Shown piece after piece: positions 1-64,000 of a stretch of 64,000 bases of DNA. The notes under the pieces were generated by a model. It saw nothing but the letters and a program-made list of their open reading frames with translations. It was not told the origin of the DNA and made no database searches. Numbering within the stretch: position 1 is the stretch's first letter; every line of letters starts with the position of its first letter. A program made the position numbers and the translations under genes. The stretch comes from an uncultured Spirochaetaceae bacterium. Its GTDB lineage: Bacteria > Spirochaetota > Spirochaetia > Sphaerochaetales > Sphaerochaetaceae. The stretch covers positions 1-64,000 of the forward strand of contig CALXLH010000014.1 of assembly GCA_944389145.1 (NCBI GenBank), written 5' to 3'.

Positions 1-1714
1 GCCTTATCCTCGTAAGGGAGAGCTCCCTGGTATCGGCCTTGAGTATCTGGTTGTCATGATAGTAATGGCTGAATGTCTTGGCAGCATCATAGAGCACGGT
101 GCATATGACAGAGGGATCGAACGTATCGGCGGCCTTCCTGACAGCCTCAGGGAAGTCTGCGAGCGCCTTCACCAGGATCTTCTCGTCCTCGTTGACAAGA
201 AGCCGTCCATCGCTAGATACCCCGCTGAACTCATCCTTCGAAGCCTCATACCTGCGCAGTATCGAGGATATGCGCGCGGCGGTGTACTGCAGATAAGGCC
301 CGGTATTGCCGCTGAAGGAGATCGACTCCTTGGGATTGAAGACCATATCGCGCATCGGCTGCACCTGCAGCAGGTAGTAGTTCAAGGCGCCTAGCGCGAT
401 CTTCCTCGCCGTCTCATCGACATCCCCGACCTCGCTCTCCCTGCCCTTCTCTATGATCTCGTTCCTGGCAAGGACGGAGAGCTCCGAAAGCAGATCGTCC
501 GCATCGACAACCGTTCCCTCGCGGCTCTTCATCTTGCCCTCAGGAAGATTGACCATGCCATAGGCAAGATGGTGAAGCTCGCTCGCCCACTCATATCCCA
601 GGAGTCCAAGCACATAGAAGAGGACCTTGAAGTGATAGTTCTGCTCTGATGCGACGACGTAGATAAGGCTGTCGAATGGCCAGTCCTCATGGCGCCGTAC
701 CGCAGTACCTATATCCTGAGTGATGTAGAGCGTAGTGCCGTCACGGCGGAGAAGCACCTTCTTATCGAGGCCTATAGGAGCAAGATCGACCTGCACCGAC
801 CCGTCCTCCTCCTTCTTGAAGACGCCCATATCAAGGCCGCGCATGACCTCTCCGCGTCCAAGCTTGTACGTATCGCTCTCATAGTAGAGCTTGTCGAAGG
901 AGATGCCCATGTTCCTGTAGCTCTCGAATAATCCATCCAGGGTCCACCTGTTCATCTTCTCCCATAGCGCGCGGACCTCCGGATCGCCGGCCTCCCAGTC
1001 ACGAAGCATCGCCTGCGCAGCCTCATCCGGATCCACGAACGAAGGATCGCTGACGATGGAAGGATCCTTCTCCTTCGCCTCAGCGGCCTCCTTCTCCCAG
1101 TTGGCGAAACGGACATAGTAGCGGCCGACGAAATGATCACCCTTCTCTCCGGTGGACTCAGGCGTCTCACCATTGCCGAAGAGCTTATAGGCAAGCATCG
1201 ACTTCGATATATGCACGCCGCGGTTATTGATGAGATTGACCTTCATCACATCCGCTCCCGTGGCCTTGAGCAGCTCCGATACGGACTGCCCGAGAGAATC
1301 ATTGCGCATATGTCCGAGATGCAGCGGCTTGTTGGTGTTCGGACATGAGAACTCTATCATGATCTTCCGTCCCTTGCCGCTCTCATTCGTGCCATAGAGC
1401 CTGCCCTCGGCCTCTACCCTGTCCATGATCTTATCAGCAAGGGATGGGATATCGAAACGGACATTGAGATACGGGCCGGCGGGAAGCATCTCGCCCTCCG
1501 GATGATCGGTAAGCCGTGCCGCGATATCAGAAGCGATCACCGCTGGTGCCTTATGGGCAAGCTTGGAGTACGGAAACATAGGGAACGCAGCATCACCCAT
1601 ATCGCTTCTGGGGGGAAGGCCTATAGCCAGCGCAGGGATATCGTCAGTAGAAAGATATGAACGCAGCTCCTTCTCGATCGCGTCCTTCCATGCATTCTTA
1701 AGCTCATTCAGCAT
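1..1714 (-). CDS. argS: Arginyl-tRNA synthetase (3' end outside window)
   Basis: Charges tRNA-Arg with arginine in the cytoplasm (class I synthetase). About 571 codons are visible and the frame is still open at base 1, so the C-terminus lies outside the window. The N-terminal tRNA-binding domain (residues 1-90) is followed by the HIGH-type signature HLGH at residues 131-134 within FSCPNTNKPLHLGH, and KMKS at 393-396. The start at 1714 is preceded by GAGG eight bases upstream and by a good promoter (1735-1763), giving a short leader of about 14 nt. It is transcribed away from birA in the same orientation, so it has its own promoter. Confidence 0.97.
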   Translation of the reverse strand, partial: MLNELKNAWKDAIEKELRSYLSTDDIPALAIGLPPRSDMGDAAFPMFPYSKLAHKAPAVIASDIAARLTDHPEGEMLPAGPYLNVRFDIPSLADKIMDRVEAEGRLYGTNESGKGRKIMIEFSCPNTNKPLHLGHMRNDSLGQSVSELLKATGADVMKVNLINNRGVHISKSMLAYKLFGNGETPESTGEKGDHFVGRYYVRFANWEKEAAEAKEKDPSIVSDPSFVDPDEAAQAMLRDWEAGDPEVRALWEKMNRWTLDGLFESYRNMGISFDKLYYESDTYKLGRGEVMRGLDMGVFKKEEDGSVQVDLAPIGLDKKVLLRRDGTTLYITQDIGTAVRRHEDWPFDSLIYVVASEQNYHFKVLFYVLGLLGYEWASELHHLAYGMVNLPEGKMKSREGTVVDADDLLSELSVLARNEIIEKGRESEVGDVDETARKIALGALNYYLLQVQPMRDMVFNPKESISFSGNTGPYLQYTAARISSILRRYEASKDEFSGVSSDGRLLVNEDEKILVKALADFPEAVRKAADTFDPSVICTVLYDAAKTFSHYYHDNQILKADTRELSLTRIR

Positions 1715-1734
1715 AGCAACACCTCAACGGCTAC

Positions 1735-1763
1735 ACTATACAGGAAGAGGGAATGCGGTACAA
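1735..1763 (-). promoter_or_regulatory. argS promoter, leadered type
   Basis: TTGTAC - 17 bp - TATAGT, with the -10 ending 20 bases before the argS start. A GAGG ribosome site lies between, so unlike many promoters in this window it yields a short conventional leader. Confidence 0.6.
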
Positions 1764-1816
1764 CCATCATCGCAGGCAGAAGCATTGCCGATATATGCTT
1801 TGCTCCGCAGAAGTTG

Positions 1817-2755
1817 CTAGAGGCGGAGGGAAACCTCGCCGGATGAAAGAGCCTCGCTCTCCCCTCCTGGATACCTTACAAGCAGGTGCCCGTCATCATC
1901 GACGCCATACGCATGGCCGTCGCGCATCCTGCCGGCCTTTATCACGGTAACAGGACGTCCTATGACGAAGCATTTAGCCCTGTATTCATCCATGAAGCGA
2001 GTTCCCTGAAGGGAAAGTAGCTCTGTCGTGACCGCCCCGGCCATCTCGCCGCGACTTACGGGAGAGGAACCCTGAGGATACAGGAACGCCATCTTATCGC
2101 GCAGATCGTCAGGAATCGATGAAGCATCTCCAGAGAGGTTTATCCCTATGCCGACGATCGCCTTATCCAGCCCTCCCAGCTCCATGTTCACTATGCCTTC
2201 CGTGAGTATGCCTACGACCTTGAAGCCATCGACGTATACGTCATTGACCCATTTTATCGCCGTGGCACGGCCTGTGAGACGCTCTATCACCCTAGAGACG
2301 GCAAGCGATGCGGATATGGTCAGCAGATCAGGGGAGGGAATGGCATCTCCAGATAGGACGACCGAGAAGTATACTCCGCCGGATGGAGAGAAGAACGAAC
2401 GGCCAAGACGCCCGCGGCCTCCCTGCTGAGACCCTGCGATGACCGCGAACGGAGCCTCCACGCCCCTGTTGATCAGATCCTTCGCCTCGATCATCGTAGA
2501 GCGGCAGGTCCCGACGGCATGGACCGGAACCGGAAAGAGCGGCGAGAGCACCTGTGGAGAAAGGACATCGGCACGGCATAGCACATACCCCGATCCTTTC
2601 TGCGTCTCTATATCAAAGCCCTCCTCCTGAAGCTGGGCAACGCTCTTGGAAACGGCCATCCTTGAGCAGGAGAGGGCATCTGCGATCTCCTGCCCGGAGA
2701 CACGCTCTCCCTTCCTTGAAAGCAGCAGGCCAAGCACTTCATCCTTTATCAGCAT
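1817..2755 (-). CDS. birA: Bifunctional biotin-[acetyl-CoA-carboxylase] ligase/biotin repressor
   Basis: Attaches biotin to carboxylase carrier domains through biotinyl-AMP. The first ~65 residues form a winged helix (LLSRKGERVSGQEIADAL, then SRMAVSKSV), as in repressor-type BirA. The catalytic domain has GGRGRLGR and KWVNDVYVDGFKVVGILTE, the biotin/adenylate site. A short C-terminal SH3-like domain follows. I place the start at 2755 (MLIKDEVLG) rather than further upstream because homology begins there and TATAAT ends exactly 6 bases before this ATG. No Shine-Dalgarno is present. No biotin synthesis gene is in the window, so any regulatory targets lie elsewhere. Confidence 0.92.
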   Translation of the reverse strand: MLIKDEVLGLLLSRKGERVSGQEIADALSCSRMAVSKSVAQLQEEGFDIETQKGSGYVLCRADVLSPQVLSPLFPVPVHAVGTCRSTMIEAKDLINRGVEAPFAVIAGSQQGGRGRLGRSFFSPSGGVYFSVVLSGDAIPSPDLLTISASLAVSRVIERLTGRATAIKWVNDVYVDGFKVVGILTEGIVNMELGGLDKAIVGIGINLSGDASSIPDDLRDKMAFLYPQGSSPVSRGEMAGAVTTELLSLQGTRFMDEYRAKCFVIGRPVTVIKAGRMRDGHAYGVDDDGHLLVRYPGGESEALSSGEVSLRL

Positions 2756-2761
2756 GCTGCC

Positions 2762-2790
2762 ATTATAGCGAGAACTCAAGGCATTGCCAT
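2762..2790 (-). promoter_or_regulatory. birA promoter, leaderless geometry
   Basis: ATGGCA - 17 bp - TATAAT - 6 bp - ATG. The perfect -10 places the expected transcription start on the first base of the birA start codon. Confidence 0.6.
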
Positions 2791-2810
2791 CCATGCATCC
2801 GCTGTGAATC

Positions 2811-2840
2811 TTGATATCATGGCAGCAAAGGCAGTACCAT
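2811..2840 (+). promoter_or_regulatory. cysE promoter, leaderless geometry
   Basis: TTGATA - 18 bp - TACCAT - 6 bp (cgcctt) - ATG at 2847. It diverges from the birA promoter, with 20 bp between the two -35 boxes. Confidence 0.6.
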
Positions 2841-2846
2841 CGCCTT

Positions 2847-3740
2847 ATGCGCAATCCCGATGATTACCTGGACTCGTTCCTGTCATCCTTCTCAAGGACA
2901 AGGAGAGGCAGCTCCATAAGAGAGACGACGCTGCCGCGGATGGTCGATATAGAGATGCTGGAGGAGCAGTTCATGTCGCTCTTCTTCCCCGGCCATCAAG
3001 GCACCGGAAGCATGGACAGCCTCAGAAAGACGGTACGCTACAGCCTGGAGAAGGCCGCACGGCTTCTCCTGGACTCGATAAGGCTCTCGCTGCACTATGA
3101 GAATCCAGAGATGAGCGATGAGGAGGTATCGCGCATCGCGGATGGGCACGTAGAGGCCCTGCTGGATAATCTCGGCGCTATCAGGACCATGCTGAAGAAG
3201 GATGCGGAGGCCGGATACGAAGGAGACCCCGCAGCCAGGAATGTCCATGAGGTCATACTCTGCTATCCATCGATGAGGGCCCTTACCGCGCACAGGATCG
3301 CCTCGTTCCTCTTCAAGCGCGGCGTTCCGCTGGTACCGCGCATGATGAACGAGGTCATACATCAGAAGACCGGGATAGACATACATCCAGGCGCAACGAT
3401 AGGCGAAAGCTTCTTCATCGACCATGGGACAGGCGTCGTGATCGGAGAGACCACCGTCATAGGAAGCCATGTAAAGCTCTATCAGGGCGTCACGCTAGGA
3501 GCGCTGTCCATACCGAAGAACGGATGCGGGCAGCTCCTGATCGGAACGAAGAGGCACCCGACCATAGAGGACAATGTCACCATCTATGCCAATGCCACGA
3601 TACTAGGAGATATCACGATCGGCCATGACAGCACGATCGCATCCAGCGCATGGATCAAGGACCCGATACCGCCTAACTCGCTGGTCCTGACCTCCACCCC
3701 GGAGATAAAGGTCAGGCCAAAGAAGATACTTCCACAGTGA
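2847..3740 (+). CDS. cysE: Serine O-acetyltransferase
   Basis: Makes O-acetylserine from serine and acetyl-CoA, the first step of cysteine synthesis. 297 residues: an alpha-helical N-terminal half (SATase domain, to about residue 190) and a left-handed beta-helix of hexapeptide repeats after it, with DIHPGATIGESFFIDHGTGV carrying the catalytic His/Asp area. The start at 2847 is chosen because the spacing from TACCAT is exactly 6 bases; an in-frame ATG at 2811 would lie inside the promoter. The gene is convergent with mtaB and their last 29 bases overlap tail to tail. No cysK is adjacent. Confidence 0.92.
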   Translation: MRNPDDYLDSFLSSFSRTRRGSSIRETTLPRMVDIEMLEEQFMSLFFPGHQGTGSMDSLRKTVRYSLEKAARLLLDSIRLSLHYENPEMSDEEVSRIADGHVEALLDNLGAIRTMLKKDAEAGYEGDPAARNVHEVILCYPSMRALTAHRIASFLFKRGVPLVPRMMNEVIHQKTGIDIHPGATIGESFFIDHGTGVVIGETTVIGSHVKLYQGVTLGALSIPKNGCGQLLIGTKRHPTIEDNVTIYANATILGDITIGHDSTIASSAWIKDPIPPNSLVLTSTPEIKVRPKKILPQ

Positions 3741-4998
3741 CAGGGGCTATCGAGACGATACGCCCGGAATAGATCAGGCCGCGCACCGGTATCCTGCCGT
3801 CAGGCATCATGATGCGGGCCTTGAGGTAATTCCCGGTCGTTCCCTCAAGCCCATCTTCCGCAAGGACCTCGACAGTCCTGCCAAGCTGGCGGGAAAGATA
3901 CTCCTTCCCCATCTTCTCGGAAAGCTGGCGAAGGCGCTCCGCGCGCTGATCCCGCACCCGCTCCTCCACCCTGTCATGCGCTCCATGCAACGGCGTGCCT
4001 GGCCTAGGGGAATAAGGAAAGACATGCATCGCGGCAAAGCGGATCCTGGAAAGGAAGGCGTAGCTCTCCTCCCACTCCTTCTCCCCTTCTCCAGGGAGTC
4101 CCGCTATCACATCGCAGGCGATGAACGGATCATCCTTCACAGCCCTCATGCGCCCTATGATCCTCTCCACATGCTCCATTGGATAGACACGGCCGACACG
4201 CTCAAGGACACGGGGGGAGGCAGACTGTATCGGAATATGGAAATGAGGCTGCATCCTATGATCGGAGAGGGTATCGAGAAGACGGTCATCGACATGATCC
4301 GGCTCCATCGATGAAAGACGTATCCTCATCCCGTCGCCAAGCCGCAGGAGAAGCTTCTCCACGAGTCCTCCCAGCCCATCTCCCTCATGGTCATACATCG
4401 TGAGGTTGACGCCGGTAAGCATTATCTCATGGAATCCCTCAGCCTCTATCCGCAGCGCCCTCTCCACGACGGTATCGGCATCAAGCGAGACAGAAGGGCC
4501 GCGTGCGATCGTCGTACGGCAATAGCCGCAGTGGTTGTCACAGCCATCCTGCACCTTCAGATATGCCCTCGAATGATACTGGAACGATGATGCATCGAAA
4601 GCGAATGGATCATCAGAGCGGAATGAGAATGAACGGACGGCCTCATGGATCGGAAGCCCTGCGTCAAGCGATGCCCTGAGATGGGCCGGCAGGGCGAGGA
4701 GCGAGGCCTTCTCGCGAAGGGAGAACACCGTCACGTTACCGGAAAGCGATGATACCTCATCACGCTCCATCTGTGCGTAGCAGCCGGTGACTATCACCTC
4801 AGCGCTCTTAGAGAAGAGCCTGATCATGCGCCTTGCCTTCTGCTCCGCCTTCGAGGTCACCGTACAGGAATTCACTATTACGAGATCAGCATCAGAAGGT
4901 CCCGTCACGGAGAATCCCTCATTCTTGAAGCGCTCTGCGATCGCCTCGCTCTCAGCCTGGTTGAGCCTGCAGCCAAGCGTATAGATCGAGACGTTCAC
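3712..4998 (-). CDS. mtaB: tRNA t6A37 methylthiotransferase
   Basis: Radical SAM enzyme converting t6A to ms2t6A at position 37 of ANN-decoding tRNAs. The N-terminal UPF0004 domain has TLGCRLNQAES, NSCTVT and GCYAQ (three cluster-binding Cys). The radical SAM cluster CDNHCGYC lies near residue 155, and a TRAM-like segment closes the protein. 428 residues is normal. The start is GTG at 4998, overlapping the stop of tyrA by four bases (GTGA), with GGAGG upstream. MtaB rather than MiaB/RimO is favoured by the TLGCRLNQ opening and by length. Confidence 0.92.
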   Translation of the reverse strand: MNVSIYTLGCRLNQAESEAIAERFKNEGFSVTGPSDADLVIVNSCTVTSKAEQKARRMIRLFSKSAEVIVTGCYAQMERDEVSSLSGNVTVFSLREKASLLALPAHLRASLDAGLPIHEAVRSFSFRSDDPFAFDASSFQYHSRAYLKVQDGCDNHCGYCRTTIARGPSVSLDADTVVERALRIEAEGFHEIMLTGVNLTMYDHEGDGLGGLVEKLLLRLGDGMRIRLSSMEPDHVDDRLLDTLSDHRMQPHFHIPIQSASPRVLERVGRVYPMEHVERIIGRMRAVKDDPFIACDVIAGLPGEGEKEWEESYAFLSRIRFAAMHVFPYSPRPGTPLHGAHDRVEERVRDQRAERLRQLSEKMGKEYLSRQLGRTVEVLAEDGLEGTTGNYLKARIMMPDGRIPVRGLIYSGRIVSIAPVTVEVSSLA

Positions 4999-5729
4999 CC
5001 CTCTTCCCTCCTGAGCGCGTTCAGGACCTTCTCTATCGCGACCTGTAGGGAAAGCCTCATCTCCTTGGCATACGGATTATACCGCTGCAGATCATAGAAG
5101 AGCTGTATCGGGTCATTGCAGGTCTGCTCGACGATCGTCATGAGCGAACGGTATCCCTTAGTCGCTATAGGGGTCGGCTTCATCCCCATCGCGCTGAGCG
5201 TACGTCCCACGAAGTGCGTCACGCCCTGTGAGTACGCAGCCTCCTCATCATGCTTCTCCGCGCTCATCTCCAGCACATCAAGCCCCATGGAGAGGAAAAG
5301 GCCCTTCATCCTCAGATAGCGCTCATCATCCGCAGGGGAGATGGGGCACATCACGATAGGCAGTCCCTTTATCCCTGAGGCTCCGGAATCAGGGCCGAAC
5401 ATCGGATGAGTCGCTATCATATACCTATCGGACGGGATATGCTCCCTCATCCATTTCGCAGGATATATCTTGACCGAGCATGTATCCATCACGATGGTAT
5501 CCCGGCCTATCCTGCTTCCGACACGTTCAAGCACGCTCTCGAATGAGGATATCGAGACAGCGAAGAAAAGCACATCGGCATTCAGCACCTCATCCTCGCT
5601 TCCCCTCTCCACGCCAGGCGGAAGCGGATGATCGCTGCGAGAGTAAGCGGCTACGCGGCATCCCGATGCGGCAAGGCATGATGCCCAGAAGGAACCGAAT
5701 CTACCAAGTCCATATACCCCGACAAACAT
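4995..5729 (-). CDS. tyrA: Prephenate dehydrogenase family protein
   Basis: NAD(P)-dependent oxidative decarboxylation of prephenate to 4-hydroxyphenylpyruvate for tyrosine synthesis. The N-terminal Rossmann motif GVYGLGRFG is followed by FFAVSISSFESVL, then the substrate-site segment THPMFGPDSG and a helical C-terminal dimerisation domain with HDEEAAYSQGVTHFVGR. There is no ACT or chorismate mutase domain. At 244 residues it is a short monofunctional form. Start 5729 is set by a -10 ending 7 bases upstream; it overlaps mtaB by four bases. No other aromatic-pathway genes are in the window. Confidence 0.85.
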   Translation of the reverse strand: MFVGVYGLGRFGSFWASCLAASGCRVAAYSRSDHPLPPGVERGSEDEVLNADVLFFAVSISSFESVLERVGSRIGRDTIVMDTCSVKIYPAKWMREHIPSDRYMIATHPMFGPDSGASGIKGLPIVMCPISPADDERYLRMKGLFLSMGLDVLEMSAEKHDEEAAYSQGVTHFVGRTLSAMGMKPTPIATKGYRSLMTIVEQTCNDPIQLFYDLQRYNPYAKEMRLSLQVAIEKVLNALRREEG

Positions 5730-5736
5730 GTGTCTG

Positions 5737-5765
5737 AGGATATCCGCTTTCAAAGCGTGAATCAA
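5737..5765 (-). promoter_or_regulatory. tyrA-mtaB promoter, leaderless geometry
   Basis: TTGATT - 17 bp - TATCCT - 7 bp - ATG. No Shine-Dalgarno lies in the 7 bases between the -10 and the start codon. Confidence 0.58.
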
Positions 5766-5772
5766 TCATCGG

Positions 5773-6870
5773 CTATACCGATCCGATATACCGCGCCTTA
5801 TCAGAGAGGAAGCTGCCTGAGAGATAGACGTCGGCAACGCTCCTCGGTTCGACATATATGTTCCTGATCCTCTCCATTCCATACAGCGCCCTTATATCCA
5901 TATCCATCACAGTCATCGGGATGACGAGGCTCTCGATCTCGGAAGACGCGAACGCCTCAGCCTCTATATGCACGACGGATGATGGGAGGATGACAGTATG
6001 GGCCTTCGCGCCGGAGAATGCCCTTGAGGCTATCGCGCTGGTTCCCTTCGGGACCATGTAAAGGCCATCCTCCTTTCCCTCGGGATAGACCAGGAGCTTC
6101 CTGTCCTTCGAAGAGAACAGCACGCCCTCAACGCTCTTGTATCTCGGATTACCGAACTCTACGTCGATCGCCGCGACATTCCTTGCGCTCTCCTCCAGCC
6201 CGCCCTTCAGCGAGTACGGTACATGAAGGCTCCTGAGCGATGAGGGGAAAAGCGGTACTGAAGACGGGGCTATGGCCTCCGTACCGTCTGGAATGGAATA
6301 TTCGGAAGCTGCGCGGCGCGGCGGATAGAAGAGGAGCGTATGGTCCTTGAAAAGCACCGAGTCTCGCACGGAAAGAACGCCATTTCCCAAGGCGATGAAG
6401 CTTTCTAGGAGGGGGCAGTCAGAAGGAGCGGCCGAGAACCCGTCGAACGAATCATGGAAAGCGAATGTACGCAGCCTCGTTCCTGCGGAGAACGCCCCTT
6501 CAGCAACGCGGCGAAGCGTCTCCGGTGCCTCATAATCTACCACGTCACTCTTCGGAGGATAGAAGACAAGGTTCCTGAGCGAACCATCATAAAGGATTCC
6601 TTCCTTCGATCTGAGCTTGCGTCCATCAGCCTTCACCGATCTCACGTTCTTCCATGTCATGAACGCCGCAGGATCGATATAGTCGACAGTCTTCGGAATC
6701 GAGACAGACTCCACCTTATTGCTCTTCTTCAGGAAGCCTCGGCCGATCTCCACCGGCATGAGTCCGCCGATCCTGTCCGGCACGATCAGCTCGCTCTCTG
6801 CCCCAAGGTATCTCTGCACCGTGCAGATATCCTTGCCTATCTTCTTTATATCCCAATCGCCTTCTCTCAT
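5773..6870 (-). CDS. BspA-type leucine-rich repeat protein
   Basis: 365 residues of LRR_5 (BspA-like) repeats of about 22-25 residues, visible as recurring I..GTSAIASRAFSGA, TLRRVAEGAFSAGTRL and SSVVHIEAEAFASSEIESLVIP blocks. There is no signal peptide, lipobox or membrane segment, so a cytoplasmic location is suggested, although relatives are often secreted. The ATG at 6870 lies 11 bases after the methyltransferase stop with no Shine-Dalgarno. A candidate TTGTTG - 17 - TAGCAT sits 8 bases upstream; reinitiation from the upstream gene is the alternative. A GTG at 6888 is another possible start. Substrate or partner unknown. Confidence 0.72.
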   Translation of the reverse strand: MREGDWDIKKIGKDICTVQRYLGAESELIVPDRIGGLMPVEIGRGFLKKSNKVESVSIPKTVDYIDPAAFMTWKNVRSVKADGRKLRSKEGILYDGSLRNLVFYPPKSDVVDYEAPETLRRVAEGAFSAGTRLRTFAFHDSFDGFSAAPSDCPLLESFIALGNGVLSVRDSVLFKDHTLLFYPPRRAASEYSIPDGTEAIAPSSVPLFPSSLRSLHVPYSLKGGLEESARNVAAIDVEFGNPRYKSVEGVLFSSKDRKLLVYPEGKEDGLYMVPKGTSAIASRAFSGAKAHTVILPSSVVHIEAEAFASSEIESLVIPMTVMDMDIRALYGMERIRNIYVEPRSVADVYLSGSFLSDKARYIGSV

Positions 6871-6881
6871 ATGGCGCCATG

Positions 6882-7478
6882 CTAGCACATACGCCTAACC
6901 CCAACAATCCTCGCCCAGGCATGCCGTCCGCGCTCTATGAGCCGTACCGTCATACCAGCCCGTTCCAGCTCTAAGGAAATATCCTCAGGCCGCCTGACGA
7001 CCACGCCATTATCAGAAGCCCATGAGGGAACGGCATCAGGATCCGTCGCCTCAAAGCCGATGACTACCGTTCCTCCGGGTCTCAGGACACGGAATATCTC
7101 CGAGAATGCAACTCTTATATCCATATAATATACCGAATCAAGAAGTATTATTAAATCAAATGATTCATTTCCAAAAGGTAAGGACTCTCCCTTTCCCTGA
7201 ACTGCAGCTATCCGCCCATCCCTTCCGGCCATGCTGATGCACAGCGGAGATGGATCGAGAAGAGTGAGGGACGCATGGGGAAAGCGCGAGCCGAGGATAC
7301 GGAGGGCATCTCCCCCTCCCCCTCCTATATCGAGGATTGATGAGGATGAGGGAAGCGACCTGAGGGCCCATGCCCAGAAGGGACGATGCAGCAAAGACAT
7401 CACAGAGAGCACGAGTCGTCCGCCCATGCCATGGGGGCGGGATGCATTACCCGCGTAGAAGCTGCCCAGTCCTTTCAT
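6882..7478 (-). CDS. Class I SAM-dependent methyltransferase
   Basis: 198-residue Methyltransf_11-type enzyme. Motif I is ILDIGGGGGDALR (about residues 50-62), the acidic end of beta-2 is LLDPSPLC, and motif IV is FDLIILLDSVYYM, followed by VLRPGGTVVIG. The substrate cannot be read from sequence; small-molecule or quinone-type methylation is possible. The ATG at 7478 has TAGAAT ending 6 bases upstream and no ribosome-binding site. The stop is followed after 11 bases by the LRR gene, so the two may share a transcript. Confidence 0.8.
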   Translation of the reverse strand: MKGLGSFYAGNASRPHGMGGRLVLSVMSLLHRPFWAWALRSLPSSSSILDIGGGGGDALRILGSRFPHASLTLLDPSPLCISMAGRDGRIAAVQGKGESLPFGNESFDLIILLDSVYYMDIRVAFSEIFRVLRPGGTVVIGFEATDPDAVPSWASDNGVVVRRPEDISLELERAGMTVRLIERGRHAWARIVGVRRMC

Positions 7479-7484
7479 GAGAGC

Positions 7485-7490
7485 ATTCTA
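7485..7490 (-). promoter_or_regulatory. -10 box of methyltransferase gene, leaderless geometry
   Basis: TAGAAT ends 6 bases before the ATG at 7478. The -35 region is poor (T-rich, no clear TTGACA), so only the -10 is annotated. Confidence 0.45.
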
Positions 7491-7536
7491 TCTCAGCTCC
7501 GGCATCAGAAAAACCCTCTCTTGACGATCCTTATGC

Positions 7537-7565
7537 TTCAATAACCAACGAGAAGGCTGTATTAT
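7537..7565 (+). promoter_or_regulatory. pta promoter
   Basis: TTCAAT - 17 bp - TATTAT. The -10 ends 7 bases before an in-frame ATG at 7573 and 34 bases before the conserved ATG at 7600, which has its own GAGGAG. Confidence 0.5.
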
Positions 7566-7599
7566 CTTATAGATGGATTGTGAAATCCGAGGAGTGACT

Positions 7600-8601
7600 A
7601 TGACATTTGCAGAGAAAATGAAAGGGCTGGCCAAGGCCGCCAATAAGAATCTCGTGCTGCCTGAAGGCCTTGAGCCAAGGACCGTAAGAGCCGCGAGGAT
7701 GATCGTCGATCAGGGAATCGCATCATCGGTAATGCTCGTAGGAAGGACCGAAGAGGTAAAGGCCAATGCAGAGAAGCTTGGAGTCGACCTCACTGGCATA
7801 GAGATCAGCGATCCAGCCACCAGCGATAAGAAGGCAGAGTTCGCCCATGAGTACTATGAGCTGAGAAAGCACAAGGGAATGACCGAGGAGCAGGCTGCCG
7901 CTGATATCGTCGATCCTCTCAGGTGGGGCGCGATGCTCGTCCACCTCGGATACGCAGATGCGATGGTCGCAGGAGCAGAGTCCACGACGGCAAGCGTCCT
8001 TCGCGCAGCCCTCACCATCATCAAGACGAAGCCCGGCGTGAAGAATGCCTCCTCCTGCTTCGTCATGGCAACGGACAAGGCCCAGTACGGCGTGAATGGC
8101 TCGCTTATCTTCGCTGACTGCGCGACAATCCCTAATCCGACATCCGAGCAGCTTGCAGATATCGCGACAGAAGCAGCAAATAGCTGCCGCGTCTTCCTTG
8201 GCGCGGAGCCTATCGTATCGCTTCTCTCATACTCAACCAAGGGATCAGCGAAGGGCGAGCTCATCGACAAGGTAACAGCAGCCCTGGCGATCATCAAGGA
8301 GAAGGCGCCGGAGCTGAAGGTTGACGGAGAGCTTCAGCTTGACGCATCGATCGTGCAGAGCGTCGCTTCCCTCAAGGCCCCAGGCTCAGATGTCGCAGGA
8401 CATGCGAACACCCTCGTCTTCCCCGACCTTCAGGCAGGAAACATCGGTTACAAGCTCGTCCAGCGCTTTGCGGGAGCAGAGGCATACGGACCGATCCTCC
8501 AGGGATTCGCAAAGCCTGTATCAGACCTCTCAAGAGGATGCTCAGAGGATGATATCGTAGTCACGGCCGCGATCACTCTCGCACAGGCCGCAGCCAACTG
8601 A
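7600..8601 (+). CDS. pta: Phosphate acetyltransferase
   Basis: Interconverts acetyl-CoA and acetyl phosphate for fermentative ATP production. 333 residues form the catalytic PTA_PTB domain, with NLVLPEGLEPRTVRAA at the N-terminus, DAMVAGAESTTASVLRAAL centrally and the C-terminal GPILQGFAKPVSDLSRG signature. It is the short class without a DRTGG regulatory domain. The start at 7600 has GAGGAG six bases upstream, and homologues begin here. However, an in-frame ATG at 7573 lies 7 bases after the -10, so a nine-residue N-terminal extension from a leaderless start is possible. No ackA is adjacent. Confidence 0.95.
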   Translation: MTFAEKMKGLAKAANKNLVLPEGLEPRTVRAARMIVDQGIASSVMLVGRTEEVKANAEKLGVDLTGIEISDPATSDKKAEFAHEYYELRKHKGMTEEQAAADIVDPLRWGAMLVHLGYADAMVAGAESTTASVLRAALTIIKTKPGVKNASSCFVMATDKAQYGVNGSLIFADCATIPNPTSEQLADIATEAANSCRVFLGAEPIVSLLSYSTKGSAKGELIDKVTAALAIIKEKAPELKVDGELQLDASIVQSVASLKAPGSDVAGHANTLVFPDLQAGNIGYKLVQRFAGAEAYGPILQGFAKPVSDLSRGCSEDDIVVTAAITLAQAAAN

Positions 8602-8612
8602 TACGATTACAG

Positions 8613-8640
8613 CAAAAAGGCCACCATTCGGTGGCCTCTT
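8613..8640. terminator. Bidirectional intrinsic terminator between pta and ksgA
   Basis: AGGCCACC - ATTC - GGTGGCCT stem, followed by CTT on the + strand and by TTTTT on the - strand. It lies between convergent pta and ksgA. The remaining ~120 bases up to 8761 are A+T-rich and hold nothing I recognise. Confidence 0.75.
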
Positions 8641-8761
8641 AAATTCCCAAACATATAAGTAAGCATAGATAACTAACGCATCGGATACTATGGCCAGTCA
8701 TATGGCATCATTATCATATATTCATGCCATTAAATAAGATACATAATAGTAAGTAGCCCTA

Positions 8762-9613
8762 TCAGATATCACGGAGCGCCTGCATGAGGCTGACGAGCGC
8801 CTGATAGGAAAGCACCTCTGCACGCTCGCTTCCCGTAAGCCCTGCCTCGTCAAAGGCCCTCTCTATGCCAGCCTTGCCAAGCGCTGAGAACGGTGATGTG
8901 AGCAGGTTGTTGCGGATCGTCTTCCTCCGCTTTGAGAAAAGCGCCCTGACCATGCGGATGAAGAGATCCCGGTCAGCTGCTTCGACAAGGCTCTTCTCCC
9001 TGCGCCTCATCAGAACTACGACGCTTTCCACGTTCGGAGCAGGATAGAACGAGCCAGGAGCAATCGTGAAGGCAATCGCATTGTCATAATCGATCTGGGT
9101 AAGGATGGAGAATGATGAATACTCCTCATCTCCCGGGCCGCTCGTCATCCTCTCTCCAACCTCCTTCTGCAGCGTGAACACCATCATCTGCGGCAATACC
9201 CCGCGCTCTATCATACGGCCGATTATCTGAGAGCCAACGTTATATGGCAGGTTTCCTACCACCCGTTCCGGAACGCCGCTCATGCTGAAGAGCGTCTCAA
9301 GCGCATCACCCTCCACAAGGGTGAAGTCCTCATCGGCAAAGGCCTCATCACGGAGTATGGAAGCAAAGCCATGATCGATCTCAAATGCCGTCACCGAAGC
9401 CCCGGAGCGGATAAGAAGGTGGGTTATGGCACCAAGGCCAGGACCGATCTCCCAGATCTCCATGCCGCTTTCCGGCCTTATGAGAGAGACGATACGCTCT
9501 CTCGCATCAGGTGAGATGAGGAAGTTCTGTCCGAACTTCTTGGACATGGCAAGGCCATGGGATGATAGCACGCTGGATATCTCGCTGATGCTGCTGTAAT
9601 TGAGGCTCCACAT
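8762..9613 (-). CDS. ksgA: 16S rRNA dimethyladenosine transferase
   Basis: Dimethylates two adjacent adenines in helix 45 of 16S rRNA during small-subunit maturation. 283 residues: KKFGQNFLISPDARERIV opens the Rossmann domain, motif I is WEIGPGLGAITHLL, and the target-adenine motif NLPYNV is at about residues 120-125. A helical C-terminal domain carries the FSKRRKTIRNNL signature. The start 9613 is set by TATCCT ending 7 bases upstream, with its -35 inside the 3' end of comEC. There is no Shine-Dalgarno. Confidence 0.96.
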   Translation of the reverse strand: MWSLNYSSISEISSVLSSHGLAMSKKFGQNFLISPDARERIVSLIRPESGMEIWEIGPGLGAITHLLIRSGASVTAFEIDHGFASILRDEAFADEDFTLVEGDALETLFSMSGVPERVVGNLPYNVGSQIIGRMIERGVLPQMMVFTLQKEVGERMTSGPGDEEYSSFSILTQIDYDNAIAFTIAPGSFYPAPNVESVVVLMRRREKSLVEAADRDLFIRMVRALFSKRRKTIRNNLLTSPFSALGKAGIERAFDEAGLTGSERAEVLSYQALVSLMQALRDI

Positions 9614-9620
9614 GACTCAG

Positions 9621-9649
9621 AGGATAGCAGACTCACTCATTACGGGCAA
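9621..9649 (-). promoter_or_regulatory. ksgA promoter, leaderless geometry, inside comEC 3' end
   Basis: TTGCCC - 17 bp - TATCCT - 7 bp - ATG. The -35 box and part of the spacer overlap the last codons of comEC. Confidence 0.58.
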
Positions 9650-10928
9650 CGATGATGAGCATGAGCGAGACCAGAAGCAGCGCGATATATGGCAGCAGCG
9701 ATATGATATCAGGGAAGACCGCAGATACGCAGAAGGCCAGGCGCACGGCACCGTAGGCCAGCTCAAGGAGAGGGATGAGCTGCGGGATGATAAGCACCGC
9801 CATAGACATCCACATATACAGCGAGATCATCGCAGTAAGCGGAAGCGATGTCACGATGGCTCCCAGCTGATAGCTTCCGAACACGGAAAGCGTCAAGGGG
9901 ATGGAGAAGACCAATGCGGCCACGGAAGCGGCAGCCGAGATGGAGAATGAAGGAGGAATCGGCAGCAGGCTGCGCAGGCCCCTGTCCATGCGGCCGGAAA
10001 GGAGGAATATGGCGGCAAGGGAGATGAAGGAATACTCAGCTCCAAGATCCACGGCAGCGGAGGGCTGGATCGAGAACAGGATGACAGCCGACGCGATGAA
10101 GGCCTCATCGAGCCTGAGATCGCTCTCAAGCAGCATGCGGAATATGAGTGCCCGCAGCATCGACGGCCTCCAGCCGGAGAGGAATGAGAAGAAGACGAGG
10201 AAGAGCGTTATGATCATACGCCTTGCACCCTTTCCAAGGAAGCGCAGCGGAATGGAAATGATGGATGCTATTATCGTAAGATGCATCCCCGAGAGCGCAA
10301 GCACATGGGCAAGGCCTGCAGAGCGGGCATCATCCGAAAGGCCATATACCCCAAGCTCCCCGGATCCAAGAAGCAGCCTCATCGAAAGCTCTCCAGCCTC
10401 CCCTGCGCGGCCAAGGCTATGCTTCAGTGCCATGACGATGGAGCGTCTGAAGGATGTCAGGAGCGGACGGTCGATGATGGAAGCCGAGGAAGAAAGGAAT
10501 ATAGGACCGCTGAACCGGCCGGAGCATCTTACCCAGTCCCCGCGGTAAAGCTCTGCCTGATCCGAGATGACGTACACCGATCCCCTGGCCGTGAATACGG
10601 AGCCTCCCCTATCCTCCGCTGCCGCTGCGTCCAGTCGGAATCCGACGCTGCGTCCATTGCGCTGCACGCTGTCCTGGGACACCCGGCCATGGAGCGCAAC
10701 GACATCCCCGCCATCCATGCCTATCGAGATGATTGAGGAGAGGGATGCGGAGGAAAGCGCATAGGCAAGCAGGATGATGAACAAAAGCTCAAGGGCACGC
10801 TCCACGCTTACGGATGCGAGAGCAATGATGCAGAGAGCAGCAAGGGGAAGGAAGGCAAGAGGCCTCGCCAGTACCCAAGGCATGGCATGATTGAGATATA
10901 TGAGCGCGGTAACGGCAAAGGCGTACAT
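9633..10928 (-). CDS. comEC: ComEC/Rec2 family DNA-uptake channel protein
   Basis: Inner-membrane channel for single-stranded DNA entry in natural competence. 431 residues with several N-terminal membrane segments, then a short beta-rich OB-like domain (residues ~80-140). The Competence domain follows with the family signature GLAHVLALSGMHL (around residue 225) and about eight hydrophobic segments. The C-terminal metallo-beta-lactamase domain of long ComEC proteins is absent. The upstream sequence has TTGGCG and a TATATA-like -10 ending 4-6 bases before the ATG, suggesting another leaderless start. No comEA or comFC is near. Confidence 0.85.
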   Translation of the reverse strand: MYAFAVTALIYLNHAMPWVLARPLAFLPLAALCIIALASVSVERALELLFIILLAYALSSASLSSIISIGMDGGDVVALHGRVSQDSVQRNGRSVGFRLDAAAAEDRGGSVFTARGSVYVISDQAELYRGDWVRCSGRFSGPIFLSSSASIIDRPLLTSFRRSIVMALKHSLGRAGEAGELSMRLLLGSGELGVYGLSDDARSAGLAHVLALSGMHLTIIASIISIPLRFLGKGARRMIITLFLVFFSFLSGWRPSMLRALIFRMLLESDLRLDEAFIASAVILFSIQPSAAVDLGAEYSFISLAAIFLLSGRMDRGLRSLLPIPPSFSISAAASVAALVFSIPLTLSVFGSYQLGAIVTSLPLTAMISLYMWMSMAVLIIPQLIPLLELAYGAVRLAFCVSAVFPDIISLLPYIALLLVSLMLIIVARNE

Positions 10929-10986
10929 GACCTATATACGCCCTGATACCCTGTCCGCGCCAACCCGATGGCCATGCAGTAAAGGC

Positions 10987-11011
10987 GACGCCGCAGGTTT
11001 TCCGCGGCGTC
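10987..11011 (-). terminator. Intrinsic terminator after phosphohexomutase gene
   Basis: GACGCCGC / GCGGCGTC perfect 8-bp arms around a 9-base loop. On the - strand a short T-containing tail follows. It separates pgm from comEC. Confidence 0.6.
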
Positions 11012-11029
11012 ATGCGTAAGGAACGTCCG

Positions 11030-12751
11030 TCAGGACAGTGCCTTTACGAACTCCTCCTTGATCTCTGCCTTCCCTTCCTCAAGGGCCTTTCTTCCTCCCT
11101 TTCCCTCGGTGAGGAAGAGATAGTACTTGATCTTAGGCTCAGTGCCTGAAGGACGGACGACGAGCTTCTCTCCGCTCTTGAAGCGGAAGATCACGACATC
11201 GGACTTCGGGAAGCCCGTTCCCTCATCCAGCAGGTCCTCCATGCCCTCTATGGTACGTCCTGCAAGCTTCGATCCAGCCGAGAGCGACCTGAGGGAGGCC
11301 ATGATTCCCTTCATCTTCTCCTTCCCCTCAGCACCATCGAACTCGTTGGAGAAGACGACCTCGGTGGAATATCCATATTCGGCATAGATCTCATCAAGCC
11401 TCTGCTGCAGCGTCTTGCCGATTGAGGCGTAGTAGCACATCATCTCAACGGCGGCAACCGATGAGGACACGGCATCCTTATCATGGACGGAAGGAACGGT
11501 AAGGAAGCCATAGCTCTCCTCGCATCCGAAGAGGAAGTAACGCCCGGGGTTCCTGCCGCTCTCGATCTTCTCTATCTCCTCAGCGATGTACTTGAATCCG
11601 GTAAGCACATCCTTGCACTCTCCCCCGTTCTTCTCTGCGATCTTCCTGACGATATCGGTAGTGACAAGGCTCTTGGCGACGAACGGAATGCCGTCCCTGG
11701 CCTTAAGCTCCCTGGCCGTAGAGAGAAGATAATCGACAAGCAGCGTCGCTATCTGGTTTCCCGTGAGAAGAAGATAATCTGTCTTGGAGCTGTCGGTGGG
11801 AATCGCGATTCCAAGCCTGTCGGCATCGGGATCCGTTCCCAGGACGATATCAGCCTTGATCTCCTTGGCAAGCGCTATGACGCGCTGCATGGCCTCCGCA
11901 CTCTCAGGATTAGGAAGCTTCACTGTCGGGAAGCTTCCATCCGGAGCCTCCTGCTCCTTGACGACCGAGCATCTTATGCCAAGGGTTGAGAGCATATGGC
12001 GCACAGGGACGTTTCCTGATCCATGGAGCGGCGTATATGCCACCATGATATCCGAGCCTTTGACAAGCTCAGGCCTGCGGAGCGATGAGATCACCATCTC
12101 ATAGTACGCGTTATCCACATCATCCGGCACGGAGACAAGCTTACCGCTGCGCCTGGCCTCCCCCTCGGTCATATCACGTATCTTATCAGGCGTGACTGCA
12201 TTGGCGAGATCGGCTATCCCGATATCATGCGGAGGGGTCACCTGTCCGCCATCGGACCAGTATACCTTATAGCCATTGTACTTCGACGGATTATGGGAAG
12301 CAGTGATCACGATTCCGGAGGTAGCCTTTAGGTAGCGGACCGCGAAAGAAAGCATCGGAACCGGATGCAGCGTATCATAGAGATAGACCTTCACGCCGTT
12401 GGCCGCAAGCACGCACGCGGCAGAGAGCGCGAACTCCTTTGAGAAGAGCCTGGAATCATAGGCTATGACCGTAGAAGGCTCGGAGACGGCGGAAAGGAGG
12501 TACTGGGCAAGCCCCTGGGAGACCTTCCGCACCATATACGTGTTTATCCTGTTAGTACCACCGCCGATGACGCCGCGCATCCCCGCCGTCCCGAAGGCCA
12601 GCGATGTATAGAAGCGATCATAGAGGCCTTCCCAATCCTCCATCTCTATGGCAGCCTCGACCTCGTCCTTGAATACGGCATCGGTCTCGGCATCGATATA
12701 TTCCCTAGCCTGGGTAAGGATGTCATCCTTCATCTTCTCGGTAAAATCCAT
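11030..12751 (-). CDS. Phosphoglucomutase/phosphomannomutase
   Basis: Alpha-D-phosphohexomutase interconverting hexose 1- and 6-phosphates. 573 residues, the length of PgcA/PGM2-type enzymes. The four domains show GTAGMRGVIGGGTNRIN, the catalytic phosphoserine loop TASHNPSKYNGYKVY, the metal loop GTDPDADRLG, the sugar loop GCEESYG, and the phosphate-binding RPSGTEPKIKYY at the C-terminus. Start 12751 has a strong AGGAGG six bases upstream, so this is a conventionally led gene. It lies just downstream of gph (33 bp), possibly with its own -10 (TATCAT, 12771-12776). Confidence 0.94.
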   Translation of the reverse strand: MDFTEKMKDDILTQAREYIDAETDAVFKDEVEAAIEMEDWEGLYDRFYTSLAFGTAGMRGVIGGGTNRINTYMVRKVSQGLAQYLLSAVSEPSTVIAYDSRLFSKEFALSAACVLAANGVKVYLYDTLHPVPMLSFAVRYLKATSGIVITASHNPSKYNGYKVYWSDGGQVTPPHDIGIADLANAVTPDKIRDMTEGEARRSGKLVSVPDDVDNAYYEMVISSLRRPELVKGSDIMVAYTPLHGSGNVPVRHMLSTLGIRCSVVKEQEAPDGSFPTVKLPNPESAEAMQRVIALAKEIKADIVLGTDPDADRLGIAIPTDSSKTDYLLLTGNQIATLLVDYLLSTARELKARDGIPFVAKSLVTTDIVRKIAEKNGGECKDVLTGFKYIAEEIEKIESGRNPGRYFLFGCEESYGFLTVPSVHDKDAVSSSVAAVEMMCYYASIGKTLQQRLDEIYAEYGYSTEVVFSNEFDGAEGKEKMKGIMASLRSLSAGSKLAGRTIEGMEDLLDEGTGFPKSDVVIFRFKSGEKLVVRPSGTEPKIKYYLFLTEGKGGRKALEEGKAEIKEEFVKALS

Positions 12752-12784
12752 TTAATCCTCCTGAATCTCAATGATAGCACCGAA

Positions 12785-13447
12785 TCACAGGTATCGCGAC
12801 AATGCAGCACCCAGCTCTGATACATTTTCCGCTCCAACCTCTATTCCCCTGCCTTCCAGCTCCTCCCTTGAGGAGAATCCGTAGGAGACGATCACAGACC
12901 GGACCTCGGCGCGGCTCGCAGTCTCGGCATCGACAGGGCTGTCTCCCACATACACGATGTCCTCCCGGGAAAGCGACAGGCGTCCAAGAGCAGAGAGGAG
13001 CGCTGACGGATCAGGCTTGAGAGGGACACCGGGAACGGCTCCTGCAACGAAATCGAAGGAAACCGGAGAGAGCGCAGACACGATCTGCTGCACGATGCCA
13101 TCGGCCTTATTCGATATGATGCCAAGCATCACGCCTCGCTCCTTCAGGGAACGAAGCAGCTCCGCTATTCCCGGATAAGGATACGTATGCACCACAGGAT
13201 GCTTCTCATAGTACGAGATCATCAGCGCCTGCATAAGCTCCTGCTCCCCCTCATCCTCAAGAGGAGGGCAATGCTCCACGATCGCCTGGGCAAGCGCACG
13301 CCTCAGTCCCCGTCCCACATAGCGTCTGACATCATCCAGAGGCACGCTCTCACCGTCATACGGGGCTATAGCGTAGTCTATAGCCGCCTTTATATCCTCA
13401 AGCGTATAGAAAAGAGTACCATCAAGATCGAAGAATACAGCCTTCAT
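12785..13447 (-). CDS. HAD phosphatase, phosphoglycolate phosphatase-like
   Basis: 220-residue HAD superfamily subfamily IA hydrolase. Motif I is FFDLDGTLFYT (residues 4-14), motif II is GIISNKADG, motif III is the Lys in LKPDPSAL, and motif IV is VYVGDSPVDAETA. The substrate may be 2-phosphoglycolate or another small phosphate ester; the class is too promiscuous to say. I start at 13447 (MKAVFFDLDG), where homology begins and where TATGCT ends exactly 6 bases upstream; the longer frame adds 12 unlikely residues. Confidence 0.88.
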   Translation of the reverse strand: MKAVFFDLDGTLFYTLEDIKAAIDYAIAPYDGESVPLDDVRRYVGRGLRRALAQAIVEHCPPLEDEGEQELMQALMISYYEKHPVVHTYPYPGIAELLRSLKERGVMLGIISNKADGIVQQIVSALSPVSFDFVAGAVPGVPLKPDPSALLSALGRLSLSREDIVYVGDSPVDAETASRAEVRSVIVSYGFSSREELEGRGIEVGAENVSELGAALSRYL

Positions 13448-13453
13448 GCCATG

Positions 13454-13483
13454 AGCATAGCCTTTTGACATAGTATTTGCCAT
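13454..13483 (-). promoter_or_regulatory. gph promoter, leaderless geometry
   Basis: ATGGCA - 18 bp - TATGCT - 6 bp - ATG. It is interleaved with the divergent promoter at 13465-13493, so the two polymerases would compete for the same DNA. Confidence 0.55.
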
Positions 13484-13493
13484 ACACTACGAT
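13465..13493 (+). promoter_or_regulatory. rlmI-like gene promoter, leaderless geometry
   Basis: Perfect TTGACA - 17 bp - TACGAT - 6 bp (gagccc) - ATG at 13500. Its core lies over the core of the divergent gph promoter. Confidence 0.65.
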
Positions 13494-13499
13494 GAGCCC

Positions 13500-14726
13500 A
13501 TGCATACAATCACGATAAAGGCAGGAAGGGAGAAGCTCCTTCTCAAGCATCATCCGTGGGTATTCTCCGGAGCGATAGACCGCGTAGACGGGAACCGCGG
13601 CGAAGGGGACTTCGCCAAGGTCCTCTCCGCAGATGGCGATTTCATCGCCTACGGCTACTATGATGAGAAGAGCCACATAGTGCTTCACCTGCTCTCATGG
13701 GACGAAGGGACGCAGGCAGATGAATCGCTGGTAAGATCGCTGGTAAGGAAATCGGTACTGAGAAGGGCAAGGCTCCTCGGGGAGAAAGGCACGACGGCAC
13801 TGCGCCTGATCCATGGCGAGGCGGACTTCCTTCCGGGAATAGCGGCAGACTGCTATGGCCGGGAGATAAGGATCATAGCATCATCCCGCTTCGCAGACCG
13901 CTTCCTCCCTCAGATTGCCGCAGAGCTTGACGCCCTCCTCCACCCAGCCATCATAGAATCCTCGGTAGACAAGGCATATGCTTCATCTGAAGGGCTGCCT
14001 GACAGGATCAGGACATTCAGGGACGGGAAGGAGACTGCAGGGGATCTGTCACGTCCCAGCGTCAGATTCATCGAGGACGGCATCCTCTATGAAGCCGCGC
14101 CAGGCAAGGGACAGAAATCAGGATTCTACTGCGACCAGAGGGATAACCGCAGGATAGTCGAGGAGTATGCCGAAGGAAGGACGGTGCTCGATCTCTTCTC
14201 ATATACAGGACCGTTCACGCTCCATGCGCTCAGGGGCGGCGCGCTCTCGGTAGATGCGGTTGATTCCTCGGAAAGCGCACTGCGGCACCTCCTGTATCAG
14301 ATACACATCAATGAGGATGAGGGCGTGATAGCCAAGGGGTCCCGGGACCGTGTCACGATTACCGACGCAGACTGCTTTGAGCATATCCGTACGGTAGAGA
14401 GCGGGAAGTATGACCTGATGATCCTCGATCCGCCGAAGCTTGCCAGGACCAAGGGCAGCCTCGACAACGCCATGAAGGCATATAAGGACCTTAACCGCGT
14501 TGCGATGACCAAGATAAGGAACGGGGGAATAATAGCCACATTCTCATGCTCTGCAGCAATGACGAGGGAAAGCTTCCGCATGATGCTATCATGGGCAGCA
14601 GCGGACGCGCATGCAGAGGTCCAGCTCCTGCGCACGCTGAGCGCAGGAGAGGATCATCCTGTACGCCTGTCATTCCCTGAGAGCGAATACCTGAAGGGAG
14701 CAATCCTCCGCATCATAAGGAGCTAG
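13500..14726 (+). CDS. Class I rRNA methyltransferase, RlmI-like (m5C1962 of 23S rRNA)
   Basis: 408 residues. The N-terminal PUA domain (residues 1-75, HPWVFSGAIDRVDG) is followed by an EEHEE-type bridge and a Rossmann methyltransferase domain. SAM motif I is VLDLFSYTGPFTLHA and motif IV is YDLMILDPPKLARTK, with TFSCSAAMT carrying a candidate catalytic Cys. FYCDQRDNR is typical of the RlmI/RlmK group. The likely job is 23S rRNA cytosine-5 methylation. The start is fixed by the leaderless promoter. The last four bases overlap corA tail to tail. Confidence 0.88.
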   Translation: MHTITIKAGREKLLLKHHPWVFSGAIDRVDGNRGEGDFAKVLSADGDFIAYGYYDEKSHIVLHLLSWDEGTQADESLVRSLVRKSVLRRARLLGEKGTTALRLIHGEADFLPGIAADCYGREIRIIASSRFADRFLPQIAAELDALLHPAIIESSVDKAYASSEGLPDRIRTFRDGKETAGDLSRPSVRFIEDGILYEAAPGKGQKSGFYCDQRDNRRIVEEYAEGRTVLDLFSYTGPFTLHALRGGALSVDAVDSSESALRHLLYQIHINEDEGVIAKGSRDRVTITDADCFEHIRTVESGKYDLMILDPPKLARTKGSLDNAMKAYKDLNRVAMTKIRNGGIIATFSCSAAMTRESFRMMLSWAAADAHAEVQLLRTLSAGEDHPVRLSFPESEYLKGAILRIIRS

Positions 14727-15748
14727 TCGTCTCCCTCAAGAGTCTCACGCTTACGCCTGAGATACTTGATTTCCGCAGGACTCCTGTCGCTGCGGCCCCT
14801 CTTCTTCTCCGCCAGGCTGGCCTTAAGCACGGACCGGTTCTTCCTGTCGGAGATGAAGATGTTTCCAATCAGGGCGACAAGGCCGCAGAGTATCAGCAGG
14901 AACAGCCATGCCCACGGGCTGTCCATTCCCGGAAGCGATACGTTCATGCCGAAGAAGCCGGTGATGAAGGTCGGGAACATCAGCGACAGCGAGATCACCG
15001 TGAGGCGCTTCATTATGACATTCATGTTATTGCTGATGACAGAGGCGAACGCATCCATCGTGCCGGTGAGGATATCGGAATAGATATTGGCCATCGCGAT
15101 AGCCTGCTTGTTATCTGTGATGCTGTCCTCAAGGAACTCCTCCTCTGCCTCGCTGTTGACGCGGAAGTAAGGCGTCTTCTGAAGCTTCTCCAGAAGCATC
15201 TCATTTCCGGTCAGGCCGGTAGTCAGGTATACGAGGGACTTCTGTATCTGCAGCAGCTGTATAAGCTCATAGTTCATTATCGACTTCTGCAGCTGTTCCT
15301 CGACGATGTCCTTCTGCCTGTTGATATACTTCAGGAGCCTGATATACACGAGGGCAGCATGCCCCAGTATGGATATCACGAAGCCTTCCTTGGTATCGAC
15401 AGGGCACTGCCTGAACCTATGACGGGCAAAGTCATCGATTACGACGCTGTCTCCACGGCAGATCGTTATGACCTTATCAGGATAAAGCACGATGCCAAGC
15501 GGTATCGATGTACGCTCGAGGGGATTCTCCTCATCCTCCTCGCTCGAAGGCAGGCGGCAGATGATGATCGTGTAGTCATCATCCTTCTCTATCCTGCTCT
15601 GCTCGTCCACATCCATGATATCTGCAAGAAGCTCCGATGAGATGAGATACTCATCGGTAAGGATCGAGATATCATCCTTATCGAGTTCCCTGGCATCGAT
15701 CCAGGTAAAATCCTGTCTTGGGGATAAATCCATTCTCTTAGTGATCAT
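14723..15748 (-). CDS. corA: CorA family magnesium/divalent cation transporter
   Basis: 341 residues. A large cytoplasmic N-terminal domain with a long helix (residues ~150-270) leads to two C-terminal membrane segments; TM1 ends in the family motif GMN (FITGFFGMNVSLPG), and a positively charged tail follows. It would form an inner-membrane pentamer for Mg2+ (or Co2+/Ni2+) uptake. I start at 15748 (MITKRMDL), where GGAGGG lies 4 bases upstream; upstream in-frame codons lack a ribosome site. A weak TTGATT - 17 - TTAGTG may be the promoter. Confidence 0.93.
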   Translation of the reverse strand: MITKRMDLSPRQDFTWIDARELDKDDISILTDEYLISSELLADIMDVDEQSRIEKDDDYTIIICRLPSSEEDEENPLERTSIPLGIVLYPDKVITICRGDSVVIDDFARHRFRQCPVDTKEGFVISILGHAALVYIRLLKYINRQKDIVEEQLQKSIMNYELIQLLQIQKSLVYLTTGLTGNEMLLEKLQKTPYFRVNSEAEEEFLEDSITDNKQAIAMANIYSDILTGTMDAFASVISNNMNVIMKRLTVISLSLMFPTFITGFFGMNVSLPGMDSPWAWLFLLILCGLVALIGNIFISDRKNRSVLKASLAEKKRGRSDRSPAEIKYLRRKRETLEGDD

Positions 15749-15888
15749 CTGGCCCTCCGAAGCCCTGACCACTAATGGCGGTCGAAGGCTCTAATCAAGT
15801 ACGTCTAGGTAAAGGGTTGGTACTTCCGCCTTCGTCCATGGCATTCTCCTTATCATGGTGATGGTAGCACAAGAGAGGACAAAGTGAA

Positions 15889-15908
15889 ACAGCCCCCGGA
15901 GAGGCTGT
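15889..15908 (-). terminator. Terminator of the pyr operon
   Basis: ACAGCC - 8 bases - GGCTGT stem 22 bases after the pyrC stop, with TTCACTTTG after it on the - strand. The gap 15749-15930 otherwise holds the corA start region. Confidence 0.55.
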
Positions 15909-15930
15909 GTGAATATAGCGAGGAAAGGCA

Positions 15931-16968
15931 TCAGCAGAGCAGCCGGTACGGATCAAGCCAGTATTCGTCTCGCGCCTCCAGATAGCGCTCAAGGGGATCG
16001 GAGGGCAATACAATATCCTCATCAGGAAGGCCGAAGGTACGGATCGCGGCTCTCCCGAAGGCTTCCTTCAGCCTTGCCTCGCCGCATCCGGCCTTCCTCA
16101 TCCGGTCAAGGAGGAGAAGCATCCCTGGAAGCCCTGGGATACCGGACGCCCCCTTCTCCTTATCAGCCCTGGTATGCGGCGCATGATCCGACTCCGCCCA
16201 GTCTATCGTCCCATCGAGAAGAGCATTGAACACGGCATCCCTGTCCGCCTCGCTCCTGAGCGGCGGGTTCATCTTCAGCATAAGCGCCTCATTCCTGGCA
16301 TCATCACGGGAAAGGAGGGCATGGTGAGGAGTGGCCCCCATCGTTATATCGAGGTCAGCACGGACTGAGCTGACATACTCTATCGTCGATGCGGCCGAAA
16401 CATGGCAGATATGCAGCCTGCCCTTGAAGCCGGTCTCAAGCGCCAGCGTCACAAGGTCCTTGACGCTCTCGGTCTCAGCCTCAGCCGGACGGGCATCGCA
16501 ATGAGTCTCATAGCGTCCCGGGACATATAGCTCAGGATGAAGCAGCTCCTCCTTCTCGGCATGGACGGCAAGGACTCCCTCGTAAGAGGCATCAGCAAGG
16601 ATCTGGAACACCCTTCTCTGCGGCTCGACTCCTATTATCCCCATATTCCCGGTGCTATGCCCGGCAAACATCTTAAGCCCGACGATAAGAGGGAAAAGCT
16701 CTGAATGGAGGTGTACGGCTTCCCGTATCTGCTCCTCATCATTCGTCAGACCCGCATAGATATGGTACGAGACGCCTGTCTTCTCAGAGGCCTCGCCACC
16801 AAGGGCAAGGCGCTCCAGGAGCAGCGGCCTTGAGGTACAGGCAGGGCTGGTATTCGGCATGTCGAAAAGATGCGTGAATCCAAGGCGCCTCGCGGTTTCC
16901 ATGCCATGAAGCACCGTCTCCTTGTCCTTCTGCTCCCAGTCCCTGAGATGCACATGCGGATCGATCAT
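15931..16968 (-). CDS. pyrC: Dihydroorotase
   Basis: Cyclises carbamoyl aspartate to dihydroorotate, step 3 of UMP synthesis. 345 residues, amidohydrolase fold. The metal-binding HVHLRD is at residues 4-9, FDMPNTSPACTS supplies the substrate Asn region, and AGHSTGNMG, VHAEKEE, CHVSAASTIEYV and SDHAPHTRADKE provide the remaining His/Asp ligands. It is closest in pattern to class I enzymes but short. It overlaps pyrDK by four bases (ATGA) and is the last gene of the operon. Confidence 0.9.
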   Translation of the reverse strand: MIDPHVHLRDWEQKDKETVLHGMETARRLGFTHLFDMPNTSPACTSRPLLLERLALGGEASEKTGVSYHIYAGLTNDEEQIREAVHLHSELFPLIVGLKMFAGHSTGNMGIIGVEPQRRVFQILADASYEGVLAVHAEKEELLHPELYVPGRYETHCDARPAEAETESVKDLVTLALETGFKGRLHICHVSAASTIEYVSSVRADLDITMGATPHHALLSRDDARNEALMLKMNPPLRSEADRDAVFNALLDGTIDWAESDHAPHTRADKEKGASGIPGLPGMLLLLDRMRKAGCGEARLKEAFGRAAIRTFGLPDEDIVLPSDPLERYLEARDEYWLDPYRLLC

Positions 16969-18635
16969 AGCGCTACATCATTCTCCTTGAGCATCTTCCA
17001 AGTGAAGAAGGTCCCCTCCTTGCAGGGCAGATGCCCGCCGCAGACACACTCACCGCACATGCCGATGCCGCACATGGTGTTCTTCTCCATCGAAAGGTAG
17101 ATCCTATCATCAGGGAGCCCCAGTGACTCAGCCTTCCTCGCGGCCCTCTCCATCAGCTTTCCAGGACCTACGACATAAAGTGCGGTATCGCCGGAAAGGT
17201 CATCGGCGGAAAGCGTGTCGACGACACGGCCAGGCTGGCCATCATCGGCAATGGCGCGGAAATCGCCATAGGAGGCAAGCTCATCCTCCAGCGGCTCCTT
17301 GCCGCTGGCAAGCTCCACAACGCCTACGCGGATATCCATCTCAGTACCATCCTTGGAAAGGCGCTCAGCGATAAGAGGAAGGACCGCGGCCCCGGTTCCT
17401 CCGCCGATCAGGACGGCATGCCTAGTCTTCTCATAGACCATCGGGCTGCCATACAGTCCCCTCGTGTAGAGGGTATCCCCTTCGGAGAGCTCAAAAAGCG
17501 CGGAGGTGAATGCGCCTCGCTTCTTTATAAGGAAGGTAAGAGGGGCGTTGACAGCAACGGAAAACGGCTTCTCGCCCTTGCCTGGTATCCAGATGAAGCA
17601 GAACTCGCCCGGCTCGGCATTCGTCTTCCCGTCAAGCGTCAGCACGACGACATCGGATTCGAAGAGCTCCTTCTTCACGATCCTGTGCGGCGTGTACTCA
17701 AGCGCGTTGGTTTTCGAAAGGTAGGCGGAGCTATCCTCCCCGGCCTTGATCGCATGGAGATATGCCTCCCATCTCTGCGGATGGACACGGGACAGGGCCG
17801 ATCCAATTCCGACGCTGTCGGCACCTGCGTCAACCATGCGCCTTGCATCCTCCGCGGAGGAGACGCCTCCCATCCCGAGGATCAGCGGCTCATCACCGAT
17901 CCGCTCACGGATAGCGCGTATCGCCCTTATCGCATCCTCCTTGACCCACTCCCCTGAGGCACCGCCCCTTCCTCCGAGATTGTTGTTGAGGATCGGGGCC
18001 CCGGAATGTGGCTCGATATAGAGATTCGGACCTACCGTGTTGATAGCAGCAACGCCATCGGCGCCGGCCTTTATGACGGCATCTGCGATCGCTGCTATGT
18101 CAGGGACATTCGGAGAAAGCTTCACGATGAGCGGAGCCTTCCTCTCGGGATACGCTGAGACGATTGCCTTGACATACGCTACAGCCGTGTCCTTATCGGT
18201 ACCTATCGATGCGCCGAAGCCAGATGCGGCATGAGGGCATGAGAAATTGAGCTCCAGCATGTCGGCGACGCTATCGAACGCCCTTACCAGGGTGATGAAA
18301 TCATCCGTGTTATTCGCGGCAAGGGAAACATTGAGGATGGCTCTCAGTCCTTCCCCCCTGAGTTCCTTCAGCTCCTTAAGAGCCGTTTCCATGCCCGGAT
18401 TGCGGAGCCCTACCGAATTGCCGAAATCTCCCGTCGAAGGAGAGCACACGACAGGCTCCCTGTTTCCCGGAGTCGGAACGACCTGGAAGCTCTTTGTCGT
18501 GATGATATCAATGCTGGGGATATTCCTATCGAAGAGCCTTATAAGCTCCTTCTTCGTCGAAGCTACCCCTGATACGGTCGCAAGATGCAGCTCCCCACGC
18601 CTATGGCTACCACGAAGGACAGAACGCGCATCCAT
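16965..18635 (-). CDS. pyrDK: Fused dihydroorotate dehydrogenase: PyrD (class 1B) + PyrK
   Basis: One 556-residue chain combines the FMN catalytic subunit and the FAD/2Fe-2S electron-transfer subunit, normally separate. Residues ~1-310 are PyrD-1B: LNFSCPHAASGFGAS contains the catalytic Cys, and FMN-phosphate loops GMGGVSSAEDA and GADSVGIGSAL follow. Residues ~315-556 are PyrK: the FAD/NAD domain has the glycine-rich GGGTGAAVLPLIAERLS, and the four-Cys cluster CGIGMCGECVCGGHLPCKEG is near residue 525. It would use NAD+ as acceptor. ATG 18635 overlaps the pyrF stop (TGATG). The frame is continuous with no linker loss, so fusion rather than sequencing error is favoured. Confidence 0.92.
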   Translation of the reverse strand: MDARSVLRGSHRRGELHLATVSGVASTKKELIRLFDRNIPSIDIITTKSFQVVPTPGNREPVVCSPSTGDFGNSVGLRNPGMETALKELKELRGEGLRAILNVSLAANNTDDFITLVRAFDSVADMLELNFSCPHAASGFGASIGTDKDTAVAYVKAIVSAYPERKAPLIVKLSPNVPDIAAIADAVIKAGADGVAAINTVGPNLYIEPHSGAPILNNNLGGRGGASGEWVKEDAIRAIRAIRERIGDEPLILGMGGVSSAEDARRMVDAGADSVGIGSALSRVHPQRWEAYLHAIKAGEDSSAYLSKTNALEYTPHRIVKKELFESDVVVLTLDGKTNAEPGEFCFIWIPGKGEKPFSVAVNAPLTFLIKKRGAFTSALFELSEGDTLYTRGLYGSPMVYEKTRHAVLIGGGTGAAVLPLIAERLSKDGTEMDIRVGVVELASGKEPLEDELASYGDFRAIADDGQPGRVVDTLSADDLSGDTALYVVGPGKLMERAARKAESLGLPDDRIYLSMEKNTMCGIGMCGECVCGGHLPCKEGTFFTWKMLKENDVAL

Positions 18636-19516
18636 CAGAGCGATGCCTCATCAAGGAGCTTATGGATCGCGCTCATGCACTGATCAAGCCAGTCCTCCGG
18701 AGCCGCGCCCTTCTTCCATGGATGGGTAAGGCCAGATGATGAGTTTATGCGCGAGAGTGCAAGCTCATAGCCGGCTTCATTCATCATGGCGATGACCTCG
18801 CTCGCGCTTCCTCCCTGGCTTCCCACGCCCGGGATGAGCATCGGAACATCCTTGCCGGCATACAGGGCCGCGATCCGGCCAAGCTCATTAGGATTCGTCG
18901 CCCCTACGACCGCTCCTATGCCACGGCGGCCATCGTTCCAGCCGATGATGCGAATGGCCACGGCCTGATAAAGCGGATAGAGCTCCTTCTCATCGACACG
19001 GTCAAGGACAAGCTCATCCTGAAAATCCTTCCCACCGGGATTGGATGTACGGTTGAGGATATACATGCCCTTATCCTCATACGCAAACGGCAGCACGGAA
19101 TCGCTCCCCATGTACGGAGACACAGTGACGGCATCAGCCTTCCAGCAGTCGAAGGCCTCGCGGGCATAGTTCTCGCTCGATTTCGCTATATCGCCACGCT
19201 TGCTGTCGAGTATCACGGGAATCGATGGAAAATACGTCTCAAGCAGCTCCAGCACGTCAACCAGGGCCAGCGAGCCGGAGAAGTCCTCGGCCCTAGGATC
19301 ATCAAGCGACTGATAATACCCTATATTCGGCTTGAATGCCGCCGGAGAGATTCCCTCCAGCCTCATGCGGCGGAAAAGCTCTGAGAAATAAGAGCCGATG
19401 CGCTCACGCACCGGAGCATCCGACTCTGGAAGCACGGACAGCACCGGATCGAGTCCCATGCATACGATATTGCCCGCCTCTCTGGCGCTCTCGCGAAGCC
19501 TGTCTATATAGCTCAT
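18635..19516 (-). CDS. pyrF: Orotidine-5'-phosphate decarboxylase
   Basis: Final step of UMP synthesis (OMP to UMP). 293 residues, the long type 2 family. FKPNIGYYQSL, the catalytic VILDSKRGDIAKSSENYA (Asp-Lys-Asp), TVSPYMGSDSV and LIPGVGSQGGSASEVI are visible. The ATG at 19516 overlaps the pyrE stop by four bases (ATGA), so I reject the upstream in-frame start at 19576. Confidence 0.93.
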   Translation of the reverse strand: MSYIDRLRESAREAGNIVCMGLDPVLSVLPESDAPVRERIGSYFSELFRRMRLEGISPAAFKPNIGYYQSLDDPRAEDFSGSLALVDVLELLETYFPSIPVILDSKRGDIAKSSENYAREAFDCWKADAVTVSPYMGSDSVLPFAYEDKGMYILNRTSNPGGKDFQDELVLDRVDEKELYPLYQAVAIRIIGWNDGRRGIGAVVGATNPNELGRIAALYAGKDVPMLIPGVGSQGGSASEVIAMMNEAGYELALSRINSSSGLTHPWKKGAAPEDWLDQCMSAIHKLLDEASL

Positions 19517-20214
19517 GCCTTGATCTCCCTCGGGAATCCCCTCTTCTCTCCCCAGCCGAACGGATCCTCGCGCCACTGGCGGAGGGCTGCTGCGGACTCG
19601 GATGAGATATAGCCAGTCTCCTCCGCGGTACGCACCATGACATCATATGAGAGGATGGTATGGAACACGCACGGCGGATCCAGGGCTGCGAACGCATCCT
19701 CTGCGGTCTTGAAGCCATATGTGAAGATGGCAAGGCAGAGATCGCACCTGCCGCCTGCAGCCCTCACGGCCTCAACAGCCTTGAGAGACGAGGAGCCGGT
19801 GGAGATGAGATCCTCTATCAGAAGGACGTTCTTCCCCTCGTATGATCCGCTCTGGCCCAGCCCCTCTATCTGATGGCCAAGCCCATGGTCCTTCGATGAG
19901 GAACGGACATAAGAAAGCGGCTTATACAGCATATCGGCAAGGCTTGTCGCATGAGGGATGCCGGCAGTAGCCGTACCTGCGATGTTATCAGCCTGCACGC
20001 CGAGCGAATCGATGATGTCTGCAAAGGCATCACGTATCAGGGCCCTGTACTTAGGCTCCGCCAGGAACTGCCTGTTATCATTATAGATCGGCATGCGATA
20101 GCCGGAGACCCATGTAAACGGATTCTCCGGAGACAGCCTTATGGCACCAAGCTCAAATGCGCCCTTAGCAAGTATAGGGCCATAGTATTCAGTGATCTCT
20201 TCTAGCTTCTTCAT
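19513..20214 (-). CDS. pyrE: Orotate phosphoribosyltransferase
   Basis: Adds PRPP-derived ribose phosphate to orotate. 233 residues. The PRPP loop is VLLIEDLISTGSSSLKAVEAV (about residues 130-150), with GTATAGIPHATSLADML upstream. Start 20214 (MKKLEEITEYYG) has GAGG six bases upstream; an in-frame TTG four codons earlier is less likely. It follows pyrBI by 25 bases. Confidence 0.93.
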   Translation of the reverse strand: MKKLEEITEYYGPILAKGAFELGAIRLSPENPFTWVSGYRMPIYNDNRQFLAEPKYRALIRDAFADIIDSLGVQADNIAGTATAGIPHATSLADMLYKPLSYVRSSSKDHGLGHQIEGLGQSGSYEGKNVLLIEDLISTGSSSLKAVEAVRAAGGRCDLCLAIFTYGFKTAEDAFAALDPPCVFHTILSYDVMVRTAEETGYISSESAAALRQWREDPFGWGEKRGFPREIKA

Positions 20215-20239
20215 ATTCAACCTCAATCATACCATCGAA

Positions 20240-21826
20240 TCAGTGCTTTTTCCAAATTTCCTTGAAGGAATGGAACCTGCCGCAGTAGGCACAGGCGAAA
20301 TGCCCGTCAGGTGTCCTGTAGAACGATGCAGGGACTCCCTCTCCATTGACTGGGTTGGAGATGCAGGCCTCGTTCTGGCATGACAGATCATCGAAGTTAT
20401 AGATGCGCGGAGGCATGTGCGTCCTGTACTTCTCCACGACGCGGCCATCCTTGATGATGTTGAGCGTGCAGTGCGGAGCCACGGCGGCAAGGCGCTTGAG
20501 ATCCCTTCTCTCAAGCTTCCTGGCACCTGGGCGGAATATTATGCCCTTGTACCTGCCATCAGATCCTGTGGATATCCATTCGCCGCCCTTGCCATCATCA
20601 AGTCCGAGGACAGAGGAGATAAGGCGCATATGGGAACGGATCTCGCCAGGCTCATCGCCCTTGCAGATGTGGTCTATCACTATGCCGTCAGAGATCGGGC
20701 GCACGCCTTCAGAGTAGTTCTTATCCTTCTTGCTGCCGCTCGGCTCAACCTGGATTATGTACTCCTCGGTCCTCAGATCCGACTCATGCTCGCCAGGAAC
20801 AGGCACGTAATCATCACCGATCCTGCCGGCAATCAGCGAAAGGAGTACCATGCGGCAGTACATGCCATTGATGGCCTGCCTCTCCCATCCATTGAGGCTC
20901 GTCTTATCAAGCCACGTGGGAATCGTCGGATGCTCCTTATGGCGAGGAAGAGGATGATAGAACTTGGTATCTGGAAGGAGATACGGCAGGAAGTCCTTAC
21001 GGAACGTGATTGCCTCCCTTAGGATATCCTGCTTCTGGAGTATCCTCTCGCCCATCCTCTCAAGCTGCGGGCGCGTGAAGTACCAGAGCCTTGCGATCTT
21101 ACCTCCCTTGAGATACTCCTCGATCGATGGATAGAGGGAGACCTCAAAGCCATTCTCCCTCATCTTCTCGATATAGCTTTCCGGCATCATAAGCTCATCC
21201 GGAGCTATCAGATCGACCTTTACGTGGTTGAATATCTTGAGCCCATCTGCCTTGGAGTGGACGGTCCGGCCATGATAGAGATCCCCGACAAGGGCGACAT
21301 GGATGCTGTCGAAGGACATATCAAGATCCTCCAGGAACGAGAACTCATCAAGGAGCTCCTGCGTCGGATGCTCATGCTTTCCGTCCCCGGCATTGATGAA
21401 CGCAGGACGATACGGCAGGCCGTTGCGCTCAGCGTACTCGGAACATTCCTCCGAAAGCCACTTCGTCAGGCCCTCCACGCGGCTGCGGACGATGAAGATC
21501 GAATTGCTGTATCCCGAGAGCATGTTGAATGTATCCGCATAGCTCTCTCCCTTGTTTATGGATGAAGATGAGGACATCAGCTCAGATACCTTGGCATGAT
21601 GGAACTTGGCGGCATTGCGGAACGATTCCTTTGTCCTCGTGCTGTCCTCCAGGAACACCTCATAGATCCCGAAATCCGGATCATTGATGCGGAAGGCATC
21701 CATCGTCTTCTCATCACCGGCAAGGATCGCCTTCTTCAGCTCATAGACCTTCTTGAAGAAATACCGCCTCTCATTGATCGAGAAATCCTCGATGACGCAG
21801 AGAGATCTTGAGGCAAAAACGTTCAT
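20240..21826 (-). CDS. pyrBI: Fused aspartate carbamoyltransferase catalytic + regulatory chain (PyrB-PyrI)
   Basis: Commits carbamoyl phosphate and aspartate to pyrimidine synthesis. 528 residues. The ATCase part (to ~360) has the carbamoyl-phosphate loop FLEDSTRTKESF, followed by HPTQELLDEFS and FYHPLPRH. After a linker, residues ~385-528 match PyrI: an effector-binding domain, then a zinc ribbon with CQNEAC and CAYC. The fusion would keep both chains stoichiometric and suggests nucleotide feedback control. AGGAGG lies 6 bases before the ATG, inside the last codons of the leader ORF. PyrB-PyrI fusions are known in Thermotoga and some treponemes. Confidence 0.93.
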   Translation of the reverse strand: MNVFASRSLCVIEDFSINERRYFFKKVYELKKAILAGDEKTMDAFRINDPDFGIYEVFLEDSTRTKESFRNAAKFHHAKVSELMSSSSSINKGESYADTFNMLSGYSNSIFIVRSRVEGLTKWLSEECSEYAERNGLPYRPAFINAGDGKHEHPTQELLDEFSFLEDLDMSFDSIHVALVGDLYHGRTVHSKADGLKIFNHVKVDLIAPDELMMPESYIEKMRENGFEVSLYPSIEEYLKGGKIARLWYFTRPQLERMGERILQKQDILREAITFRKDFLPYLLPDTKFYHPLPRHKEHPTIPTWLDKTSLNGWERQAINGMYCRMVLLSLIAGRIGDDYVPVPGEHESDLRTEEYIIQVEPSGSKKDKNYSEGVRPISDGIVIDHICKGDEPGEIRSHMRLISSVLGLDDGKGGEWISTGSDGRYKGIIFRPGARKLERRDLKRLAAVAPHCTLNIIKDGRVVEKYRTHMPPRIYNFDDLSCQNEACISNPVNGEGVPASFYRTPDGHFACAYCGRFHSFKEIWKKH

Positions 21827-21940
21827 CTACATCCTCCTGACATGAAAAAAGCCGGATAATACCCGGCAAGAACCAACTAAAGTGAAACACTTAAGCCCGA
21901 ACCTTCCATCCGCTACTGAAATAGCTAGCTGACCGGTCAT
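21827..21940 (-). CDS. pyrL: pyr operon leader peptide (pyrL-like)
   Basis: 37-codon ORF with an excellent AGGAGG five bases before its ATG. It is translated through the intrinsic terminator at 21845-21868 and stops with TAG immediately before the pyrBI ATG; its codons 35-36 (AGG AGG) are the pyrBI ribosome site. Upstream of the terminator the mRNA is U-rich with a small AAGUG/CACUU hairpin, a possible polymerase pause site. This is the layout of E. coli pyrL, where low UTP slows polymerase, the ribosome catches up and blocks the terminator. The function is inferred from layout; the peptide itself is not homologous. Confidence 0.75.
   Translation of the reverse strand: MTGQLAISVADGRFGLKCFTLVGSCRVLSGFFHVRRM
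21845..21868 (-). terminator. pyr operon attenuator (intrinsic terminator)
   Basis: On the - strand: GCCGGG - UAUUA - UCCGGC (six pairs including one G-U) followed by UUUUUU, ending 18 bases before pyrBI. It lies wholly within the leader ORF. Confidence 0.8.
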
Positions 21941-21958
21941 CCGAGCCTCCTGCGGGAG

Positions 21959-21991
21959 AGGATATCAGAAGCGATTTGCTATGTCCATAGC
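21959..21991 (-). promoter_or_regulatory. pyr operon promoter with overlapping inverted repeat
   Basis: TGGACA - 17 bp - TATCCT, placing the transcription start just before the leader AGGAGG. The inverted repeat GCTATG-TC-CATAGC (21978-21991) covers the -35 and could be an operator. A second possible promoter, TTGTAA - 17 - TATAGG, lies about 65 bp upstream beside the palindrome GATCA-CCAA-TGATC (22029-22042). Confidence 0.5.
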
Positions 21992-22197
21992 CCTTCGGTT
22001 CTTTATGGAAAGCCTTGATTTCCTATAATGATCACCAATGATCTTTACAAAGAAGCACCATTTCCCATAAGGATTATTCCTCTACCTTCAATGAATCAGC
22101 ATCCGAATCAGCAGGAAGCCTCATCATGCTCATATTCACATAATAGCTCTCCCGTCCCAGACGGATCTTATCAAGAAGCATATCCGGGACATCAAAA

Positions 22198-23190
22198 TCA
22201 TAAGAAACCTAAAACCTCATTCCACACGCTTTCGATTATCGGAATCCCTAATTCCTCATTTTCACGTCTAGTCTGCCACATCCTTTCGCCGGGATAATGC
22301 ACACCGGAATCCGATTCATCTATATCATCCAATATCGTTGCGGTAATATGATCTATATGCTCTTTTGAGTTCAGCCTGCAAGGATCAATTACGATCATTA
22401 CCTGCGTCAATCCCTTTTCATTACCCAATCTGCCTACTTCAGTTACTGAATTACCATCTGAAAGAATCGTAGCAACCAAATCCAATGCGATAGATAAACC
22501 ACTGCCTTTCCAATACCCGATAGGTAGCAATCTTCCATTCTTTTCAATAACCGCCGGATCAGTCGTCAATTCATCATTGTTGTCAAATCCCCCATAGAAA
22601 GGAAGCTGCACCCCTTTTAGCCTACACTCCTCTAGCTTCCCGTAGGAAAACTGGGAAAGAGCGGAATCAAATACAAAATGACGGCCATCGCTTCGAGGAA
22701 CGGAGATTATCAATGGATTATTTCCTATATTAGGCTTCTTACCGCCCCATACAGGCATATTAGGCATCGTATTAGACCAACATATTCCGACAAAGCCATT
22801 TTCAGCAGCCTGTAGACCATACGTCCCGCCTCGCAACCAATGATTATTGTGTCTTAAAGCGACAAGCCCGATTCCATATTGTGATGCTAATTCAATGGCT
22901 CGCCTCATGCACTTGAAAGCATTTATAGCCCCTATGCCATAATGACCATCCCAACATTCCATAGAACCAGCAGCGGAGGTTAGCGTTACCTCCACAGACG
23001 CATCTATCACTCCGCTTTCCAGATTCGACACAATTCGAGGAAACCGATTTATTCCATGCGTGTATACGCCATCCAGGCTGTTATTGGCAATTATTCCTGA
23101 AAGGATTTCTGCGTCATCGGCATCAACTTTTCTCATTTCAAGTATACGTTTTACAGTACACTTAATCTCATCAAAGGATATTCTGATCAC
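22198..23190 (-). CDS. 2,3-diketo-L-gulonate reductase family oxidoreductase (YiaK-like)
   Basis: NAD(P)H-dependent reductase of the malate/L-lactate dehydrogenase-2 family. 330 residues aligning by eye along the whole length with E. coli YiaK/DlgD: DGVYTHGINRFPR (with the catalytic His, near residue 44), MECWDGHYGIG, LVALRHNNHWLRGGTYGLQAAE, WGGKKPNIGNNPL and GYWKGSGLSIALDL. The substrate is probably a 2-keto or 2,3-diketo sugar acid; the exact one is not readable. It is the last gene of the ABC-transporter operon, 9 bases after the hydrolase-like gene. Confidence 0.88.
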   Translation of the reverse strand: MIRISFDEIKCTVKRILEMRKVDADDAEILSGIIANNSLDGVYTHGINRFPRIVSNLESGVIDASVEVTLTSAAGSMECWDGHYGIGAINAFKCMRRAIELASQYGIGLVALRHNNHWLRGGTYGLQAAENGFVGICWSNTMPNMPVWGGKKPNIGNNPLIISVPRSDGRHFVFDSALSQFSYGKLEECRLKGVQLPFYGGFDNNDELTTDPAVIEKNGRLLPIGYWKGSGLSIALDLVATILSDGNSVTEVGRLGNEKGLTQVMIVIDPCRLNSKEHIDHITATILDDIDESDSGVHYPGERMWQTRRENEELGIPIIESVWNEVLGFL

Positions 23191-23199
23191 GTTTTTCTC

Positions 23200-24834
23200 C
23201 TACTCATCGATTGGACCTGGATAATCTGGACTTCCAGCGGCGACGAATCCATTACTATGACCTGCTAGATCATCCGAGATCCAGAAGGAATACAGATCAG
23301 AAGAATCCATGATGAATCTGAACCTGACCGTCTTACCCTTTATGCTAGATAAGGATGCACCACCATCCCATGTCACAGCAGTCTTAACCGAATCGTTTTC
23401 TATAGGCTTGCATTCTTCTTTGGAATATCCAGGGAGAACATTACCGGCCTCATCCAGCACCTCAACTTTGATACATCCCTTGGATGCATCGCAATTCATG
23501 AAAAGGAAAGAACCGGAGAATCTCAATGGCTTTGTCAGAAGATATCCATCCTGATCAGAATGCATTGAGGCAAATCCATCTCTACGTAATTCTGCAATTC
23601 CCACAGAAGCCCCAGCATACATAGCATTCCGATACCTTCCGGATTGGCCCATCTGATTGCCAGATAGATTCGGAGAGATCCCGGAAAACCCCGTCACATA
23701 GAACCGTATCTTATCCTCAAAGACCAGACAAACACCACCAGAAGCATGCAAATACCCCTTATTCCACGTTCCGGGGATTCTGGAAGCAGCTAAGAACGGA
23801 GTCCTATCAGGACGAGTGAAGTTGAATCCATCCCTGCTGAACCCAATTTCCAAGTCAATGGTCTTAGGTATGCCCTTTTCCTGACAAATATGATTCTCCG
23901 GTCCTCTGAAGATTCCAAACAAACCAATCATTACGCTCTCATATGCAACAACATTAACATCATATAATGCAACATTATGATCAGGAATCGCTGGATCAGG
24001 AAGATCCTTTGGATCGGTAGTTTGCCAAAGTACTTCATCATTTGAATCCCACGCAGCGCCATGCAGGAAATCAGCATCTTCCTTATAATATCGCTTCCTT
24101 ATCCCTACAGGCATCTCTTCGGCAAGTCTACCAGTCGTGGGGGCATTACGGCGAATGCTCATACACCACTTCTTCCGGAATGGATTGTAGAAGAAACAGG
24201 AATTATCACCTACCGGATCAGTAACCACGGGACCATCCCAATGGATACCATCAGCAGATATATAAAGGCCCCCCTCCTCCAGGTCCCTGCCATCCGCTCC
24301 TCTTAACCTAAAGAACTGGAACATCTTGTATCGTTCCTTTTCATTGGTCGCAAAATCATCGATCCAAATCAAGGCACCATCACGCTCATAGCCTTTTCTC
24401 TTCTTGAAAACGAGATTAGTTCCAGGAACCACGTCGAATAAATGACGCACCCAATGAATACCATCATCACTTTCAGCCAAGGCAGTGGTATGCATCCAAC
24501 CGGGCATGTACCACATACGGAATTTTCGCGTCTTCTGATCAAACCATACTCCATCATTGAAAGGAGCAGCCATCGGACAATCTCCGTTATCCAGTTCTTC
24601 TTCAGTCTCAGGGAATAGGACCGGGTTATCCTTGAACCATTCAGGATGATGGAAAACCCTTCTGCAATCCGTGTCTTCTATAAGGAAATCATCGAAGAAT
24701 AACTGACGGCCGACATCAACTGGTATGACATCAGCGACCTTCCCGCTAAATGCTCGATCAGCAGAAACTGAAGATGAATCATAAGTGAACGTACCATCGT
24801 CAATCTCTATTCCGTTATACAGTCTTTCCTTCAT
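23200..24834 (-). CDS. Beta-propeller glycoside hydrolase-like protein
   Basis: 544 residues. After ~35 residues, VDVGRQLFFDDFLIEDTD begins a five-bladed propeller with repeated W(F/Y)DQKTRKFRMWYMP, DGIHWVRHLF, YKMFQFF and DGIHWDGPV strands, as in GH32/GH43-like and related uncharacterised families. Residues ~430-544 look like a beta-sandwich (jelly-roll) domain. No signal peptide, so it would act in the cytoplasm on imported sugar. The CAZy family and substrate are not assigned. ATG 24834 overlaps the permease stop (ATGA). No frameshift is seen. Confidence 0.6.
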   Translation of the reverse strand: MKERLYNGIEIDDGTFTYDSSSVSADRAFSGKVADVIPVDVGRQLFFDDFLIEDTDCRRVFHHPEWFKDNPVLFPETEEELDNGDCPMAAPFNDGVWFDQKTRKFRMWYMPGWMHTTALAESDDGIHWVRHLFDVVPGTNLVFKKRKGYERDGALIWIDDFATNEKERYKMFQFFRLRGADGRDLEEGGLYISADGIHWDGPVVTDPVGDNSCFFYNPFRKKWCMSIRRNAPTTGRLAEEMPVGIRKRYYKEDADFLHGAAWDSNDEVLWQTTDPKDLPDPAIPDHNVALYDVNVVAYESVMIGLFGIFRGPENHICQEKGIPKTIDLEIGFSRDGFNFTRPDRTPFLAASRIPGTWNKGYLHASGGVCLVFEDKIRFYVTGFSGISPNLSGNQMGQSGRYRNAMYAGASVGIAELRRDGFASMHSDQDGYLLTKPLRFSGSFLFMNCDASKGCIKVEVLDEAGNVLPGYSKEECKPIENDSVKTAVTWDGGASLSSIKGKTVRFRFIMDSSDLYSFWISDDLAGHSNGFVAAGSPDYPGPIDE

Positions 24835-25670
24835 TTTATCGCTCCTGTTGCCATTCCCTTAACAAGGTATTTATGAATCACGATGATAAGAATCAGCATT
24901 GGTAATAGATGCAGAACGCATGATGCAAACAAAGCACCATAATTTATGCCCATCACATCACTTTCGATTGTCGTTATCACGACCGGAGCAGTAATGGCGC
25001 GCCGCATACTGAATATGTAAGCAAACGTATATTCATTCCACACTCCGATTGCCACGAATATCGCTATCGCTGTTATTCCTGCACCTGCTAACGGTAGAGT
25101 GATCTTCACAAAAGACTTCCATTTAGTGCATCCTTCAAGCATGGCCGCCTCTTCCAGTTCCACAGGAATGTCATCGATAAAGGCTTTCATCATGAAAACA
25201 GCGAGACTTATTGAAAAAGCCGTATTTATGATTATCAACGTGAAATGCTTATCAATCATCCCAAGGCTACGCAGTATCGGATAAAGCGGTATGGTAATGA
25301 CGATCGGAGGAAACATCCTTACGATCATCAAGAACAAGGCAGGGAATTTCAAATATCGTGACTTATGCCTTGAGAATACGAAAGCGGCAGGAAAGGCTAT
25401 CAGCAATGTCAATATCAAGGCACCACCTGTGATAATCACGCTATTCTTCAAGCTAGCCATGAACCGAGGATTGTCCTCAGCCAGATGCTTATAATTATCA
25501 AGGGTGAAATCCGCAAGTATCCTAGGAGGATATGTATTCAGATCAAGCGATGACTTAAACGAATTAATGAATACAAGAAATACGGGGAAAATCGCAAAGA
25601 ACACAAAGAAAAGCAATAAGACAAAGCAAAGTGTTCTATTTAGTTTCTTCAAAAGCCGGTATTTGTACAT
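24831..25670 (-). CDS. Carbohydrate ABC transporter permease (MalG-like)
   Basis: 279-residue inner-membrane permease of the CUT1 family with six membrane segments. The EAA loop, ELEEAAMLEGCTKWKSFVKITLPLAG, around residues 180-205 contacts the ATPase. Start 25670 has AGGAGG five bases upstream. Partner of the preceding MalF-like permease. No ATPase gene is in the operon, so a shared MsmK/UgpC-type ATPase encoded elsewhere is implied. Confidence 0.93.
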   Translation of the reverse strand: MYKYRLLKKLNRTLCFVLLLFFVFFAIFPVFLVFINSFKSSLDLNTYPPRILADFTLDNYKHLAEDNPRFMASLKNSVIITGGALILTLLIAFPAAFVFSRHKSRYLKFPALFLMIVRMFPPIVITIPLYPILRSLGMIDKHFTLIIINTAFSISLAVFMMKAFIDDIPVELEEAAMLEGCTKWKSFVKITLPLAGAGITAIAIFVAIGVWNEYTFAYIFSMRRAITAPVVITTIESDVMGINYGALFASCVLHLLPMLILIIVIHKYLVKGMATGAIK

Positions 25671-25685
25671 TGCATCCTCCTTGAA

Positions 25686-26558
25686 TTACTGAAGCAGGCT
25701 CTTGTTTGCGTTCTTTATGAGCTTATACGATGCCGCGAATGTGATTCCCAGAAGGATCCACCCCAAGGCCGACCCCCTTCCGAAGTTGTAGTACAGGAAG
25801 GATTCCTTATACATGTTTATCGCAAGGATTTCTGTACTTGTTCCTGGTCCGCCTCCGGTAAATACCCATACGATCTCAAATGACCTGATCAAGAAGATGA
25901 TCCTGAAGACCAAGCCGACGAGAACGGCCGGAGAGATTATCGGAAGAAGGACACGGAAGAAATAATTGAAGGATCTTGCTCCGTCGATCTTTGCAGCCTC
26001 CTCAACTTCCGTAGGAACAGTAGTAAGCGCCGCATATATCGTTATCATGAGAAATGGGAACTCTTTCCATACGCTTACCAAGCATACAGGTATCATAGAT
26101 GTGAGCTTCGTGCTAAACCATATGACGGGTTCAAAACCAAGCTTGGTCAGACCATAGTTTATCCAACCATATGTCGGATCTAACAGGTACTTCCATATCT
26201 GGACAGCCACTACAGGGCTTACGGCATATGGCGCTAAAAGCAGACAGAACCATAAAGGCTGGAATCTGAATCTCTTATTAAGCAGCAAGGCACAGGAAAA
26301 TCCTAAGAAAAGCTCCGCAACCAGACAGCCGACAAGATAATACACGTTATTCAGTACAGCCATCCAGAATCTTGAGTTCGTTAAGAGGCTTATATAATTA
26401 TCAAGCCCAATAAAGCTGACCTCTCTACCAGGGGAATAGTCAGTAAAACCATAAAAAAGGGCAACAACAGATGGAATAAGGATAACAAACACAAGTACAG
26501 CAAGCGCAGGGAATACATATGTCAGTAATCTAAGGGTTTTCCTATTCGTCTTCATCAT
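25686..26558 (-). CDS. Carbohydrate ABC transporter permease (MalF-like)
   Basis: About 290 residues with six membrane segments and the EAA loop EVEEAAKIDGARSFNYFFRVLLP. I place the start at ATG 26558 (or the adjacent ATG 26555), just after AAGGAGG; the frame extends upstream to 26618 but that part lies in the intercistronic hairpin. It follows the binding-protein gene and a strong stem-loop, which would let the binding protein be made in excess. Confidence 0.93.
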   Translation of the reverse strand: MMKTNRKTLRLLTYVFPALAVLVFVILIPSVVALFYGFTDYSPGREVSFIGLDNYISLLTNSRFWMAVLNNVYYLVGCLVAELFLGFSCALLLNKRFRFQPLWFCLLLAPYAVSPVVAVQIWKYLLDPTYGWINYGLTKLGFEPVIWFSTKLTSMIPVCLVSVWKEFPFLMITIYAALTTVPTEVEEAAKIDGARSFNYFFRVLLPIISPAVLVGLVFRIIFLIRSFEIVWVFTGGGPGTSTEILAINMYKESFLYYNFGRGSALGWILLGITFAASYKLIKNANKSLLQ

Positions 26559-26577
26559 GCCTCCTTCAACTACCAGA

Positions 26578-26611
26578 ATTGGGGTGCCTTTCATCAATAT
26601 GGCACCCCAAT
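26578..26611 (-). other. Intercistronic stem-loop between binding protein and permease
   Basis: Perfect 11-bp inverted repeat (ATTGGGGTGCC / GGCACCCCAAT) with a 12-base loop and no T-tract. It resembles mRNA-stabilising hairpins found after periplasmic-binding-protein genes (for example malE-malF), and would raise binding protein relative to permeases. Confidence 0.65.
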
Positions 26612-26618
26612 CATTCAT

Positions 26619-27920
26619 TTAGATAAGAGCTTCAATCTTGCTTGCAGCAATATCCATTTCGGTCTGGGCATCCATACCCTTGATGACAACATTCTCCATA
26701 TGCTCACCGATGATATCGATGATTTCACCAGAGTTCTCGAGTGGAGGCAGGGCACTCCTTGTCCTCGGGAATGTTGCAGAAGCGACTAAGGCACCCGCAT
26801 CTCCTGATTCTGCCTGCCAGTCAAGCACGGACATCCTTGCTGGGGCATTCTCATTCTTAGCCAGCTCGACACTGGCGTAATCAGAGGTAAGATACCTGAT
26901 GACATCCCATGCCAGATCCTTCTGATCAGATCCCTTAAGGATTGATATTGCCCAGGTAAATGAAATCGAGTCACTATACTTCTTGTCCTCCGTCTGCAAT
27001 TCAGCAGCCAGCGGGATTTCACATGGAAGTATATTTCCAGCCTCTCTGGAAGTCTCAGGATCATTATAACGCGGACTATAGTTCGCAGATCCCAAGGACA
27101 GGGCGGCTCTGCCATCCTTCAGCATCTGATCAGCATCATTTCCCGTCATATTATTCCAGTTTGGCGGCATGAGGCCTTCCGCATACATCTTCCTATAAAG
27201 TTCCAAGAACTTAATCACAGGCTCTTCATTAATGACAACCTCATAATCAGGGGTAATTATGTCGCCGCCGAACATCCTTGCACCAATGGCAAGCTGCTCA
27301 TGCAGATCCCATCTTGTTCCTCTAGAAGCAAATCCATAAACCTTTTCTCCGCTAGGAAGTGTATAGGTACAGGCCTTCGCTATCTCATAGATTTCCTCTG
27401 GAGTAGACGGAAGTTCCGTTATTCCCCTCTCCTCAAGGATCCTCTGGTTATACCAAATGTTCCATACTCCTGACCTAATCGGTATCGCATACAGATTGCC
27501 ATCAATAGTGAAATCCGCAAGCATTCCTTCGGAATAGTCCTCAGGGAATCCATCTAATGGCTTCTCCTCAAGATACTTGTTAAGGGGTTCAAGATAATTG
27601 ACTATCCTATCATCAGCCATTGATTGAAGGATATAGAACAGATCCTCTTCAGTTTCAGGGAGAGCGCCGATGCGGAAAAGCATCTGCTGCTGTTCATCGG
27701 TTCCATTGGTGATTATGAAATTCAATCCAATACCAAGTTCTTCCTTCATTCCTTCAAGGAGATTATCTCCGGTCCCAAGGCCTGTTCCCGTAATATTATT
27801 CTGGGCAAAGCTCTGGGTTACCATCGTAATATCCTGATTCCCGACTTCCTCTGTTCCTGAAGCGAAAACCATAGAAATGGCAAGAAGTGATAATACAATT
27901 AGTGTTAGAGACTTCCTCAT
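26619..27920 (-). CDS. Sugar ABC transporter substrate-binding protein
   Basis: 433-residue SBP family 1 protein. The N-terminus is a signal peptide (MRKSLTLIVLSLLAISMVFA) cleaved near VFA-SG; it lacks a lipobox Cys, so it should be a soluble periplasmic protein. EVYEIAKACTY-type and WNIWYNQRILEERGI segments are typical of CUT1 binding proteins. GGAGG precedes the ATG. The ligand is unknown; the neighbouring YiaK-like reductase suggests a sugar acid or an oligosaccharide containing one. It is the first gene of the transport operon, 117 bp after the response regulator. Confidence 0.92.
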   Translation of the reverse strand: MRKSLTLIVLSLLAISMVFASGTEEVGNQDITMVTQSFAQNNITGTGLGTGDNLLEGMKEELGIGLNFIITNGTDEQQQMLFRIGALPETEEDLFYILQSMADDRIVNYLEPLNKYLEEKPLDGFPEDYSEGMLADFTIDGNLYAIPIRSGVWNIWYNQRILEERGITELPSTPEEIYEIAKACTYTLPSGEKVYGFASRGTRWDLHEQLAIGARMFGGDIITPDYEVVINEEPVIKFLELYRKMYAEGLMPPNWNNMTGNDADQMLKDGRAALSLGSANYSPRYNDPETSREAGNILPCEIPLAAELQTEDKKYSDSISFTWAISILKGSDQKDLAWDVIRYLTSDYASVELAKNENAPARMSVLDWQAESGDAGALVASATFPRTRSALPPLENSGEIIDIIGEHMENVVIKGMDAQTEMDIAASKIEALI

Positions 27921-27983
27921 CCGTTTCCTCCTTTTGAAAACCTTGCTTAGATTCTCCCATGGCTATTTGGAGGCCGACAGATT

Positions 27984-28026
27984 CAAAAGTACTCATTATT
28001 TCGGATCTTATTGATCCAAAAGTACT
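27984..28026 (-). promoter_or_regulatory. Direct repeats upstream of the ABC operon, probable response-regulator sites
   Basis: Two exact 10-bp copies of AGTACTTTTG (on the - strand) with starts 33 bp apart, about three helical turns, flanking the hairpin GGATC-AATAA-GATCC. They lie between the response-regulator gene and the binding protein, the expected place for activator sites. No good -35/-10 pair is visible, as is common for activated promoters. Confidence 0.5.
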
Positions 28027-28037
28027 AGTAAACCAAT

Positions 28038-28697
28038 TTAGCTATGAAGATACTTACGCCCTATTGCCATAAGCTGGACTCTTTTGTGTATGCCAGTCTT
28101 CTGATAGATCATGCTCACATAATTCTTAACTGTCTGCAATGAAATGCACATCTTATCAGCAATTTCCTCATTAGTAAGACCTCTAGCAATATGATTGAAG
28201 ACCTCCGCTTCTCGCGAAGTCAGATCGGTAAATGGGAATTCATCACCGTCATTATTCTTATTATCATAATCCAACATGTCATCAACAATGCTTCTTTGGA
28301 TATGGATGATATTATTCTCCTTGACCTTGAAAACCATCTCAATAAGATCCTCTAGCGGCGTATCTTTCAATAAATATCCCACGACATTGCACTTGAGGAT
28401 TTTCTTCACATTCCAATAATCATCGACAAAAGCGGTCAGCATTACTATCTTGATGTCAGGATTGGATTCCGCAAGATGCTTCGCAACATCAATTCCATCA
28501 ATGACTGGCATATGTATATCAAGGAGAATCACATCAGGTATCATTCCCTGTGCGATGCAATCCAATACTTCCTGGCCATTCTTTGGGGTAGCTATTATCT
28601 CAATATCCGATGAAAGCAGCTCAATGACAGTCTTAAGGCTTTCAAGAAACAATATCTGATCATCGGCTATCATAAGCCGGATCTTGTCATTATCCAT
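28038..28697 (-). CDS. NarL/FixJ-family response regulator
   Basis: 219 residues. Receiver domain with acidic pair D12-D13, phosphoacceptor D60 (VILLDIHMP), T in MLTAF and K in LLKDTP. The C-terminal LuxR-type helix-turn-helix has LTSREAEVFNHIARGLTNEEIADKMCISLQTVKNYVSMIYQKTG. ATG 28697 lies within the kinase stop (8-base overlap) with AGGAGG upstream. It likely activates the adjacent sugar ABC operon through the repeats at 27984-28026. Confidence 0.93.
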   Translation of the reverse strand: MDNDKIRLMIADDQILFLESLKTVIELLSSDIEIIATPKNGQEVLDCIAQGMIPDVILLDIHMPVIDGIDVAKHLAESNPDIKIVMLTAFVDDYWNVKKILKCNVVGYLLKDTPLEDLIEMVFKVKENNIIHIQRSIVDDMLDYDNKNNDGDEFPFTDLTSREAEVFNHIARGLTNEEIADKMCISLQTVKNYVSMIYQKTGIHKRVQLMAIGRKYLHS

Positions 28698-29922
28698 CGA
28701 AATCACCTCCTAATGGGATTTCCGCAAGCAATATAAACCCTGTACTAGAGGCAGAGATCTCCAAGGTGCCCCCTACCTTTCCCAACCGAGATTCCATGGT
28801 TGTCAGGCCAATTCCCTTCATGACGTTCCCTGACACTGGATTATCATCGCTTATCCGCAATTCTAGAATATTCTTATCACATCGGATTGAAACATCTATC
28901 GAATCAGGATTTCCATGCTTTACGGAATTAGTCATACCTTCTTGGACAAACCTTATGACAACATCATCCATCTGTGATCCGAGAGAAAACGGAACCTTAT
29001 AGAAATTCAGGTTAATCCTCACCGATGAAAGCTCCGAGAAGACATTCGTTATCTCAAAGATCTTATTCGATAGAGATTCCTTATTCTCGGAATAATACAG
29101 CTGATTGAATGTACTACGGACATCACTCAAGCCAGACTTGGTATGCGCAATGGCCTTATCGAAGACCTCTTCTGTCTTCTGACGTTCACCTCGCCTGCAT
29201 AATAACCGTCCAGCCTGAAGGAGCATAAGCAGATTAGTAATGTAATACCCTACTATATCATGGATATTGCCGGTTATACGTTTTCTCTCATTCTCAACCG
29301 AACTATCTCGTAGGGTAATCGCATTCTGCTGCATCTCTATATTCCGTTCCGTTAACCTATTAACAATAAGCTGCAGCTTTGCAGTAGCCTCGTCAGCGTT
29401 TGCCAAGCGGAATCTTGAATATCTGATACAGTAAAACAGAAGAATGGCGATCATTGCATATAAAAGAAGAGAAAACCATTCTTCAAATCCCCCATCATTT
29501 ATGATACCCATGTAAAATGCCTTACTAGCAAAGTTATCAACTATGAATTGATGCGTCACAATATAACCTAATACAAGGAAGATTATGAGAAATGATACGC
29601 TTAAGAATTCCTTCATAGTTGCTTGGGCAATGATGTTAATCAACAACAGCTCAGCTAAAAGCAGTTCTCCCGGATATGGATAAGTAATCACCACATATAT
29701 GACTACAGAGCATAGTAAGCTAAAATGGAAGAAACGCGGCTGAAGTATTCCTATTATACCAATACATATCGATAAGGTAATCAGAAAGCATATCTGATAA
29801 TACCAGTTTCTTGGATACTCATATGATATCAACTGGATAGAAACATATGATAAGGCAAGAAGATGCGTTACCAACAGCTGGACTATCAGTAAAACATCAT
29901 CGATCCTATACCGCGATTTCAT
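28690..29922 (-). CDS. Sensor histidine kinase (HisKA_3, NarX/DesK type)
   Basis: About 410 residues. The first ~170 hold six hydrophobic membrane segments with hardly any extracytoplasmic loops, so sensing is probably within or at the membrane. A short coiled coil (~175-215) leads to the HisKA_3 box ENERKRITGNIHDIVGYY, with the phosphoacceptor His near residue 221. HATPase motifs EGMTNSVKHG, ISDDN and GIGLTTMESR follow. Start ATG 29922 is preferred: TAGAAT ends 7 bases upstream; ATG 29931 is only 3 bases from another hexamer. Confidence 0.92.
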   Translation of the reverse strand: MKSRYRIDDVLLIVQLLVTHLLALSYVSIQLISYEYPRNWYYQICFLITLSICIGIIGILQPRFFHFSLLCSVVIYVVITYPYPGELLLAELLLINIIAQATMKEFLSVSFLIIFLVLGYIVTHQFIVDNFASKAFYMGIINDGGFEEWFSLLLYAMIAILLFYCIRYSRFRLANADEATAKLQLIVNRLTERNIEMQQNAITLRDSSVENERKRITGNIHDIVGYYITNLLMLLQAGRLLCRRGERQKTEEVFDKAIAHTKSGLSDVRSTFNQLYYSENKESLSNKIFEITNVFSELSSVRINLNFYKVPFSLGSQMDDVVIRFVQEGMTNSVKHGNPDSIDVSIRCDKNILELRISDDNPVSGNVMKGIGLTTMESRLGKVGGTLEISASSTGFILLAEIPLGGDFDG

Positions 29923-29929
29923 AACACGC

Positions 29930-29935
29930 ATTCTA
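29930..29935 (-). promoter_or_regulatory. -10 box of the histidine kinase gene
   Basis: TAGAAT ending 7 bases before ATG 29922. Upstream is A+T-rich without a clear -35, except TTTAAA at a 19-base spacing. Confidence 0.4.
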
Positions 29936-30001
29936 GCATAAGCGTGATTAAATTTTTAAATACATTTGCTTTTATGATATGTTAGCAAGATAGAATAATT
30001 A

Positions 30002-30598
30002 TTATCTAATCTTAACTCCTACCATCCTCACTATCGCCAATGCCTGCGATACATCAAGCCTGGCACCCCTCAGTTCCTTGAGGTTCTCGGAGAGCGCCAT
30101 TCCCTCTATATCCGAATCCCCCAGATCGACAGATGCAAGCATGGTAGAACGGAACGATGAGCGGACAAGTGAACAATCCAGGAATGACAGGCCATCGACC
30201 TTGCATTCGGAGAACGAGGAGTCAGAGAGATCGCATCCTGTGATACGTACATCCCTGAGGAATGACAAGTCGAATGTAGAATATATGAGCGATGAACGCT
30301 CGATCGTGAGCGACCGTATGCGAGACCTGGCAAGCGAGGCTCCCGTAAGCCGGCAGTCCCTCATCGTCACGCGCAGGAACGATGATGAGGAGAAATCAGC
30401 AGAGGAGAGATCGCAGGAATCGAATACGACATCGGTCAGGGCCGAATCATAGAATGACGTGGATGGAAATGAGCATGATGTGAATACGGAATCCCTGATA
30501 ACACATCTCGAGAGATCCTCTCCAGGGATGGAAAGAGAGGACAAGGAAAGATCAGAGGCCTCCCCATCCTCCTCTATCATGCGTCTCAGCTCATCCAT
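30002..30598 (-). CDS. Pentapeptide-repeat protein at the end of the his operon
   Basis: 198 residues made mostly of A(D/S)xS/L-type pentapeptides, with aromatic or aliphatic centres every five residues (SSADFSSSSF, LTGASLARSRI, CDLSDSSFSECKV), from residue ~20 to ~175. This predicts a right-handed quadrilateral beta-helix. No signal or membrane segment. ATG 30598 overlaps the hisIE stop by one base (TGATG), so it is translationally coupled to histidine synthesis genes although no histidine role is known for such proteins. DNA-gyrase-binding Qnr-like activity is possible but unsupported. Confidence 0.85.
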   Translation of the reverse strand: MDELRRMIEEDGEASDLSLSSLSIPGEDLSRCVIRDSVFTSCSFPSTSFYDSALTDVVFDSCDLSSADFSSSSFLRVTMRDCRLTGASLARSRIRSLTIERSSLIYSTFDLSFLRDVRITGCDLSDSSFSECKVDGLSFLDCSLVRSSFRSTMLASVDLGDSDIEGMALSENLKELRGARLDVSQALAIVRMVGVKIR

Positions 30599-31206
30599 CA
30601 GCGGGAGTGACGCTCCTTCAGGACCTCGACGACCTCGGCAAGCGTGGAGTCCTTCTGCGCAAGCAGCACCAGGAAGTGATACATCAGATCCGCGGCCTCG
30701 CCTAGGAAAAGCTCCTTATCATCATCCTTGGATTCTATGATAAGCTCAACGGCCTCCTCTCCGACCTTCTGCGCGATCTTGTTGAGCCCCCTTGAGAAGA
30801 GATGGTTGGTATAGGAGCCCTCGACAGGATTGGAACGCCTGTCCTTGATGACTGACTCAAGATAGAAGAGGAATTCGGATGAGGATAGCTCAGATGGCTC
30901 ATTCTCCTCTCCGAAGCATGTATCAGCACCGGTGTGGCATACAGGACCAGAAGGTATCGCCTTGACAAGAAGGGTATCCCCATCGCAGTCGGCAAGTATC
31001 TCCCTAACCTTCAGGAAGTTACCGCTTGTCTCCCCCTTGGTCCATATGCGCCCCCGCGAACGCGAGAAGAACGTTACAAGCCCCCTGTCGAGCGTAAGCT
31101 TATACGCCTCCTCGTTCATATATCCAAGCATCAGCACCCTACGCGTGACAGCATCCTGAACAACGGCCGGAACGAGCCCACCCCCCTTGGAAAAATCAAT
31201 CGTCAT
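30598..31206 (-). CDS. hisIE: Bifunctional phosphoribosyl-AMP cyclohydrolase / phosphoribosyl-ATP pyrophosphatase
   Basis: Steps 2 and 3 of histidine synthesis in one 202-residue chain. The N-terminal HisI domain has RGLVTFFSRSRGRIWTKGE and the zinc-binding CHTGADTCF. The C-terminal HisE domain has NPVEGSYTNHLFSRG, KVGEEAVELIIESKDDD and EAADLMYHFLVLL. It begins three bases after the hisF stop. Confidence 0.96.
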   Translation of the reverse strand: MTIDFSKGGGLVPAVVQDAVTRRVLMLGYMNEEAYKLTLDRGLVTFFSRSRGRIWTKGETSGNFLKVREILADCDGDTLLVKAIPSGPVCHTGADTCFGEENEPSELSSSEFLFYLESVIKDRRSNPVEGSYTNHLFSRGLNKIAQKVGEEAVELIIESKDDDKELFLGEAADLMYHFLVLLAQKDSTLAEVVEVLKERHSR

Positions 31207-31209
31207 CCT

Positions 31210-31980
31210 CTACCTTCCCATCCTGACCGGAATACCATTCTCCCTGAGATATTCCTTAAGCTCTGGGATATCTATCTCATGGAAATGGAAGACGGAGGCT
31301 GCTAAGGCGGCATCTGCCATCCCTTCCACGAAGACTTCCCTGAAATCAGCCATAGTCCCAGCACCGCCTGAAGCGATTACCGGAATACTGATATTACCGC
31401 TGATTACACGGGTTAAGTCAACAGCAAAGCCTCCTTTTGTCCCATCGGCATCCATCGACGTGACAAGAATTTCCCCGCATCCCCTGCTCTCCGCCTCCCT
31501 GGCCCAGGAAAGCGCGTCGATGCCGGTGGGTGTCCTTCCTCCGTCAACGACCGTCTCATAGCCAGATGCCATCGCCGGGTTGGTCACGGCATCAAGGGCA
31601 AGGACGACGCACTGGGAGCCAAAGCGCCTTGAAAGGGTGTCTATAAGGGAAGGAGAGCGTACAGCGGCACTGTTCACGGAGATCTTGTCAGCCCCTGCGG
31701 ATAGGATCCTGTCCACGTCGTCCTCGCTCCTGATACCCCCTCCGACCGTAAACGGGATGGATATCCTGTCAGAGACGGAACGCACAAGCGCAGTCATCGT
31801 TCCCCTGTTCTCCACCGTTGCCGTTATATCAAGGAACACAAGCTCATCGGCCCCTGTGCGGCTATACAGCTCCGCAAGATCCACCGCAGAGCCGGCATCC
31901 CTGAGATCTACGAAGTTAACACCCTTGACGGTACGGCCATCCTTCACATCAAGGCATGGTATTATCCTCTTGGCCAGCAT
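31210..31980 (-). CDS. hisF: Imidazole glycerol phosphate synthase, cyclase subunit
   Basis: Uses ammonia from HisH to convert PRFAR into imidazole glycerol phosphate and AICAR. 256 residues, (beta/alpha)8 barrel, with the catalytic Asp in [18 protein letters not shown] and the second Asp in [15 protein letters not shown], plus VNSAAV and IASGGAGT phosphate loops. It overlaps hisA by 19 bases. Confidence 0.97.
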
Positions 31981-32687
31981 TCAGCCTCCTTCATGTCAGA
32001 TATCGTGATACGTCCCTCATAATAGGCCTTGCCCACGATGGCGCCATAGCATCCGGCATCACGAAGGGCAAGCAGGTCCGTCTTCGACGACACCCCGCCC
32101 GATGCGATGAGGCGAAGCGAGGGAAATGAGGAGAGAAGATTCCCATACAATCCAAGCGATGGCCCGGATAGCATTCCATCGCGGTCTATATCGGTGACTG
32201 CTGCAATATCAATACCAGATAAAAGATAGCTAGATAGGAATGAAATTATATTGATAGAAGTATCCTCACTCCAGCCGGAGACGGCAATTCTTCCAGCCCG
32301 CACATCTGCGCTTAGTATGATGTGTCCGGGATAGGAAGCAGCCCAGCTCCTCACCTCTTCGCCATCCTTCACCGCGGCTGATCCCACGTTGACGGCAGAG
32401 GCCCCCGCGTCGAATGCCCGCCTGACATCCTCAGCGCTCCTTATCCCTCCGCCGAAATCAATGGAGAGCGAGGTATCGCGGGCTATCGCCTCAAGCACAT
32501 CCAGGTTCCTTCCCTGGCCCTTCGCACCATCGAGATCGACAAGGTGAAGCGATGAGAGGCCGCCATCCTCAAAGCGTCGGGCCGCATCCAGCGGAGAGAG
32601 GCCATACCCCTTCTCCTTCGAATAATCCCCCCTTTCCAGCCGTACGAGCCGACCTCCTATCAGATCGATTGCAGGAATTACCTTCAT
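31962..32687 (-). CDS. hisA: Phosphoribosylformimino-5-aminoimidazole carboxamide ribotide isomerase
   Basis: Amadori isomerisation of ProFAR to PRFAR. 241 residues, barrel paralogue of His[21 protein letters not shown] (catalytic Asp), [23 protein letters not shown] and IASGGVSS. I use ATG 32687, which has GGAGG four bases upstream and overlaps the hisH stop (TGATG); a GTG one codon earlier is in frame. Confidence 0.96.
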
Positions 32688-33274
32688 CACGCCTCCAGGA
32701 ATGCCTTGAGAACCCGCTCACCGGCATCGCCGCTCTTCTCCGGATGGAACTGCGTCAGGAAGAAGTTATCATTCACAAGTGCCGCTGAGAACTCAAGCCC
32801 ATCGTATGAGCATACCGCGCTGGTATACTCCGAGACAGGCACATAGAATGAATGGACGAAATACATATACTCATCCTCCTTCACATCCCTGAACAACGCT
32901 CCACTCAGCGAGGAAACCGTGTTCCAGCCCATATGAGGAATCTTGAAGCCACGGCCATCAGGGAAGCGCAGGACCGGGGAAGGTATCACGCCAAGGCATT
33001 CTGTATTTCCCTCCTCGGAATAAGCGCACATCAGCTGCATCCCGAGGCAGATGCCAAGGAACGGCTGCCTCAGCGAGCGTATCGTATCGATAAGCCCGGA
33101 AGCAGAAAGCGATGCCATGGCGCTTGAAGCCTCTCCGACTCCGGGGAATATGACACGGTCGGCAGATCGTATCATATCGGGATCGGCAGTGAGCGTCCCA
33201 TCCACACCCAGACGGCCAAGCGCGGAAAGTACCGAACGCACATTACCCGCGCCATACCGTATCACCGCGATCAT
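32687..33274 (-). CDS. hisH: Imidazole glycerol phosphate synthase, glutaminase subunit
   Basis: Class I glutamine amidotransferase feeding ammonia to HisF. 195 residues. The nucleophile Cys lies in FLGICLGMQLMC (near residue 80); the His/Glu pair is in FFLTQFHPEKSG; the oxyanion region is VIFPGVGEA. ATG 33274 overlaps the hisB stop by four bases. Confidence 0.96.
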   Translation of the reverse strand: MIAVIRYGAGNVRSVLSALGRLGVDGTLTADPDMIRSADRVIFPGVGEASSAMASLSASGLIDTIRSLRQPFLGICLGMQLMCAYSEEGNTECLGVIPSPVLRFPDGRGFKIPHMGWNTVSSLSGALFRDVKEDEYMYFVHSFYVPVSEYTSAVCSYDGLEFSAALVNDNFFLTQFHPEKSGDAGERVLKAFLEA

Positions 33275-34407
33275 AGCACCCCCTTCGTGGATGAGACGGA
33301 ATCATCACCTGGGATACGCCTGACAGCCTTCCGCAGGGCCCTTGCGAACGCCTTGAAGACAGCCTCTGCGGTATGATGGCTGTCCCCACCGCTTGTCGCA
33401 GATACATATATATTGCATCTGGCAGCGGAGGAGAACGAACGGAAGAAATGACGCAGCAGCTCGGTAGGGAACGACCCGACATAGCTCATCGAGAACGCGA
33501 CATCCCACATCAGCTCATCCCGTCCAGAGAAGTCGATGGCAACCGTCGCGGCCGTGTCATCCATCGGAACGATCTCGAAGCCATAGCGCTCTATGCCCCG
33601 CTTCTCTCCCAGAGCCTCAAGCACCGCAGCGCCCAGGGCAAGCGCCGTATCCTCAACGGTATGATGCTCATCAACGTATAAGTCTCCTCTTGCCTCTCCG
33701 AAGATATCGCAGCGGGAATGCCTCACCAGCTGATCAAGCATATGATCGAAGAAACCTATGCCTGTGCGGATATGGCCATTTCCCGTGCCATCCAGATCGA
33801 TGCTTATGGAGACATCTGTCTCATTCGTGGTACGCCTGACAGAAGCCTTCCTATGCTCCTTCACCTCTCCGCAGGTAAGGAACGAGGCGATCGAGAGCCA
33901 GCTATCGGTCTTCAGGACGATCGTATCCTGCAGATCAGAGGGAATCTCCTCAGCACTATCGGTATACCATATTCCCTTCGCGCCCAGGTTGCGCGCCAGG
34001 ATCATATCGGTGAGCCTGTCACCGATCATGAAGGAGGAAGCCAGATCGAACGACCCATCCATATAGCCCTCAAGCATCGCCGTCCCGGGCTTTCTTCCTG
34101 GGCAGCCATCCTCAGGCAGGGAGAAGTCTATGTTCACATCATCGAACATGATGCCCTCGCCACGGAGGGTGGAGAATATCCTCTCCGCCGGCCCTTCGAA
34201 TGATTCGAACGGGAAAGAGGGAGTGCCGACTCCATCCTGATTGGAGACCATCACCAGCTCATAGCCAGTCCGCCTTCCTATCTCGCGGAGGGCCTCGAAG
34301 ACATGCGGCATATAGATTATCTTCTCAAAGCTGTCAATCTGATCCTCTATGACGATCACGCCATCGCGGTCTACGAAAAGGGCCTTCTTCCTATATCTGG
34401 AATCCAC
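33271..34407 (-). CDS. hisB: Bifunctional histidinol-phosphatase / imidazoleglycerol-phosphate dehydratase
   Basis: Enterobacterial-type HisNB fusion, 378 residues. The N-terminal HAD phosphatase (1-~165) has ALFVDRDGVIVIEDQ, VMVSNQDG, a zinc-loop Cys (EDGCPGRKPG) and MIGDRLTDMILA. The C-terminal IGP dehydratase (~185-378) has GIGFFDHMLDQL, DEHHTVEDTALALG and SGGDSHHTAEAVFKAF manganese-binding His clusters. The start is GTG 34407, overlapping hisC by 17 bases. It supplies steps 6 and 8. Confidence 0.96.
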   Translation of the reverse strand: MDSRYRKKALFVDRDGVIVIEDQIDSFEKIIYMPHVFEALREIGRRTGYELVMVSNQDGVGTPSFPFESFEGPAERIFSTLRGEGIMFDDVNIDFSLPEDGCPGRKPGTAMLEGYMDGSFDLASSFMIGDRLTDMILARNLGAKGIWYTDSAEEIPSDLQDTIVLKTDSWLSIASFLTCGEVKEHRKASVRRTTNETDVSISIDLDGTGNGHIRTGIGFFDHMLDQLVRHSRCDIFGEARGDLYVDEHHTVEDTALALGAAVLEALGEKRGIERYGFEIVPMDDTAATVAIDFSGRDELMWDVAFSMSYVGSFPTELLRHFFRSFSSAARCNIYVSATSGGDSHHTAEAVFKAFARALRKAVRRIPGDDSVSSTKGVL

Positions 34408-35437
34408 GCAGGGCCTCCATCACCTTGTCATTCTCCTCCACGCTGCTGACAGAGAATCTCAGGCAGCCTCCAAGGACAGGATCATCAGCATAGCTGCGGA
34501 CGATGATCCTGTTAGCGAGAAGATGCTCATAGAGCTTCCCGGCCTCCGGGGTACGGAAGAGCAGGAAGTTCGTGACGGACGGGAAGACCTCCGTGACATA
34601 CGGAAGCGTCCGGAGGAACGCTGCCATGCGCTCACGCTCCGAGACAGCCTCCCTGACGAGAGCAGCGACCTCATCCTTGCGGCTGAGCATCTCCATCGCA
34701 GCATCCTGCGACAGCCTTGATACGTTGTATGGAGCCTTGGCCTTCATGACAGCCTCTATGACCTCCTCGCAGCCGACTATGATGCCGACGCGCGCTCCTG
34801 CAAGCGCCCAGGCCTTTGACATCGTGCGGAATACGACGATACGGGGATTCCCCATTATACGCTTCCAGAGGCCTTCGGTACCAGTGAAATCGATATAAGC
34901 CTCATCGATTACGGTGATTCCCTTGTTATGCTCGGCTATGCGGAGGATATCATCCTCGGGATACAGGATACCTGTAGGATTGTTAGGAGAGCATATGAAT
35001 ACCAGCTTAGGCCTGTTCTCATCAATCTCGGCAAGCATCCTATCGACATCGAGCATATAATCAGCCCTCTGCGGCACATCGATTGTCCTGACGTCATTGA
35101 GCGTGGCGAATATGCCATACTCGCCGAACGTAGGATCGGAGACAATGATGGAATCCCTGCCAGGCTTGCAGAATATCCTTATGATCAGGTCTATCGCCTC
35201 GTCGGAGCCATTGGTTATGGCGGTCATCCTCCACGGCAGTCCGATGACCTTCTCTATCTCCTTACGAAGCTCCACGCATTGAGGATCGGGATACCTGTTG
35301 ACGCCGTCATTGCCTCCAAGCCATGACTCATTGGCATCAAGAAGGATATCAAGCGGACCCTCGTACCCATCACGCACCGTAAGATAAGGCACGAGCGTCC
35401 TTATCTGCTCATTCATCAGCTCCGTAATCTCACTCAT
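34391..35437 (-). CDS. hisC: Histidinol-phosphate aminotransferase
   Basis: PLP-dependent transamination of imidazole acetol phosphate with glutamate. 348 residues, class I/II fold: NGSDEAIDLIIRIF, FICSPNNPTG, VIDEAYIDF, and the PLP Lys in RTMSKAWALAGARVG. ATG 35437 overlaps hisD by four bases, with GGAGG upstream. Confidence 0.96.
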   Translation of the reverse strand: MSEITELMNEQIRTLVPYLTVRDGYEGPLDILLDANESWLGGNDGVNRYPDPQCVELRKEIEKVIGLPWRMTAITNGSDEAIDLIIRIFCKPGRDSIIVSDPTFGEYGIFATLNDVRTIDVPQRADYMLDVDRMLAEIDENRPKLVFICSPNNPTGILYPEDDILRIAEHNKGITVIDEAYIDFTGTEGLWKRIMGNPRIVVFRTMSKAWALAGARVGIIVGCEEVIEAVMKAKAPYNVSRLSQDAAMEMLSRKDEVAALVREAVSERERMAAFLRTLPYVTEVFPSVTNFLLFRTPEAGKLYEHLLANRIIVRSYADDPVLGGCLRFSVSSVEENDKVMEALRGFQI

Positions 35438-36717
35438 ATCTTCATCCTCCTTACTGCAGCTGCTTCCTTATGCGCAGCCAGGCCCTCGGCCTCTGCCATC
35501 TCCTCGACTATCGGGGCAAGCCTCTCTATGCCTTCCTTCGTCAGCCGCTGTACCGTTATCTTCTTCAGGAAGGAATCCAGGGACACCCCTGAAGAGGAAC
35601 GCGCCCATCCTGAAGTCGGCAGCGTATGATTCGTCCCGGAGGCATAATCCCCGGCGGACTCCGGAGAGTACGGGCCGAGGAATACCGAACCTGCGTTCCG
35701 GACGCCTTCCATTATCCTATCCGGATCAGCTGTGTTGATGATCAGATGTTCCGGCGCATACCCGTTTATAGCATCTATGAGCGCCTCATCGCTATATACG
35801 GGAAATGCCGCGGAATGAGAAAGGGAAGGCAGCACATATTCTCTCCGTCCGAGCTTCTCACACTCTGCCTCAAGCTCCCGCTCTATTCCCTCATATATCT
35901 CCAAAGCCTCTGCCTCGCTCTCTGCGCGTATTGCAAGCATCACCTGGCTGTCCTTGCCATGCTCTGCCTGTGACAGGAGATCGGTGGCGGCAAAGAGAGG
36001 ATCAGAGCTTCTGTCAACGGCAACCATCACCTCGGAAGGCCCCGCGATCATATCTATGGCGACTGTCGAGGAAACAAGCATCTTGGCCGTCGTCACATAC
36101 CTGTTGCCAGGTCCGAAGATCTTATCACGCCGTTCCACGCTCTCCGTACCATAGGCAAATGCCGCGATGGCCTGCGCGCCTCCGACCTTAAGGATCCTTC
36201 CGACACCGGCAATCCTTGCGGCATAGAGGATTGCCGGATTCACGGCCCCATCCCTAGCGGGAGTCGCCAGCATGATATCACCGCACCCTGCGACTGAGGC
36301 AGGAACAGCCAGCATCAGCACGGTAGAGAACAGCGGAGCTGTCCCTCCGGGAATATACAGGCCAACGCGGTCTATCGGCACGATCTTCCGGAAGCACATG
36401 ACCCCGGGCGCGGTCTCAACGGCCTCGCCTTCAGGCATCTGGGCAGAATGGAACGCAAGGATATTCCTCCTTGCAGCATCCATCGCATCCTTCAATGAGG
36501 AAGGAAGGCTTCGCTCTGCCTCATCAAGCTCCTCCTCGCTCACGAAAAGGGAATCAGGCCTCTTTCCGTCAAAGCGCTCTGAAAGGCTTAGCAGGGCATC
36601 ATCACCACCCCTTCTTACCTCATCGATTATCCCCTGTACCGATGCGATTATATCATCACGGCCCTCTTCAGGCCTCTTCAATAGCTCATCAGAGAATCCA
36701 CAGTATCGCAGCAGCAT
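35434..36717 (-). CDS. hisD: Histidinol dehydrogenase
   Basis: Two successive NAD+ oxidations of histidinol to histidine. 427 residues. VDRVGLYIPGGTAPLFSTVLM, AGPSEVMV and DLLSQAEHGKDSQ carry the zinc and catalytic His/Gln residues; EHLIINT and TNHTLPTSGWAR lie in the C-terminal half. Six bases separate hisG and hisD. Confidence 0.97.
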   Translation of the reverse strand: MLLRYCGFSDELLKRPEEGRDDIIASVQGIIDEVRRGGDDALLSLSERFDGKRPDSLFVSEEELDEAERSLPSSLKDAMDAARRNILAFHSAQMPEGEAVETAPGVMCFRKIVPIDRVGLYIPGGTAPLFSTVLMLAVPASVAGCGDIMLATPARDGAVNPAILYAARIAGVGRILKVGGAQAIAAFAYGTESVERRDKIFGPGNRYVTTAKMLVSSTVAIDMIAGPSEVMVAVDRSSDPLFAATDLLSQAEHGKDSQVMLAIRAESEAEALEIYEGIERELEAECEKLGRREYVLPSLSHSAAFPVYSDEALIDAINGYAPEHLIINTADPDRIMEGVRNAGSVFLGPYSPESAGDYASGTNHTLPTSGWARSSSGVSLDSFLKKITVQRLTKEGIERLAPIVEEMAEAEGLAAHKEAAAVRRMKI

Positions 36718-36723
36718 ATGCCA

Positions 36724-37584
36724 TCACTCCGTCATCTTCTCGATGTTCATCACGAGTATGCCCTCTGCACCGATCTCCCTGAGGCTCTCGAATACGGACC
36801 AGAAGCGCTCCTCATCCACCGCAGACTGCACGGATAGCCAGCCGGGATCCATCAAGGGCGTCACCGTCGGGCTCTTCATGCCGCCGATGATCAGGGCAGC
36901 CTCATCGAGCCTGTCCTTAGGAAGGTTGAAGAGGATATACTTCTTCTTCCTCGCCATCATCACCGCATCTATCCTCTCCATCAGGCGATATAGAGTGCGC
37001 TTCTTCTCCTCAGCCATATCGGGACGGGCTATCATCACGGCAGATGAGCGGTATATGCATTCAGCCTCCACGAGCCCATTCATCCTCAGCGTCGTGCCGG
37101 TGGAGACAAGATCCGCGATCGCATCTGCCACTCCGATCTGCACCGTTATCTCCACAGACCCGGAAACAACTACCAGCTCCGCGCTCACGCCTGCCTTATC
37201 GAGGACGCTGCGGAGTATGCGAGGATATGAGGTGGCGATGCGCTTGCCTTCAAGCGACCTGAGTCCCTTATAGTCAAATGAGGCAGGAACGGCGATCGAC
37301 AGGCGGCAGGAAGCGAACTTCAGATCCCGTACGACCTCAAGCTCAAGCCCTGTCTCATCGTATTCATTGCGTCCGACGATACCGATATCGGCAATGCCAT
37401 CGGAGACATAGCGCGGTATATCATCATCACGCACGAACAGGAACTCTAGCGGAAAGTTATCGGCAACCTCCCTAAGCACCCTGGAGTCCGTTCCGAAGTC
37501 GATCCCGCACTGCCTGATGATATCAAGGCTCTTCTCTGACAGCCTTCCGCTCTTCTGGACCGCTATGCTCAGCATCTCGCTCAT
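36724..37584 (-). CDS. hisG: ATP phosphoribosyltransferase, long form
   Basis: First committed step, ATP + PRPP to PR-ATP. 286 residues: the catalytic periplasmic-binding-like domain (VQKSGRLSEKSLDII, ADIGIVGRNEY, PRILRSVLDKAGV) plus a C-terminal ~80-residue ACT-like domain for histidine feedback, so HisZ is not needed. The ATG at 37584 has AAGGAGG four bases upstream and lies 15 bases after the T-tract of the attenuator. It would be controlled by both attenuation and allostery. Confidence 0.96.
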   Translation of the reverse strand: MSEMLSIAVQKSGRLSEKSLDIIRQCGIDFGTDSRVLREVADNFPLEFLFVRDDDIPRYVSDGIADIGIVGRNEYDETGLELEVVRDLKFASCRLSIAVPASFDYKGLRSLEGKRIATSYPRILRSVLDKAGVSAELVVVSGSVEITVQIGVADAIADLVSTGTTLRMNGLVEAECIYRSSAVMIARPDMAEEKKRTLYRLMERIDAVMMARKKKYILFNLPKDRLDEAALIIGGMKSPTVTPLMDPGWLSVQSAVDEERFWSVFESLREIGAEGILVMNIEKMTE

Positions 37585-37599
37585 ACGCCCTCCTTAACG

Positions 37600-37627
37600 A
37601 AAAAAGGCCTCCGCCAAAGGGAGACCT
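37600..37627 (-). terminator. his operon attenuator (intrinsic terminator)
   Basis: On the - strand AGGUCUCC - CUUUGGC - GGAGGCCU (eight pairs, one U-G) followed directly by UUUUUU, ending 15 bases before hisG. Confidence 0.85.
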
Positions 37628-37664
37628 CGATATACAAGAAACCCATCATGGCATGGTTGCATGA

Positions 37665-37700
37665 CTAGCAAGCATGATGATGGTGTACGTTTCTGTTCAT
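37665..37700 (-). CDS. hisL: his operon leader peptide with four consecutive His codons
   Basis: 11-codon ORF encoding MNRNVHHHHAC, with codons CAC CAT CAT CAT, then TAG. It sits 37 bases before the attenuator stem. The His-codon run (37677-37683) can pair with 37643-37649, so a ribosome stalled for charged tRNA-His would free that downstream segment, the logic of enterobacterial hisL. There is no Shine-Dalgarno; TATCGT ends exactly 6 bases before the ATG, so the leader peptide itself appears to start at the 5' end of the mRNA. The enterobacterial peptide has seven His codons; here there are four. Confidence 0.85.
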   Translation of the reverse strand: MNRNVHHHHAC

Positions 37701-37706
37701 GCTCAG

Positions 37707-37735
37707 ACGATAACCCAGCCGCGAGGCATGGTCAA
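37707..37735 (-). promoter_or_regulatory. his operon promoter, leaderless geometry
   Basis: TTGACC - 17 bp - TATCGT - 6 bp (ctgagc) - hisL ATG. It is the best-supported example of the window-wide layout because the following peptide is independently recognisable. Confidence 0.7.
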
Positions 37736-37769
37736 TAGAAGAGGAAGGCGGAAAATCGAAAAACAGAAA

Positions 37770-38456
37770 TCACGTCAAATCCGCGTACTTCATCAATATA
37801 CGTACAAGCTCATGCATCCTGGCGGCCGGACACATCGCAGAAGGAGGAGTATCAGGCTCATACCGAGCATATAGCCTTTCAGCCCTCGAAACCGCATCCC
37901 TGATGCCACCAAGCATCTTCTTGAAGATATCCGCATCGGTCTTGCCGTAATCGCAATGCCGCTCAAGAAGGCCAAGATACCCTTCACGCCCTATATTCAC
38001 AATAAGATCCTGGAAATGCAGCAGGAACCACAGTTCTACGCACTCGTTGGACCAGGCAACCCTTATACGCCTGTGATCATTATAGGATTGCGCGCTGAAT
38101 TGGGTATTATCGAAATCATCGGCAGGGAAATCATCCTTATCATAGACGAGCCATATCTCTTCAGCATTGGGGCAAGCCGTGCCTACGGTGGCAACAGCCT
38201 CTTCCAGAAGCCTGAGACAGCTCCTTCCAAAACCTCTGATCACTACCCTTCTCCTTGAAGAATACGCGCGGAATCTCCTGTTTATCATATCTGCGAATCC
38301 CTCAAGATAGCGAACTTCTGTTACCGTCCCTTCTGCTACAATATAAATATATGGAGGGAGAGGATCTATCATAGTCTTCTTCCTCCGGGCCATCTTCTCA
38401 TCTATCCTTTTCTGCAGCTGCTTCCGGTCACCTTTCTTCATTGGCCTGTTGCTCAC
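37770..38456 (-). CDS. rloB: RloB-family protein (AbiLii-like)
   Basis: 228 residues. A basic N-terminus (KKGDRKQLQKRIDEKMARRKK) precedes the RloB core: YIYIVAEGTVTEVRYLEGFADMIN, EIWLVYDKDDFPADDFDNTQF and ARVAWSNECVELWFLLHFQD-like strands. The conserved acidic residues (E in AEGTVTE, DKDD) are those expected of a TOPRIM-like metal site. GTG 38456 overlaps the rloA stop (GTGA), so the two are one unit; an alternative ATG is at 38441. Homologues pair with RloA in restriction loci and with AbiLi in the AbiL abortive-infection system. Antiphage function is inferred from family. Confidence 0.85.
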   Translation of the reverse strand: MSNRPMKKGDRKQLQKRIDEKMARRKKTMIDPLPPYIYIVAEGTVTEVRYLEGFADMINRRFRAYSSRRRVVIRGFGRSCLRLLEEAVATVGTACPNAEEIWLVYDKDDFPADDFDNTQFSAQSYNDHRRIRVAWSNECVELWFLLHFQDLIVNIGREGYLGLLERHCDYGKTDADIFKKMLGGIRDAVSRAERLYARYEPDTPPSAMCPAARMHELVRILMKYADLT

Positions 38457-39703
38457 CCATCAACCTCCCAATCAAGGCCTCTCGCTATATATGGATCCGC
38501 ACCATAATGCCCTTCAAGGTATCGCTTGCTATAGATCTCATCCTTGCGTACCTTCCGGCCCCTCTCATCCGAGAAGGAGACAAGGGAATATAGATTAGAT
38601 GAGTTATCATAATCCTGAGAGCAGAACCATATCTCATCCCGGCGGAACACATCGGGATTCATGTTTACCATATCATGGGATGTCAATATGAGCTGAGCCC
38701 CGTTCTTATTGATAGAAGGATCCGTAAATCCCTCTATGATATACCGCAGTATCTTCGGATGAAGCTTGGCATCAAGCTCATCAGCCAGAAGCAGCCTGCC
38801 AACTTCAAGATATTGATTTATCCTTGCCAGGCAGCTGAACAGCTTTCTCGTGCCGCTCGACTCATCCTCAAGCCTGAGTTCATGCTCCTTTCCGCCGACG
38901 GAATGACGTGTGAATACTTCCCTTATCCTTCCATTCTCATCATATTCAACACGCATACCGGAGATGTTTATATCCATCTCCTGCAGCATCGCCACCATGC
39001 GCTTCTGTATAGCCTCCCCCTTGGGAATCAAAGCCATATGATCCTTTCCCGGCTCATCATAGTTCATGACGGTAGCATAACGGAACCATCCTGCAGCCTT
39101 ATTCACGATCTCGATATCATATGCAGCTGAGATATATGAGATAAGCGGAAAACTACCACGGACCTTATCAAGGGGAAGTCCTTTCAGCTCATTTCCGACC
39201 TCAATACCATCATCCGATCTCTCGAACACGACGCGGGCATTGCGTCTTCCTATCTCACGGCCATACAGGTTCTCCCTGATGATATTCCCATGGATAAGCG
39301 ACAGCTCATACTTGAACTCATAGCCTAGATTTCGATACAGCACCTCGAATTCCGTCGGCTCCTCCGCACACTCTTCGCAGAACTTGAAATAGATATCCTT
39401 CCGTGGCGGAACTGCCTGATACGGCGGTTCATCCTCCCCGACCTCATCAGCAGAGCCTACCTTCCCCGCCTGCATCATGAAGATAGGAACATTCACGAAC
39501 CTCCCAAGGTAATCCAGGGCATCAAGGACAGTAGACTTTCCTCCGCCATTAGGTCCATATATCGATATAACAGGAAGGAAGCGCTGCCCATCCTTATCGG
39601 TTATAAGGCTCTCCTTATGCTCCGAGATCGATTCAGCAAAGAGATCAAGAAATGCCTCACCCTTGAATGATTTATAGTTACTGAATGTGAACTGACAAAG
39701 CAT
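38453..39703 (-). CDS. rloA: RloA-type AAA ATPase (AbiLi-like)
   Basis: 416-residue SMC/OLD-like ATPase. FSNYKSFKG at the N-terminus, Walker A GPNGGGKST at residues 50-58, a signature-like SSGTRKLFSCL, Walker B RLLLADELDAKLHP (near residue 305) and the switch HD in ILTSHDMVNM. No nuclease domain is fused; the effector would be RloB. AGGAGG lies four bases before ATG 39703. It reads towards the his operon and ends before its promoter. Confidence 0.87.
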   Translation of the reverse strand: MLCQFTFSNYKSFKGEAFLDLFAESISEHKESLITDKDGQRFLPVISIYGPNGGGKSTVLDALDYLGRFVNVPIFMMQAGKVGSADEVGEDEPPYQAVPPRKDIYFKFCEECAEEPTEFEVLYRNLGYEFKYELSLIHGNIIRENLYGREIGRRNARVVFERSDDGIEVGNELKGLPLDKVRGSFPLISYISAAYDIEIVNKAAGWFRYATVMNYDEPGKDHMALIPKGEAIQKRMVAMLQEMDINISGMRVEYDENGRIREVFTRHSVGGKEHELRLEDESSGTRKLFSCLARINQYLEVGRLLLADELDAKLHPKILRYIIEGFTDPSINKNGAQLILTSHDMVNMNPDVFRRDEIWFCSQDYDNSSNLYSLVSFSDERGRKVRKDEIYSKRYLEGHYGADPYIARGLDWEVDG

Positions 39704-39809
39704 ACCGCCTCCTAATGAGATAATAATACATATTTTCTAAAGTTTATCAGATGATAATCAAATTCACTAGCAGAATTATGAGATTTTTTCTCAAATATAG
39801 CAATCTATT

Positions 39810-40094
39810 CTAAGAACGTAGAATTCTACGCTTTCTGCAGACACTCAAGGAAGCCGCAACAGCATAAGAAAACATAATACGAGAAGACAGACGGCAAAGT
39901 CCGTCTTCGATTAGATGGGGAGCACAAGACATCCCCTGCTGCAGATAAACGATTCCTTCAAGAAGATTGTCATAACGAATGACAAGGGCTATCCGTGGTT
40001 CGACAGGAACGGCGTGTATTTCATCAACATACAGGACTTCCTGCTCAACAAGGATTCCCTGATCTTCTGAAAATGTAGAATTCTACGTTTTTAG
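39810..40094. mobile_element. Short element bounded by 20-bp inverted repeats, holding an ATPase gene fragment
   Basis: The left end CTAAGAACGTAGAATTCTAC (39810-39829) and the right end GTAGAATTCTACGTTTTTAG (40075-40094) are inverted copies with one mismatch in 20; each includes the palindrome GTAGAATTCTAC. The 285-bp unit contains the last ~50 codons of a DUF4143-type ATPase and the hairpin AGACGG/CCGTCT (about 39884-39906). It has no transposase. This is MITE-like or the scar of a gene cassette. I see no clear target-site duplication. Confidence 0.5.
39915..40070 (+). pseudogene. C-terminal fragment of a DUF4143-type AAA ATPase
   Basis: 51 codons (ATG 39915, in-frame TAG just upstream) whose product contains NDSFKKIVITNDKGYPWFD and VYFINIQDFLL. 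This is the usual C-terminal end of predicted AAA+ ATPases with a DUF4143 domain. The Walker motifs and the rest of the gene are absent, so it is a remnant. It lies within the inverted-repeat unit. Confidence 0.65.
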
Positions 40095-40095
40095 T

Positions 40096-40674
40096 TCAGA
40101 GGATATCCCCCTGCCCCTTATCCATCTTGCTTATCCTATGCTGGAAGATAAGGCTGCTGATCGCAGCGAATACCATCACGGCACCGGATGCGAGGAGGAT
40201 TGCCGCGAAGAGCGTCATCACGACCGAGCCCACAAAGCCTGGGAACATGAAGAGGATGATGGCAAAGAGGAACGAAAGGACAGCCTCAAGCCCTAAGGAA
40301 CCGAACATCATCCCCATCCTGGAAAGCGCCATGCAGTTGATGAAATTGAACACTCCCGTGAGCAGGAAGTCAGCTGCGATGATATAGATGACCACCGTCA
40401 GGAGAAGAGAGGGACGCATGAAGGCAATGAACAGGACCACCAGTCCCAATATGATATTGACCACCGTCTTTATCCCATCGATCGTCCGCACAGCCGGTGA
40501 GAATACCGAGCGGTAGCGCATCAGCGATACAAGCGACCTCACTCCATCGAACACGATATAGATTCCAAGCATGGCCATCACCACGGTCTGGAAATCATCA
40601 GGGCGTACTATCATGTAGATGCCGACGAAGATCATCAGGGCACCTGAAAATGCAAGCGGAAGTACCTTTCTCAT
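40096..40674 (-). CDS. HdeD/DUF308 family membrane protein
   Basis: 192 residues with six hydrophobic segments in three hairpins (LAFSGALMIFVGIYMIV, VVMAMLGIYIVFDGVRSL, VVNIILGLVVLFIAF and so on), the DUF308/HdeD pattern. In E. coli HdeD contributes to acid resistance at high cell density; no such context is here. The start at 40674 (MRKVLPL) has GATAAT ending 6 bases upstream. It diverges from the HAD gene, with 45 bp between the two start codons. Confidence 0.8.
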   Translation of the reverse strand: MRKVLPLAFSGALMIFVGIYMIVRPDDFQTVVMAMLGIYIVFDGVRSLVSLMRYRSVFSPAVRTIDGIKTVVNIILGLVVLFIAFMRPSLLLTVVIYIIAADFLLTGVFNFINCMALSRMGMMFGSLGLEAVLSFLFAIILFMFPGFVGSVVMTLFAAILLASGAVMVFAAISSLIFQHRISKMDKGQGDIL

Positions 40675-40680
40675 ATCATG

Positions 40681-40686
40681 ATTATC
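40681..40686 (-). promoter_or_regulatory. -10 box of the HdeD-like gene, leaderless geometry
   Basis: GATAAT ending 6 bases before ATG 40674; no convincing -35 at 16-18 bp. Confidence 0.4.
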
Positions 40687-40707
40687 CACCAAAGCCACGA
40701 TTTCTGC

Positions 40708-40713
40708 TACCAT
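40708..40713 (+). promoter_or_regulatory. -10 box of the YjjG-like gene, leaderless geometry
   Basis: TACCAT - 6 bp (catcac) - ATG 40720; -35 weak. Confidence 0.42.
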
Positions 40714-40719
40714 CATCAC

Positions 40720-41397
40720 ATGCCAAGACACCTTCTCTTCGACGCAGACGGAACGCTATATGACTTCAAGGCCAGCGAGGAATATGCCCTCTCAAGGCTC
40801 TTCGCCTCTCTGGACATCCCCTACACCTCAGACTTCATCGATATCTACCATCATGAGAATGATATCTGCTGGCACATGTTCGAGCGCGGGGAGATGACGA
40901 TCGATGAGCTTAAAAGCGCACGCTTCAGAATGTTCTTCGAACGCATGAACCTCCCGTACGATGCCATCAATGCAGGAGAGGATTACACAGTATTCCTCGG
41001 AAAAGCTGGCTTCATGCTCCCAGGTGCAACAGAATTCATAAAAACAATAACAAAGGACTACGATGCATCGATCATCACGAACGGCATAGCCTACACGCAG
41101 CATAAGCGCTTCCAGATGACAGATACGGAAAAGTACTTCAGGCACGTATTCATCAGCGAGGAGCTGGGGTATCAGAAGCCGGACAAGCGCTTCTTCGACA
41201 TAGTACTCAGCCGTCTTGCACTCTCTCCCAGTGACTGCCTCGTGATCGGAGACGGGGCGAAGAGCGACATAGAAGGCGCACTAAACGCAGGAATAGAAAG
41301 CATATTCATCAACTTCTACGGCAAGACCTGCCCGGAGGCAGACCACAGCGTCACATCATACGAAGATCTGGAGAAGCTGATCAGAAAGCTATGCTGA
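40720..41397 (+). CDS. YjjG/YfnB-family HAD nucleotidase
   Basis: 225 residues. HAD motif I LLFDADGTLYDF, motif II IITNGIAYTQHKR, motif III EELGYQKPDKRFFD and motif IV VIGDGAKSDIEGALNAG. The overall pattern matches the YjjG group, which dephosphorylates noncanonical pyrimidine nucleotides. The start at 40720 is where homology begins; the upstream ATG lies before the -10. It overlaps the small downstream gene by seven bases. Confidence 0.87.
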   Translation: MPRHLLFDADGTLYDFKASEEYALSRLFASLDIPYTSDFIDIYHHENDICWHMFERGEMTIDELKSARFRMFFERMNLPYDAINAGEDYTVFLGKAGFMLPGATEFIKTITKDYDASIITNGIAYTQHKRFQMTDTEKYFRHVFISEELGYQKPDKRFFDIVLSRLALSPSDCLVIGDGAKSDIEGALNAGIESIFINFYGKTCPEADHSVTSYEDLEKLIRKLC

Positions 41398-41579
41398 CAA
41401 GAGAGACGCAAAGAGAGATCACGGAGATAGCCGAAAGAGCCATCCGCAGCAGCATCATCACAAAGCATCATCGCTTCATCCTCACGACAGCCCTGCAGCA
41501 GATGAAGGAGAAGGATCCTGATCTCGACCTGAACGCATTGACAGATGATGAGATAAGAAGGATAGCCTTACACAGATAA
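41391..41579 (+). CDS. Small hypothetical protein coupled to the HAD gene
   Basis: 62 residues, charged and predicted helical (TQREITEIAERAIRSSIITKHH; DLDLNALTDDEIRRIALHR). Its ATG overlaps the end of the HAD gene, indicating translational coupling. No family recognised. Confidence 0.55.
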   Translation: MLTRETQREITEIAERAIRSSIITKHHRFILTTALQQMKEKDPDLDLNALTDDEIRRIALHR

Positions 41580-41602
41580 TCTTTTACTGAGAATGCTAGG
41601 AT

Positions 41603-42283
41603 TCAGCTTTTCATCTGGTCGATTCGTTTCTTCTTAAAAGAAGAAGATTTCAATCCATCGATATGCTCAAATAAATCATCCTTTATCGATGCCCACATGG
41701 GATCAAGGATAAAATCTATGCCTTCTCTCCTGGCAAGCTTAGCAGCAGGCACGAAATCACTATCCCCCGCAATCAAGATAATCTGATCAATCTGCTTCTT
41801 ATATGCTAATGAAGCTATATCCAGCCCTATACGCATATCAACACCCTTCTGTGTAGATACAAACATGAAATCATCTTCTTTCAAGGACTCAAGCGTAACC
41901 TTACCCTGCATCAGCTTCTTAGTAACTTCGGGTTTTAGATTGTAATAAGTCCATTCTGACAATTCACCCAACCGTAATGCGAACTTACGCCTACGCTTTA
42001 GCTCTTCAAGGAACTTGCTAGTCCATGCAAATGTATCGGACTTATCAAGCTCAACGTTCCTCATAGTAAGAGGATGATAGACACTCTTTCGTCCTATCGG
42101 CTTACAATCATAATAGAATATACGATAGAGCCGATGATCTTCCTTATCCCTATCTTTCAGATGACCCCAGCAATACTTTTCCAGCTCCCCAGCCCTTCCT
42201 TCTGCGCTCTCGTGTCCCCAAAGATGGCTTGCTCGCTTTCGATAAAATCCTCCATCAACCAGAATCGCAGTCCGAATCATCAA
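41603..42283 (-). CDS. NYN-domain ribonuclease-like protein (LabA/DUF88 type)
   Basis: 226 residues of the PIN-like NYN fold. ILVDGGFYRKRA supplies the first Asp, KGVDMRIGLDIASLAYKK the second, and IILIAGDSDFVPAAKLARREG the signature GDSDF. A metal-dependent RNase acting on an unknown RNA is expected. Start 42283 has GGAGG five bases upstream, so this is a leadered gene, with a stem-loop 30 bases further up. Base composition is more A+T-rich than in housekeeping neighbours. Confidence 0.85.
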   Translation of the reverse strand: MMIRTAILVDGGFYRKRASHLWGHESAEGRAGELEKYCWGHLKDRDKEDHRLYRIFYYDCKPIGRKSVYHPLTMRNVELDKSDTFAWTSKFLEELKRRRKFALRLGELSEWTYYNLKPEVTKKLMQGKVTLESLKEDDFMFVSTQKGVDMRIGLDIASLAYKKQIDQIILIAGDSDFVPAAKLARREGIDFILDPMWASIKDDLFEHIDGLKSSSFKKKRIDQMKS

Positions 42284-42311
42284 TCCCTCCTTTCAAAGGC
42301 TAGAAACAACA

Positions 42312-42365
42312 AGGTCCCAGAATTCAGCAGACCCCGTATCATGGGGAGCTTACTACCAGGGACCT
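42312..42365 (-). promoter_or_regulatory. Structured 5' element upstream of the NYN gene
   Basis: Outer 7-bp arms AGGTCCC / GGGACCT enclose AGC...GCT and CCCC-ATGATAC-GGGG stems; on the - strand the structure is followed by TTGTTGTTTC. It may be an attenuator or terminator in the leader of the NYN gene. Confidence 0.4.
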
Positions 42366-42505
42366 ATTCAAATTAATATCACATTTCGTGATTTACTAAC
42401 ATTAAAAGTACAAACCAATCAAAAGTCAATCGGGCAATCATCAATGGCAAGGAATTAATAATGCGTTCCGTAGCTGAAAATTTCGCAGATGCGAAAAATT
42501 CCACT

Positions 42506-42922
42506 ATGGACCACAAGATGGAAATAAGCAGGGACCAATACATCAGGCGCTTGGCAGAACAAAGAGGAAATGGATTCATAAAGGTCATCACAGGCCTGAG
42601 AAACGTCAGGCTCGGCTTCACCCAGAGGGTTGGAGTGATTGAGCAGAACTACACCAATGATAAGGGCAGCAGGGCCAAGAGGCAGCTTGAGATCGACTTC
42701 TATGCGACACGCCACGACAAGAGCTTCTATATCCAATGCACACTCTCTCTGAAAGATACAGAAAAGCGGATACAGGAAGAGAGGCCATTCATGCTCATAA
42801 GGGACTCTTATAGGAAGATCATCATAGTCGAGGATGATATAATCCCACACAACGATGAGAACGGCATATTCATCATCGGAATCAGAGACTTCCTGTCAAA
42901 CGAGGATATCCTAGAATATTAA
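42506..42922 (+). pseudogene. Internally deleted DUF4143-type ATPase gene with intact reading frame
   Basis: 139 residues. The first ~30 (EISRDQYIRRLAEQRGNGFI, then KVITGLR) match the N-terminus of DUF4143 ATPases up to the start of Walker A; the next residues jump straight to the C-terminal domain (GVIEQNYTNDKGSRAKRQLE, then IDFYATRHDKSFYIQC, IRDSYRKIIIVEDDI, GIFIIGIRDFL). The GKS/T loop, Walker B and about 250 residues are missing, yet the frame stays open to the natural stop. The palindrome TTTCGC-AGAT-GCGAAA (42481-42496) lies just upstream. ATG 42461 is in frame but would include that palindrome. Confidence 0.6.
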
Positions 42923-42933
42923 AGAGGCACGGC

Positions 42934-43140
42934 CTAAGCCATGCCCCCGCCACGGCTCGCCCATGCTGTATCACCGGTTGCATATCGTCTGCGATATTCC
43001 CTGACAGTATAGGCGTTGAGCCCTGTTATCGTTGCCGTCCTCTTATACCCGTTTCCCTGTTCAAAGAGTTCCAGGCATTCCTTTCTCTTTTCCGTTGGTA
43101 TCCGATGGCGGCTTGTTCCAAGAGACTGTCTATCTCTCAC
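42934..43140 (-). CDS. Solo transposase-type helix-turn-helix protein
   Basis: 68 residues: EKRKECLELFEQGNGYKRTA, then TITGLNAYTVREYRRRYATGDTAW, the HTH of IS3-type OrfA-like proteins. No DDE catalytic part follows on either strand. The start is GTG 43140 with GGAGG five bases upstream, so expression is plausible. Either an insertion-sequence remnant or a domesticated DNA-binding protein. Confidence 0.6.
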   Translation of the reverse strand: MRDRQSLGTSRHRIPTEKRKECLELFEQGNGYKRTATITGLNAYTVREYRRRYATGDTAWASRGGGMA

Positions 43141-43151
43141 ATCAGCCTCCT

Positions 43152-43195
43152 AAAAAGAGAGCCTGTCCCCGATCAAGCCAAGACCAAGAACAGGC
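43152..43195 (-). terminator. Intrinsic terminator after the lipoprotein gene
   Basis: GCCTGTTC / GGACAGGC stem (eight pairs, one wobble), a long loop, then TCTCTTTTT on the - strand, 33 bases after the stop at 43229. Confidence 0.6.
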
Positions 43196-43228
43196 CCACC
43201 TTACGCTTAAAGAGCGCAATCAGAACTA

Positions 43229-44482
43229 TTACTTATTAAAGGAAACACCGTTTGCAGTTACGCTACCTGCGATATCTCCAAGGTCATTGATTTCCGCAGC
43301 AGAAATCTTTGAATCTGTAGCATTCCATGTAAACGTAACACTCTCAGATGAAGGAGTGGTCGTCAGACCTGTTCCTACCATATCAGCAGAAACCGTCAAC
43401 GGATAACCAGTACCGGTAAGCTCAATACCATCAGCAGTAAGAGTATATCCTGTTGCAACTATAGCAGCCTGATTAAGCGCTTCCATTGTTGCACCTGTCC
43501 TCTCTGTTGAGAATACAATCGTGAAGTCACCATCGAGGACTGCAGAGCTACTCGCATTCAGCTTATAGTCATTAGCTGTAAAAGCGACAGTTACAGTACC
43601 AGTCTGCTTATAAGCCCCAGTTGAATCCTGAGAGTTAGTTGAAGCATACGTTACCGTTGCATCAGCATCAGCTACTGTATCTTCACCACCATCGAGATAA
43701 TCAGTGATTACAGCAAGGATACCGGTATCATACGTATTAATCTGAGTCCAATACTCCGCAAACTCGTCCTGCATGAACTTGTAAGCGCTGTGATCATCTC
43801 CAGCAACAGTAGCAAAAGCCTCGATGAATGCTGCACCGCTGATCTCCCTTGACTCATAGACATAACCAGTCGTTGTCCTACTGACAGGGATATTCATCGT
43901 GATAGAAGCACTCTGAACAGGAAGGGTCGTATATACCGTTGTAACAGAACCACTGCTCGTTATCGAACCATTGCTGTTGAATGTATAAACAAGGTTACCA
44001 TCTACAGCGCCGGAGATGGAGAAGGTGACCTTCTCTGCATCGCCATAATATGACGAATAATTACCAGAACCATAACCAGGAACCTGGAGATCTGTTGCAG
44101 CGATGGTATACTCAGTGACTGCAAGCGTAGCTGAATCACTTCCCTTAGCGGCAGTATAAGTTCCGCCAAGCGTAAGAGTTACGTTTCCAACGATACTTCC
44201 ACCATTAGGATAGTTCTTGGTAATGACTACAGTCTCGCCAGAAGCACTGACAGAATTACCAGCATCACTGATTATGGTTGAGATATCAATTAGTGATGTT
44301 GCCGGGCTGCTTCCCTGAATTTCCTCGAAAAGAAGATAATTTACCTGCTGGGCTGCAAGCCTGGTAGCATCAACAGTTACAGGGGTTCCTTCTGGGGTAT
44401 CCGTTGCCGGCGTCGAATTATCACAAGCCGCAAAGCCAAACAATACGGCCAGTGACAGAACAAGAATCATGATTTTTTTCAT
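43229..44482 (-). CDS. Putative surface lipoprotein with a poly-G promoter
   Basis: 417 residues. The signal peptide MKKIMILVLSLAVLFGFAAC ends in a lipobox (FAAC, Cys 20), so it should be lipidated. The rest is Thr/Ser/Ala/Val-rich, beta-prone and without a recognised domain; blocks such as GDGEDTVADADATVTYAS-like and AITDYLDGG stretches are not exact repeats. ATG 44482 gives the canonical signal peptide, but GGAGG is 12 bases away; an in-frame TTG at 44491 is only three bases from it. The gene is monocistronic, with a terminator. Codon use is more A+T-rich than in housekeeping genes. Outer-membrane exposure is inferred. Confidence 0.75.
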   Translation of the reverse strand: MKKIMILVLSLAVLFGFAACDNSTPATDTPEGTPVTVDATRLAAQQVNYLLFEEIQGSSPATSLIDISTIISDAGNSVSASGETVVITKNYPNGGSIVGNVTLTLGGTYTAAKGSDSATLAVTEYTIAATDLQVPGYGSGNYSSYYGDAEKVTFSISGAVDGNLVYTFNSNGSITSSGSVTTVYTTLPVQSASITMNIPVSRTTTGYVYESREISGAAFIEAFATVAGDDHSAYKFMQDEFAEYWTQINTYDTGILAVITDYLDGGEDTVADADATVTYASTNSQDSTGAYKQTGTVTVAFTANDYKLNASSSAVLDGDFTIVFSTERTGATMEALNQAAIVATGYTLTADGIELTGTGYPLTVSADMVGTGLTTTPSSESVTFTWNATDSKISAAEINDLGDIAGSVTANGVSFNK

Positions 44483-44515
44483 AATTTCCAAAATCCTCCG
44501 AAAGTTTATGACTAA

Positions 44516-44545
44516 AGGCTATCCCCCCCCTAAGGCTTTTGTCAA
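44516..44545 (-). promoter_or_regulatory. Promoter with G8 tract in the spacer
   Basis: Perfect TTGACA (44540-44545), spacer containing eight consecutive G (C8 on + at 44523-44530), then ATAGCC/TAGCCT as -10 at 17 or 18 bp. Slippage of the tract would change spacer length. Confidence 0.55.
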
Positions 44546-44674
44546 GTAGTTTTTTGCTTTGCCGCTCAATATCGAGGATTTTGGATAATTCCATCAGATA
44601 AATACAATTAACATGATTTTCAGGAAATTTTGTAACAAATATCCTGAAATGGTGTTATGCCGCTGGATCGGCAC

Positions 44675-45391
44675 TCAGTCTATCACATCGATGAGATGGA
44701 CATCGAAGATGAGGAGGGAGTTGGGACCTACCGCACCGGCGGTCATATCGCCATAGCCAAGCTCAGGGGGAATCCAGAAACGGTATGTATCCCCTTCCCT
44801 CATGAGCCTTATACCCTCCGCGAATCCCGGAATGACACCTGAAAGGGAGAAGCGGGAGCTGCTGCCCCTCTCATATGAAGAATCAGCGATGCTCCCGTCA
44901 AGAAGCGTAAGCTGGTAATCGACCTCCACATCATCGGCATCCGCGGCGCTTTCGCCATTCCCGCTCTCGACGATCTCATACTGCAGTCCGGACGGCGTGG
45001 TGAATACTCCGCTTCTCGTGCCATTGGCGGCAAGGAAATCATTGGCTGCGGCAAGGTTCGCGCTCGCAACCTCGGCAAGGACAGCGGCACGGGCCTCCAG
45101 CAGCTGCTGCTGGAACTCAACCACCGCCTGATTCATCTCCGTGGTACTCATTGCCTGGCTGCCTTCCGCATAGTCCATCGCGCCTCTTGCCACGTATTCG
45201 AAGCTTATGTCCCCATAATCCCTTTCTGCTGATGCTGAAAGGAGATAGCCGAATGCATAGCTGAACCTCTCCTCAAGCGATCCAGGAGCAGGAAGATCGA
45301 AATCAGAAGCCTCTGCAAAGACTGTCCCTGCATCCTTCTCGCAGGATATGATAAGCATCAGTGCAGCGATTATAAGAAGAAAGCGGCGCAT
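44675..45391 (-). CDS. FKBP-type peptidyl-prolyl isomerase lipoprotein
   Basis: 238 residues. The signal peptide MRRFLLIIAALMLIISC ends in a lipobox Cys (17). An FKBP N-terminal dimerisation region follows (~45-130, FSYAFGYLLSAS, MNQAVVEFQQQLLEARAAV). The C-terminal FKBP domain has SGLQYEIVESGNG, VDYQLTLLDG, VIPGFAEGIRLMREGDTYRFWIPPELGYG and LLIFDVHLIDV. It probably acts as a periplasmic folding factor like FkpA/Mip. The start is fixed by TATCTT ending 6 bases before ATG 45391. Confidence 0.92.
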   Translation of the reverse strand: MRRFLLIIAALMLIISCEKDAGTVFAEASDFDLPAPGSLEERFSYAFGYLLSASAERDYGDISFEYVARGAMDYAEGSQAMSTTEMNQAVVEFQQQLLEARAAVLAEVASANLAAANDFLAANGTRSGVFTTPSGLQYEIVESGNGESAADADDVEVDYQLTLLDGSIADSSYERGSSSRFSLSGVIPGFAEGIRLMREGDTYRFWIPPELGYGDMTAGAVGPNSLLIFDVHLIDVID

Positions 45392-45397
45392 AAGAGA

Positions 45398-45426
45398 AAG
45401 ATACCCTATTGATGATATGCTGTCTA
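45398..45426 (-). promoter_or_regulatory. FKBP gene promoter, leaderless geometry
   Basis: TAGACA - 17 bp - TATCTT - 6 bp - ATG; one mismatch in each hexamer is visible and no Shine-Dalgarno is present. Confidence 0.62.
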
Positions 45427-45608
45427 TGACAGGCAAGGAAGAGATTATCCCAATCGAACATCAGATCCCTATTGCCTCTATGTGCGACAAGATGCTCTAC
45501 CACATCATACAGAATGCCAACGCATGTCAACGATTGATAGAAAGGTCATGGATTCACTTGAAAATGAGCAAGCCACGCAATATCTTCCGTAACTCATCCA
45601 TATCCTAG
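45426..45608 (+). CDS. Possible small protein, doubtful
   Basis: 60-codon frame (MTGKEEIIPIEHQIPIASMC...) divergent from the FKBP gene, with GATATG ending 6 bases before the ATG but no -35. No family recognised; it could be a remnant. Listed because it fills an otherwise empty ~300-base gap. Confidence 0.25.
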   Translation: MTGKEEIIPIEHQIPIASMCDKMLYHIIQNANACQRLIERSWIHLKMSKPRNIFRNSSIS

Positions 45609-45615
45609 ATCATTG

Positions 45616-45674
45616 TTGACAGCATGCTCCTTCAATATGAAAATATTATCTGTAAGAAATTACGAATTTCCTAC
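45616..45674 (+). promoter_or_regulatory. Toxin-antitoxin promoter and operator
   Basis: TTGACA (45616-45621) with GAAAAT 17 bp downstream, and an imperfect palindrome GTAAGAAAT-TACGA-ATTTCCTAC (45652-45674) just before the ribosome site, a likely autoregulatory operator. Confidence 0.45.
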
Positions 45675-45692
45675 TGTTGGAGGATATCAGCA

Positions 45693-45959
45693 ATGTTAAT
45701 CGAAATAAGGCAGAAATCACAGATAACCATTCCTAAGGAAATAATCAAGAAGCTTGACCTCAGGGAAGGTGATTCACTTGAGATCTCCGAGGACAATGGA
45801 ATCATCAGGCTTATTCCTGTAGCCATCTACCCAAAGAAGTATGTCGATGAGCTCAAGGACGAGATAATGGAAATAAAGGAGAAGATTGCATCTGGAACAC
45901 AGCCTGTATTCGATAATGTCGATGATTTATTTGCCGAACTCGATAGAAGGAATGGATGA
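45693..45959 (+). CDS. AbrB/MazE-type antitoxin
   Basis: 88 residues. The N-terminal swapped-hairpin AbrB fold has IRQKSQITIPKEIIKKLDLREGDSLEI, binding DNA; an acidic C-terminal tail (DELKDEIMEIKEKI, VDDLFAELDRRNG) would wrap the toxin. GGAGG lies nine bases before ATG 45693, which I prefer to the upstream in-frame ATG because the AbrB fold starts here. It overlaps the toxin gene by four bases (ATGA). Confidence 0.88.
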   Translation: MLIEIRQKSQITIPKEIIKKLDLREGDSLEISEDNGIIRLIPVAIYPKKYVDELKDEIMEIKEKIASGTQPVFDNVDDLFAELDRRNG

Positions 45960-46222
45960 AATATAAATACACATTTACAAAAAGATTCGAGAAGAGCTAT
46001 GTAAAACTATCGCCAGAAACCCGAAGACTGATAAGGAAGAAAATCGAGATACTGATTACGAATCCACTTCATCCATCACTCCGTACAAAGAGGATACAGG
46101 GAGCCGAAGATCTATTTGAATGCAGCGTAAATATGGATATACGGATCATCTGGTATTATGATGGCCCAATGATGATCATCCTATTTGATGTTGGGCATCA
46201 TGATATACTCAAGCAATTCTGA
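45956..46222 (+). CDS. RelE/ParE-superfamily toxin
   Basis: 88 residues: YTFTKRFEKSYVKLSPETRRLIRKKIEILI, HPSLRTKRIQGAEDLFECSVNMDIRIIWYY, IILFDVGHHDIL. The arrangement (two helices, then a beta-sheet with basic residues, ending GHHD) matches YafQ/RelE-like ribosome-dependent mRNA interferases. Pairing of an AbrB-type antitoxin with a RelE-type toxin is a known mixed module. Its stop abuts the stop of the convergent MFS gene. Confidence 0.85.
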   Translation: MKYKYTFTKRFEKSYVKLSPETRRLIRKKIEILITNPLHPSLRTKRIQGAEDLFECSVNMDIRIIWYYDGPMMIILFDVGHHDILKQF

Positions 46223-47395
46223 TTATAATAGAAATTTTCCTGTCAGGCCCCTGATACCTTTAATCTTCATACACATTGCAACAATGCCGGCAAGCGCCCC
46301 GGAAAGCATGAATACCGCACGGATAGGAATAATGTCGGCAAGAGGGCCGAAGAGGATCATGCCGAGAGGGAGGGCTGCAGAGGAAGAGGCGGAGAAGAGC
46401 GCCATGACGCGTCCCAGCATCTCCTCATCCGTCCTTGACTGCACCTCCGAGTTCAGCAACGCGGTATAGGATGGCGTGGAGATCCCGATGATCAGGTTCA
46501 GCATGATATACAGGACGATGCCATCCAAAGCACCCATCAGCAGGAGGCATAGCCCGTAGAGTGCAAGGGATATCCTGTAGCCACCCCTTACACCCAGCCT
46601 ATCCCCTATCGATGATACCGCCACACCTCCGGCGATCATGCCTGCGCTGTATGACATCTCCGACAGGGAAAGGATGGATGCAGAGGCATCATACTCCCTG
46701 GAAAGGATGAGTGGCGTCATGAACGCACCGGGGCTTATGGAGAATACGGCGAGCGCGCTGAATATGAGAAGACTGAGGAGATCCTCCTTTCCCCGGCAGT
46801 ACCTTAAGCCGCTGAGCAGGTCTATCCGTTCCACGGATCCTCTGTCAGGAAGCCGCTGCAGCAGGAGGGATATGATGGCGGCGCCAGCAGTCAACGCGTC
46901 AAGCGCGATCGCGTATATCAGGCCATAGGAAGAGGAGTATATAAGAGCCGCTAGGGCCGGAGAGAGCAGCATTATGAACGATGATGCGAGTCCCTTCAGT
47001 CCATTTGCCCTTACAAGCCGTCCTTCCGGCACGAGAAGAGGCAGTACCGCATCATAGGCAGGGGCCTGTATCCCCTGCGCGGCAGAACGGACAAGAAGCA
47101 TCGGGAACACGACCGATATATCCCCTGATAGCACGGACGGAAGCATCAGAAGGGCCGCGGCCGCGCAAATACCATCGGAAATCATTATCATGCGCTTCTT
47201 CGGATACCTGTCGAGGATCGGCCCTATGAGAAGAGAGACAATCAGCTGCGGCAGGAATCCAAGGATCGTCGCAAGGAGCATCGCGCTCCCTGAGCCATAT
47301 GAGAAAACCACCGTCCAGATTATCGCGAACTGCAGTACCGATGATCCCAAAAGAGAGATGGACTGTGGAATGAGGAAAAAGAGCAGCCTATCCAC
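46223..47395 (-). CDS. MFS transporter
   Basis: 390 residues, 12 predicted membrane segments, with the loop 2-3 motif GPILDRYPKKRMIMISDG (motif A) and the C-terminal half equivalent SSIGDRLGVRGGY. It resembles the MFS_3/Bcr-type exporters of drugs or metabolites; substrate unknown. GTG 47395 overlaps the fumarase gene stop by eight bases (GTGGATAG), indicating that it is the last gene of the def operon. Confidence 0.85.
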   Translation of the reverse strand: MDRLLFFLIPQSISLLGSSVLQFAIIWTVVFSYGSGSAMLLATILGFLPQLIVSLLIGPILDRYPKKRMIMISDGICAAAALLMLPSVLSGDISVVFPMLLVRSAAQGIQAPAYDAVLPLLVPEGRLVRANGLKGLASSFIMLLSPALAALIYSSSYGLIYAIALDALTAGAAIISLLLQRLPDRGSVERIDLLSGLRYCRGKEDLLSLLIFSALAVFSISPGAFMTPLILSREYDASASILSLSEMSYSAGMIAGGVAVSSIGDRLGVRGGYRISLALYGLCLLLMGALDGIVLYIMLNLIIGISTPSYTALLNSEVQSRTDEEMLGRVMALFSASSSAALPLGMILFGPLADIIPIRAVFMLSGALAGIVAMCMKIKGIRGLTGKFLL

Positions 47396-47909
47396 GATAG
47401 ACCCGGCCTAGGCTGTCTATGATGCAGAATACGGGGAAGTCCTCAACCTCCAGGCGGAGAAGCGCCTCTGGCCCCAGCTCAGGATAGGCAATGACCTCAG
47501 ATTTCCTGATGCATGAGGAGTATAGCGCGCCACAGCCGCCGTAAGCCTGAAGATAGAGGCCATGATTGCGCTCTATCGAGGCCCTTACCTCCTCGGATCT
47601 CGGCCCCTTGCCTATCATCACCTTAAGGCCATTATCAGCAAGAAGCGGAGAGAACGGATCCATCCTCGCGCTCGTCGTAGGGCCAGCCGCTCCGAGGGCA
47701 AAGCCATCGGGAGCAGGAGAGGGTCCCATATAGTAGATCGCGTTACCCCTGAATGGGAAAGGAGGCTCCTTTCCTTCTCCGATGAGGGAAGCAAGGCGCT
47801 TATGCACCTGATCGCGCCCCGTATAGATCACGCCGGAGATGATAACCTCGTCACCGGCTTCTATCGTGGCAATCGCATCATCCGTGCATGGCATGATAAG
47901 CCTCTTCAT
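47388..47909 (-). CDS. Class I fumarate hydratase, beta (C-terminal) subunit
   Basis: 173 residues of the fumarase C-terminal domain: DEVIISGVIYTGRDQVHKRL, YYMGPSPAPDGFALGAAGPTTSARMD and MIGKGPRSEEV. It pairs with the alpha subunit to hydrate fumarate (tartrate dehydratase is the alternative for two-subunit forms). ATG 47909 overlaps the alpha stop (ATGA) and has GGAGG upstream. Confidence 0.9.
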   Translation of the reverse strand: MKRLIMPCTDDAIATIEAGDEVIISGVIYTGRDQVHKRLASLIGEGKEPPFPFRGNAIYYMGPSPAPDGFALGAAGPTTSARMDPFSPLLADNGLKVMIGKGPRSEEVRASIERNHGLYLQAYGGCGALYSSCIRKSEVIAYPELGPEALLRLEVEDFPVFCIIDSLGRVYRG

Positions 47910-48727
47910 AGCTCTCCCTCCTTGAATGCCAGGCAGCACTTACGCTCTGCCCAGCAGTTGACCGTCATGGCGACAGGAAGTCCCGCGATATGCGTAGGCT
48001 CAGAGAGCACGGAGACGGAAAGCGCGGTGTTATCACCACCGAGGCCGCCAGGTCCTATGCCGAGCCTATTGACCTCCGCAAGGATCCTACCCTCGAGTGC
48101 GGCATTGCCATCGGAGACGAAGAACGCCTTCTTCGAGAGGAATGCGGCCCTGTCCATCGTTCCCCCAACGCCTACGCCTAGCATTACCGGTGGGCACGGC
48201 TTTCCGCCGGCCTTCCTCATCATATCGAGAACAGCAGAGACAACGCCATCCTCCCCTGCCGTGGGATTAAGCATCCGCACCGAGGAGCAGTTCTCAGAGC
48301 CAAATCCCTTAAGGAGGAAGCGGAGCGTAACGCCAGCGCCATCCACGACCTCATAGCTTATGACAGGAGGGAGGTTAGTTCCCGTGTTGATGCGCGAATA
48401 GATGGGATCTGAGACGACGCTCCTGCGGTAATAGCCATCCTCGGCGGCCCTCAGGCAGGCCCTGCGTATCAGGCTGTCCACATAGCCGATGCTGACGCTG
48501 CTGCCACGCCCTATCGATGCAAGGCACCAGAACATGCCTGTATCCTGGCACAGGGGAAGGCCTGTGCGCTCAGCGGCCCTGAGGTTATCGGCAATGGCAT
48601 CGAGAGCCGCCCGTCCGCCCCTGCCGCTCTCCCTTTCCCGGGCCGAAAGCAGCGATTCCTCTGTCTCGCCGGGAAGCCTCCTTATTGCCATCACGAGAGC
48701 ATCAGCTATCCTCTTCTCCGCATCCAT
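47906..48727 (-). CDS. Class I fumarate hydratase, alpha (N-terminal) subunit
   Basis: 273 residues of the 4Fe-4S fumarase N-terminal domain, with cluster Cys in GLPLCQDTGMF, CSSVRMLNP and KPCPPVMLGVGVGG. Hydro-lyase for fumarate/malate, or L-tartrate. I start at 48727, where AAGGAG sits six bases upstream; ATG 48751 with GGAGG three bases away is possible. It overlaps the radical SAM gene. There is no other TCA gene nearby, so the role may be in fumarate fermentation. Confidence 0.9.
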   Translation of the reverse strand: MDAEKRIADALVMAIRRLPGETEESLLSARERESGRGGRAALDAIADNLRAAERTGLPLCQDTGMFWCLASIGRGSSVSIGYVDSLIRRACLRAAEDGYYRRSVVSDPIYSRINTGTNLPPVISYEVVDGAGVTLRFLLKGFGSENCSSVRMLNPTAGEDGVVSAVLDMMRKAGGKPCPPVMLGVGVGGTMDRAAFLSKKAFFVSDGNAALEGRILAEVNRLGIGPGGLGGDNTALSVSVLSEPTHIAGLPVAMTVNCWAERKCCLAFKEGEL

Positions 48728-49694
48728 AGAGATCTCCTTGTCTAGTCCCATGCTCCTCCATCTGCCGCCTCAGGCGCGAGAGGAAGAGCGATTTATCAGG
48801 GAATACCCTCGGCGCGATGAGCCTGTGCATCGGCGTCTCGCACACCAGGCGCTGGATGATAGTATCGGGCGAAAGGCGGCGAAGCACAAGCTCCGCATCA
48901 TCAAGATAGCGCTCCTCGGAGGAGATGGTGAAATCACCATCAAGATACTCATCAGCCATCCTGGTGCCGCCGGGGACATGAAGGTTATGGATCTTGACCC
49001 CCTCGCTGCGGACGCTGTTGACCATCTCCACGGTGCGCATGAAATCATCCCTGCCCTCTCCCGGAAGCCCTATGATGATATGCGTGGACACCTTTATTCC
49101 CTTGTCATGCAGACGTGCTGCCGCATCGGCATAGCAGGCGCTGTCATGCCCCCTTCCGATAGCCCTGAGCGTATAATCAGAGGCACTCTGGAGGCCGAGC
49201 TCCACCCAGACATCCATCTCCGGCGAGGCATAGGAAGCAAGCAGATCCACGACATCGTCCGGAAGCACATCGGGGCGCGTGGAGACTATGAACTCCTTGT
49301 ATGTCCCCGTGGAGAGCGCCCTGTCATATATCGCGCGGAGGTTATCAGCAGAATCATATGTGTTCGTGAATGACTGGAAATAAAGAGAGAAGCCCTCTGC
49401 GTGGTAGCGCCGCATCAGGAACTCCCTGCCGCGCTCTATCTGGCTCTCGATGGAATCGAGACGTGGAAGGAGGCTGTTGGCGACGCTGTCATCATAAAGG
49501 CTGTCATGATGGAATGAAGACTCCTTCTTCCTGTGGTACACAGCCACGGCGCCGGTGCCATCGCAGAAGGAACAGCCTCCATGGCCATCCTTATCGCGGT
49601 TGGGACATGAGAATCCGCCATCGACGCCTATGCGGTAGACAGCACAGCCGAAGCGTCTCTGAAGATATGACCTGTAGCTGTTCCAGAGCTCCAT
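48702..49694 (-). CDS. Radical SAM protein, YhcC/YtqA family
   Basis: 330 residues. The cluster motif is GFSCPNRDKDGHGGCSFCDGTG, with three Cys spaced C-x10-C-x2-C, the wide spacing typical of the TIGR01212 family, followed by FQSFTNTYDS, GLQSASDYTLRAIGRGHD and STHIIIGLPGE. Elp3-like C-terminal features are partial. The substrate is uncertain; an RNA-related role has been proposed for the family. ATG 49694 overlaps the patatin stop. Confidence 0.88.
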   Translation of the reverse strand: MELWNSYRSYLQRRFGCAVYRIGVDGGFSCPNRDKDGHGGCSFCDGTGAVAVYHRKKESSFHHDSLYDDSVANSLLPRLDSIESQIERGREFLMRRYHAEGFSLYFQSFTNTYDSADNLRAIYDRALSTGTYKEFIVSTRPDVLPDDVVDLLASYASPEMDVWVELGLQSASDYTLRAIGRGHDSACYADAAARLHDKGIKVSTHIIIGLPGEGRDDFMRTVEMVNSVRSEGVKIHNLHVPGGTRMADEYLDGDFTISSEERYLDDAELVLRRLSPDTIIQRLVCETPMHRLIAPRVFPDKSLFLSRLRRQMEEHGTRQGDLYGCGEEDS

Positions 49695-51883
49695 CACTCT
49701 ATGCTTATCATGAACGAGACACGAGGATGCATCGATAGGAAGATCTCCCCTCCTATGCGCCCGAACGAGGTGATGATGCCTCCGGAGAGATAACCGCCAA
49801 GCTCGATCGTATCAAGAAGAGAGAACGGGATAAGCTGGCCTGCGCTCCATGTGGAATCCTTCTCCCTCGCGCCATCCTTATCGAACGATTCGAAGTAGAT
49901 GCCGGCATCGACATACGTCGAGGCAGGAAGAGGCAGCCTCACGCCACCCATCACATAGATGTGATCAGGAGAGATGAGCCCTGTCTTCGTTGCCCTGTAG
50001 GCCGCGGCGAGGTCCCAGGGTCGCCTTATCGTGGAAACCTCCGCATCTACGATGAACTTCAGGAAATCAGTAGGGCCGAATGCACCGTAGATATCAAAGA
50101 CCATCGAATAGGCAAGGCTCGTATCGGGGAAATCCCCTCCGATGGAGAGCGCAAGGCTCATCTCAAGGCCGTTATCAGCGGCATCCGTGCCGAGATAGTC
50201 ATCGTACACGAATCCCAGGCCGCCATATGGGTACACATCATGGGAAGTGCCGAGGGAGAGAGCCGAGCTGTTCTTGCCGGAGATATAGGTATAATCCACC
50301 CCGCCGATCACATCCAGCCGGATCTTATCACGATAGACATAGGCAAGGCCGAAGCGCAGGGTCACCCCCGCATCATTGCCGAAGTTATAGGCCCTTGTAC
50401 CGGGAATCGAGAGGTAGGACTGCTGTCCGTACTTGACGCTCAGGTCTCCATAGAGGAAGAGCGACTGCATGAACGGAAGTATGAGGCCACCTTCGATCAT
50501 GATGCCCTCATCTACGACGACGCCATACTCCAGTCCGAGGTTCGGCAGCAGCGATATGCTTCCGGAAAGCGTGAACTCAGGATCATAGACGAAGAAGACA
50601 TCGGTTCCGTCATACCGCACGCCAAGGCCACCTGAGAGCCCCAGCGAAATGTTTCCGGACATCGAAGGGTACGGTGTGGTATATACCGTGATGATGCCAT
50701 CAACCACGTCATATGTGACGCTCTTGAGTCCCTCATGCGTCCTTATATCATCAAGGAAGGCCTCGAACTCGCTGATCGTCTCATAGTCCATCGGACGACC
50801 CTCGAAGGAATCAAGCGTCTCGCGGTAGCTTGCGGGAACGCCCTCCGACAGGACCTTCTCGATCACAGGCGTCGGAAGATCGGAGTAATCCGTATACTCC
50901 ATATCATCCTTATAAGGCGCGAGGCGGCTCTCCAGCTCATCGAACACATCCGCATTCTCCGCCACTGCCTCACGGCCAGACTCAAGGATCTCCTCCGTGG
51001 ACTTCGAGCTGAAGTCAAGGGCAGAGTAAGATCCCACATCGGGAACTATCACCCAGTCGGCATTCTCATACTGCGCAAGCACCGCCGGGCGCGAAAGATA
51101 ATCGGTAAATCCGGTGAAGGCACCGGAGAGCGTATGCATGTCGGGAACCGAACCTTGATGGATACGGCCGGCATCAGCCACATCCACGGCAAGCACGATA
51201 TCGGCCCCGAGATCCCTTGCGACATCTATCGGGAGATTATCCTCGGTACCTCCATCGATTATCCAGCTTCCGTCCTCAAGCTGCACAGGAGCGAATACGA
51301 GCGGGATGGCCATTGACGCGCGCAGGGCCTCGAACAGCGATCCTGAGTCGAAGACCACCTCCCTGTTGTTCGTTATATCCGTACCTATGGCGCGGAAAGC
51401 GATCGGAAGATCATCGAAATCCTCCACTTCCATCACCTTCGCGATATAGCGCCTGATGAACGCGTTGATATACTGATCATCGAGTATCGCGTTCGCGGCT
51501 CCGAATCCCGTGGTTCCGAACTCGACTGTGAGCAGGTTCGTCTCGAACTCGGTGAACGGCGATGGTATGATCTCCCTAGGCCTCACGGCATAGAGATGGA
51601 AGATATAGTTCATTATATCGTTCTCGGTGACGATCTCCTCCAGCTCCTCTCCGTCATGGCCGGCTGCATAAAGCCCGCCGATAAGGGCGCCGGCACTCGT
51701 TCCGAGAACCATGTCAGGCACGATGCCTCTTCTGTCAAGCTCCTGGATTATCGGGATATGCGCAAGGCCCTTCGCACCGCCTCCGCTAAGCACGAGTGCG
51801 AACTTCGGCTTGAAGAACGAAGCGGAAAGAAGCCCGGCAGACATAAGAAGGACGAAAAGGAAGAAGAGTAAGCGCTTTCTCAT
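49694..51883 (-). CDS. Patatin-like phospholipase with BamA-type beta-barrel
   Basis: 729 residues. Signal peptide (residues 1-21), then a patatin domain with oxyanion GGGAKG at 34-39, nucleophile Ser 63 in GTSAG, and the dyad Asp in SWIIDGGTEDNLP. A short POTRA-like segment (~330-390) leads to a ~330-residue C-terminal region of alternating beta-strands ending in aromatic/charged residues, like Omp85 barrels. This is the PlpD (type Vd) layout: a lipase anchored in or exported across the outer membrane. GGAG lies five bases before ATG 51883. Confidence 0.9.
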   Translation of the reverse strand: MRKRLLFFLFVLLMSAGLLSASFFKPKFALVLSGGGAKGLAHIPIIQELDRRGIVPDMVLGTSAGALIGGLYAAGHDGEELEEIVTENDIMNYIFHLYAVRPREIIPSPFTEFETNLLTVEFGTTGFGAANAILDDQYINAFIRRYIAKVMEVEDFDDLPIAFRAIGTDITNNREVVFDSGSLFEALRASMAIPLVFAPVQLEDGSWIIDGGTEDNLPIDVARDLGADIVLAVDVADAGRIHQGSVPDMHTLSGAFTGFTDYLSRPAVLAQYENADWVIVPDVGSYSALDFSSKSTEEILESGREAVAENADVFDELESRLAPYKDDMEYTDYSDLPTPVIEKVLSEGVPASYRETLDSFEGRPMDYETISEFEAFLDDIRTHEGLKSVTYDVVDGIITVYTTPYPSMSGNISLGLSGGLGVRYDGTDVFFVYDPEFTLSGSISLLPNLGLEYGVVVDEGIMIEGGLILPFMQSLFLYGDLSVKYGQQSYLSIPGTRAYNFGNDAGVTLRFGLAYVYRDKIRLDVIGGVDYTYISGKNSSALSLGTSHDVYPYGGLGFVYDDYLGTDAADNGLEMSLALSIGGDFPDTSLAYSMVFDIYGAFGPTDFLKFIVDAEVSTIRRPWDLAAAYRATKTGLISPDHIYVMGGVRLPLPASTYVDAGIYFESFDKDGAREKDSTWSAGQLIPFSLLDTIELGGYLSGGIITSFGRIGGEIFLSMHPRVSFMISIE

Positions 51884-51885
51884 AA

Positions 51886-52812
51886 TCACTCCAGGACAGA
51901 ACCTAGGATACCACGATTGCCATTAAGGTACGAGAGCGCATCCATCTCCTTACGCGCAGGAGGAAGGACCCTCGACACATATATGTAGCCGCATCCGGTA
52001 GCGATGCGCAGGCCCCTTCCCTTCACGGCGTCCACTATCGTGCCAGGAGCCTCTGTGCAGGGCTCCGCAGGATCAAAGGCAGAGCCCCAGACTCCCGTGA
52101 GATAGAGGGGCGAGCCATCAAGCATCGCATAGGCCTTCGGCCATGGACAGCACGCCCTGATCACGGCATGGATCTCGGAAGCGGACCTGGAGAAATCAAG
52201 CCTGCCATCCTCCTTGCCGATGAAACCGGTATAGCTGGGCTCGCCCTCCTGCCTTTCACGTCTATCGGGAGAGAAATCACGAAGGGCCGGAACGACGAGG
52301 GACGGAGCGGCAGCCCTTACCCTCGCCTCAAGGCTTCCCGTCGTCTCCGTACCATCGAGAAGCATGGTCATCCTGGCGAAGATATCACCCTCATCGACTC
52401 CGAGGGCGATCTCCTGCAGGGAGATTCCCGTCTCACGGTCGAGCGATCTTATCGCCGCATAGATCGGGGAACAGCCGCGATGGAGCGGCAGGAGCGATGG
52501 ATGGACATTGAACGTATGATCGAAGAGCGAGAGGAAGCGTGGACCGAATATCTTTCCATAGCAGAATGAAAGAAGGGTATCGACACCGAGTTTCCTTACC
52601 CTCTCCCGGGCCTCCGTGCGGAGCGTCTCCGGCTGGTACACAGGAAGTCCCAGCTCCTCAGCCTTGACCTTCACAGGAGGAGGAACCAGTCCCTTGCCCC
52701 GCTTTCCCGGAGCATCGGGAGCGGTCAGAACCGCCCCGACAAGGCCCTCGGAATGCAGGGCAGAGAGCAGATCCAGCGCTATATCTCCCGTAGCCGCATA
52801 AAGTATCCTCAC
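51886..52812 (-). CDS. fmt: Methionyl-tRNA formyltransferase
   Basis: Formylates initiator Met-tRNA using 10-formyl-THF. 308 residues. N-terminal formyltransferase domain with LLSFCYGKI and FNVHPSLLPLHRGCSPI (catalytic Asn/His/Asp set), then a C-terminal OB-like tRNA-binding domain. The start is GTG 52812, abutting the def stop. The usual def-fmt pairing supports the call. Confidence 0.95.
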   Translation of the reverse strand: MRILYAATGDIALDLLSALHSEGLVGAVLTAPDAPGKRGKGLVPPPVKVKAEELGLPVYQPETLRTEARERVRKLGVDTLLSFCYGKIFGPRFLSLFDHTFNVHPSLLPLHRGCSPIYAAIRSLDRETGISLQEIALGVDEGDIFARMTMLLDGTETTGSLEARVRAAAPSLVVPALRDFSPDRRERQEGEPSYTGFIGKEDGRLDFSRSASEIHAVIRACCPWPKAYAMLDGSPLYLTGVWGSAFDPAEPCTEAPGTIVDAVKGRGLRIATGCGYIYVSRVLPPARKEMDALSYLNGNRGILGSVLE

Positions 52813-53325
52813 TCAGACCCTCTTCTTTGCCTTGAGCCTGGCCTTGTTCTTCCTCTCATAGGACCTTATGACGGCCTTCCTGTCGCTCTCGGAAAGGTGA
52901 TCGATATAAAGCACCCCGTGGAGATGATCGTTCTCATGCTGTATGACACGGGCCAGCAGGCCCTCGGCCTTGAGCGTGAACGGCTTTCCATCAAGATCCT
53001 GGGCCTGGACAGTGACAGAAGCCGGCCTTATCACATCATGATAGACGCCAGGCACGGAGAGGCATCCCTCCTCATAAGGGCACTCCTCTATGCTCGTCTC
53101 TATGATCGACGGATTGATGAAGTACATAGGCGCGCTGCCGCTTATATGCACGACAAAGATCTTCTGCGATACTCCGACCTGCGGTCCGGCAAGCCCGACC
53201 CCATCCGCCTCATCAAGCGTATCAAGCATGGCATCGGCCAGCATCCTCAGCGCTGGATCGAATTCCGTTATATCCTTGCATTCCTCACGAAGGACATCGT
53301 CCCCGAGCGTATAGATATCAAGCAT
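52813..53325 (-). CDS. def: Peptide deformylase
   Basis: Removes the formyl group from nascent N-terminal Met. 170 residues with all three family motifs: GVGLAGPQVG, EEGCLSVPG and the HENDHLHG metal site. The basic C-terminus (RKNKARLKAKKRV) may contact the ribosome. It is the first gene of a seven-gene run; its ATG has TACCGT ending 6 bases upstream and no Shine-Dalgarno. Confidence 0.97.
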   Translation of the reverse strand: MLDIYTLGDDVLREECKDITEFDPALRMLADAMLDTLDEADGVGLAGPQVGVSQKIFVVHISGSAPMYFINPSIIETSIEECPYEEGCLSVPGVYHDVIRPASVTVQAQDLDGKPFTLKAEGLLARVIQHENDHLHGVLYIDHLSESDRKAVIRSYERKNKARLKAKKRV

Positions 53326-53331
53326 ATGGTT

Positions 53332-53360
53332 ACGGTAATGAAAGCAAGGATAATCGTCAA
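53332..53360 (-). promoter_or_regulatory. def operon promoter, leaderless geometry
   Basis: TTGACG - 17 bp - TACCGT - 6 bp (aaccat) - ATG. It diverges from the fucO promoter 14 bp away. Confidence 0.65.
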
Positions 53361-53373
53361 CCGAGATCTGCTA

Positions 53374-53402
53374 TTACCTTTTGCCTGATTTTCCATTATC
53401 TT
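53374..53402 (+). promoter_or_regulatory. fucO promoter, leadered type
   Basis: TTACCT - 17 bp - TATCTT; GGAGG at 53410-53414 and ATG at 53421 give a short conventional leader. Confidence 0.5.
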
Positions 53403-53420
53403 CAGGAATGGAGGAATATC

Positions 53421-54566
53421 ATGGCAGATAGGATAATGCTCAACCAGACGAGCTATCATGGCAGCGGGGCGATCGAGGAGATCGCGAATGAGATAAAGGC
53501 AAGGAGATTCGAAAAGGCATTCGTATGCTCGGATCCGGACCTGGTGAAGTTCGGCGTGACGAAGAAGGTCACCGACATTCTCGACAAGGCATCGATCCCA
53601 TATTCCCTTTATACGGACATCAAGGCAAATCCGACGATTGAGAACGTGCAGCATGGAGTCAAGGCATATACCGAGGCCAAGGCTGACTGCATAGTCGCTA
53701 TCGGAGGCGGCAGCTCGATGGATACGGCGAAGGCCATCGGCATCATCGCCACGAACCCTGAGTTCGCTGATGTCAGGAGCCTCGAGGGAACGGCACCCAC
53801 CAAGAATCCATGCGCACCGATCATCGCAGTGCCGACAACGGCAGGAACGGCCGCAGAGGTCACGATCAACTATGTCATCACGGATACGGAGCGTAAGAGG
53901 AAGTTCGTATGCGTCGATCCGCATGACATGCCTATCGTGGCGGTAGTCGATCCAGACATGATGGCAACGATGCCGAAGGGCCTGACGGCAGCGACAGGCA
54001 TGGACGCGCTCACCCACGCCATCGAAGGCTATACGACGAAGGCAGCCTGGGAAATGACGGATATGTTCCACCTCAAGGCCATCGAGATTATCGCACGCAG
54101 TCTCCGTGACTCAGTCGCAGGAAAGGCTGAAGGAAAGAAGGAAATGGCCCTCGGCCAGTACATCGCCGGAATGGGATTCTCTAACGTGGGACTCGGAATC
54201 GCGCATTCGATGGCCCATACGCTGGGGGCAGTCTATGACACCCCGCACGGAGTCGCCTGCGCCATGATGCTTCCGATCGTCATGGAGTTCAACGCGGATG
54301 CGACAGGAGAGAAATACAGGGAGATCGCAAGGGCGATGGGAGTGAAGAACGTCGACTCGATGAGCCAGGAAGAGTACAGGAAGGCCGCCATCGATGCGGT
54401 CAGGAAGCTCTCTGAGGATGTAGGCATCCCATCAAGGCTTGAGGCGATAAAGGAAGAGGATCTGGACTTCCTCGCATCCTCGGCTGCGGCAGACGCATGC
54501 GCGCCAGGCAATCCAAAGGATGCCACCATCGAGGACTTCAAGGCTCTCTTCAGGAAGATCATGTAA
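53421..54566 (+). CDS. fucO: Iron-containing alcohol dehydrogenase, lactaldehyde reductase (FucO) type
   Basis: 381 residues, resembling E. coli FucO along its full length (GIIATNPEFADVRSLEG, TTAGTAAEVTINYVITDTER, KFVCVDPHDMP, MALGQYIAGMGFSNVGLGIA). NAD site GGGSSMDT; Fe2+ ligands in ATGMDALTHAIEGY (Asp, His), HSMAHTLGA and DTPHG. Reduces L-lactaldehyde to 1,2-propanediol or a similar aldehyde, regenerating NAD+. No fucose or rhamnose genes are in the window, so it may serve a distant pathway. It ends with a strong terminator. Confidence 0.92.
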   Translation: MADRIMLNQTSYHGSGAIEEIANEIKARRFEKAFVCSDPDLVKFGVTKKVTDILDKASIPYSLYTDIKANPTIENVQHGVKAYTEAKADCIVAIGGGSSMDTAKAIGIIATNPEFADVRSLEGTAPTKNPCAPIIAVPTTAGTAAEVTINYVITDTERKRKFVCVDPHDMPIVAVVDPDMMATMPKGLTAATGMDALTHAIEGYTTKAAWEMTDMFHLKAIEIIARSLRDSVAGKAEGKKEMALGQYIAGMGFSNVGLGIAHSMAHTLGAVYDTPHGVACAMMLPIVMEFNADATGEKYREIARAMGVKNVDSMSQEEYRKAAIDAVRKLSEDVGIPSRLEAIKEEDLDFLASSAAADACAPGNPKDATIEDFKALFRKIM

Positions 54567-54587
54567 CGGATATCATGGTCACATGTC

Positions 54588-54622
54588 GGCGGTCGTGCCC
54601 AGGCATGGCCGCCTTTCCTTTG
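54588..54622 (+). terminator. Intrinsic terminator after fucO
   Basis: GGCGGTCGTGCC - CA - GGCATGGCCGCC, eleven to twelve pairs with two wobbles, then TTTCCTTTG. Confidence 0.75.
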
Positions 54623-54631
54623 CGGCGAGGA

Positions 54632-54660
54632 TTGACAGCACGGTCCTCTGTCCCTAAAAC
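54632..54660 (+). promoter_or_regulatory. MATE gene promoter, leaderless geometry with GTG start
   Basis: Perfect TTGACA - 17 bp - TAAAAC - 6 bp (agacat) - GTG 54667. An ATG two bases earlier is out of frame. Confidence 0.6.
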
Positions 54661-54666
54661 AGACAT

Positions 54667-56034
54667 GTGGACAACAAGAGCGACTTCAGCAAGGGTTCGA
54701 TATATTCGCATATCCTCCAGCTGGCCATCCCTATGACGATAGCACAGCTGGTGCAGATGCTTTACAGCGTCGTCGACAGGATATATATAGGCCACCTGCC
54801 CGGCACTTCCGCGATGGCGCTGACAGGGCTCGGGCTTACATTCCCTATAGTATCGCTCACGGCGGCATTCACGAATCTCTTTGCCACAGGAGGGGCTCCC
54901 CTTGCCTCGATAGCCCGCGGCGCAGGAAAGGATGACGAAGCGGAGAGGATCATGGGAAACACGTTCTCGATGCTCCTCATCACGTCGCTCGTGCTGATGC
55001 TTGCCTTCTATTCGCTGATGCGTCCCCTGCTCTTTCTCTTCGGAGCCTCTGAGGTGACCTATCCCTATGCAAGGGATTATCTGATGATATACCTTGCGGG
55101 AACGCCGTTCGTCCTCATGGGAACGGGTATGAACTCGTTTATCAACGCGCAGGGATTCGGCAAGACAGGCATGGCGACGGTACTCCTGGGAGCTGTCGCG
55201 AACATCATCCTGGATCCAGTCTTCATATTCATCTTCGACATGGGCATCGCCGGTGCCGCGATAGCCTCAGTGGCATCCCAGCTGCTATCGGCAGCCTTCG
55301 TCATCTCGTTCCTGATGGGGCGGCGCACGCTGATGCGTCTCCGACTCTCGATAATGAGGCCATCGCTTCCGACGGTACGCAAGATAACGGGGCTAGGGCT
55401 TGCCGGATTCATAATGCAGGCATCGAACGGCGCGGTTCAGATCGCATGTACCTCCACGCTGCGCATCTTCGGCAGTGATATCTATGTAGGGATCATGACA
55501 GTGCTGAATTCCATCCGCGACATGGTATCGCTTCCGGCACAGGGGCTTACGGATGCAGGGCGTCCTGTGATCGGATACAACTACGGGGCAAGGGAGTTCG
55601 GCCGCATAAGGAAGGCAATAAGATTCCTCACGGCAATCGGCGTGACCTACATGCTCATATCATGGCTGATCCTCTTCCTCTTCCCGGAACCGTTCATACA
55701 TCTCTTCAGCTCCGATCCGGAACTCCTCGGAAAGGGCGTAGGAGCGATGCACATATACTTCTTCGGATTCTTCATGATGGCACTGCAGTTCTGCGGCCAG
55801 ACTGTATTCGTAGGACTGGGTAAATCCCATCAGGCGATATTCTTCTCGATCTTCCGCAAGATCGTCATAGTCGTTCCCCTCACGCTCCTGCTGCCACGCC
55901 TAGGAGCCGGCATAAACGGCGTGTTCATCGCCGAGCCTATATCCAACTTCATAGGCGGAGCGGCCTGCTACCTGACGATGCTCATCTATACAAGAAGGCT
56001 GTTCAGGAAGGAAGAAGCCGCAGCTTCCGCATAA
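54667..56034 (+). CDS. MATE family efflux transporter
   Basis: 455 residues with 12 membrane segments in two homologous halves. QLAIPMTIAQLVQMLYSVVDRIYIG opens the first half, and the second begins near residue 235 (GLGLAGFIMQASNGAVQIAC). Na+- or H+-driven export of cationic drugs or metabolites is expected. GTG is the start, set by the promoter spacing and by the conserved N-terminus. The stop lies within a hairpin shared with the convergent ridA gene. Confidence 0.93.
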   Translation: MDNKSDFSKGSIYSHILQLAIPMTIAQLVQMLYSVVDRIYIGHLPGTSAMALTGLGLTFPIVSLTAAFTNLFATGGAPLASIARGAGKDDEAERIMGNTFSMLLITSLVLMLAFYSLMRPLLFLFGASEVTYPYARDYLMIYLAGTPFVLMGTGMNSFINAQGFGKTGMATVLLGAVANIILDPVFIFIFDMGIAGAAIASVASQLLSAAFVISFLMGRRTLMRLRLSIMRPSLPTVRKITGLGLAGFIMQASNGAVQIACTSTLRIFGSDIYVGIMTVLNSIRDMVSLPAQGLTDAGRPVIGYNYGAREFGRIRKAIRFLTAIGVTYMLISWLILFLFPEPFIHLFSSDPELLGKGVGAMHIYFFGFFMMALQFCGQTVFVGLGKSHQAIFFSIFRKIVIVVPLTLLLPRLGAGINGVFIAEPISNFIGGAACYLTMLIYTRRLFRKEEAAASA

Positions 56035-56045
56035 GGAAGCGCGGC
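56017..56045. terminator. Hairpin between convergent MATE and ridA genes
   Basis: GCCGC-A-GCTTCC / GGAAGCGCGGC with a six-base loop that contains the MATE stop codon. Weak T-tracts on both sides; likely bidirectional. Confidence 0.5.
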
Positions 56046-56052
56046 CTCAGGA

Positions 56053-56436
56053 CTAAAGCAGGGCGATGACCTCGATCTCCACCTGCACATCCTTGGGAAG
56101 CGTCTTCACCGCCACCGCAGAGCGCGCGGGAAGCACCGGAGCGGATGCGAAAGCCTCTGCATAGACCTCATTGACAGATCCGAAATCCGCCATATCCTTC
56201 AGGAACACCGTAGCCTTCACGACCTTAGTGATATCCGTACCGGCTGCGGAAAGCACCGCGCTGATATTCCTGAATACCTGCCTCGCCTGATCAGCGGCGC
56301 TGCCTTCCACGATAGCCCCTGTAGCAGGATCTATAGGTATCTGGCCTGATGCGAATAGCATCCCATTCGCCTTCACCGCCTGGCTATACGGCCCGATTGC
56401 CGCCGGAGCGGCCTTTGTCTCGACCTTCTCTATCAT
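56053..56436 (-). CDS. ridA: RidA family deaminase
   Basis: 127 residues, YjgF/YER057c fold. Hydrolyses reactive enamine/imine intermediates of PLP enzymes. Signatures: APAAIGPYSQAVKANGMLFASGQ, IPIDPATG, VVKATVFLKDM and LPARSAVAVKTLPKDVQVEIEVIALL (Arg and Glu of the active site). Start 56436 has GGAGG eight bases upstream, two bases after the HAD stop. Confidence 0.95.
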   Translation of the reverse strand: MIEKVETKAAPAAIGPYSQAVKANGMLFASGQIPIDPATGAIVEGSAADQARQVFRNISAVLSAAGTDITKVVKATVFLKDMADFGSVNEVYAEAFASAPVLPARSAVAVKTLPKDVQVEIEVIALL

Positions 56437-56437
56437 A

Positions 56438-57094
56438 TTACTTACCTCCATTGATCTTCCTTATCATATCAAGGATGCCATCGGCAGAGCCGACGCATCT
56501 GCATCCCTCCCGTTCCTCAGCCGCATTGAAGCCGAATCCATATGTCACGGCAAGGAACGGCACGCCGGCCTCCTCAGCTCCCTTACGGTCATTGACAGTG
56601 TCTCCGACCATAAGCGCCTCATCCCTGCCTATCGCCATATCAGATACCACCATGCTGATGATATCACCCTTGGTGCGGCTCTCACGCTCATCGGAGCCAT
56701 GTACGGAATCGAAGAGTGAAAGCACTCCGAGGTTATCGAGGCAGGACTTCACCAGCTCCTCTCCCTTGAATGTCGCGACACCTGTCATTATCGAAAGAGA
56801 GCGGAGGCTCATCAGAAGCTCCTTAACCCCGGGATAGAGACGCATCATCCTGTATCCTGTCCTGAGGTATTCACTGCGATAGATCCTCACGGCCTCATCG
56901 ATGAGCGACGGATCCAGGTCAAACGCCACCCGGAAGCAATCACGGAGAGGAGGGCCGACGAAGCGCCTGAGCTGCTCCTCTCCATATTCCCGCGCAATGC
57001 CGAGCTGGCGTATCGAATAGAGCGCGGTATGGAATATCCCATCGGATGAATCGGCAAGGGTACCGTCGAAATCGAAAAGGACGCCCTTAACCAT
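56438..57094 (-). CDS. HAD phosphatase (PGP-like)
   Basis: 218 residues, HAD-IA: GVLFDFDGTLADSSDG, LSIMTGVATFKG, ESRTKGDI and MVGDTVNDRKGAEEAGVPF. Phosphoglycolate phosphatase-like or a pyrophosphatase (PpaX-like). It overlaps the IMPase stop by eight bases (ATGGTTAA) and lies in a damage-control-like run with ridA. Confidence 0.88.
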   Translation of the reverse strand: MVKGVLFDFDGTLADSSDGIFHTALYSIRQLGIAREYGEEQLRRFVGPPLRDCFRVAFDLDPSLIDEAVRIYRSEYLRTGYRMMRLYPGVKELLMSLRSLSIMTGVATFKGEELVKSCLDNLGVLSLFDSVHGSDERESRTKGDIISMVVSDMAIGRDEALMVGDTVNDRKGAEEAGVPFLAVTYGFGFNAAEEREGCRCVGSADGILDMIRKINGGK

Positions 57095-57860
57095 CTATCG
57101 TCTCCAGCATCTTCCGGTGCGCTGCGGCAGATGATGCCGCGATATCCAGCCACGCCTCATCATCGGAGAGGAGCGTCACCATCCCCCCTGCTTCCCGGAC
57201 TATCACGATACCGGCAGCACAGTCATAGATATGCAGCGCTGTCTCATAGTACATGGAAGCCCGTCCGCATGCCACGTAGCAGAGCGACAAGGCCGCAGAG
57301 CCGATTGAACGCACATCGGAGATGATCTCGTAGAAGCGCCTCATCCTCACGATATACCCATCAAGCATCTCATGATGCCTGTGAGGAGGGACAAGCAGCG
57401 CAAGGGTCCTGGAGGTATCCCCGCTCTCATCCGTATGGATCTGAGAGCCATTGAGGAAGGCCCCTTCTCCCCTGAAGGCGCTGAAGACCTCATGCTGGCG
57501 GGGAACAGCCACGACTCCGAATGCAAGGCCATGCTCATCCTCATATGCGATCGAGACCGTGTAGTCCGGAAAAGATGTCATGAAGTTGACGGTACCATCG
57601 ATAGGATCGATGATCCACCGGCTGCGGCCGCCAGTATCCCCGCCGAACTCCTCGCCATAGACAGGATCCCCGGGGAAGGCCCTTCCGATAGACTGCCGTA
57701 TCATGCCCTCGACAGCCCTGTCCGCCTCCGTGACATAGTCATTCTCCGCCTTCGTCCTCGTGCTGAGGCGCAAGGATTCATGGGAAAGGAGGAATGAGGA
57801 TGCCTCCTCCGCAATCTCCCTGGCAAGACGGAAACGGCTATGAAGTCCTCCCTCTGCCAT
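57087..57860 (-). CDS. Inositol monophosphatase family protein
   Basis: 257 residues. Metal-binding motifs GEEFGGD, IIDPIDGTVNFM and YDCAAGIVIVREAGG, with the N-terminal VTEADRAVEGMIRQS. Acts on inositol-1-phosphate, fructose-1,6-bisphosphate or PAP; sequence alone cannot decide. ATG 57860 (spacing 6 from AAGGAG) overlaps the stop of the large acidic protein gene. Confidence 0.9.
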   Translation of the reverse strand: MAEGGLHSRFRLAREIAEEASSFLLSHESLRLSTRTKAENDYVTEADRAVEGMIRQSIGRAFPGDPVYGEEFGGDTGGRSRWIIDPIDGTVNFMTSFPDYTVSIAYEDEHGLAFGVVAVPRQHEVFSAFRGEGAFLNGSQIHTDESGDTSRTLALLVPPHRHHEMLDGYIVRMRRFYEIISDVRSIGSAALSLCYVACGRASMYYETALHIYDCAAGIVIVREAGGMVTLLSDDEAWLDIAASSAAAHRKMLETIDG

Positions 57861-60800
57861 CATCTGCTCCTTGCCATCAGCTGCTCACCGACGATGCGGC
57901 AGATCTTCCAGTTCGACGGAGTGAACGATGACGGCGTTATCTTCCTCTCCTCTGCAGAGAGGAGCCTGTAGTCATCATCAAAGGAAAGTATAAGGGCATT
58001 CCACGCACTCTTCTGCCTGGAATACATGACGGCACCGGCATTGTTCAGCAGCTCTTCCACCCTTATCTCATCCATCACCTTCTGCGTTGCGATCAATATG
58101 GAGAGCGAATAATCATAGACCGAGAACATCTTGTCCTTGCCATCCTGCCGCTGCTTCTCCCAGCTGCGGCGGATTACATCCTCAAGGTAATGCGTCATAT
58201 CGCTGTCGGATGAGCGGACGAAGCTGACGAACTCGCTTGAGCGTCCTACCCTCTCCGCTATCTCCCTTATGAGCCCATCAAGGTCAGAGAAGTCATCCTC
58301 GACCGCGCTGCTTCCGTTGCCTACCATCTCAAAGACGCTTCCGGCATCACCTTCATCGCTGACACGCCTGAGGACTCCCCTGTCGACCATGTCAGATACG
58401 CTCTCAGCCTGGCCCTCTCCGGAGGCATCCGCCTCATCTGTATCAGTCTCCTCCGATAAAGGCGCCGCAGCATCCTCCAAACCGCCATCAGCTGCGGCAG
58501 GCACTTCGTCCATGGCGGCAGATCCTGCAGCCTCCTCTTCAGGTCCCTCTTCTGAAGGCTCCGGGACCGTCAATGTGACAGAATCATCCACGGCAGCCTC
58601 AGGTACCGAGGTATCATCGGAAACGTCTTCTGCAGGAGCATCAGCCTCGATCCCGGGCTCCGCGGCAGCAGAAGCCTGAATCATCCCAGGATCAGCCGGC
58701 TCTTCAAGAGTAAGGCCATCCGCCCCCTCCTGCTCTCCTCCTACCAAGCCAATAGAGGCGCGATCGTCTTCCGAAAGGGATCCTTCGGCATCAGGCTCTG
58801 CCTCATCAGCATGATCAGGAAGAAGGATCTCCTCTGCCGATAAGCCATCAGTCCCTGCCGCTGCCTCCTCATGGTCCTCAGGTGATACCGCTTCGACCGC
58901 ATGGCTTACATCGAGAGAATCATCCTGCGGCGCATCGGAAGCCCCGGCTGCCTCTTCAGCGGCCGCTGGATCAGGTGCCGCCTTCTCCTCAGCTTCCTCA
59001 TATCGCAGCGAGCCATCCTGCGCTGGATCAGCGCCATCTTCAGCCTCATAGACTGGAACAGGAGAATACTCATCAGGCGATGAAGCCCTCTCCTCAAGCT
59101 CCCGGGAGTATTCGGTAGCAAAATCGGTCGCTTCCTCCTCTGCCTTCTCATACTCCTCTTCCTCTTCCGTAGCCTCCTCCTCGGTCTCCAGCTCCGAGTC
59201 TATCTCCTCGTCGGGATCATCGAAGAGCCCATCGAAGAGATCGCCCTGATCGCTGTCATAAGGGCTCTCCTGCTGATAGAGGTCATCACCCTCTGCCTCA
59301 TCATAGAGCACCTCATCCTCCGTCTCCTCATCATCTGCTTCCGGAGGAAGGACATCTCCGTCCTCATAGCTGTAGTCATCAGCATCAAGCTCCTTCTCAT
59401 AGACATCGGCCTCGGCATCATTCTCCTCATCACGCCTTATGATGTCACTGGTAAGCTCGTACTTCTCCCTCAGCTTCTCGATATCAGGAACGGCAGGGAC
59501 ATGATCCTCAGAGGGGAGCAGCTCCTCATCGAGCCTTCTCTCCTTCTCCTCTAGGGCCCTGGCCTTCTCGTCATCATCCTCGCTGTCATACTCATACTCA
59601 TCGGAGATATCATCATCGACGGTATCCACGGCAGCATCCCTGTCATCGACCTCGTCCTCATCAAGGTATGACAGGACCTCCGTCCTCTCCGGCAGGTCAA
59701 GCGAGCCGAATATGGTCCGGTGGAACTCCTCGCGTCCCTCCTCGCTGTTTGCGGAGCGGATGAGATAATAGACCGAAGAGGAGAATATCCCATCGTCAAG
59801 CCTCTCCAATGGATCGTATGTGTCAGGATCGAGCAGAAGCAGCCTGTGACCCGGCTGAGGCCTGGCGTGCCTATCCTCCTCACGCTGCCTGAGCCTCGAC
59901 TCATAGAAGCCAGGATTCTCCACCGCGTTTACCTCAGTGATTGATGAGATGATGGCGACATCGACCTTATTGCCATCGAAGGAATACACGTCAACGTTGT
60001 CAGTATCGCTGAACAGCAGGCGGCAGGCCGCAGCCGCAGCCGCTGTATCACGAAGATAAAGCGATGCGTTCTCCGCAAGTATCCTCTGCCCATATGTGAA
60101 GATATGAGAGGAAACGAATGAGAAGAACATGCCGCGGTACTCAAGGAACGGGAATACCGTCGCCGGCCATAGGCCCTTCTTGATATAAGCGTTTATATCA
60201 AGGCTTCCGATCTCGCGGGAAAGAGCCTTGAAGGACTGCGAAGGAAGGTCGCAGACGAACTCAGGACGGAAGAGATCGAAGTCATCGCGCCGGCCCTGAA
60301 GATCCTTCACGCGGGACTCCCAGCCGTTCTCCCTGACGATCATATCCCTCAGCTCATCGTCGGACATCTCCTTATACCGGTCATCCGTCCTCTTCTGGGC
60401 CATCGTAAGAAGCATCTCCGCCTTATAGAGAGAGAAATCATCGGTCAGCTTATCGATGCCCTCGACGGCATTCACCGCAACCTTATACATCCCATCTATA
60501 AGCGATCTCACATCGGTACCGAAGCGCTCCGACACCACCTTCTCATCATCCAGGGCATAACCATACCAGAGAAGGCCATCGCGCTCTATCGTCTCGACGC
60601 TCTCCTCTGGAGGAAAGAACTGACGCAGTATGGTGGACCTGTAGCTCTCAGCGTTTTCCTCAGAGACAAGGCCGCTCCTGACAGCATGTACAGTATAGCT
60701 CTCGATATACTTCAGGAGACGCCTGACCGCATCCTCGGAAAGCGAAAGAAGCCTATTCCAGTCCTTCTTGCGGATATCCCGGTTGGAGGCTATCGGATAG

Positions 60801-61078
60801 GAGGTATCGTAATAGGTGGAAAGCAGCACGGATTGCATCAGCACCGGCAGGAGATGGGCATACAGCCCCTGCATCCTGTCACCGCCCTTCAGCCGTGCTA
60901 CCCTGCGCTCCTCCCAGGCTGCCATCTTCAGGATCTCAAGAGGATGATATGGCCTCATGGTCCTGGCGATGTTCATCAGATCAAGCCCGAGATAGTTCAG
61001 GGCTTCCTGCATATTCTTCTCAGCCTTCTCGCCAGTCATGGCGGAAAGGGCTGACAGATCGGCAAACAACGAGTCCAC
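57860..61078 (-). CDS. 1072-residue protein with a very acidic central region, function unknown
   Basis: Residues 1-~430 look globular and mainly helical (MQEALNYLGLDLMNIARTM, VHAVRSGLVSEENAESYR), with no recognised domain. Residues ~450-900 are low complexity, dominated by D, E, A and S (DEYEYDSEDDDEKARALEEK, EETEDEVLYDEAEGDD) and surely disordered. Residues ~910-1072 are again globular (DMTHYLEDVIRRSWEKQRQD). No signal peptide or membrane segment. The start is GTG 61078 with GAGGAG six bases upstream. It heads an operon with IMPase, HAD and ridA, all genes overlapping. A scaffold or cytoskeletal role could be imagined, but nothing shows it. Confidence 0.8.
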   Translation of the reverse strand: MDSLFADLSALSAMTGEKAEKNMQEALNYLGLDLMNIARTMRPYHPLEILKMAAWEERRVARLKGGDRMQGLYAHLLPVLMQSVLLSTYYDTSYPIASNRDIRKKDWNRLLSLSEDAVRRLLKYIESYTVHAVRSGLVSEENAESYRSTILRQFFPPEESVETIERDGLLWYGYALDDEKVVSERFGTDVRSLIDGMYKVAVNAVEGIDKLTDDFSLYKAEMLLTMAQKRTDDRYKEMSDDELRDMIVRENGWESRVKDLQGRRDDFDLFRPEFVCDLPSQSFKALSREIGSLDINAYIKKGLWPATVFPFLEYRGMFFSFVSSHIFTYGQRILAENASLYLRDTAAAAAACRLLFSDTDNVDVYSFDGNKVDVAIISSITEVNAVENPGFYESRLRQREEDRHARPQPGHRLLLLDPDTYDPLERLDDGIFSSSVYYLIRSANSEEGREEFHRTIFGSLDLPERTEVLSYLDEDEVDDRDAAVDTVDDDISDEYEYDSEDDDEKARALEEKERRLDEELLPSEDHVPAVPDIEKLREKYELTSDIIRRDEENDAEADVYEKELDADDYSYEDGDVLPPEADDEETEDEVLYDEAEGDDLYQQESPYDSDQGDLFDGLFDDPDEEIDSELETEEEATEEEEEYEKAEEEATDFATEYSRELEERASSPDEYSPVPVYEAEDGADPAQDGSLRYEEAEEKAAPDPAAAEEAAGASDAPQDDSLDVSHAVEAVSPEDHEEAAAGTDGLSAEEILLPDHADEAEPDAEGSLSEDDRASIGLVGGEQEGADGLTLEEPADPGMIQASAAAEPGIEADAPAEDVSDDTSVPEAAVDDSVTLTVPEPSEEGPEEEAAGSAAMDEVPAAADGGLEDAAAPLSEETDTDEADASGEGQAESVSDMVDRGVLRRVSDEGDAGSVFEMVGNGSSAVEDDFSDLDGLIREIAERVGRSSEFVSFVRSSDSDMTHYLEDVIRRSWEKQRQDGKDKMFSVYDYSLSILIATQKVMDEIRVEELLNNAGAVMYSRQKSAWNALILSFDDDYRLLSAEERKITPSSFTPSNWKICRIVGEQLMARSR

Positions 61079-61113
61079 GGCTCACTCCTCGCTAAAAGTA
61101 TATATAAAAGGCA

Positions 61114-62322
61114 TCAGTCCCTAAGACCCATGACGGTACGCCTGTAGGCCTTCAGTCCAGCCTCAAGGCATTTCGCAGCCATGACCAGCTCATCCTCGTT
61201 AAGGACATATGCGAACCTGGCCTGATTGCGTCCCAGCCCCTTCGTGACGTAGAAATCCTCAGCTGGAGCGAACATCACCGTATTGCCCTCATATGAGAAA
61301 TCGCGGAGCATGAAGAGCGCGAAACGCTCGGCATCATCCACCGGGAGATCCGCTACGAAGTAGAATGCTCCCTTAGGAAGGCTGCATCTGACGCCCGGGA
61401 TCCTCTGCATATGAGAGATAAGGACATTGCGCCTCCTCTCATACTCTGCCCTGACATTCTCCACATACTCATCAGGAGCGGTAAGCGCCGCTGCCGCTGC
61501 TCTCTGCTCGACGACGGGAGGACAGAGCCTTGCCTGTGCAAGCTTGAGCGCTGAGTCCAGGACTTCCCTGTTACGCGTGACTATCGCGCCTATGCGGGAA
61601 CCGCACATCGAGAAGCGCTTCGAGAACGAATCTATGCAGATGACCCTGTCCTGATACTCAGGGAAGCTGAGGATGGACGTGAATGTCTTGCCGTCATAGC
61701 AGAATTCCCTGTACACCTCATCGACGACGAGGAAGATATCATGCTTGCGGCAAAGCTCCAGGAGCCCCCTAAGCTCCTCCATCGAATAGACATGCCCGGT
61801 AGGATTATTCGGAGAGCACAGGAGGATGCCCATCGTCTTCTTGTTGATCCTCTTCTCGAAATCAGAGATCGAGGGCAGGACGAAGTTATCATCGGAGGAT
61901 GATGTGACAGGGCGCAGCGTCACCATCGCCATGTTCGCGAAGGTCGCGACATTCGTGTAGAACGGCTCTGGGATGATGAACTCGTCGAACGGATCGCAGA
62001 GGGTGGTGAACATGAACTGGATGGCTTCCGATCCGCCTGTGGTGATGAGGATATCATCCTCGGAGAGAGAGAGCCCGTACTTCCTGTAGTATGAAAGCAG
62101 GGCCTTGCGGAGATACGGCTCCCCTTCCGAGATGCCATACGCGATGATCTCATCATCATAGTCATGTATGGCCTTGAGCGCCTCCACGGGAGTCTTGATA
62201 TCGGGCTGGCCGATATTAAGATGAATGACATGTATGCCCTTGGTCTTGGCATCCCGCGCATACGGCACGAGACGCCTGATCGGAGAGCACTGGAACCCTG
62301 ATATCCTATTAGACATCTGCAT
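61114..62322 (-). CDS. Class I/II aminotransferase (aspartate aminotransferase-like)
   Basis: 402 residues, PLP-dependent. VIHLNIGQPDIKTP, YGISEGEPYLRKAL, TTGGSEAIQFMF, LCSPNNPTGHVYS and the PLP Lys in CIDSFSKRFSMCGSRIGA. Matches AspC/AlaT-like enzymes of the Ib group; amino-acid preference not determined. AGGAGG lies six bases before ATG 62322. It follows prs by 11 bases, probably on the same mRNA. Confidence 0.9.
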   Translation of the reverse strand: MQMSNRISGFQCSPIRRLVPYARDAKTKGIHVIHLNIGQPDIKTPVEALKAIHDYDDEIIAYGISEGEPYLRKALLSYYRKYGLSLSEDDILITTGGSEAIQFMFTTLCDPFDEFIIPEPFYTNVATFANMAMVTLRPVTSSSDDNFVLPSISDFEKRINKKTMGILLCSPNNPTGHVYSMEELRGLLELCRKHDIFLVVDEVYREFCYDGKTFTSILSFPEYQDRVICIDSFSKRFSMCGSRIGAIVTRNREVLDSALKLAQARLCPPVVEQRAAAAALTAPDEYVENVRAEYERRRNVLISHMQRIPGVRCSLPKGAFYFVADLPVDDAERFALFMLRDFSYEGNTVMFAPAEDFYVTKGLGRNQARFAYVLNEDELVMAAKCLEAGLKAYRRTVMGLRD

Positions 62323-62333
62323 AGCGTACCTCC

Positions 62334-63620
62334 TCAGTCAGCCATCAGAGAGCTGTCCTGGATAAGAGGAGCGGCAGGATTTGCCTGTGACGTGTCGATA
62401 AGCTTCTGGATGAACTTTCGGTTATCGAGAAGAGGAGAGATGGAACGGCCATGGTGCAGGCGCGATATGACGCGTGCGAAAAGCTCCGTGACATCAGCCT
62501 GGACGAACCATTCCTTCTCCAGCAGTCCCTTCCCCTGATACACGGCATTGGTTCCGATGATCCTCCAGAACACGCCTTCCTTGTAGGCAGCATCGAAGTT
62601 CTCGATGGCGTTGCCGTTGAAGAACGGGAGGGAGACCATGCAGATGATCCTCTTGGCTCCCCTGTTCATCAGCTCACGCATCGCTATGATCATCGTACCG
62701 CCCGTGGCAATCATATCATCTGCCATCAGCACGGTCTTGCCCTTCACGTCGCCCAGGAGATTGATGCTCTTGATATTTGAATTCTTCGCATCCTTGGAAA
62801 CCACGGAATAGTCACGCTCCTTGTAGAGCATGGCAAGCGGGCGATGCAGGCCCTGCGCGTAGAACTTGTTCCTCGATACCGCTCCCGTATCTGGAGAGAC
62901 GACCACGAGATCCGGATCGGAGAAGTCTATGAGCTTGCGCAGCGCGATCAGCGTCTGGTACGAGCCATGAAGGTTCTCAAGATGGCAGGTGGTAAACGCG
63001 TTCTCGATCTCACGCGAATGGATATCAAGGGTGATGATCCTGGAGACGCCGAGATTCTCGCAGAAATGTGCGAACATCGAGGCCGTAAGAGCCTCGCGCC
63101 CAGCCTTCTTATGCTGCCTTGCATAGGGATAGGTCGGCAGTACGAGCGTTATCGACTCTGCTCCTGCAAGCTTCACGGCATTGATCGTCGTGAAGAGGAA
63201 CATCAGATGGTCGTTGACAGAGATCGGCTGAGGCTCATCGAGTCCGGCCACCTTGATCGGAGCGCTGTTCGATACATCATGGACGATGTAGACATGAAGC
63301 CCCCGGACCGGGTCGATGATCTCCGCCTTCTCCTCTCCGTTGGCGAATCTCGTGTACTTCACGTTGATCGTCATGTCGGGACAATGGAATGAGGAAGGAA
63401 GCTTCCCTGCAGGAATCTTGCGGCTATCAAGATCGTCCTCAAGGGTCACGAACTTCAAAAGCTGCTCCGCGCTGATATCATGCCTCTTGGTAAGGGCCTC
63501 CGACAGCTTCTCGTATCGGTCGATATAAAGGCGCCTGAGATGCTTGACGACCTTTCCGGTGAAATACTCGCTGCCCGGACCAGCGATGACTCCGAGCTTG
63601 TGGGGTTTGATGATGCTCAT
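62334..63620 (-). CDS. prs: Ribose-phosphate pyrophosphokinase
   Basis: Makes PRPP, the shared substrate of the his and pyr operons in this window. 428 residues, about 110 longer than classical Prs because of an N-terminal extension (~1-85) and a C-terminal tail. LPTYPYARQHKKAGREALTA, the flexible-loop Arg/Lys; LDIHSREIENAF; VVVSPDTGAVSRNKFYAQGL; and the PRPP loop VLMADDMIATGGTMI. The ATG at 63620 has TACAGT ending 6 bases upstream and no Shine-Dalgarno. Confidence 0.9.
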   Translation of the reverse strand: MSIIKPHKLGVIAGPGSEYFTGKVVKHLRRLYIDRYEKLSEALTKRHDISAEQLLKFVTLEDDLDSRKIPAGKLPSSFHCPDMTINVKYTRFANGEEKAEIIDPVRGLHVYIVHDVSNSAPIKVAGLDEPQPISVNDHLMFLFTTINAVKLAGAESITLVLPTYPYARQHKKAGREALTASMFAHFCENLGVSRIITLDIHSREIENAFTTCHLENLHGSYQTLIALRKLIDFSDPDLVVVSPDTGAVSRNKFYAQGLHRPLAMLYKERDYSVVSKDAKNSNIKSINLLGDVKGKTVLMADDMIATGGTMIIAMRELMNRGAKRIICMVSLPFFNGNAIENFDAAYKEGVFWRIIGTNAVYQGKGLLEKEWFVQADVTELFARVISRLHHGRSISPLLDNRKFIQKLIDTSQANPAAPLIQDSSLMAD

Positions 63621-63626
63621 ATGGTC

Positions 63627-63655
63627 ACTGTAATGTAATGGGGTGCCTTTGGCAA
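63627..63655 (-). promoter_or_regulatory. prs promoter, leaderless geometry
   Basis: TTGCCA - 17 bp - TACAGT - 6 bp (gaccat) - ATG. Confidence 0.6.
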
Positions 63656-63928
63656 GGATGGTTTGAAGGCAAAAATATGATATCGTACAAGATGTTGCTA
63701 CATCATCTTGTTAATATACAAGAAATTGACATGGCATAACACGGTTTAGCGGCACGATCCGGCCAGCTATCGCTTCTTCCTGCCATCATCCTGTCCATGT
63801 CCCCAGACGCCCTACCAGGGCCATGCATGGCATATCCCACGCCTCAGGAAGATGCTGACATGATCCAAGGTACGGATACCATCGCGGCAAGGGCTTGCAT
63901 CACCCAGCGGCAAGGCCTCCGCTTCCGC
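63656..63928. other. Intergenic region without recognised gene
   Basis: Contains an inverted repeat ACAAGATG/CATCTTGT (about 63689-63713) next to CTTGT-TAATATA-CAAG. G+C-rich short direct repeats (GCGGCAAGG, twice near 63890-63920) follow. I could not match it to SRP, RNase P, tmRNA or 6S RNA. Confidence 0.35.
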
Positions 63929-64000
63929 TTATGGAATGACCTCCACGACTCCCGGTACCAGGGATGAATAGACCGAGGAAAGCCGATCCATCCTTCCTTC
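63929..64000 (-). CDS. Possible C-terminal end of a gene entering from the right
   Basis: A frame open from the window edge for 23 codons (ending ...SSLVPGVVEVIP, TAA at 63929-63931). Too short to identify; it may be chance. Confidence 0.25.
   Translation of the reverse strand, partial: EGRMDRLSSVYSSLVPGVVEVIP

Follow-up and report, generated by a model that had tools for sequence, protein, structure and literature searches.

The pyrBI-E-F-D(K) operon in a 64,000-nucleotide stretch of DNA (the window) from an Ornithospirochaeta-like spirochaete (Sphaerochaetaceae) is very probably under the control of a pyrL-type transcription attenuator that works by ribosome coupling. Comparison with relatives shows selection on an open frame that leads up to the terminator hairpin, without selection on the encoded peptide. 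Judged from its layout, the leader is pyrL-like by mechanism, without detectable sequence homology to pyrL. The preliminary description of this DNA had already read the region as pyrL-like coupling, and this reading passed all the comparative tests run (open frame, no conserved peptide, no antiterminator).

Organisation of the leader

The whole unit, namely promoter, leader, hairpin and pyrBI, reads on the minus strand. A consensus scan places a sigma70-type promoter at 21959–21987, with a -35 box TGGACA (21987-21982), a 17-nt spacer and an extended -10 element TGATATCCT, the hexamer of which, TATCCT, occupies 21964-21959. This TRGACA-N17/18-TATYCT layout recurs in relatives, at an equal distance upstream of the leader ATG. 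From the -10 box, transcription is predicted to start 6-8 nt downstream, at 21951–21953, which would place the leader Shine-Dalgarno sequence at the extreme 5' end of the RNA. The latter sequence, AGGAGG (21946–21951), begins about 7 nt past the promoter and is separated by 5 nt from an ATG at 21940, the predicted start codon of a 37-codon pyrL-like leader ORF (21827–21940; translation MTGQLAISVADGRFGLKCFTLVGSCRVLSGFFHVRRM, followed by the stop).

The leader passes through an intrinsic terminator, the putative attenuator (21845–21867; -9.4 kcal/mol), which consists of a 7-bp stem, GCCGGGT-ATT-ATCCGGC, followed by U6. The hairpin itself, GCCGGGTATTATCCGGC, spans 21867-21851, and TTTTTT comes next. 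Just upstream lies a U-rich stretch (21868–21890; 13 U of 23 nt, with no long U run), a candidate UTP-sensitive pause region. The leader stop TAG (21829-21827) directly abuts the pyrBI ATG (21826-21824), with 0 nt between them, and the pyrBI Shine-Dalgarno sequence AGGAGG (21833–21838) falls within leader codons 35-36. The preliminary description had claimed a 37-codon ORF with AGGAGG reading through a terminator, a stop immediately before pyrBI, a pyrBI ribosome site inside the last leader codons and a U-rich upstream RNA, and sequence and translation agree with it on each point.

Taken alone, the window is unremarkable. The leader frame stays open to the hairpin in 28% of shuffles, the leader folds with ordinary stability (z -0.45), and scans of the window for terminators and promoters returned sites no more numerous than in shuffles. 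As the window by itself does no better than chance, the significance of the arrangement comes from its conservation in relatives.

Conservation among relatives

Of 139 genomes in the family, 136 yielded a PyrBI relative, a minority of these being weak matches to other carbamoyltransferases. The 118 loci examined comprise about 107 true family pyrBI upstream regions, five loci from the same class, five from Clostridia and that of E. coli, the relatives being Ca. Ornithospirochaeta and other Sphaerochaetaceae MAGs. A terminator stands directly before pyrBI in 114 of the 118 loci, with a sequence that varies widely (GCCGG.., ATACCGG.., AATCCC..); in one clostridial locus, L171, the T-run behind the hairpin is interrupted, and the hairpin fell short of the automatic threshold. 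A promoter lies upstream of the terminator at a conserved distance, so that the terminator must be passed. Beyond the family, many spirochaete pyrBI genes lack such a region altogether. A separate feature of the sample is that one in-frame stop (TAG, TGA or TAA) was reported inside the aligned PyrBI match in eight cases (G122, G123, G020, G133, G087, G419, G449 and G486), for which an alignment-end effect, an assembly error, decay and recoding were not distinguished.

For the open-frame test, leader starts were picked from the Shine-Dalgarno sequence, blind to stops, and a leader was called open if its frame extended to within 10 nt of the hairpin. By this rule, 77 of 83 leaders are open, against 22.7 expected from shuffling (P = 3e-38). 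After thinning of the 83 to 42 leaders less than 70% identical, 37 remain open compared with 11.0 expected (P about 5e-18), whereas in the +1 and +2 control frames, of equal composition, no more than 10 and 12 of the 42 are open. A second rule, based on the promoter plus either a Shine-Dalgarno sequence or a promoter-proximal ATG, found 100 of 104 leaders open. Under the automatic rule, 10 of 114 loci received no assigned leader and four were called closed; at least two of these four calls (L202 and L203) look like wrong start picks, both being open by the Shine-Dalgarno-based rule. E. coli pyrL, run through the same pipeline, passes the stop-blind test with 44 aa and a stop 3 nt before pyrB.

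The stops themselves gather around the hairpin. Positions -8 to +16 hold the stop in 69% of the thinned leaders, versus 11% in shuffles, and stops are enriched immediately before the hairpin (17 of 35, against 5.2 expected). The bases preceding the hairpin are also distinctive: U makes up 45% of the last 30 nt, compared with 28% earlier in the leader, and is higher there in 33 of 37 thinned leaders.

What the frame encodes appears to be free to change. In close pairs, changes fall equally on codon positions 1, 2 and 3 (36, 36 and 35), with a mild excess of synonymous changes (32% vs 22%). The leader peptide matched no Pfam family at E-values up to 10, the pyrBI leader-peptide family included; a conserved leader peptide is thus ruled out by the equal change at codon positions and the lack of a Pfam match. 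No amino acid was found to be enriched in frame, Phe accounting for 15% in frame versus 14% and 22% in the other frames. The distance from ATG to hairpin takes all three values modulo 3 (41, 32 and 27 loci), and even the four closest genomes differ in it (73, 75, 75 and 74 nt). Conservation of the leader frame in relatives, which the preliminary description had proposed as a check, therefore holds for openness up to the hairpin and fails for a fixed frame through it. A search for a competing antiterminator, in the form of a conserved complement to the 5' arm of the hairpin, found none (mean z -0.41; 1 of 42 below 0.05). With neither peptide nor frame conserved, and no antiterminator found, selection appears to act on translation up to the hairpin, as in the pyrL mechanism, rather than on a peptide or an RNA switch.

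Forms of the leader

Most relatives keep Shine-Dalgarno-led leaders, and the dedicated leader measures about 13-54 codons. Leaving E. coli aside, reading past the hairpin, as in the window, occurs at 22 loci (19 of them Shine-Dalgarno-led) and often ends at or overlaps the pyrBI start; in the window clade, the leader stop ends at 0, +4, -5 and +4 relative to that start. At 53 other loci the stop lies in the 13 nt directly upstream of the hairpin; at 24 it falls inside the stem or loop (E. coli again aside), the majority-form stops lying about 35-50 nt before pyrBI. The description of a leader that reads through its terminator thus fits the window and its clade, but not most relatives, which stop just before the hairpin or inside it. 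In E. coli, termination at an intrinsic terminator falls from about 90% to under 10% when a stop codon lies 5 bp ahead of it, and is maximal once the distance exceeds 27 nt (PMC4824070). Since a ribosome that stops so close leaves hardly any termination, the stop-before, stop-inside and read-through forms may be regarded as equivalent.

A different way of starting translation is predicted for 16 loci, in which the automatic rule puts the ATG 7-11 nt downstream of the -10 box, any Shine-Dalgarno sequence being weak at best. These loci are predicted to give leaderless mRNAs, a mode of initiation that certain genera seem to use. Promoters of the form TTGnnn-N17/18-TAGATT are common to the clearest cases. 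Among the 16, a few may instead be miscalled Shine-Dalgarno-led starts, for example L206 and L052, both of which the Shine-Dalgarno-based rule reads as weakly Shine-Dalgarno-led. Predicted leaderless ORFs with the ATG 7-10 nt after a TAGATT or TAAATT -10 box and the stop at or near the hairpin were noted at L066, L072, L078, L081, L091, L094, L095, L100 and L185.

PyrR and the clostridial loci

In agreement with the preliminary description, which had seen no PyrR-binding loop and had asked for pyrR to be absent from the genome, the leader has no match to the PyrR RNA element of Rfam, either at the gathering level or at E-values up to 10, and the window genome has no PyrR above cut-off (best score 21.6 bits, versus a cut-off of 138), its phosphoribosyltransferase-domain matches being below that cut-off. 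The absence of PyrR is, however, not diagnostic, because five spirochaete relatives and five Clostridia possess both PyrR and such a leader. In the five related spirochaete genomes, PyrR is accompanied by a leaderless-type ORF before the hairpin, in a leader that by eye is less U-rich; none of the 19 other spirochaete genomes checked has PyrR over cut-off.

The five Clostridia (L167-L171) combine a fused pyrBI, a leader with hairpin and PyrR. In the PyrBI tree, their proteins nest inside the Sphaerochaetaceae in a well-supported clade, which, together with the leader and its hairpin, points to an apparent horizontal transfer of pyrBI along with its control region. Within the order of L167, a fused pyrBI was found only in L167's own genome among 151.

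Proposed mechanism and alternatives

In the mechanism that we favour, a ribosome would load on the leader AGGAGG-AUG, at the nascent RNA's 5' end. With UTP in short supply, RNA polymerase would pause within the U-rich stretch that immediately precedes the terminator, allowing the translating ribosome to close up and cover the 5' arm of the hairpin; termination would be suppressed and pyrBI transcribed. When UTP is plentiful, the polymerase would not wait, the hairpin would form ahead of the ribosome and transcription would stop. In the window clade, the ribosome would pass the hairpin and stop next to the pyrBI ATG, so that translation of the two frames could be coupled; the ribosome of most relatives would stop at the hairpin, with an equal blocking effect. 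We infer the transcription start, the pausing, the UTP dependence and termination by the hairpin in vivo. For pyrL, coupling over the leader has been found necessary to prevent termination (PMC5021804).

The most serious competitor, which we consider unlikely though not negligible, accepts that the leader is translated and the terminator suppressed, and supposes either that the signal is general translation capacity or coupling rather than UTP, or that the ORF mainly boosts pyrBI by reinitiation. The window-clade leader stop does overlap or abut the pyrBI ATG, there is a general proposal that leader genes allow reinitiation (PMC4833913), and UTP dependence is a part of the model that we infer. 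However, most relatives have their stops too far from pyrBI to be tightly coupled to it, the RNA directly ahead of the hairpin stays U-rich, and the operon under control is one of pyrimidine synthesis. Much less probable is a trp-like attenuator specific for an amino acid, or a nascent-peptide arrest, governing the terminator. Such attenuators usually consist of a short translated leader ahead of a terminator, but here no peptide is conserved, codon positions change equally, no amino acid is enriched in frame, no competing antiterminator was found and close relatives differ in their frame at the hairpin. Amino-acid-specific attenuation was rejected for the lack of any in-frame codon bias.

Two further readings deserve even less credence. 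Control by the RNA-binding protein PyrR, with the ORF incidental, could draw on the true PyrR of five spirochaete relatives and of the five Clostridia carrying the cassette; against it stand a window genome with no PyrR above cut-off, a leader free of the Rfam PyrR element and the selection on the openness of the ORF, so that the sequence already contradicts it and its chance of being right is minute. It would be just as surprising if a chance ORF merely preceded an ordinary terminator whose role is to insulate the operon from transcription arriving from upstream. Within the window, the 28% of shuffles with an open frame would be compatible with such an accident; yet 37 of the 42 thinned relatives are open where 11.0 were expected, the other frames stay at chance level, and polymerase has to pass the terminator, given a promoter placed upstream of it at a conserved distance. 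On the statistics, this reading is refuted.

Comparison with known systems

Control of the pyrL type has been worked out in enteric bacteria, and the window leader, as read from its organisation, is a pyrL-type attenuator outside this group. Like E. coli pyrBI, it has a short Shine-Dalgarno-led ORF close behind the start, a U-containing stretch, an intrinsic terminator and the same target genes, and, like E. coli pyrL, it crosses the hairpin and stops next to the structural gene (3 nt before pyrB in E. coli, 0 nt in the window). On the other hand, PyrB and PyrI are fused in the window, and the leader peptide has no Pfam match, so that the likeness is one of mechanism. The E. coli pyrBI start site has an AATTTG run tied to reiterative initiation, whereas the predicted start of the window, CGCAGGAGG, has no U run.

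The majority form of the relatives, whose stops fall in the final 13 nt ahead of the hairpin, resembles instead the E. coli rph-pyrE attenuator, in which the ribosome terminates just before the hairpin. In that system a complete gene, rph, provides the upstream frame, whereas the relatives use a dedicated short leader. The PyrR-controlled pyr leaders of Firmicutes share terminator-based attenuation of pyr operons with the window; they require PyrR and an anti-antiterminator binding loop, and need no translated leader, whereas neither PyrR nor its binding loop was found for the window leader. As regards attenuation of pyr genes in spirochaetes, nothing relevant was found in the open-access literature, most subscription papers lying outside that scope.

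A broader picture, to which we would give about even chances, is that spirochaetes harbour an old family of pyrBI attenuators that sense UTP and evolve fast, selection acting only on translatability to the hairpin. This family would include a leaderless subclass, with ribosome loading at the RNA's 5' end, and the cassette with its attenuator would have moved into gut Clostridia that kept PyrR, giving two pyr controls per cell. The same logic in spirochaetes, and a presumably functional unit in Clostridia, suggest a coupling of transcription and translation tight enough for the ribosome to police a terminator that lies no more than about 100 nt from the start. The roughly 100 natural variants, with stops before, inside or beyond the hairpin and with Shine-Dalgarno-led or leaderless starts, form a test set for the ribosome distance needed to block a terminator.

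Genes of the operon and neighbouring frames

The first gene, pyrBI (20240–21826, minus strand, as are all the following), encodes the fused catalytic and regulatory chains of aspartate carbamoyltransferase in 528 aa, with the Pfam domains OTCace_N, OTCace, PyrI and PyrI_C and a match to the fused PyrB-PyrI model NF009916 (808 bits vs a cut-off of 800). It is followed by pyrE (19513–20226; orotate phosphoribosyltransferase, TIGR00336 above cut-off), pyrF (18635–19576; orotidine-5'-phosphate decarboxylase, TIGR02127 above cut-off) and an apparent pyrD-pyrK fusion of 556 aa (16965–18635). The latter carries DHO_dh at residues 22-283, and its C-terminal PyrK-like domain (328-551) matches the DHODB electron-transfer-subunit model below the cut-off of that model.

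For carA of the same genome, no similar leader was evident by eye in the 320 nt inspected upstream. At 23200-24834 (minus strand), a 544-aa protein with no Pfam or NCBIfam match adjoins an ABC sugar-transport operon. Between the Ldh_2 gene and the pyr promoter, the frame FDVPDMLLDKIRLGRESYYVNMSMMRLPADSDADSLKVEE (22071-22215, minus strand) looks by eye like a gene remnant or a gene tail without an intact start.

Follow-up and report, generated by a model that had tools for sequence, protein, structure and literature searches.

The his operon leader of Proteobacteria, hisL (RF00514), encodes a run of His codons and combines alternative hairpins with a terminator before hisG in an operon of the his GDCB... 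type; its hairpin set is longer than three segments. Attenuation by a his leader peptide is classical in Proteobacteria and has been predicted in some Firmicutes (PMC9413887), where the leaders of the Bacillus cereus group, Peptostreptococcaceae and Erysipelotrichales carry three to five His codons together with a predicted terminator and antiterminator; the parts of that source dealing with these leaders do not mention a leaderless start. Leader peptides encoded at the very 5' end of the transcript are known from other operons. In Sinorhizobium meliloti the attenuated trpL RNA begins at the AUG and holds its regulatory codons in the first segment (PMC7298713), the leuL, trpL and ilvL leaders of Streptomyces lividans are leaderless ORFs with amino-acid runs (PMC8079986), Cys-rich leaderless uORFs of mycobacteria have been proposed as attenuators (PMC4633059), and some of these streptomycete and mycobacterial leaders are accompanied by intrinsic terminators (PMC8079986, PMC4633059).

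The locus described here lies in a window of 64,000 nucleotides (the whole stretch of DNA that was analysed) from an uncultured Spirochaetaceae bacterium of the gut. We consider it highly probable that the his operon is attenuated here at the level of transcription by a ribosome-mediated mechanism, in which translation of the leader peptide begins at the mRNA 5' end. Compared with Proteobacterial hisL this leader is shorter, consists of three segments and, as predicted, has neither a Shine-Dalgarno sequence nor a 5' UTR before the leader peptide. The enterobacterial hisL scheme that an earlier note on this DNA had invoked holds for the His-codon leader peptide and for the terminator before hisG, whereas the three-part layout is trpL-like and the leader matched neither RF00514 (His_leader) nor the T-box nor any other relevant Rfam family, at the gathering threshold or up to an E value of 10. 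The trpL leader of S. meliloti in its turn concerns tryptophan and trpE(G) in Alphaproteobacteria and has no sequence relation to the spirochaete leader (PMC7298713), the leaderless leaders of Streptomyces and mycobacteria serve other amino acids in Actinobacteria, with no His example in PMC8079986, and the Firmicutes attenuators belong to another phylum. The function and logic of the locus are those of known leader-peptide attenuators; the combination of histidine, a leaderless start, three segments and a spirochaete family appears to be undescribed. The literature searched, which did not include a broad 2010 survey of attenuation, contained no his attenuator or leaderless leader peptide in spirochaetes.

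All elements of the leader are found on the minus strand and at the positions given in the earlier note, in the order TTGACC-17-TATCGT-6-ATG, His-codon ORF and terminator. The -35 element TTGACC (37730..37735), recognised by reading the sequence and by a promoter scan, has its TTGAC conserved in relatives, and the -10 element TATCGT (37707..37712) stands 17 nt from it and 6 nt (CTGAGC) before the leader AUG. The leader ORF (37665..37700, with its ATG at 37700) has 11 codons and reads MNRNVHHHHAC*; it is predicted to be leaderless, with the AUG at +1. Three segments were defined in what follows, namely the four regulatory His codons CAC CAT CAT CAT (segment 1, 37674..37685, read directly from the sequence), a downstream GRUGGGUUUC-like element (segment 2), here CATGATGGGTTTC (37638..37650), which pairs with the His codons (1:2) or, by prediction, with the 5' arm of the terminator (2:3), and that 5' arm itself (segment 3, 37628-37620). 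The intrinsic terminator hairpin (37604..37628) has the sequence GAGGUCUCC-CUUUGGC-GGAGGCCUU followed by a T run, which gives the U-run read at 37602..37607, and 15 nt separate it from the hisG ATG at 37584, so that the layout is compact, with about 100 nt from AUG to terminator. A scan gave the hairpin 9 pairs; its energy was -13.9 kcal/mol, a value equalled by 4/200 shuffles, and the whole leader of 102 nt folded with -35.3 kcal/mol (z -4.3), which is unusually stable. Judged by the window alone, neither promoter nor terminator exceeded what shuffled sequence yields (1 found versus 1.4 and 1.2 expected); what raises both above chance is that the ensemble is conserved in 50/52 distinct spirochaete hisG upstream regions.

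Downstream of the leader the operon begins with a long-form hisG (36724..37584, minus strand; TIGR00070, TIGR03455) that has an AAGGAGG Shine-Dalgarno sequence, and continues almost without gaps on the same strand with hisD, hisC, a bifunctional hisB (HisN-B) and hisH (32687..36717), all identified by NCBIfam matches. Gene order and sequence suggest that the minus-strand reading frames 3' of hisH (30598..32687) are hisA, hisF and hisI(E). Directly upstream of the leader lie two genes (37770-39703, minus strand) with PADLOC matches to the phage-defence pair AbiL (AbiLi E 9e-75, AbiLii E 7e-24).

The closest named hisG loci belong to metagenome-assembled genomes of Spirochaetaceae and Spirochaetales and to Candidatus Ornithospirochaeta, and further out to Sphaerochaeta, a genus in which the culturable S. 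halotolerans 4-11 (L079) carries the same leader. For the comparison we took 52 distinct spirochaete upstream regions of long-form hisG, with duplicates removed, and in 50 of them hisG was preceded by an ORF that opens with AUG, is 11-18 codons long and contains 2-6 codons for His, and by a terminator (the terminator of L064, which the automatic filter missed, was counted by eye). The His run that the earlier note had asked to be sought in related genomes is hence conserved, with a codon usage over the 50 leaders of 131 CAT and 48 CAC. The coding frame from the AUG to the His run was kept in all 50, the length differences being whole codons, and TTGAC was present at the -35 position of every spirochaete leader seen, two of them (L017 and L018) being read by eye. 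L007 and L009, the two regions without the leader, have neither the promoter nor the terminator, and the 3 kb upstream of their hisG contain no His-run ORF elsewhere; the elements are conserved jointly and absent jointly, and the case in which the terminator would have been kept and the His run lost was not encountered. In L007/L038 and L009/L036 the place before hisG is taken by a different sequence containing TTTGCTAGAGATTAGAATCC or a similar one, with no leader, promoter or terminator of the attenuator type. Four congeners (G005, G013, G022 and G031) gave only a weak match to the hisG product (about 30% identity over about 200 residues), which suggests that they may carry a short-form HisG of different origin.

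Of 395 genomes in the class, 76 were matched by a covariance model built from the transcribed part alone. Four of these (L188-L191) had no His ORF and were excluded as chance terminators; most of the remaining 72 come from the family of the window's organism and a few represent at least three others, and the His ORF was present in the matches read individually. On this evidence leader-peptide attenuation of histidine synthesis very probably reaches a spirochaete family, in which at least 50 distinct leaders keep the compact layout, and it occurs in a few additional families within the class.

Of the 50 spirochaete leaders, 48 have 6 nt between the -10 element and the AUG, and the other 2 have 7 nt. 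These gaps were scored from the best -35/-10 pair over gaps of 2-12 nt, and the automatic result was 6 nt in 44/50; in L017 and L018 the script had taken an upstream in-frame AUG and in L030 and L031 a neighbouring hexamer, giving 8-9 nt where reading by eye gave 6 nt. When loci were collected with a covariance model whose first position is the AUG, and which is hence blind to the promoter, 36/42 had 6 nt and the rest 7-10 nt; these 42 overlap with the set of 50. Shine-Dalgarno-like motifs preceded the leader AUG in 4/50 regions, as against 48/50 for hisG. A -10 element that ends at position -7 would place +1 on the A of the AUG, and the fixed gap together with the near lack of Shine-Dalgarno motifs points to the same predicted start. 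The start of the leader peptide is likely to be leaderless, judging from this promoter geometry, and the claim that the leader ORF opens at the mRNA 5' end is upheld as a prediction.

It may be argued instead that the attenuator is real and its transcript starts some bases upstream, leaving a short 5' UTR without a Shine-Dalgarno sequence. Start sites can slip by a few bases, one locus (L199) has a gap of 10 nt, and the Bacteroidota counterparts, in which a His-rich leader peptide was present in 27 of 31 genomes reached through related hisG, have a promoter box-to-AUG gap that varies from 4 to 11 nt when the box is complete, several of them with the AUG 4 nt from the TAnnTTTG box. Against this stand the near-constant spirochaete gap, which is kept despite divergent discriminators, the scarcity of Shine-Dalgarno sequences, and the AUG found in every leader, although the leader search in relatives accepted AUG starts only. 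We consider such an upstream start improbable, if not negligibly so. Since the gap varies in Bacteroidota, the strictly leaderless start is a spirochaete feature within this comparison.

The pairing of the His run with 37643-37649 proposed in the earlier note was borne out, as its CCATCAT is complementary to an ATGATGG at 37649-37643 and the resulting 8-nt helix was reached in 0/300 spacer shuffles. Because the MAFFT alignment slips in the repeated His codons, we tested pairing sequence by sequence in 19 dissimilar spirochaete representatives. Own partners paired better than swapped ones in the 1:2 hairpin (z -3.4; 1/5000 permutations), and contiguous 1:2 complementarity averaged 5.95 pairs against 4.28 in shuffled spacers (Fisher P 2e-6). 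Eight of the 19 have a short His-codon helix of 5 contiguous pairs (shuffle P 0.18-0.39), and in 3 more (L054, L060 and L070) there is no contiguous run. The terminator showed changes on both sides at 7 of 8 consensus pairs among 39 relatives. For the 2:3 antiterminator pairing the comparison of own and swapped partners gave z -1.5 (334/5000) in the same 19 representatives, and in the species of the window the 2:3 hairpin has about -7 kcal/mol, no better than shuffles.

In ensemble folding of the 19 representatives, computed on RNA before the 3' arm of the terminator is made, free RNA had its terminator 5' arm paired with upstream sequence at a mean probability of 0.23. Placing a ribosome over the first His codon raised this value to 0.60 (Wilcoxon P 1e-5), as compared with 0.45 in both states for shuffled spacers. 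Masking the His codons barely changed the pairing of the arm in two representatives (L008 and L024), and in L014 the pairing fell slightly. Despite the weak 2:3 pairing, the folds together behave in line with expectation. The regulatory codons sit in a hairpin that competes with the predicted antiterminator, as the 1/5000 of the permutation test and the shift from 0.23 to 0.60 indicate. Of the mutually exclusive folds expected by the earlier note, the His-codon hairpin and the covarying terminator are well supported and the antiterminator is weakly supported.

These sequences make it very likely that a His-codon leader peptide attenuates the his operon. Sequence and comparison establish the ORF, the promoter geometry, the His-codon hairpin and the terminator as well as their joint presence or absence, whereas the start at the AUG, the antiterminator and the response to histidine are predictions. 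RNA polymerase would start at the A of the AUG, as the fixed distance to the -10 element implies, and a ribosome would load on the bare AUG without a Shine-Dalgarno sequence. When charged tRNA-His is scarce, this ribosome would stall on the His codons and hide segment 1, and segment 2, thus freed, would pair with segment 3 and allow read-through into hisG. When histidine is plentiful, or when no ribosome has loaded, the His codons would pair with segment 2, leaving the terminator arm free to form the terminator before hisG. Least certain is how a terminating ribosome would lead to the OFF state. With the leader masked as far as a ribosome on the stop codon, mean sequestration in the spirochaete representatives was 0.57, and because this resembles the value for stalling, the likelier way of switching off seems to be that the ribosome is released and the His codons pair again.

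From these considerations we tentatively propose, as something possible rather than probable, an attenuator that needs neither a ribosome-binding site on the leader nor a ribosome bound at its stop codon, in which the nascent 5' end is the sole point of entry for ribosomes and switching off follows from release and re-pairing or from failed loading. If this were so, the his operon would be off by default and would sense both charged tRNA-His and the capacity of the cell for leaderless initiation, a single ribosome in effect deciding for a single polymerase.

The Bacteroidota hisG leaders share with the spirochaete ones the His-rich peptide, the terminator and a long-form HisG (about 50% identical). 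Ensemble folding of seven of them gave an arm sequestration of 0.72 with a stalled ribosome versus 0.17 with one at the stop codon. In six of the seven (L071-L076) the stop codon of the leader peptide falls within the antiterminator, in a GGTAAGC that pairs with GCTTAC, so that the terminating ribosome itself would block the antiterminator. The two groups contrast in this way, the Bacteroidota leaders having a variable distance from promoter to AUG and, in those folded, a stop codon in the antiterminator. Because the distance from promoter to AUG is fixed in the spirochaete leaders, these form a clean natural set for studying how leaderless initiation can keep up with RNA polymerase during attenuation. 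In Flavobacterium psychrophilum a structured element that has no Rfam match has been noted in front of hisG (PMC9723704), and no detailed description of the Bacteroidota his leaders (L071-L076, L203-L233) was found in the literature searched.

Whether the hairpin belongs to the his operon at all has to be considered, given that the neighbouring upstream gene shares its strand and that the end of this gene, at 37770, is about 35 nt away from the -35 element, as would be expected if the hairpin were the terminator of the AbiL-like pair and the His-rich ORF incidental. A promoter stands in between, the His run is kept in 50/52 regions, and leader and terminator stay before hisG while the gene upstream of them changes from one group of relatives to another and in several relatives has the opposite orientation, from which we conclude that the terminator belongs to his. 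The comparative evidence of a varying neighbour refutes this assignment to the AbiL-like genes, to which we leave only the slightest chance. We regard as extremely improbable, too, that histidine is sensed by an RNA independent of leader translation, such as a T-box, or that the leader is bound by a protein: the his operons of Firmicutes and Actinobacteria do use T-boxes or HisR, as far as the account in PMC9413887 extends, but the present leader matched no Rfam family at either the gathering or the relaxed threshold, and the frame from AUG to His run is kept in every leader, with lengths that differ by whole codons.

The leader might alternatively control the translation of hisG rather than its transcription, through ribosome delivery or reinitiation, and reinitiation from leader genes near structural genes has been proposed to raise expression (PMC4833913). 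The leader stop codon is nevertheless 65-105 nt before hisG, a covarying intrinsic terminator with its U-run lies between the two, and hisG has a strong Shine-Dalgarno sequence of its own in 48/50 regions, all of which makes translational control very improbable when set against transcription attenuation.

The leaderless leader peptide that the earlier note had singled out stands as a prediction for this locus, with the qualification that it is not new in principle (PMC7298713, PMC8079986) and that leaderless-type starts are enriched in the genome. The pattern TTGA-18..20-TANNNT-5..7-ATG occurs 74 times in this genome versus 17 for the reversed pattern, and many of the 74 ATGs open long reading frames, which suggests that leaderless mRNAs may be in wide use in the lineage. 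In a published survey, 6 of 18 spirochaete genomes had detected leaderless genes, which made up about 4% of genes (PMC3160421). Given this enrichment and that survey, the leaderless leader is better seen as a habit of the lineage than as a unique device. Among the readable sites, which are most of the 74, no other leaderless amino-acid-rich short ORF before a terminator was present in the same genome. In the window itself, a gene named from its sequence as peptide deformylase (52813-53325, minus strand) has another such leaderless-type start, TTGACG-17-TACCGT-6-ATG (53323-53360).

Follow-up and report, generated by a model that had tools for sequence, protein, structure and literature searches.

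The 285-bp unit at positions 39810-40094 of the window, by which we mean the whole 64,000-nucleotide stretch of uncultured Spirochaetaceae DNA analysed here, is an internally deleted relic of a PDC-S01 gene that has lost about 1.1 kb and has kept a palindromic element on each side. We reach this conclusion from a comparison with congeners: in two of them the same palindromes enclose a complete ATPase, and two others have solo palindromes at those orthologous sites. Our preferred explanation, to which we give a probability of about 0.6, is that the unit is the shell of a PDC-S01 gene and that the elements are the private regulatory addresses of that gene, probably bound by its own product.

A first-pass annotation of this DNA had described inverted ends with one mismatch, each built around a palindrome, and comparison of the window sequences bears this out. 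The ends at 39810-39829 and 40075-40094 are identical at 19 of 20 positions, and when lengthened to 28 bp (39810-39837 and 40067-40094) they agree at 24 of 28. Both elements are palindromic with a 12-bp core, GTAGAATTCTAC. A search of the window with the 20-mer, allowing up to three mismatches, returned four matches, one on each strand for each of the two elements (shuffle expectation 0.00), and within the 2,128,493-base (2.13-Mb) genome the 12-bp palindrome occurs in these two places only. The features discussed here are as follows.

39810-39837, no strand: left palindromic element, core GTAGAATTCTAC at 39818-39829; an element has a like position beside the complete ATPase gene in L007/L055 and L008/L057.
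39838-39914, plus strand: putative 5' remnant of the ATPase unit, a promoter-like stretch with possible N-terminal codons at 39877-39888; a tentative assignment from alignment to the G032 5' end and inspection by eye.
39915-40070, plus strand: C-terminal remnant of a PDC-S01 (AAA_14-DUF4143) ATPase, without the ATPase domain; 46 aa at 63% identity to the ATPase of G032.
40067-40094, no strand: right palindromic element, core at 40075-40086, left arm holding the stop codon of the remnant; in G032 the same core lies 7 bp past the aligned end of the ATPase.
40096-40731, minus strand: DUF308 membrane protein gene, convergent with the relic (Pfam and synteny).
42461-42922, plus strand: second relic, a PDC-S01 gene with an in-frame internal deletion that joins the N-terminal 30 residues to the region of residues 286-417.

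The matched residues of the first remnant correspond to residues 386-431, the C-terminus, of the complete 431-aa ATPase of the relative G032, and at the DNA level the two sequences are 73% identical over 145 bp, element included. The coding sequence is not intact, and a 51-codon tail open reading frame is all that remains. The earlier statement that the interior holds only the last 50 or so codons needs correction in that the stop codon (40068-40070) lies inside the right element; a few N-terminal codons may perhaps also have been kept.

MITE-like non-autonomous elements are short, internally deleted shells between inverted ends. The window unit is likewise a short, internally deleted shell and has the terminal inverted repeats described above, but it differs from such elements in being present once in the genome, where its core is found at this unit only, and in deriving from the gene of an ATPase, not of a transposase. 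No target-site duplication at the unit was evident by eye.

The second relic lies within 2.5 kb of the first and lacks about 255 residues. A single palindromic element, TTTCGCAGATGCGAAA, is found just upstream (42481-42496). Directly behind this relic, a short open reading frame at 42934-43140 has a weak HTH_23 match and is perhaps a transposase fragment. On the other side, an RloB/RloA pair (37770-39703), scored by PADLOC as AbiLii/AbiLi, lies beside the first relic in what appears to be a small defence neighbourhood. At the site of the window unit in G035, the 3' end of the same DUF308 gene is abutted by another DUF4143-type ATPase gene, which differs from the relic and is apparently full-length; a DUF4143-type ATPase was not seen there by synteny in G004 and G070.

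Complete relatives of the remnant are AAA_14-DUF4143 proteins in all six cases tested (for G032, AAA_14 E 2e-27 and DUF4143 E 5e-13). The PADLOC models for PDC-S01, a single-gene phage-defence candidate, were matched by three of three complete relatives at E values of about 1e-102, and also by all seven DUF4143 genes of the window's own genome and by L122. The complete relatives therefore fit this family, and the window copy is a non-functional shell of it. An AlphaFold model of the G032 ATPase, built from a 15-sequence alignment (pLDDT 89.2, pTM 0.89), has an AAA+ core and a C-terminal alpha/beta domain; in this model, helices 242-253 and 259-271 followed by strands 275-297 are read as a predicted winged helix. 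The best matches among solved structures were two archaeal Walker ATPases, 2qen at Z 18.0 (3.1 A over 267 residues) and 2fna at Z 17.2 (3.6 A over 266 residues); NLR and Orc1/Cdc6 proteins ranked lower. These matches mostly cover residues 1-311, and thus the C-terminal domain is barely tested by them. A sequence search of the PDB with the ATPase gave no relative, and a search of NCBIfam gave no match. Across 113 aligned proteins E355 is invariant, D357 is present in 111 and Q370 in 102, and two positions beyond Q370 the residue is alanine in 73 proteins and threonine in 17. The DUF4143 domain is PD-(D/E)XK-like. A nuclease motif of this kind usually has a catalytic lysine, and its replacement in most of the aligned ATPases clouds the effector step and counts against our preferred explanation.

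The exact 12-mer is present in 13 of 60 relatives. In two of them the situation anticipated by the first-pass annotation is found, a complete DUF4143 gene between a pair of ends: in G032 one core precedes the start of the 431-aa ATPase by 55 bp and the other follows its aligned end by 7 bp, and in G017 the cores lie 56 bp before and 25 bp after a 434-aa ATPase. The remaining single matches mostly lack A/T-rich arms and look like chance by eye, with the exceptions of G019 and G022; in G022, two palindrome copies 64 bp apart are followed by another ATPase. Empty sites in relatives had also been suggested as a check; the orthologous sites in G019 and G071 have one palindrome and lack the gene. 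The G017 site in G071, with a left flank 91% identical, holds a solo palindrome and no ATPase. The G032 site is the gap between the IleRS and tRNA-nucleotidyltransferase genes, which we read in 14 genomes. G032 has the ATPase with its two palindromes there, and G019 has one palindrome preceded by apparent last codons of an ATPase; these kept codons led us to reject G019 as a virgin empty site. The palindrome is absent from this gap in the ten genomes in which the gap was seen in full. G026 and G009 have longer inserts seen at their ends only, and the exact 12-mer is nowhere in either genome. The same gap holds other inserts in L165 (G062) and L167 (G026), the former of which by eye resembles a reversed fragment of a different ATPase type.

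Comparison of the flanks of relatives brought out a second arrangement, in which both copies of an element lie upstream of the gene. A strict ungapped palindrome scan with high thresholds missed most elements, since their arms are imperfect and flanked by A-tracts, and it was dropped for a comparison of direct repeats. A pair was defined as a direct repeat matching at 16 or more of 20 positions within 180 bp upstream of an ATPase gene. By this measure a pair precedes 62 of 116 genus genes, where shuffling predicts 1.6, and 33 of 79 genes from named records of several phyla (expectation 2.8); these totals follow the removal of two of 118 genus genes, with less than 150 bp upstream, and likewise of one of 80 named loci. 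Thirteen of the counted genus genes are other DUF4143 types, six with the repeat, and for these types, notably the genes of the window's own genome, the start codon is approximate, being taken from the stop-to-stop frame. Such a repeat precedes only 9 of 129 genes from the neighbourhood and 3 of 78 further control genes, and the pooled ATPase genes (95/195) differ from either control at p <1e-13 by Fisher's test. The other 100 of the 195 genes have no pair at the 16/20 threshold, which we count against the preferred explanation. The pattern was established mainly for relatives of the G032 protein, which where tested belong to one PADLOC model (PDLC04787).

The distance between paired copies is mostly 72-78 bp and lies close to multiples of the DNA helical repeat. 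Among the 62 genus genes, spacings fall at 73-77 bp (31 genes), 83-86 bp (7), 62-64 bp (4), 40-42 bp (8), 31-33 bp (4) and 23-24 bp (2), with six others, and outside the genus 30 of 33 spacings are 72-78 bp. Spacings in related genes are non-independent; after clustering at 60% identity, the 37 remaining show phasing at 10.5 bp (R 0.51, p about 7e-5), the best period tested being 10.75 bp, and after clustering at 50% the p value for 20 spacings is about 1e-3. Spacings of 47, 50, 67, 70 and 94 bp are out of phase and weigh against the preferred explanation. Additionally, a promoter-like pair of hexamers (at least 10 of 12 positions) lies between the copies in 41 of 78 genes, where 3.2 are expected; in most of them the -10 hexamer is 5-25 bp ahead of the second copy. 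The intact family thus has pairs that straddle a promoter in phase, on one helical face; in the window unit the pair brackets the gene remnant instead. G032 and G017 also have no clear promoter-straddling pair, a further point against our explanation.

These results do not support the elements as general cassette ends, as most paired relatives carry both copies upstream around the promoter and no more than 14 of 185 genes have an upstream-downstream match of at least 17/20. We also rejected a third, downstream copy as a general feature, since it is present at 16/20 or better in 3 of 89 genes with a promoter pair. Two loci have more copies than usual. At L187 1470-1882 (Succinivibrio dextrinosolvens DSM 3072) the ATPase is preceded by 5.6 tandem copies of a 74-bp unit, an amplification of the segment with element and promoter, and at L219 two more element-like sequences, one inverted, lie behind the ATPase stop codon.

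The elements are private to their genes. Within 16 genomes, none of 90 ordered comparisons between paralogues gave an element match of 16/20 or better. The first-pass annotation had proposed that occurrence of the 20-mer here only would refute its reading. The 20-mer does occur only here in its own genome, yet this test is too strict, given that the private element differs from one ATPase gene to the next. To follow how elements change, we compared 554 gene pairs at 55-96% protein identity. The similarity of elements between genes was 12.6/20 at 55-65% identity (327 pairs), 12.9 at 65-75% (85 pairs), 15.7 at 75-85% (46 pairs) and 17.1 at 85-96% (96 pairs), while agreement between the two copies within a gene stayed near 18/20 throughout the range. 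The genes were chosen for having a pair, which favours the within-gene value and leaves the between-gene fall unaffected. Since within-gene agreement is steady while between-gene similarity falls, both copies of a gene turn over together.

In the intact PDC-S01 subgroup (PDLC04787), about half of the genes have their own element twice, on the same face of the helix and around the promoter. The most economical model that we can propose for it is a self-contained single-gene unit that regulates itself. The gene's own AAA+ winged-helix product would probably bind both copies, as an oligomer or through a loop, and once bound it would keep the promoter, and the gene, quiet. A trigger that alters nucleotide state or occupancy would then release the promoter; the gene may have a role in defence. 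In the version represented by the window, G032 and G017, the second copy lies just behind the stop codon, and the pair brackets both promoter and gene; it is for this reason that the pair of this subtype looks like cassette ends. We looked for covariation between the element and columns of the protein alignment, and the recognition helix was not enriched for it (mean partial correlation 0.0005). This counts against the model, and we therefore make no claim as to which part of the protein reads the site and regard the ATPase as a putative binder.

An alternative is that the palindromes are recombination or transposition ends at which a cassette excises or inserts, leaving a solo palindrome behind. 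The genes between two palindromes in G032 and G017 and the single palindromes at the same sites in G019 and G071 are what such a process would leave. Furthermore, flanking repeats at E<1e-3 are found at 26 of 188 ATPase genes and 5 of 236 control genes (p 5e-6), although the controls come from the genus and the window only and leave the wide set unmatched. By eye, about ten of the 26 are copies of the element, and the others are longer. At L250 the last codons of the gene upstream, 196-127 bp ahead of the ATPase start, recur over 69 bp at 97% identity 1-70 bp past the ATPase stop, which looks as though insertion of the unit had produced a long target duplication; the relatives searched for this site gave no match. 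Other long flanking repeats occur at L189 (74 bp, 88%), L226 (52 bp, 96%) and L070 (104 bp, 88%). We did not accept long target duplications as a rule, given that within the genus, once the elements are set aside, the rate does not clearly exceed that of the controls, and that for the wide set there are no matched controls. As a separate observation, the left flank of L063 (query 2234-2352) contains a 60-115 bp stretch found in many genus genomes at 75-95% identity and mostly ending near the same base, which is a dispersed repeat beside the ATPase gene.

The clearest view of gain and loss comes from the site of the G064 gene. In eight species (G033, G007, G028, G009, G023, G069, G065 and G015) the two flanking convergent genes are adjacent and the gene is absent; G029 and G006, in which one flank only was matched, were left out of this count. 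G064 has a 1450-bp insert at this site, running from 153 bp before the ATG to about 4 bp past the ATPase stop codon, with a left boundary that by eye is the outer arm of the first element. Given these boundaries, the insert consists of element, promoter, element and gene. The PDC-S01 unit, from its first element to its stop codon, is gained and lost whole, and where this was observed its position is behind a neighbour's stop codon. Empty sites were not found for six of seven loci searched at the sensitivity used, and one further locus gave imprecise synteny only.

The earlier idea that these ATPases move as cassettes is supported with respect to movement of a discrete unit, but not with respect to the elements as general cassette ends. 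Indeed, at the cleanest empty site the right boundary lies just past the stop codon without an element, no transposase or integrase was seen in the G064 insert compared, both copies lie upstream in most paired relatives, and the apparent ATPase codons before the solo palindrome of G019 indicate decay rather than clean recombination. We consider it doubtful that the palindromes are recombination ends. The solo palindromes of G019 and G071 are compatible with the bracketing arrangement aiding movement, with the reservation that G019 reads as decay. One might go further and suppose that PDC-S01 is a self-addressed single-gene mobile unit, whose AAA+/PD-(D/E)XK-like protein would recognise its own palindrome both for promoter control and for marking or driving insertion and loss of the unit without a transposase, and whose addresses would diversify so that many copies could share a genome without interference; we offer this as speculation and think it rather improbable.

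It is similarly improbable that the elements are operators of another host regulator and not of the ATPase. Their operator-like position and phasing would suit such a regulator, as would the negative result for recognition-helix covariation. A shared regulator, however, predicts a shared site, and paralogues share none; moreover, the element goes with its gene from site to site. Intrinsic terminators or RNA hairpins at gene ends are scarcely credible, for although the window elements lie near gene ends and have A-tracts and T-tracts, the stems are A+T-rich, termination does not need gene-specific, jointly changing sequences, and the first copy would escape transcription with the gene in most paired genes, where it is upstream of the promoter-like sequence.

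Private regulatory addresses, as we prefer to read the elements, would have a partial precedent in RptR, a self-repressing defence regulator for which the portions available to us describe a separate 9-kDa repressor, a 6-bp site (TAGCTA) conserved across bacteria and repression with two intact sites as sufficient (PMC12255303). On that partial account, the two systems are alike in having repeated palindromic sites in a defence promoter, with a binder encoded at the locus for RptR and a putative one here. They differ in that PDC-S01 has no apparent separate regulator and has its own site for each gene, in contrast to the one conserved site of RptR. According to the accessible portions of two further papers, PDC-S01 is the fourth most abundant family of defence candidates across prokaryotes (PMC12988326) and, in genomes from the bovine rumen, the individual locus found most often (PMC13356809); those portions mention no paired elements for PDC-S01 and give no mechanism for it. 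A description of the elements was likewise not found in the literature searched on DUF4143, AAA_14, COG1373 and PDC-S01, a scope that lies apart from the paper introducing PDC-S01. The private palindromic tags that many PDC-S01 genes carry in pairs appear to be a little-noticed pattern in a very common but uncharacterised family of candidate phage-defence ATPases.

A private paired site before about half of the genes surveyed means that each such gene names the DNA that its product should bind. Paralogues whose proteins are about 60% identical but whose sites are unrelated form a natural specificity panel. Together, the paired private sites make the copy-number expansion and turnover of PDC-S01 testable.
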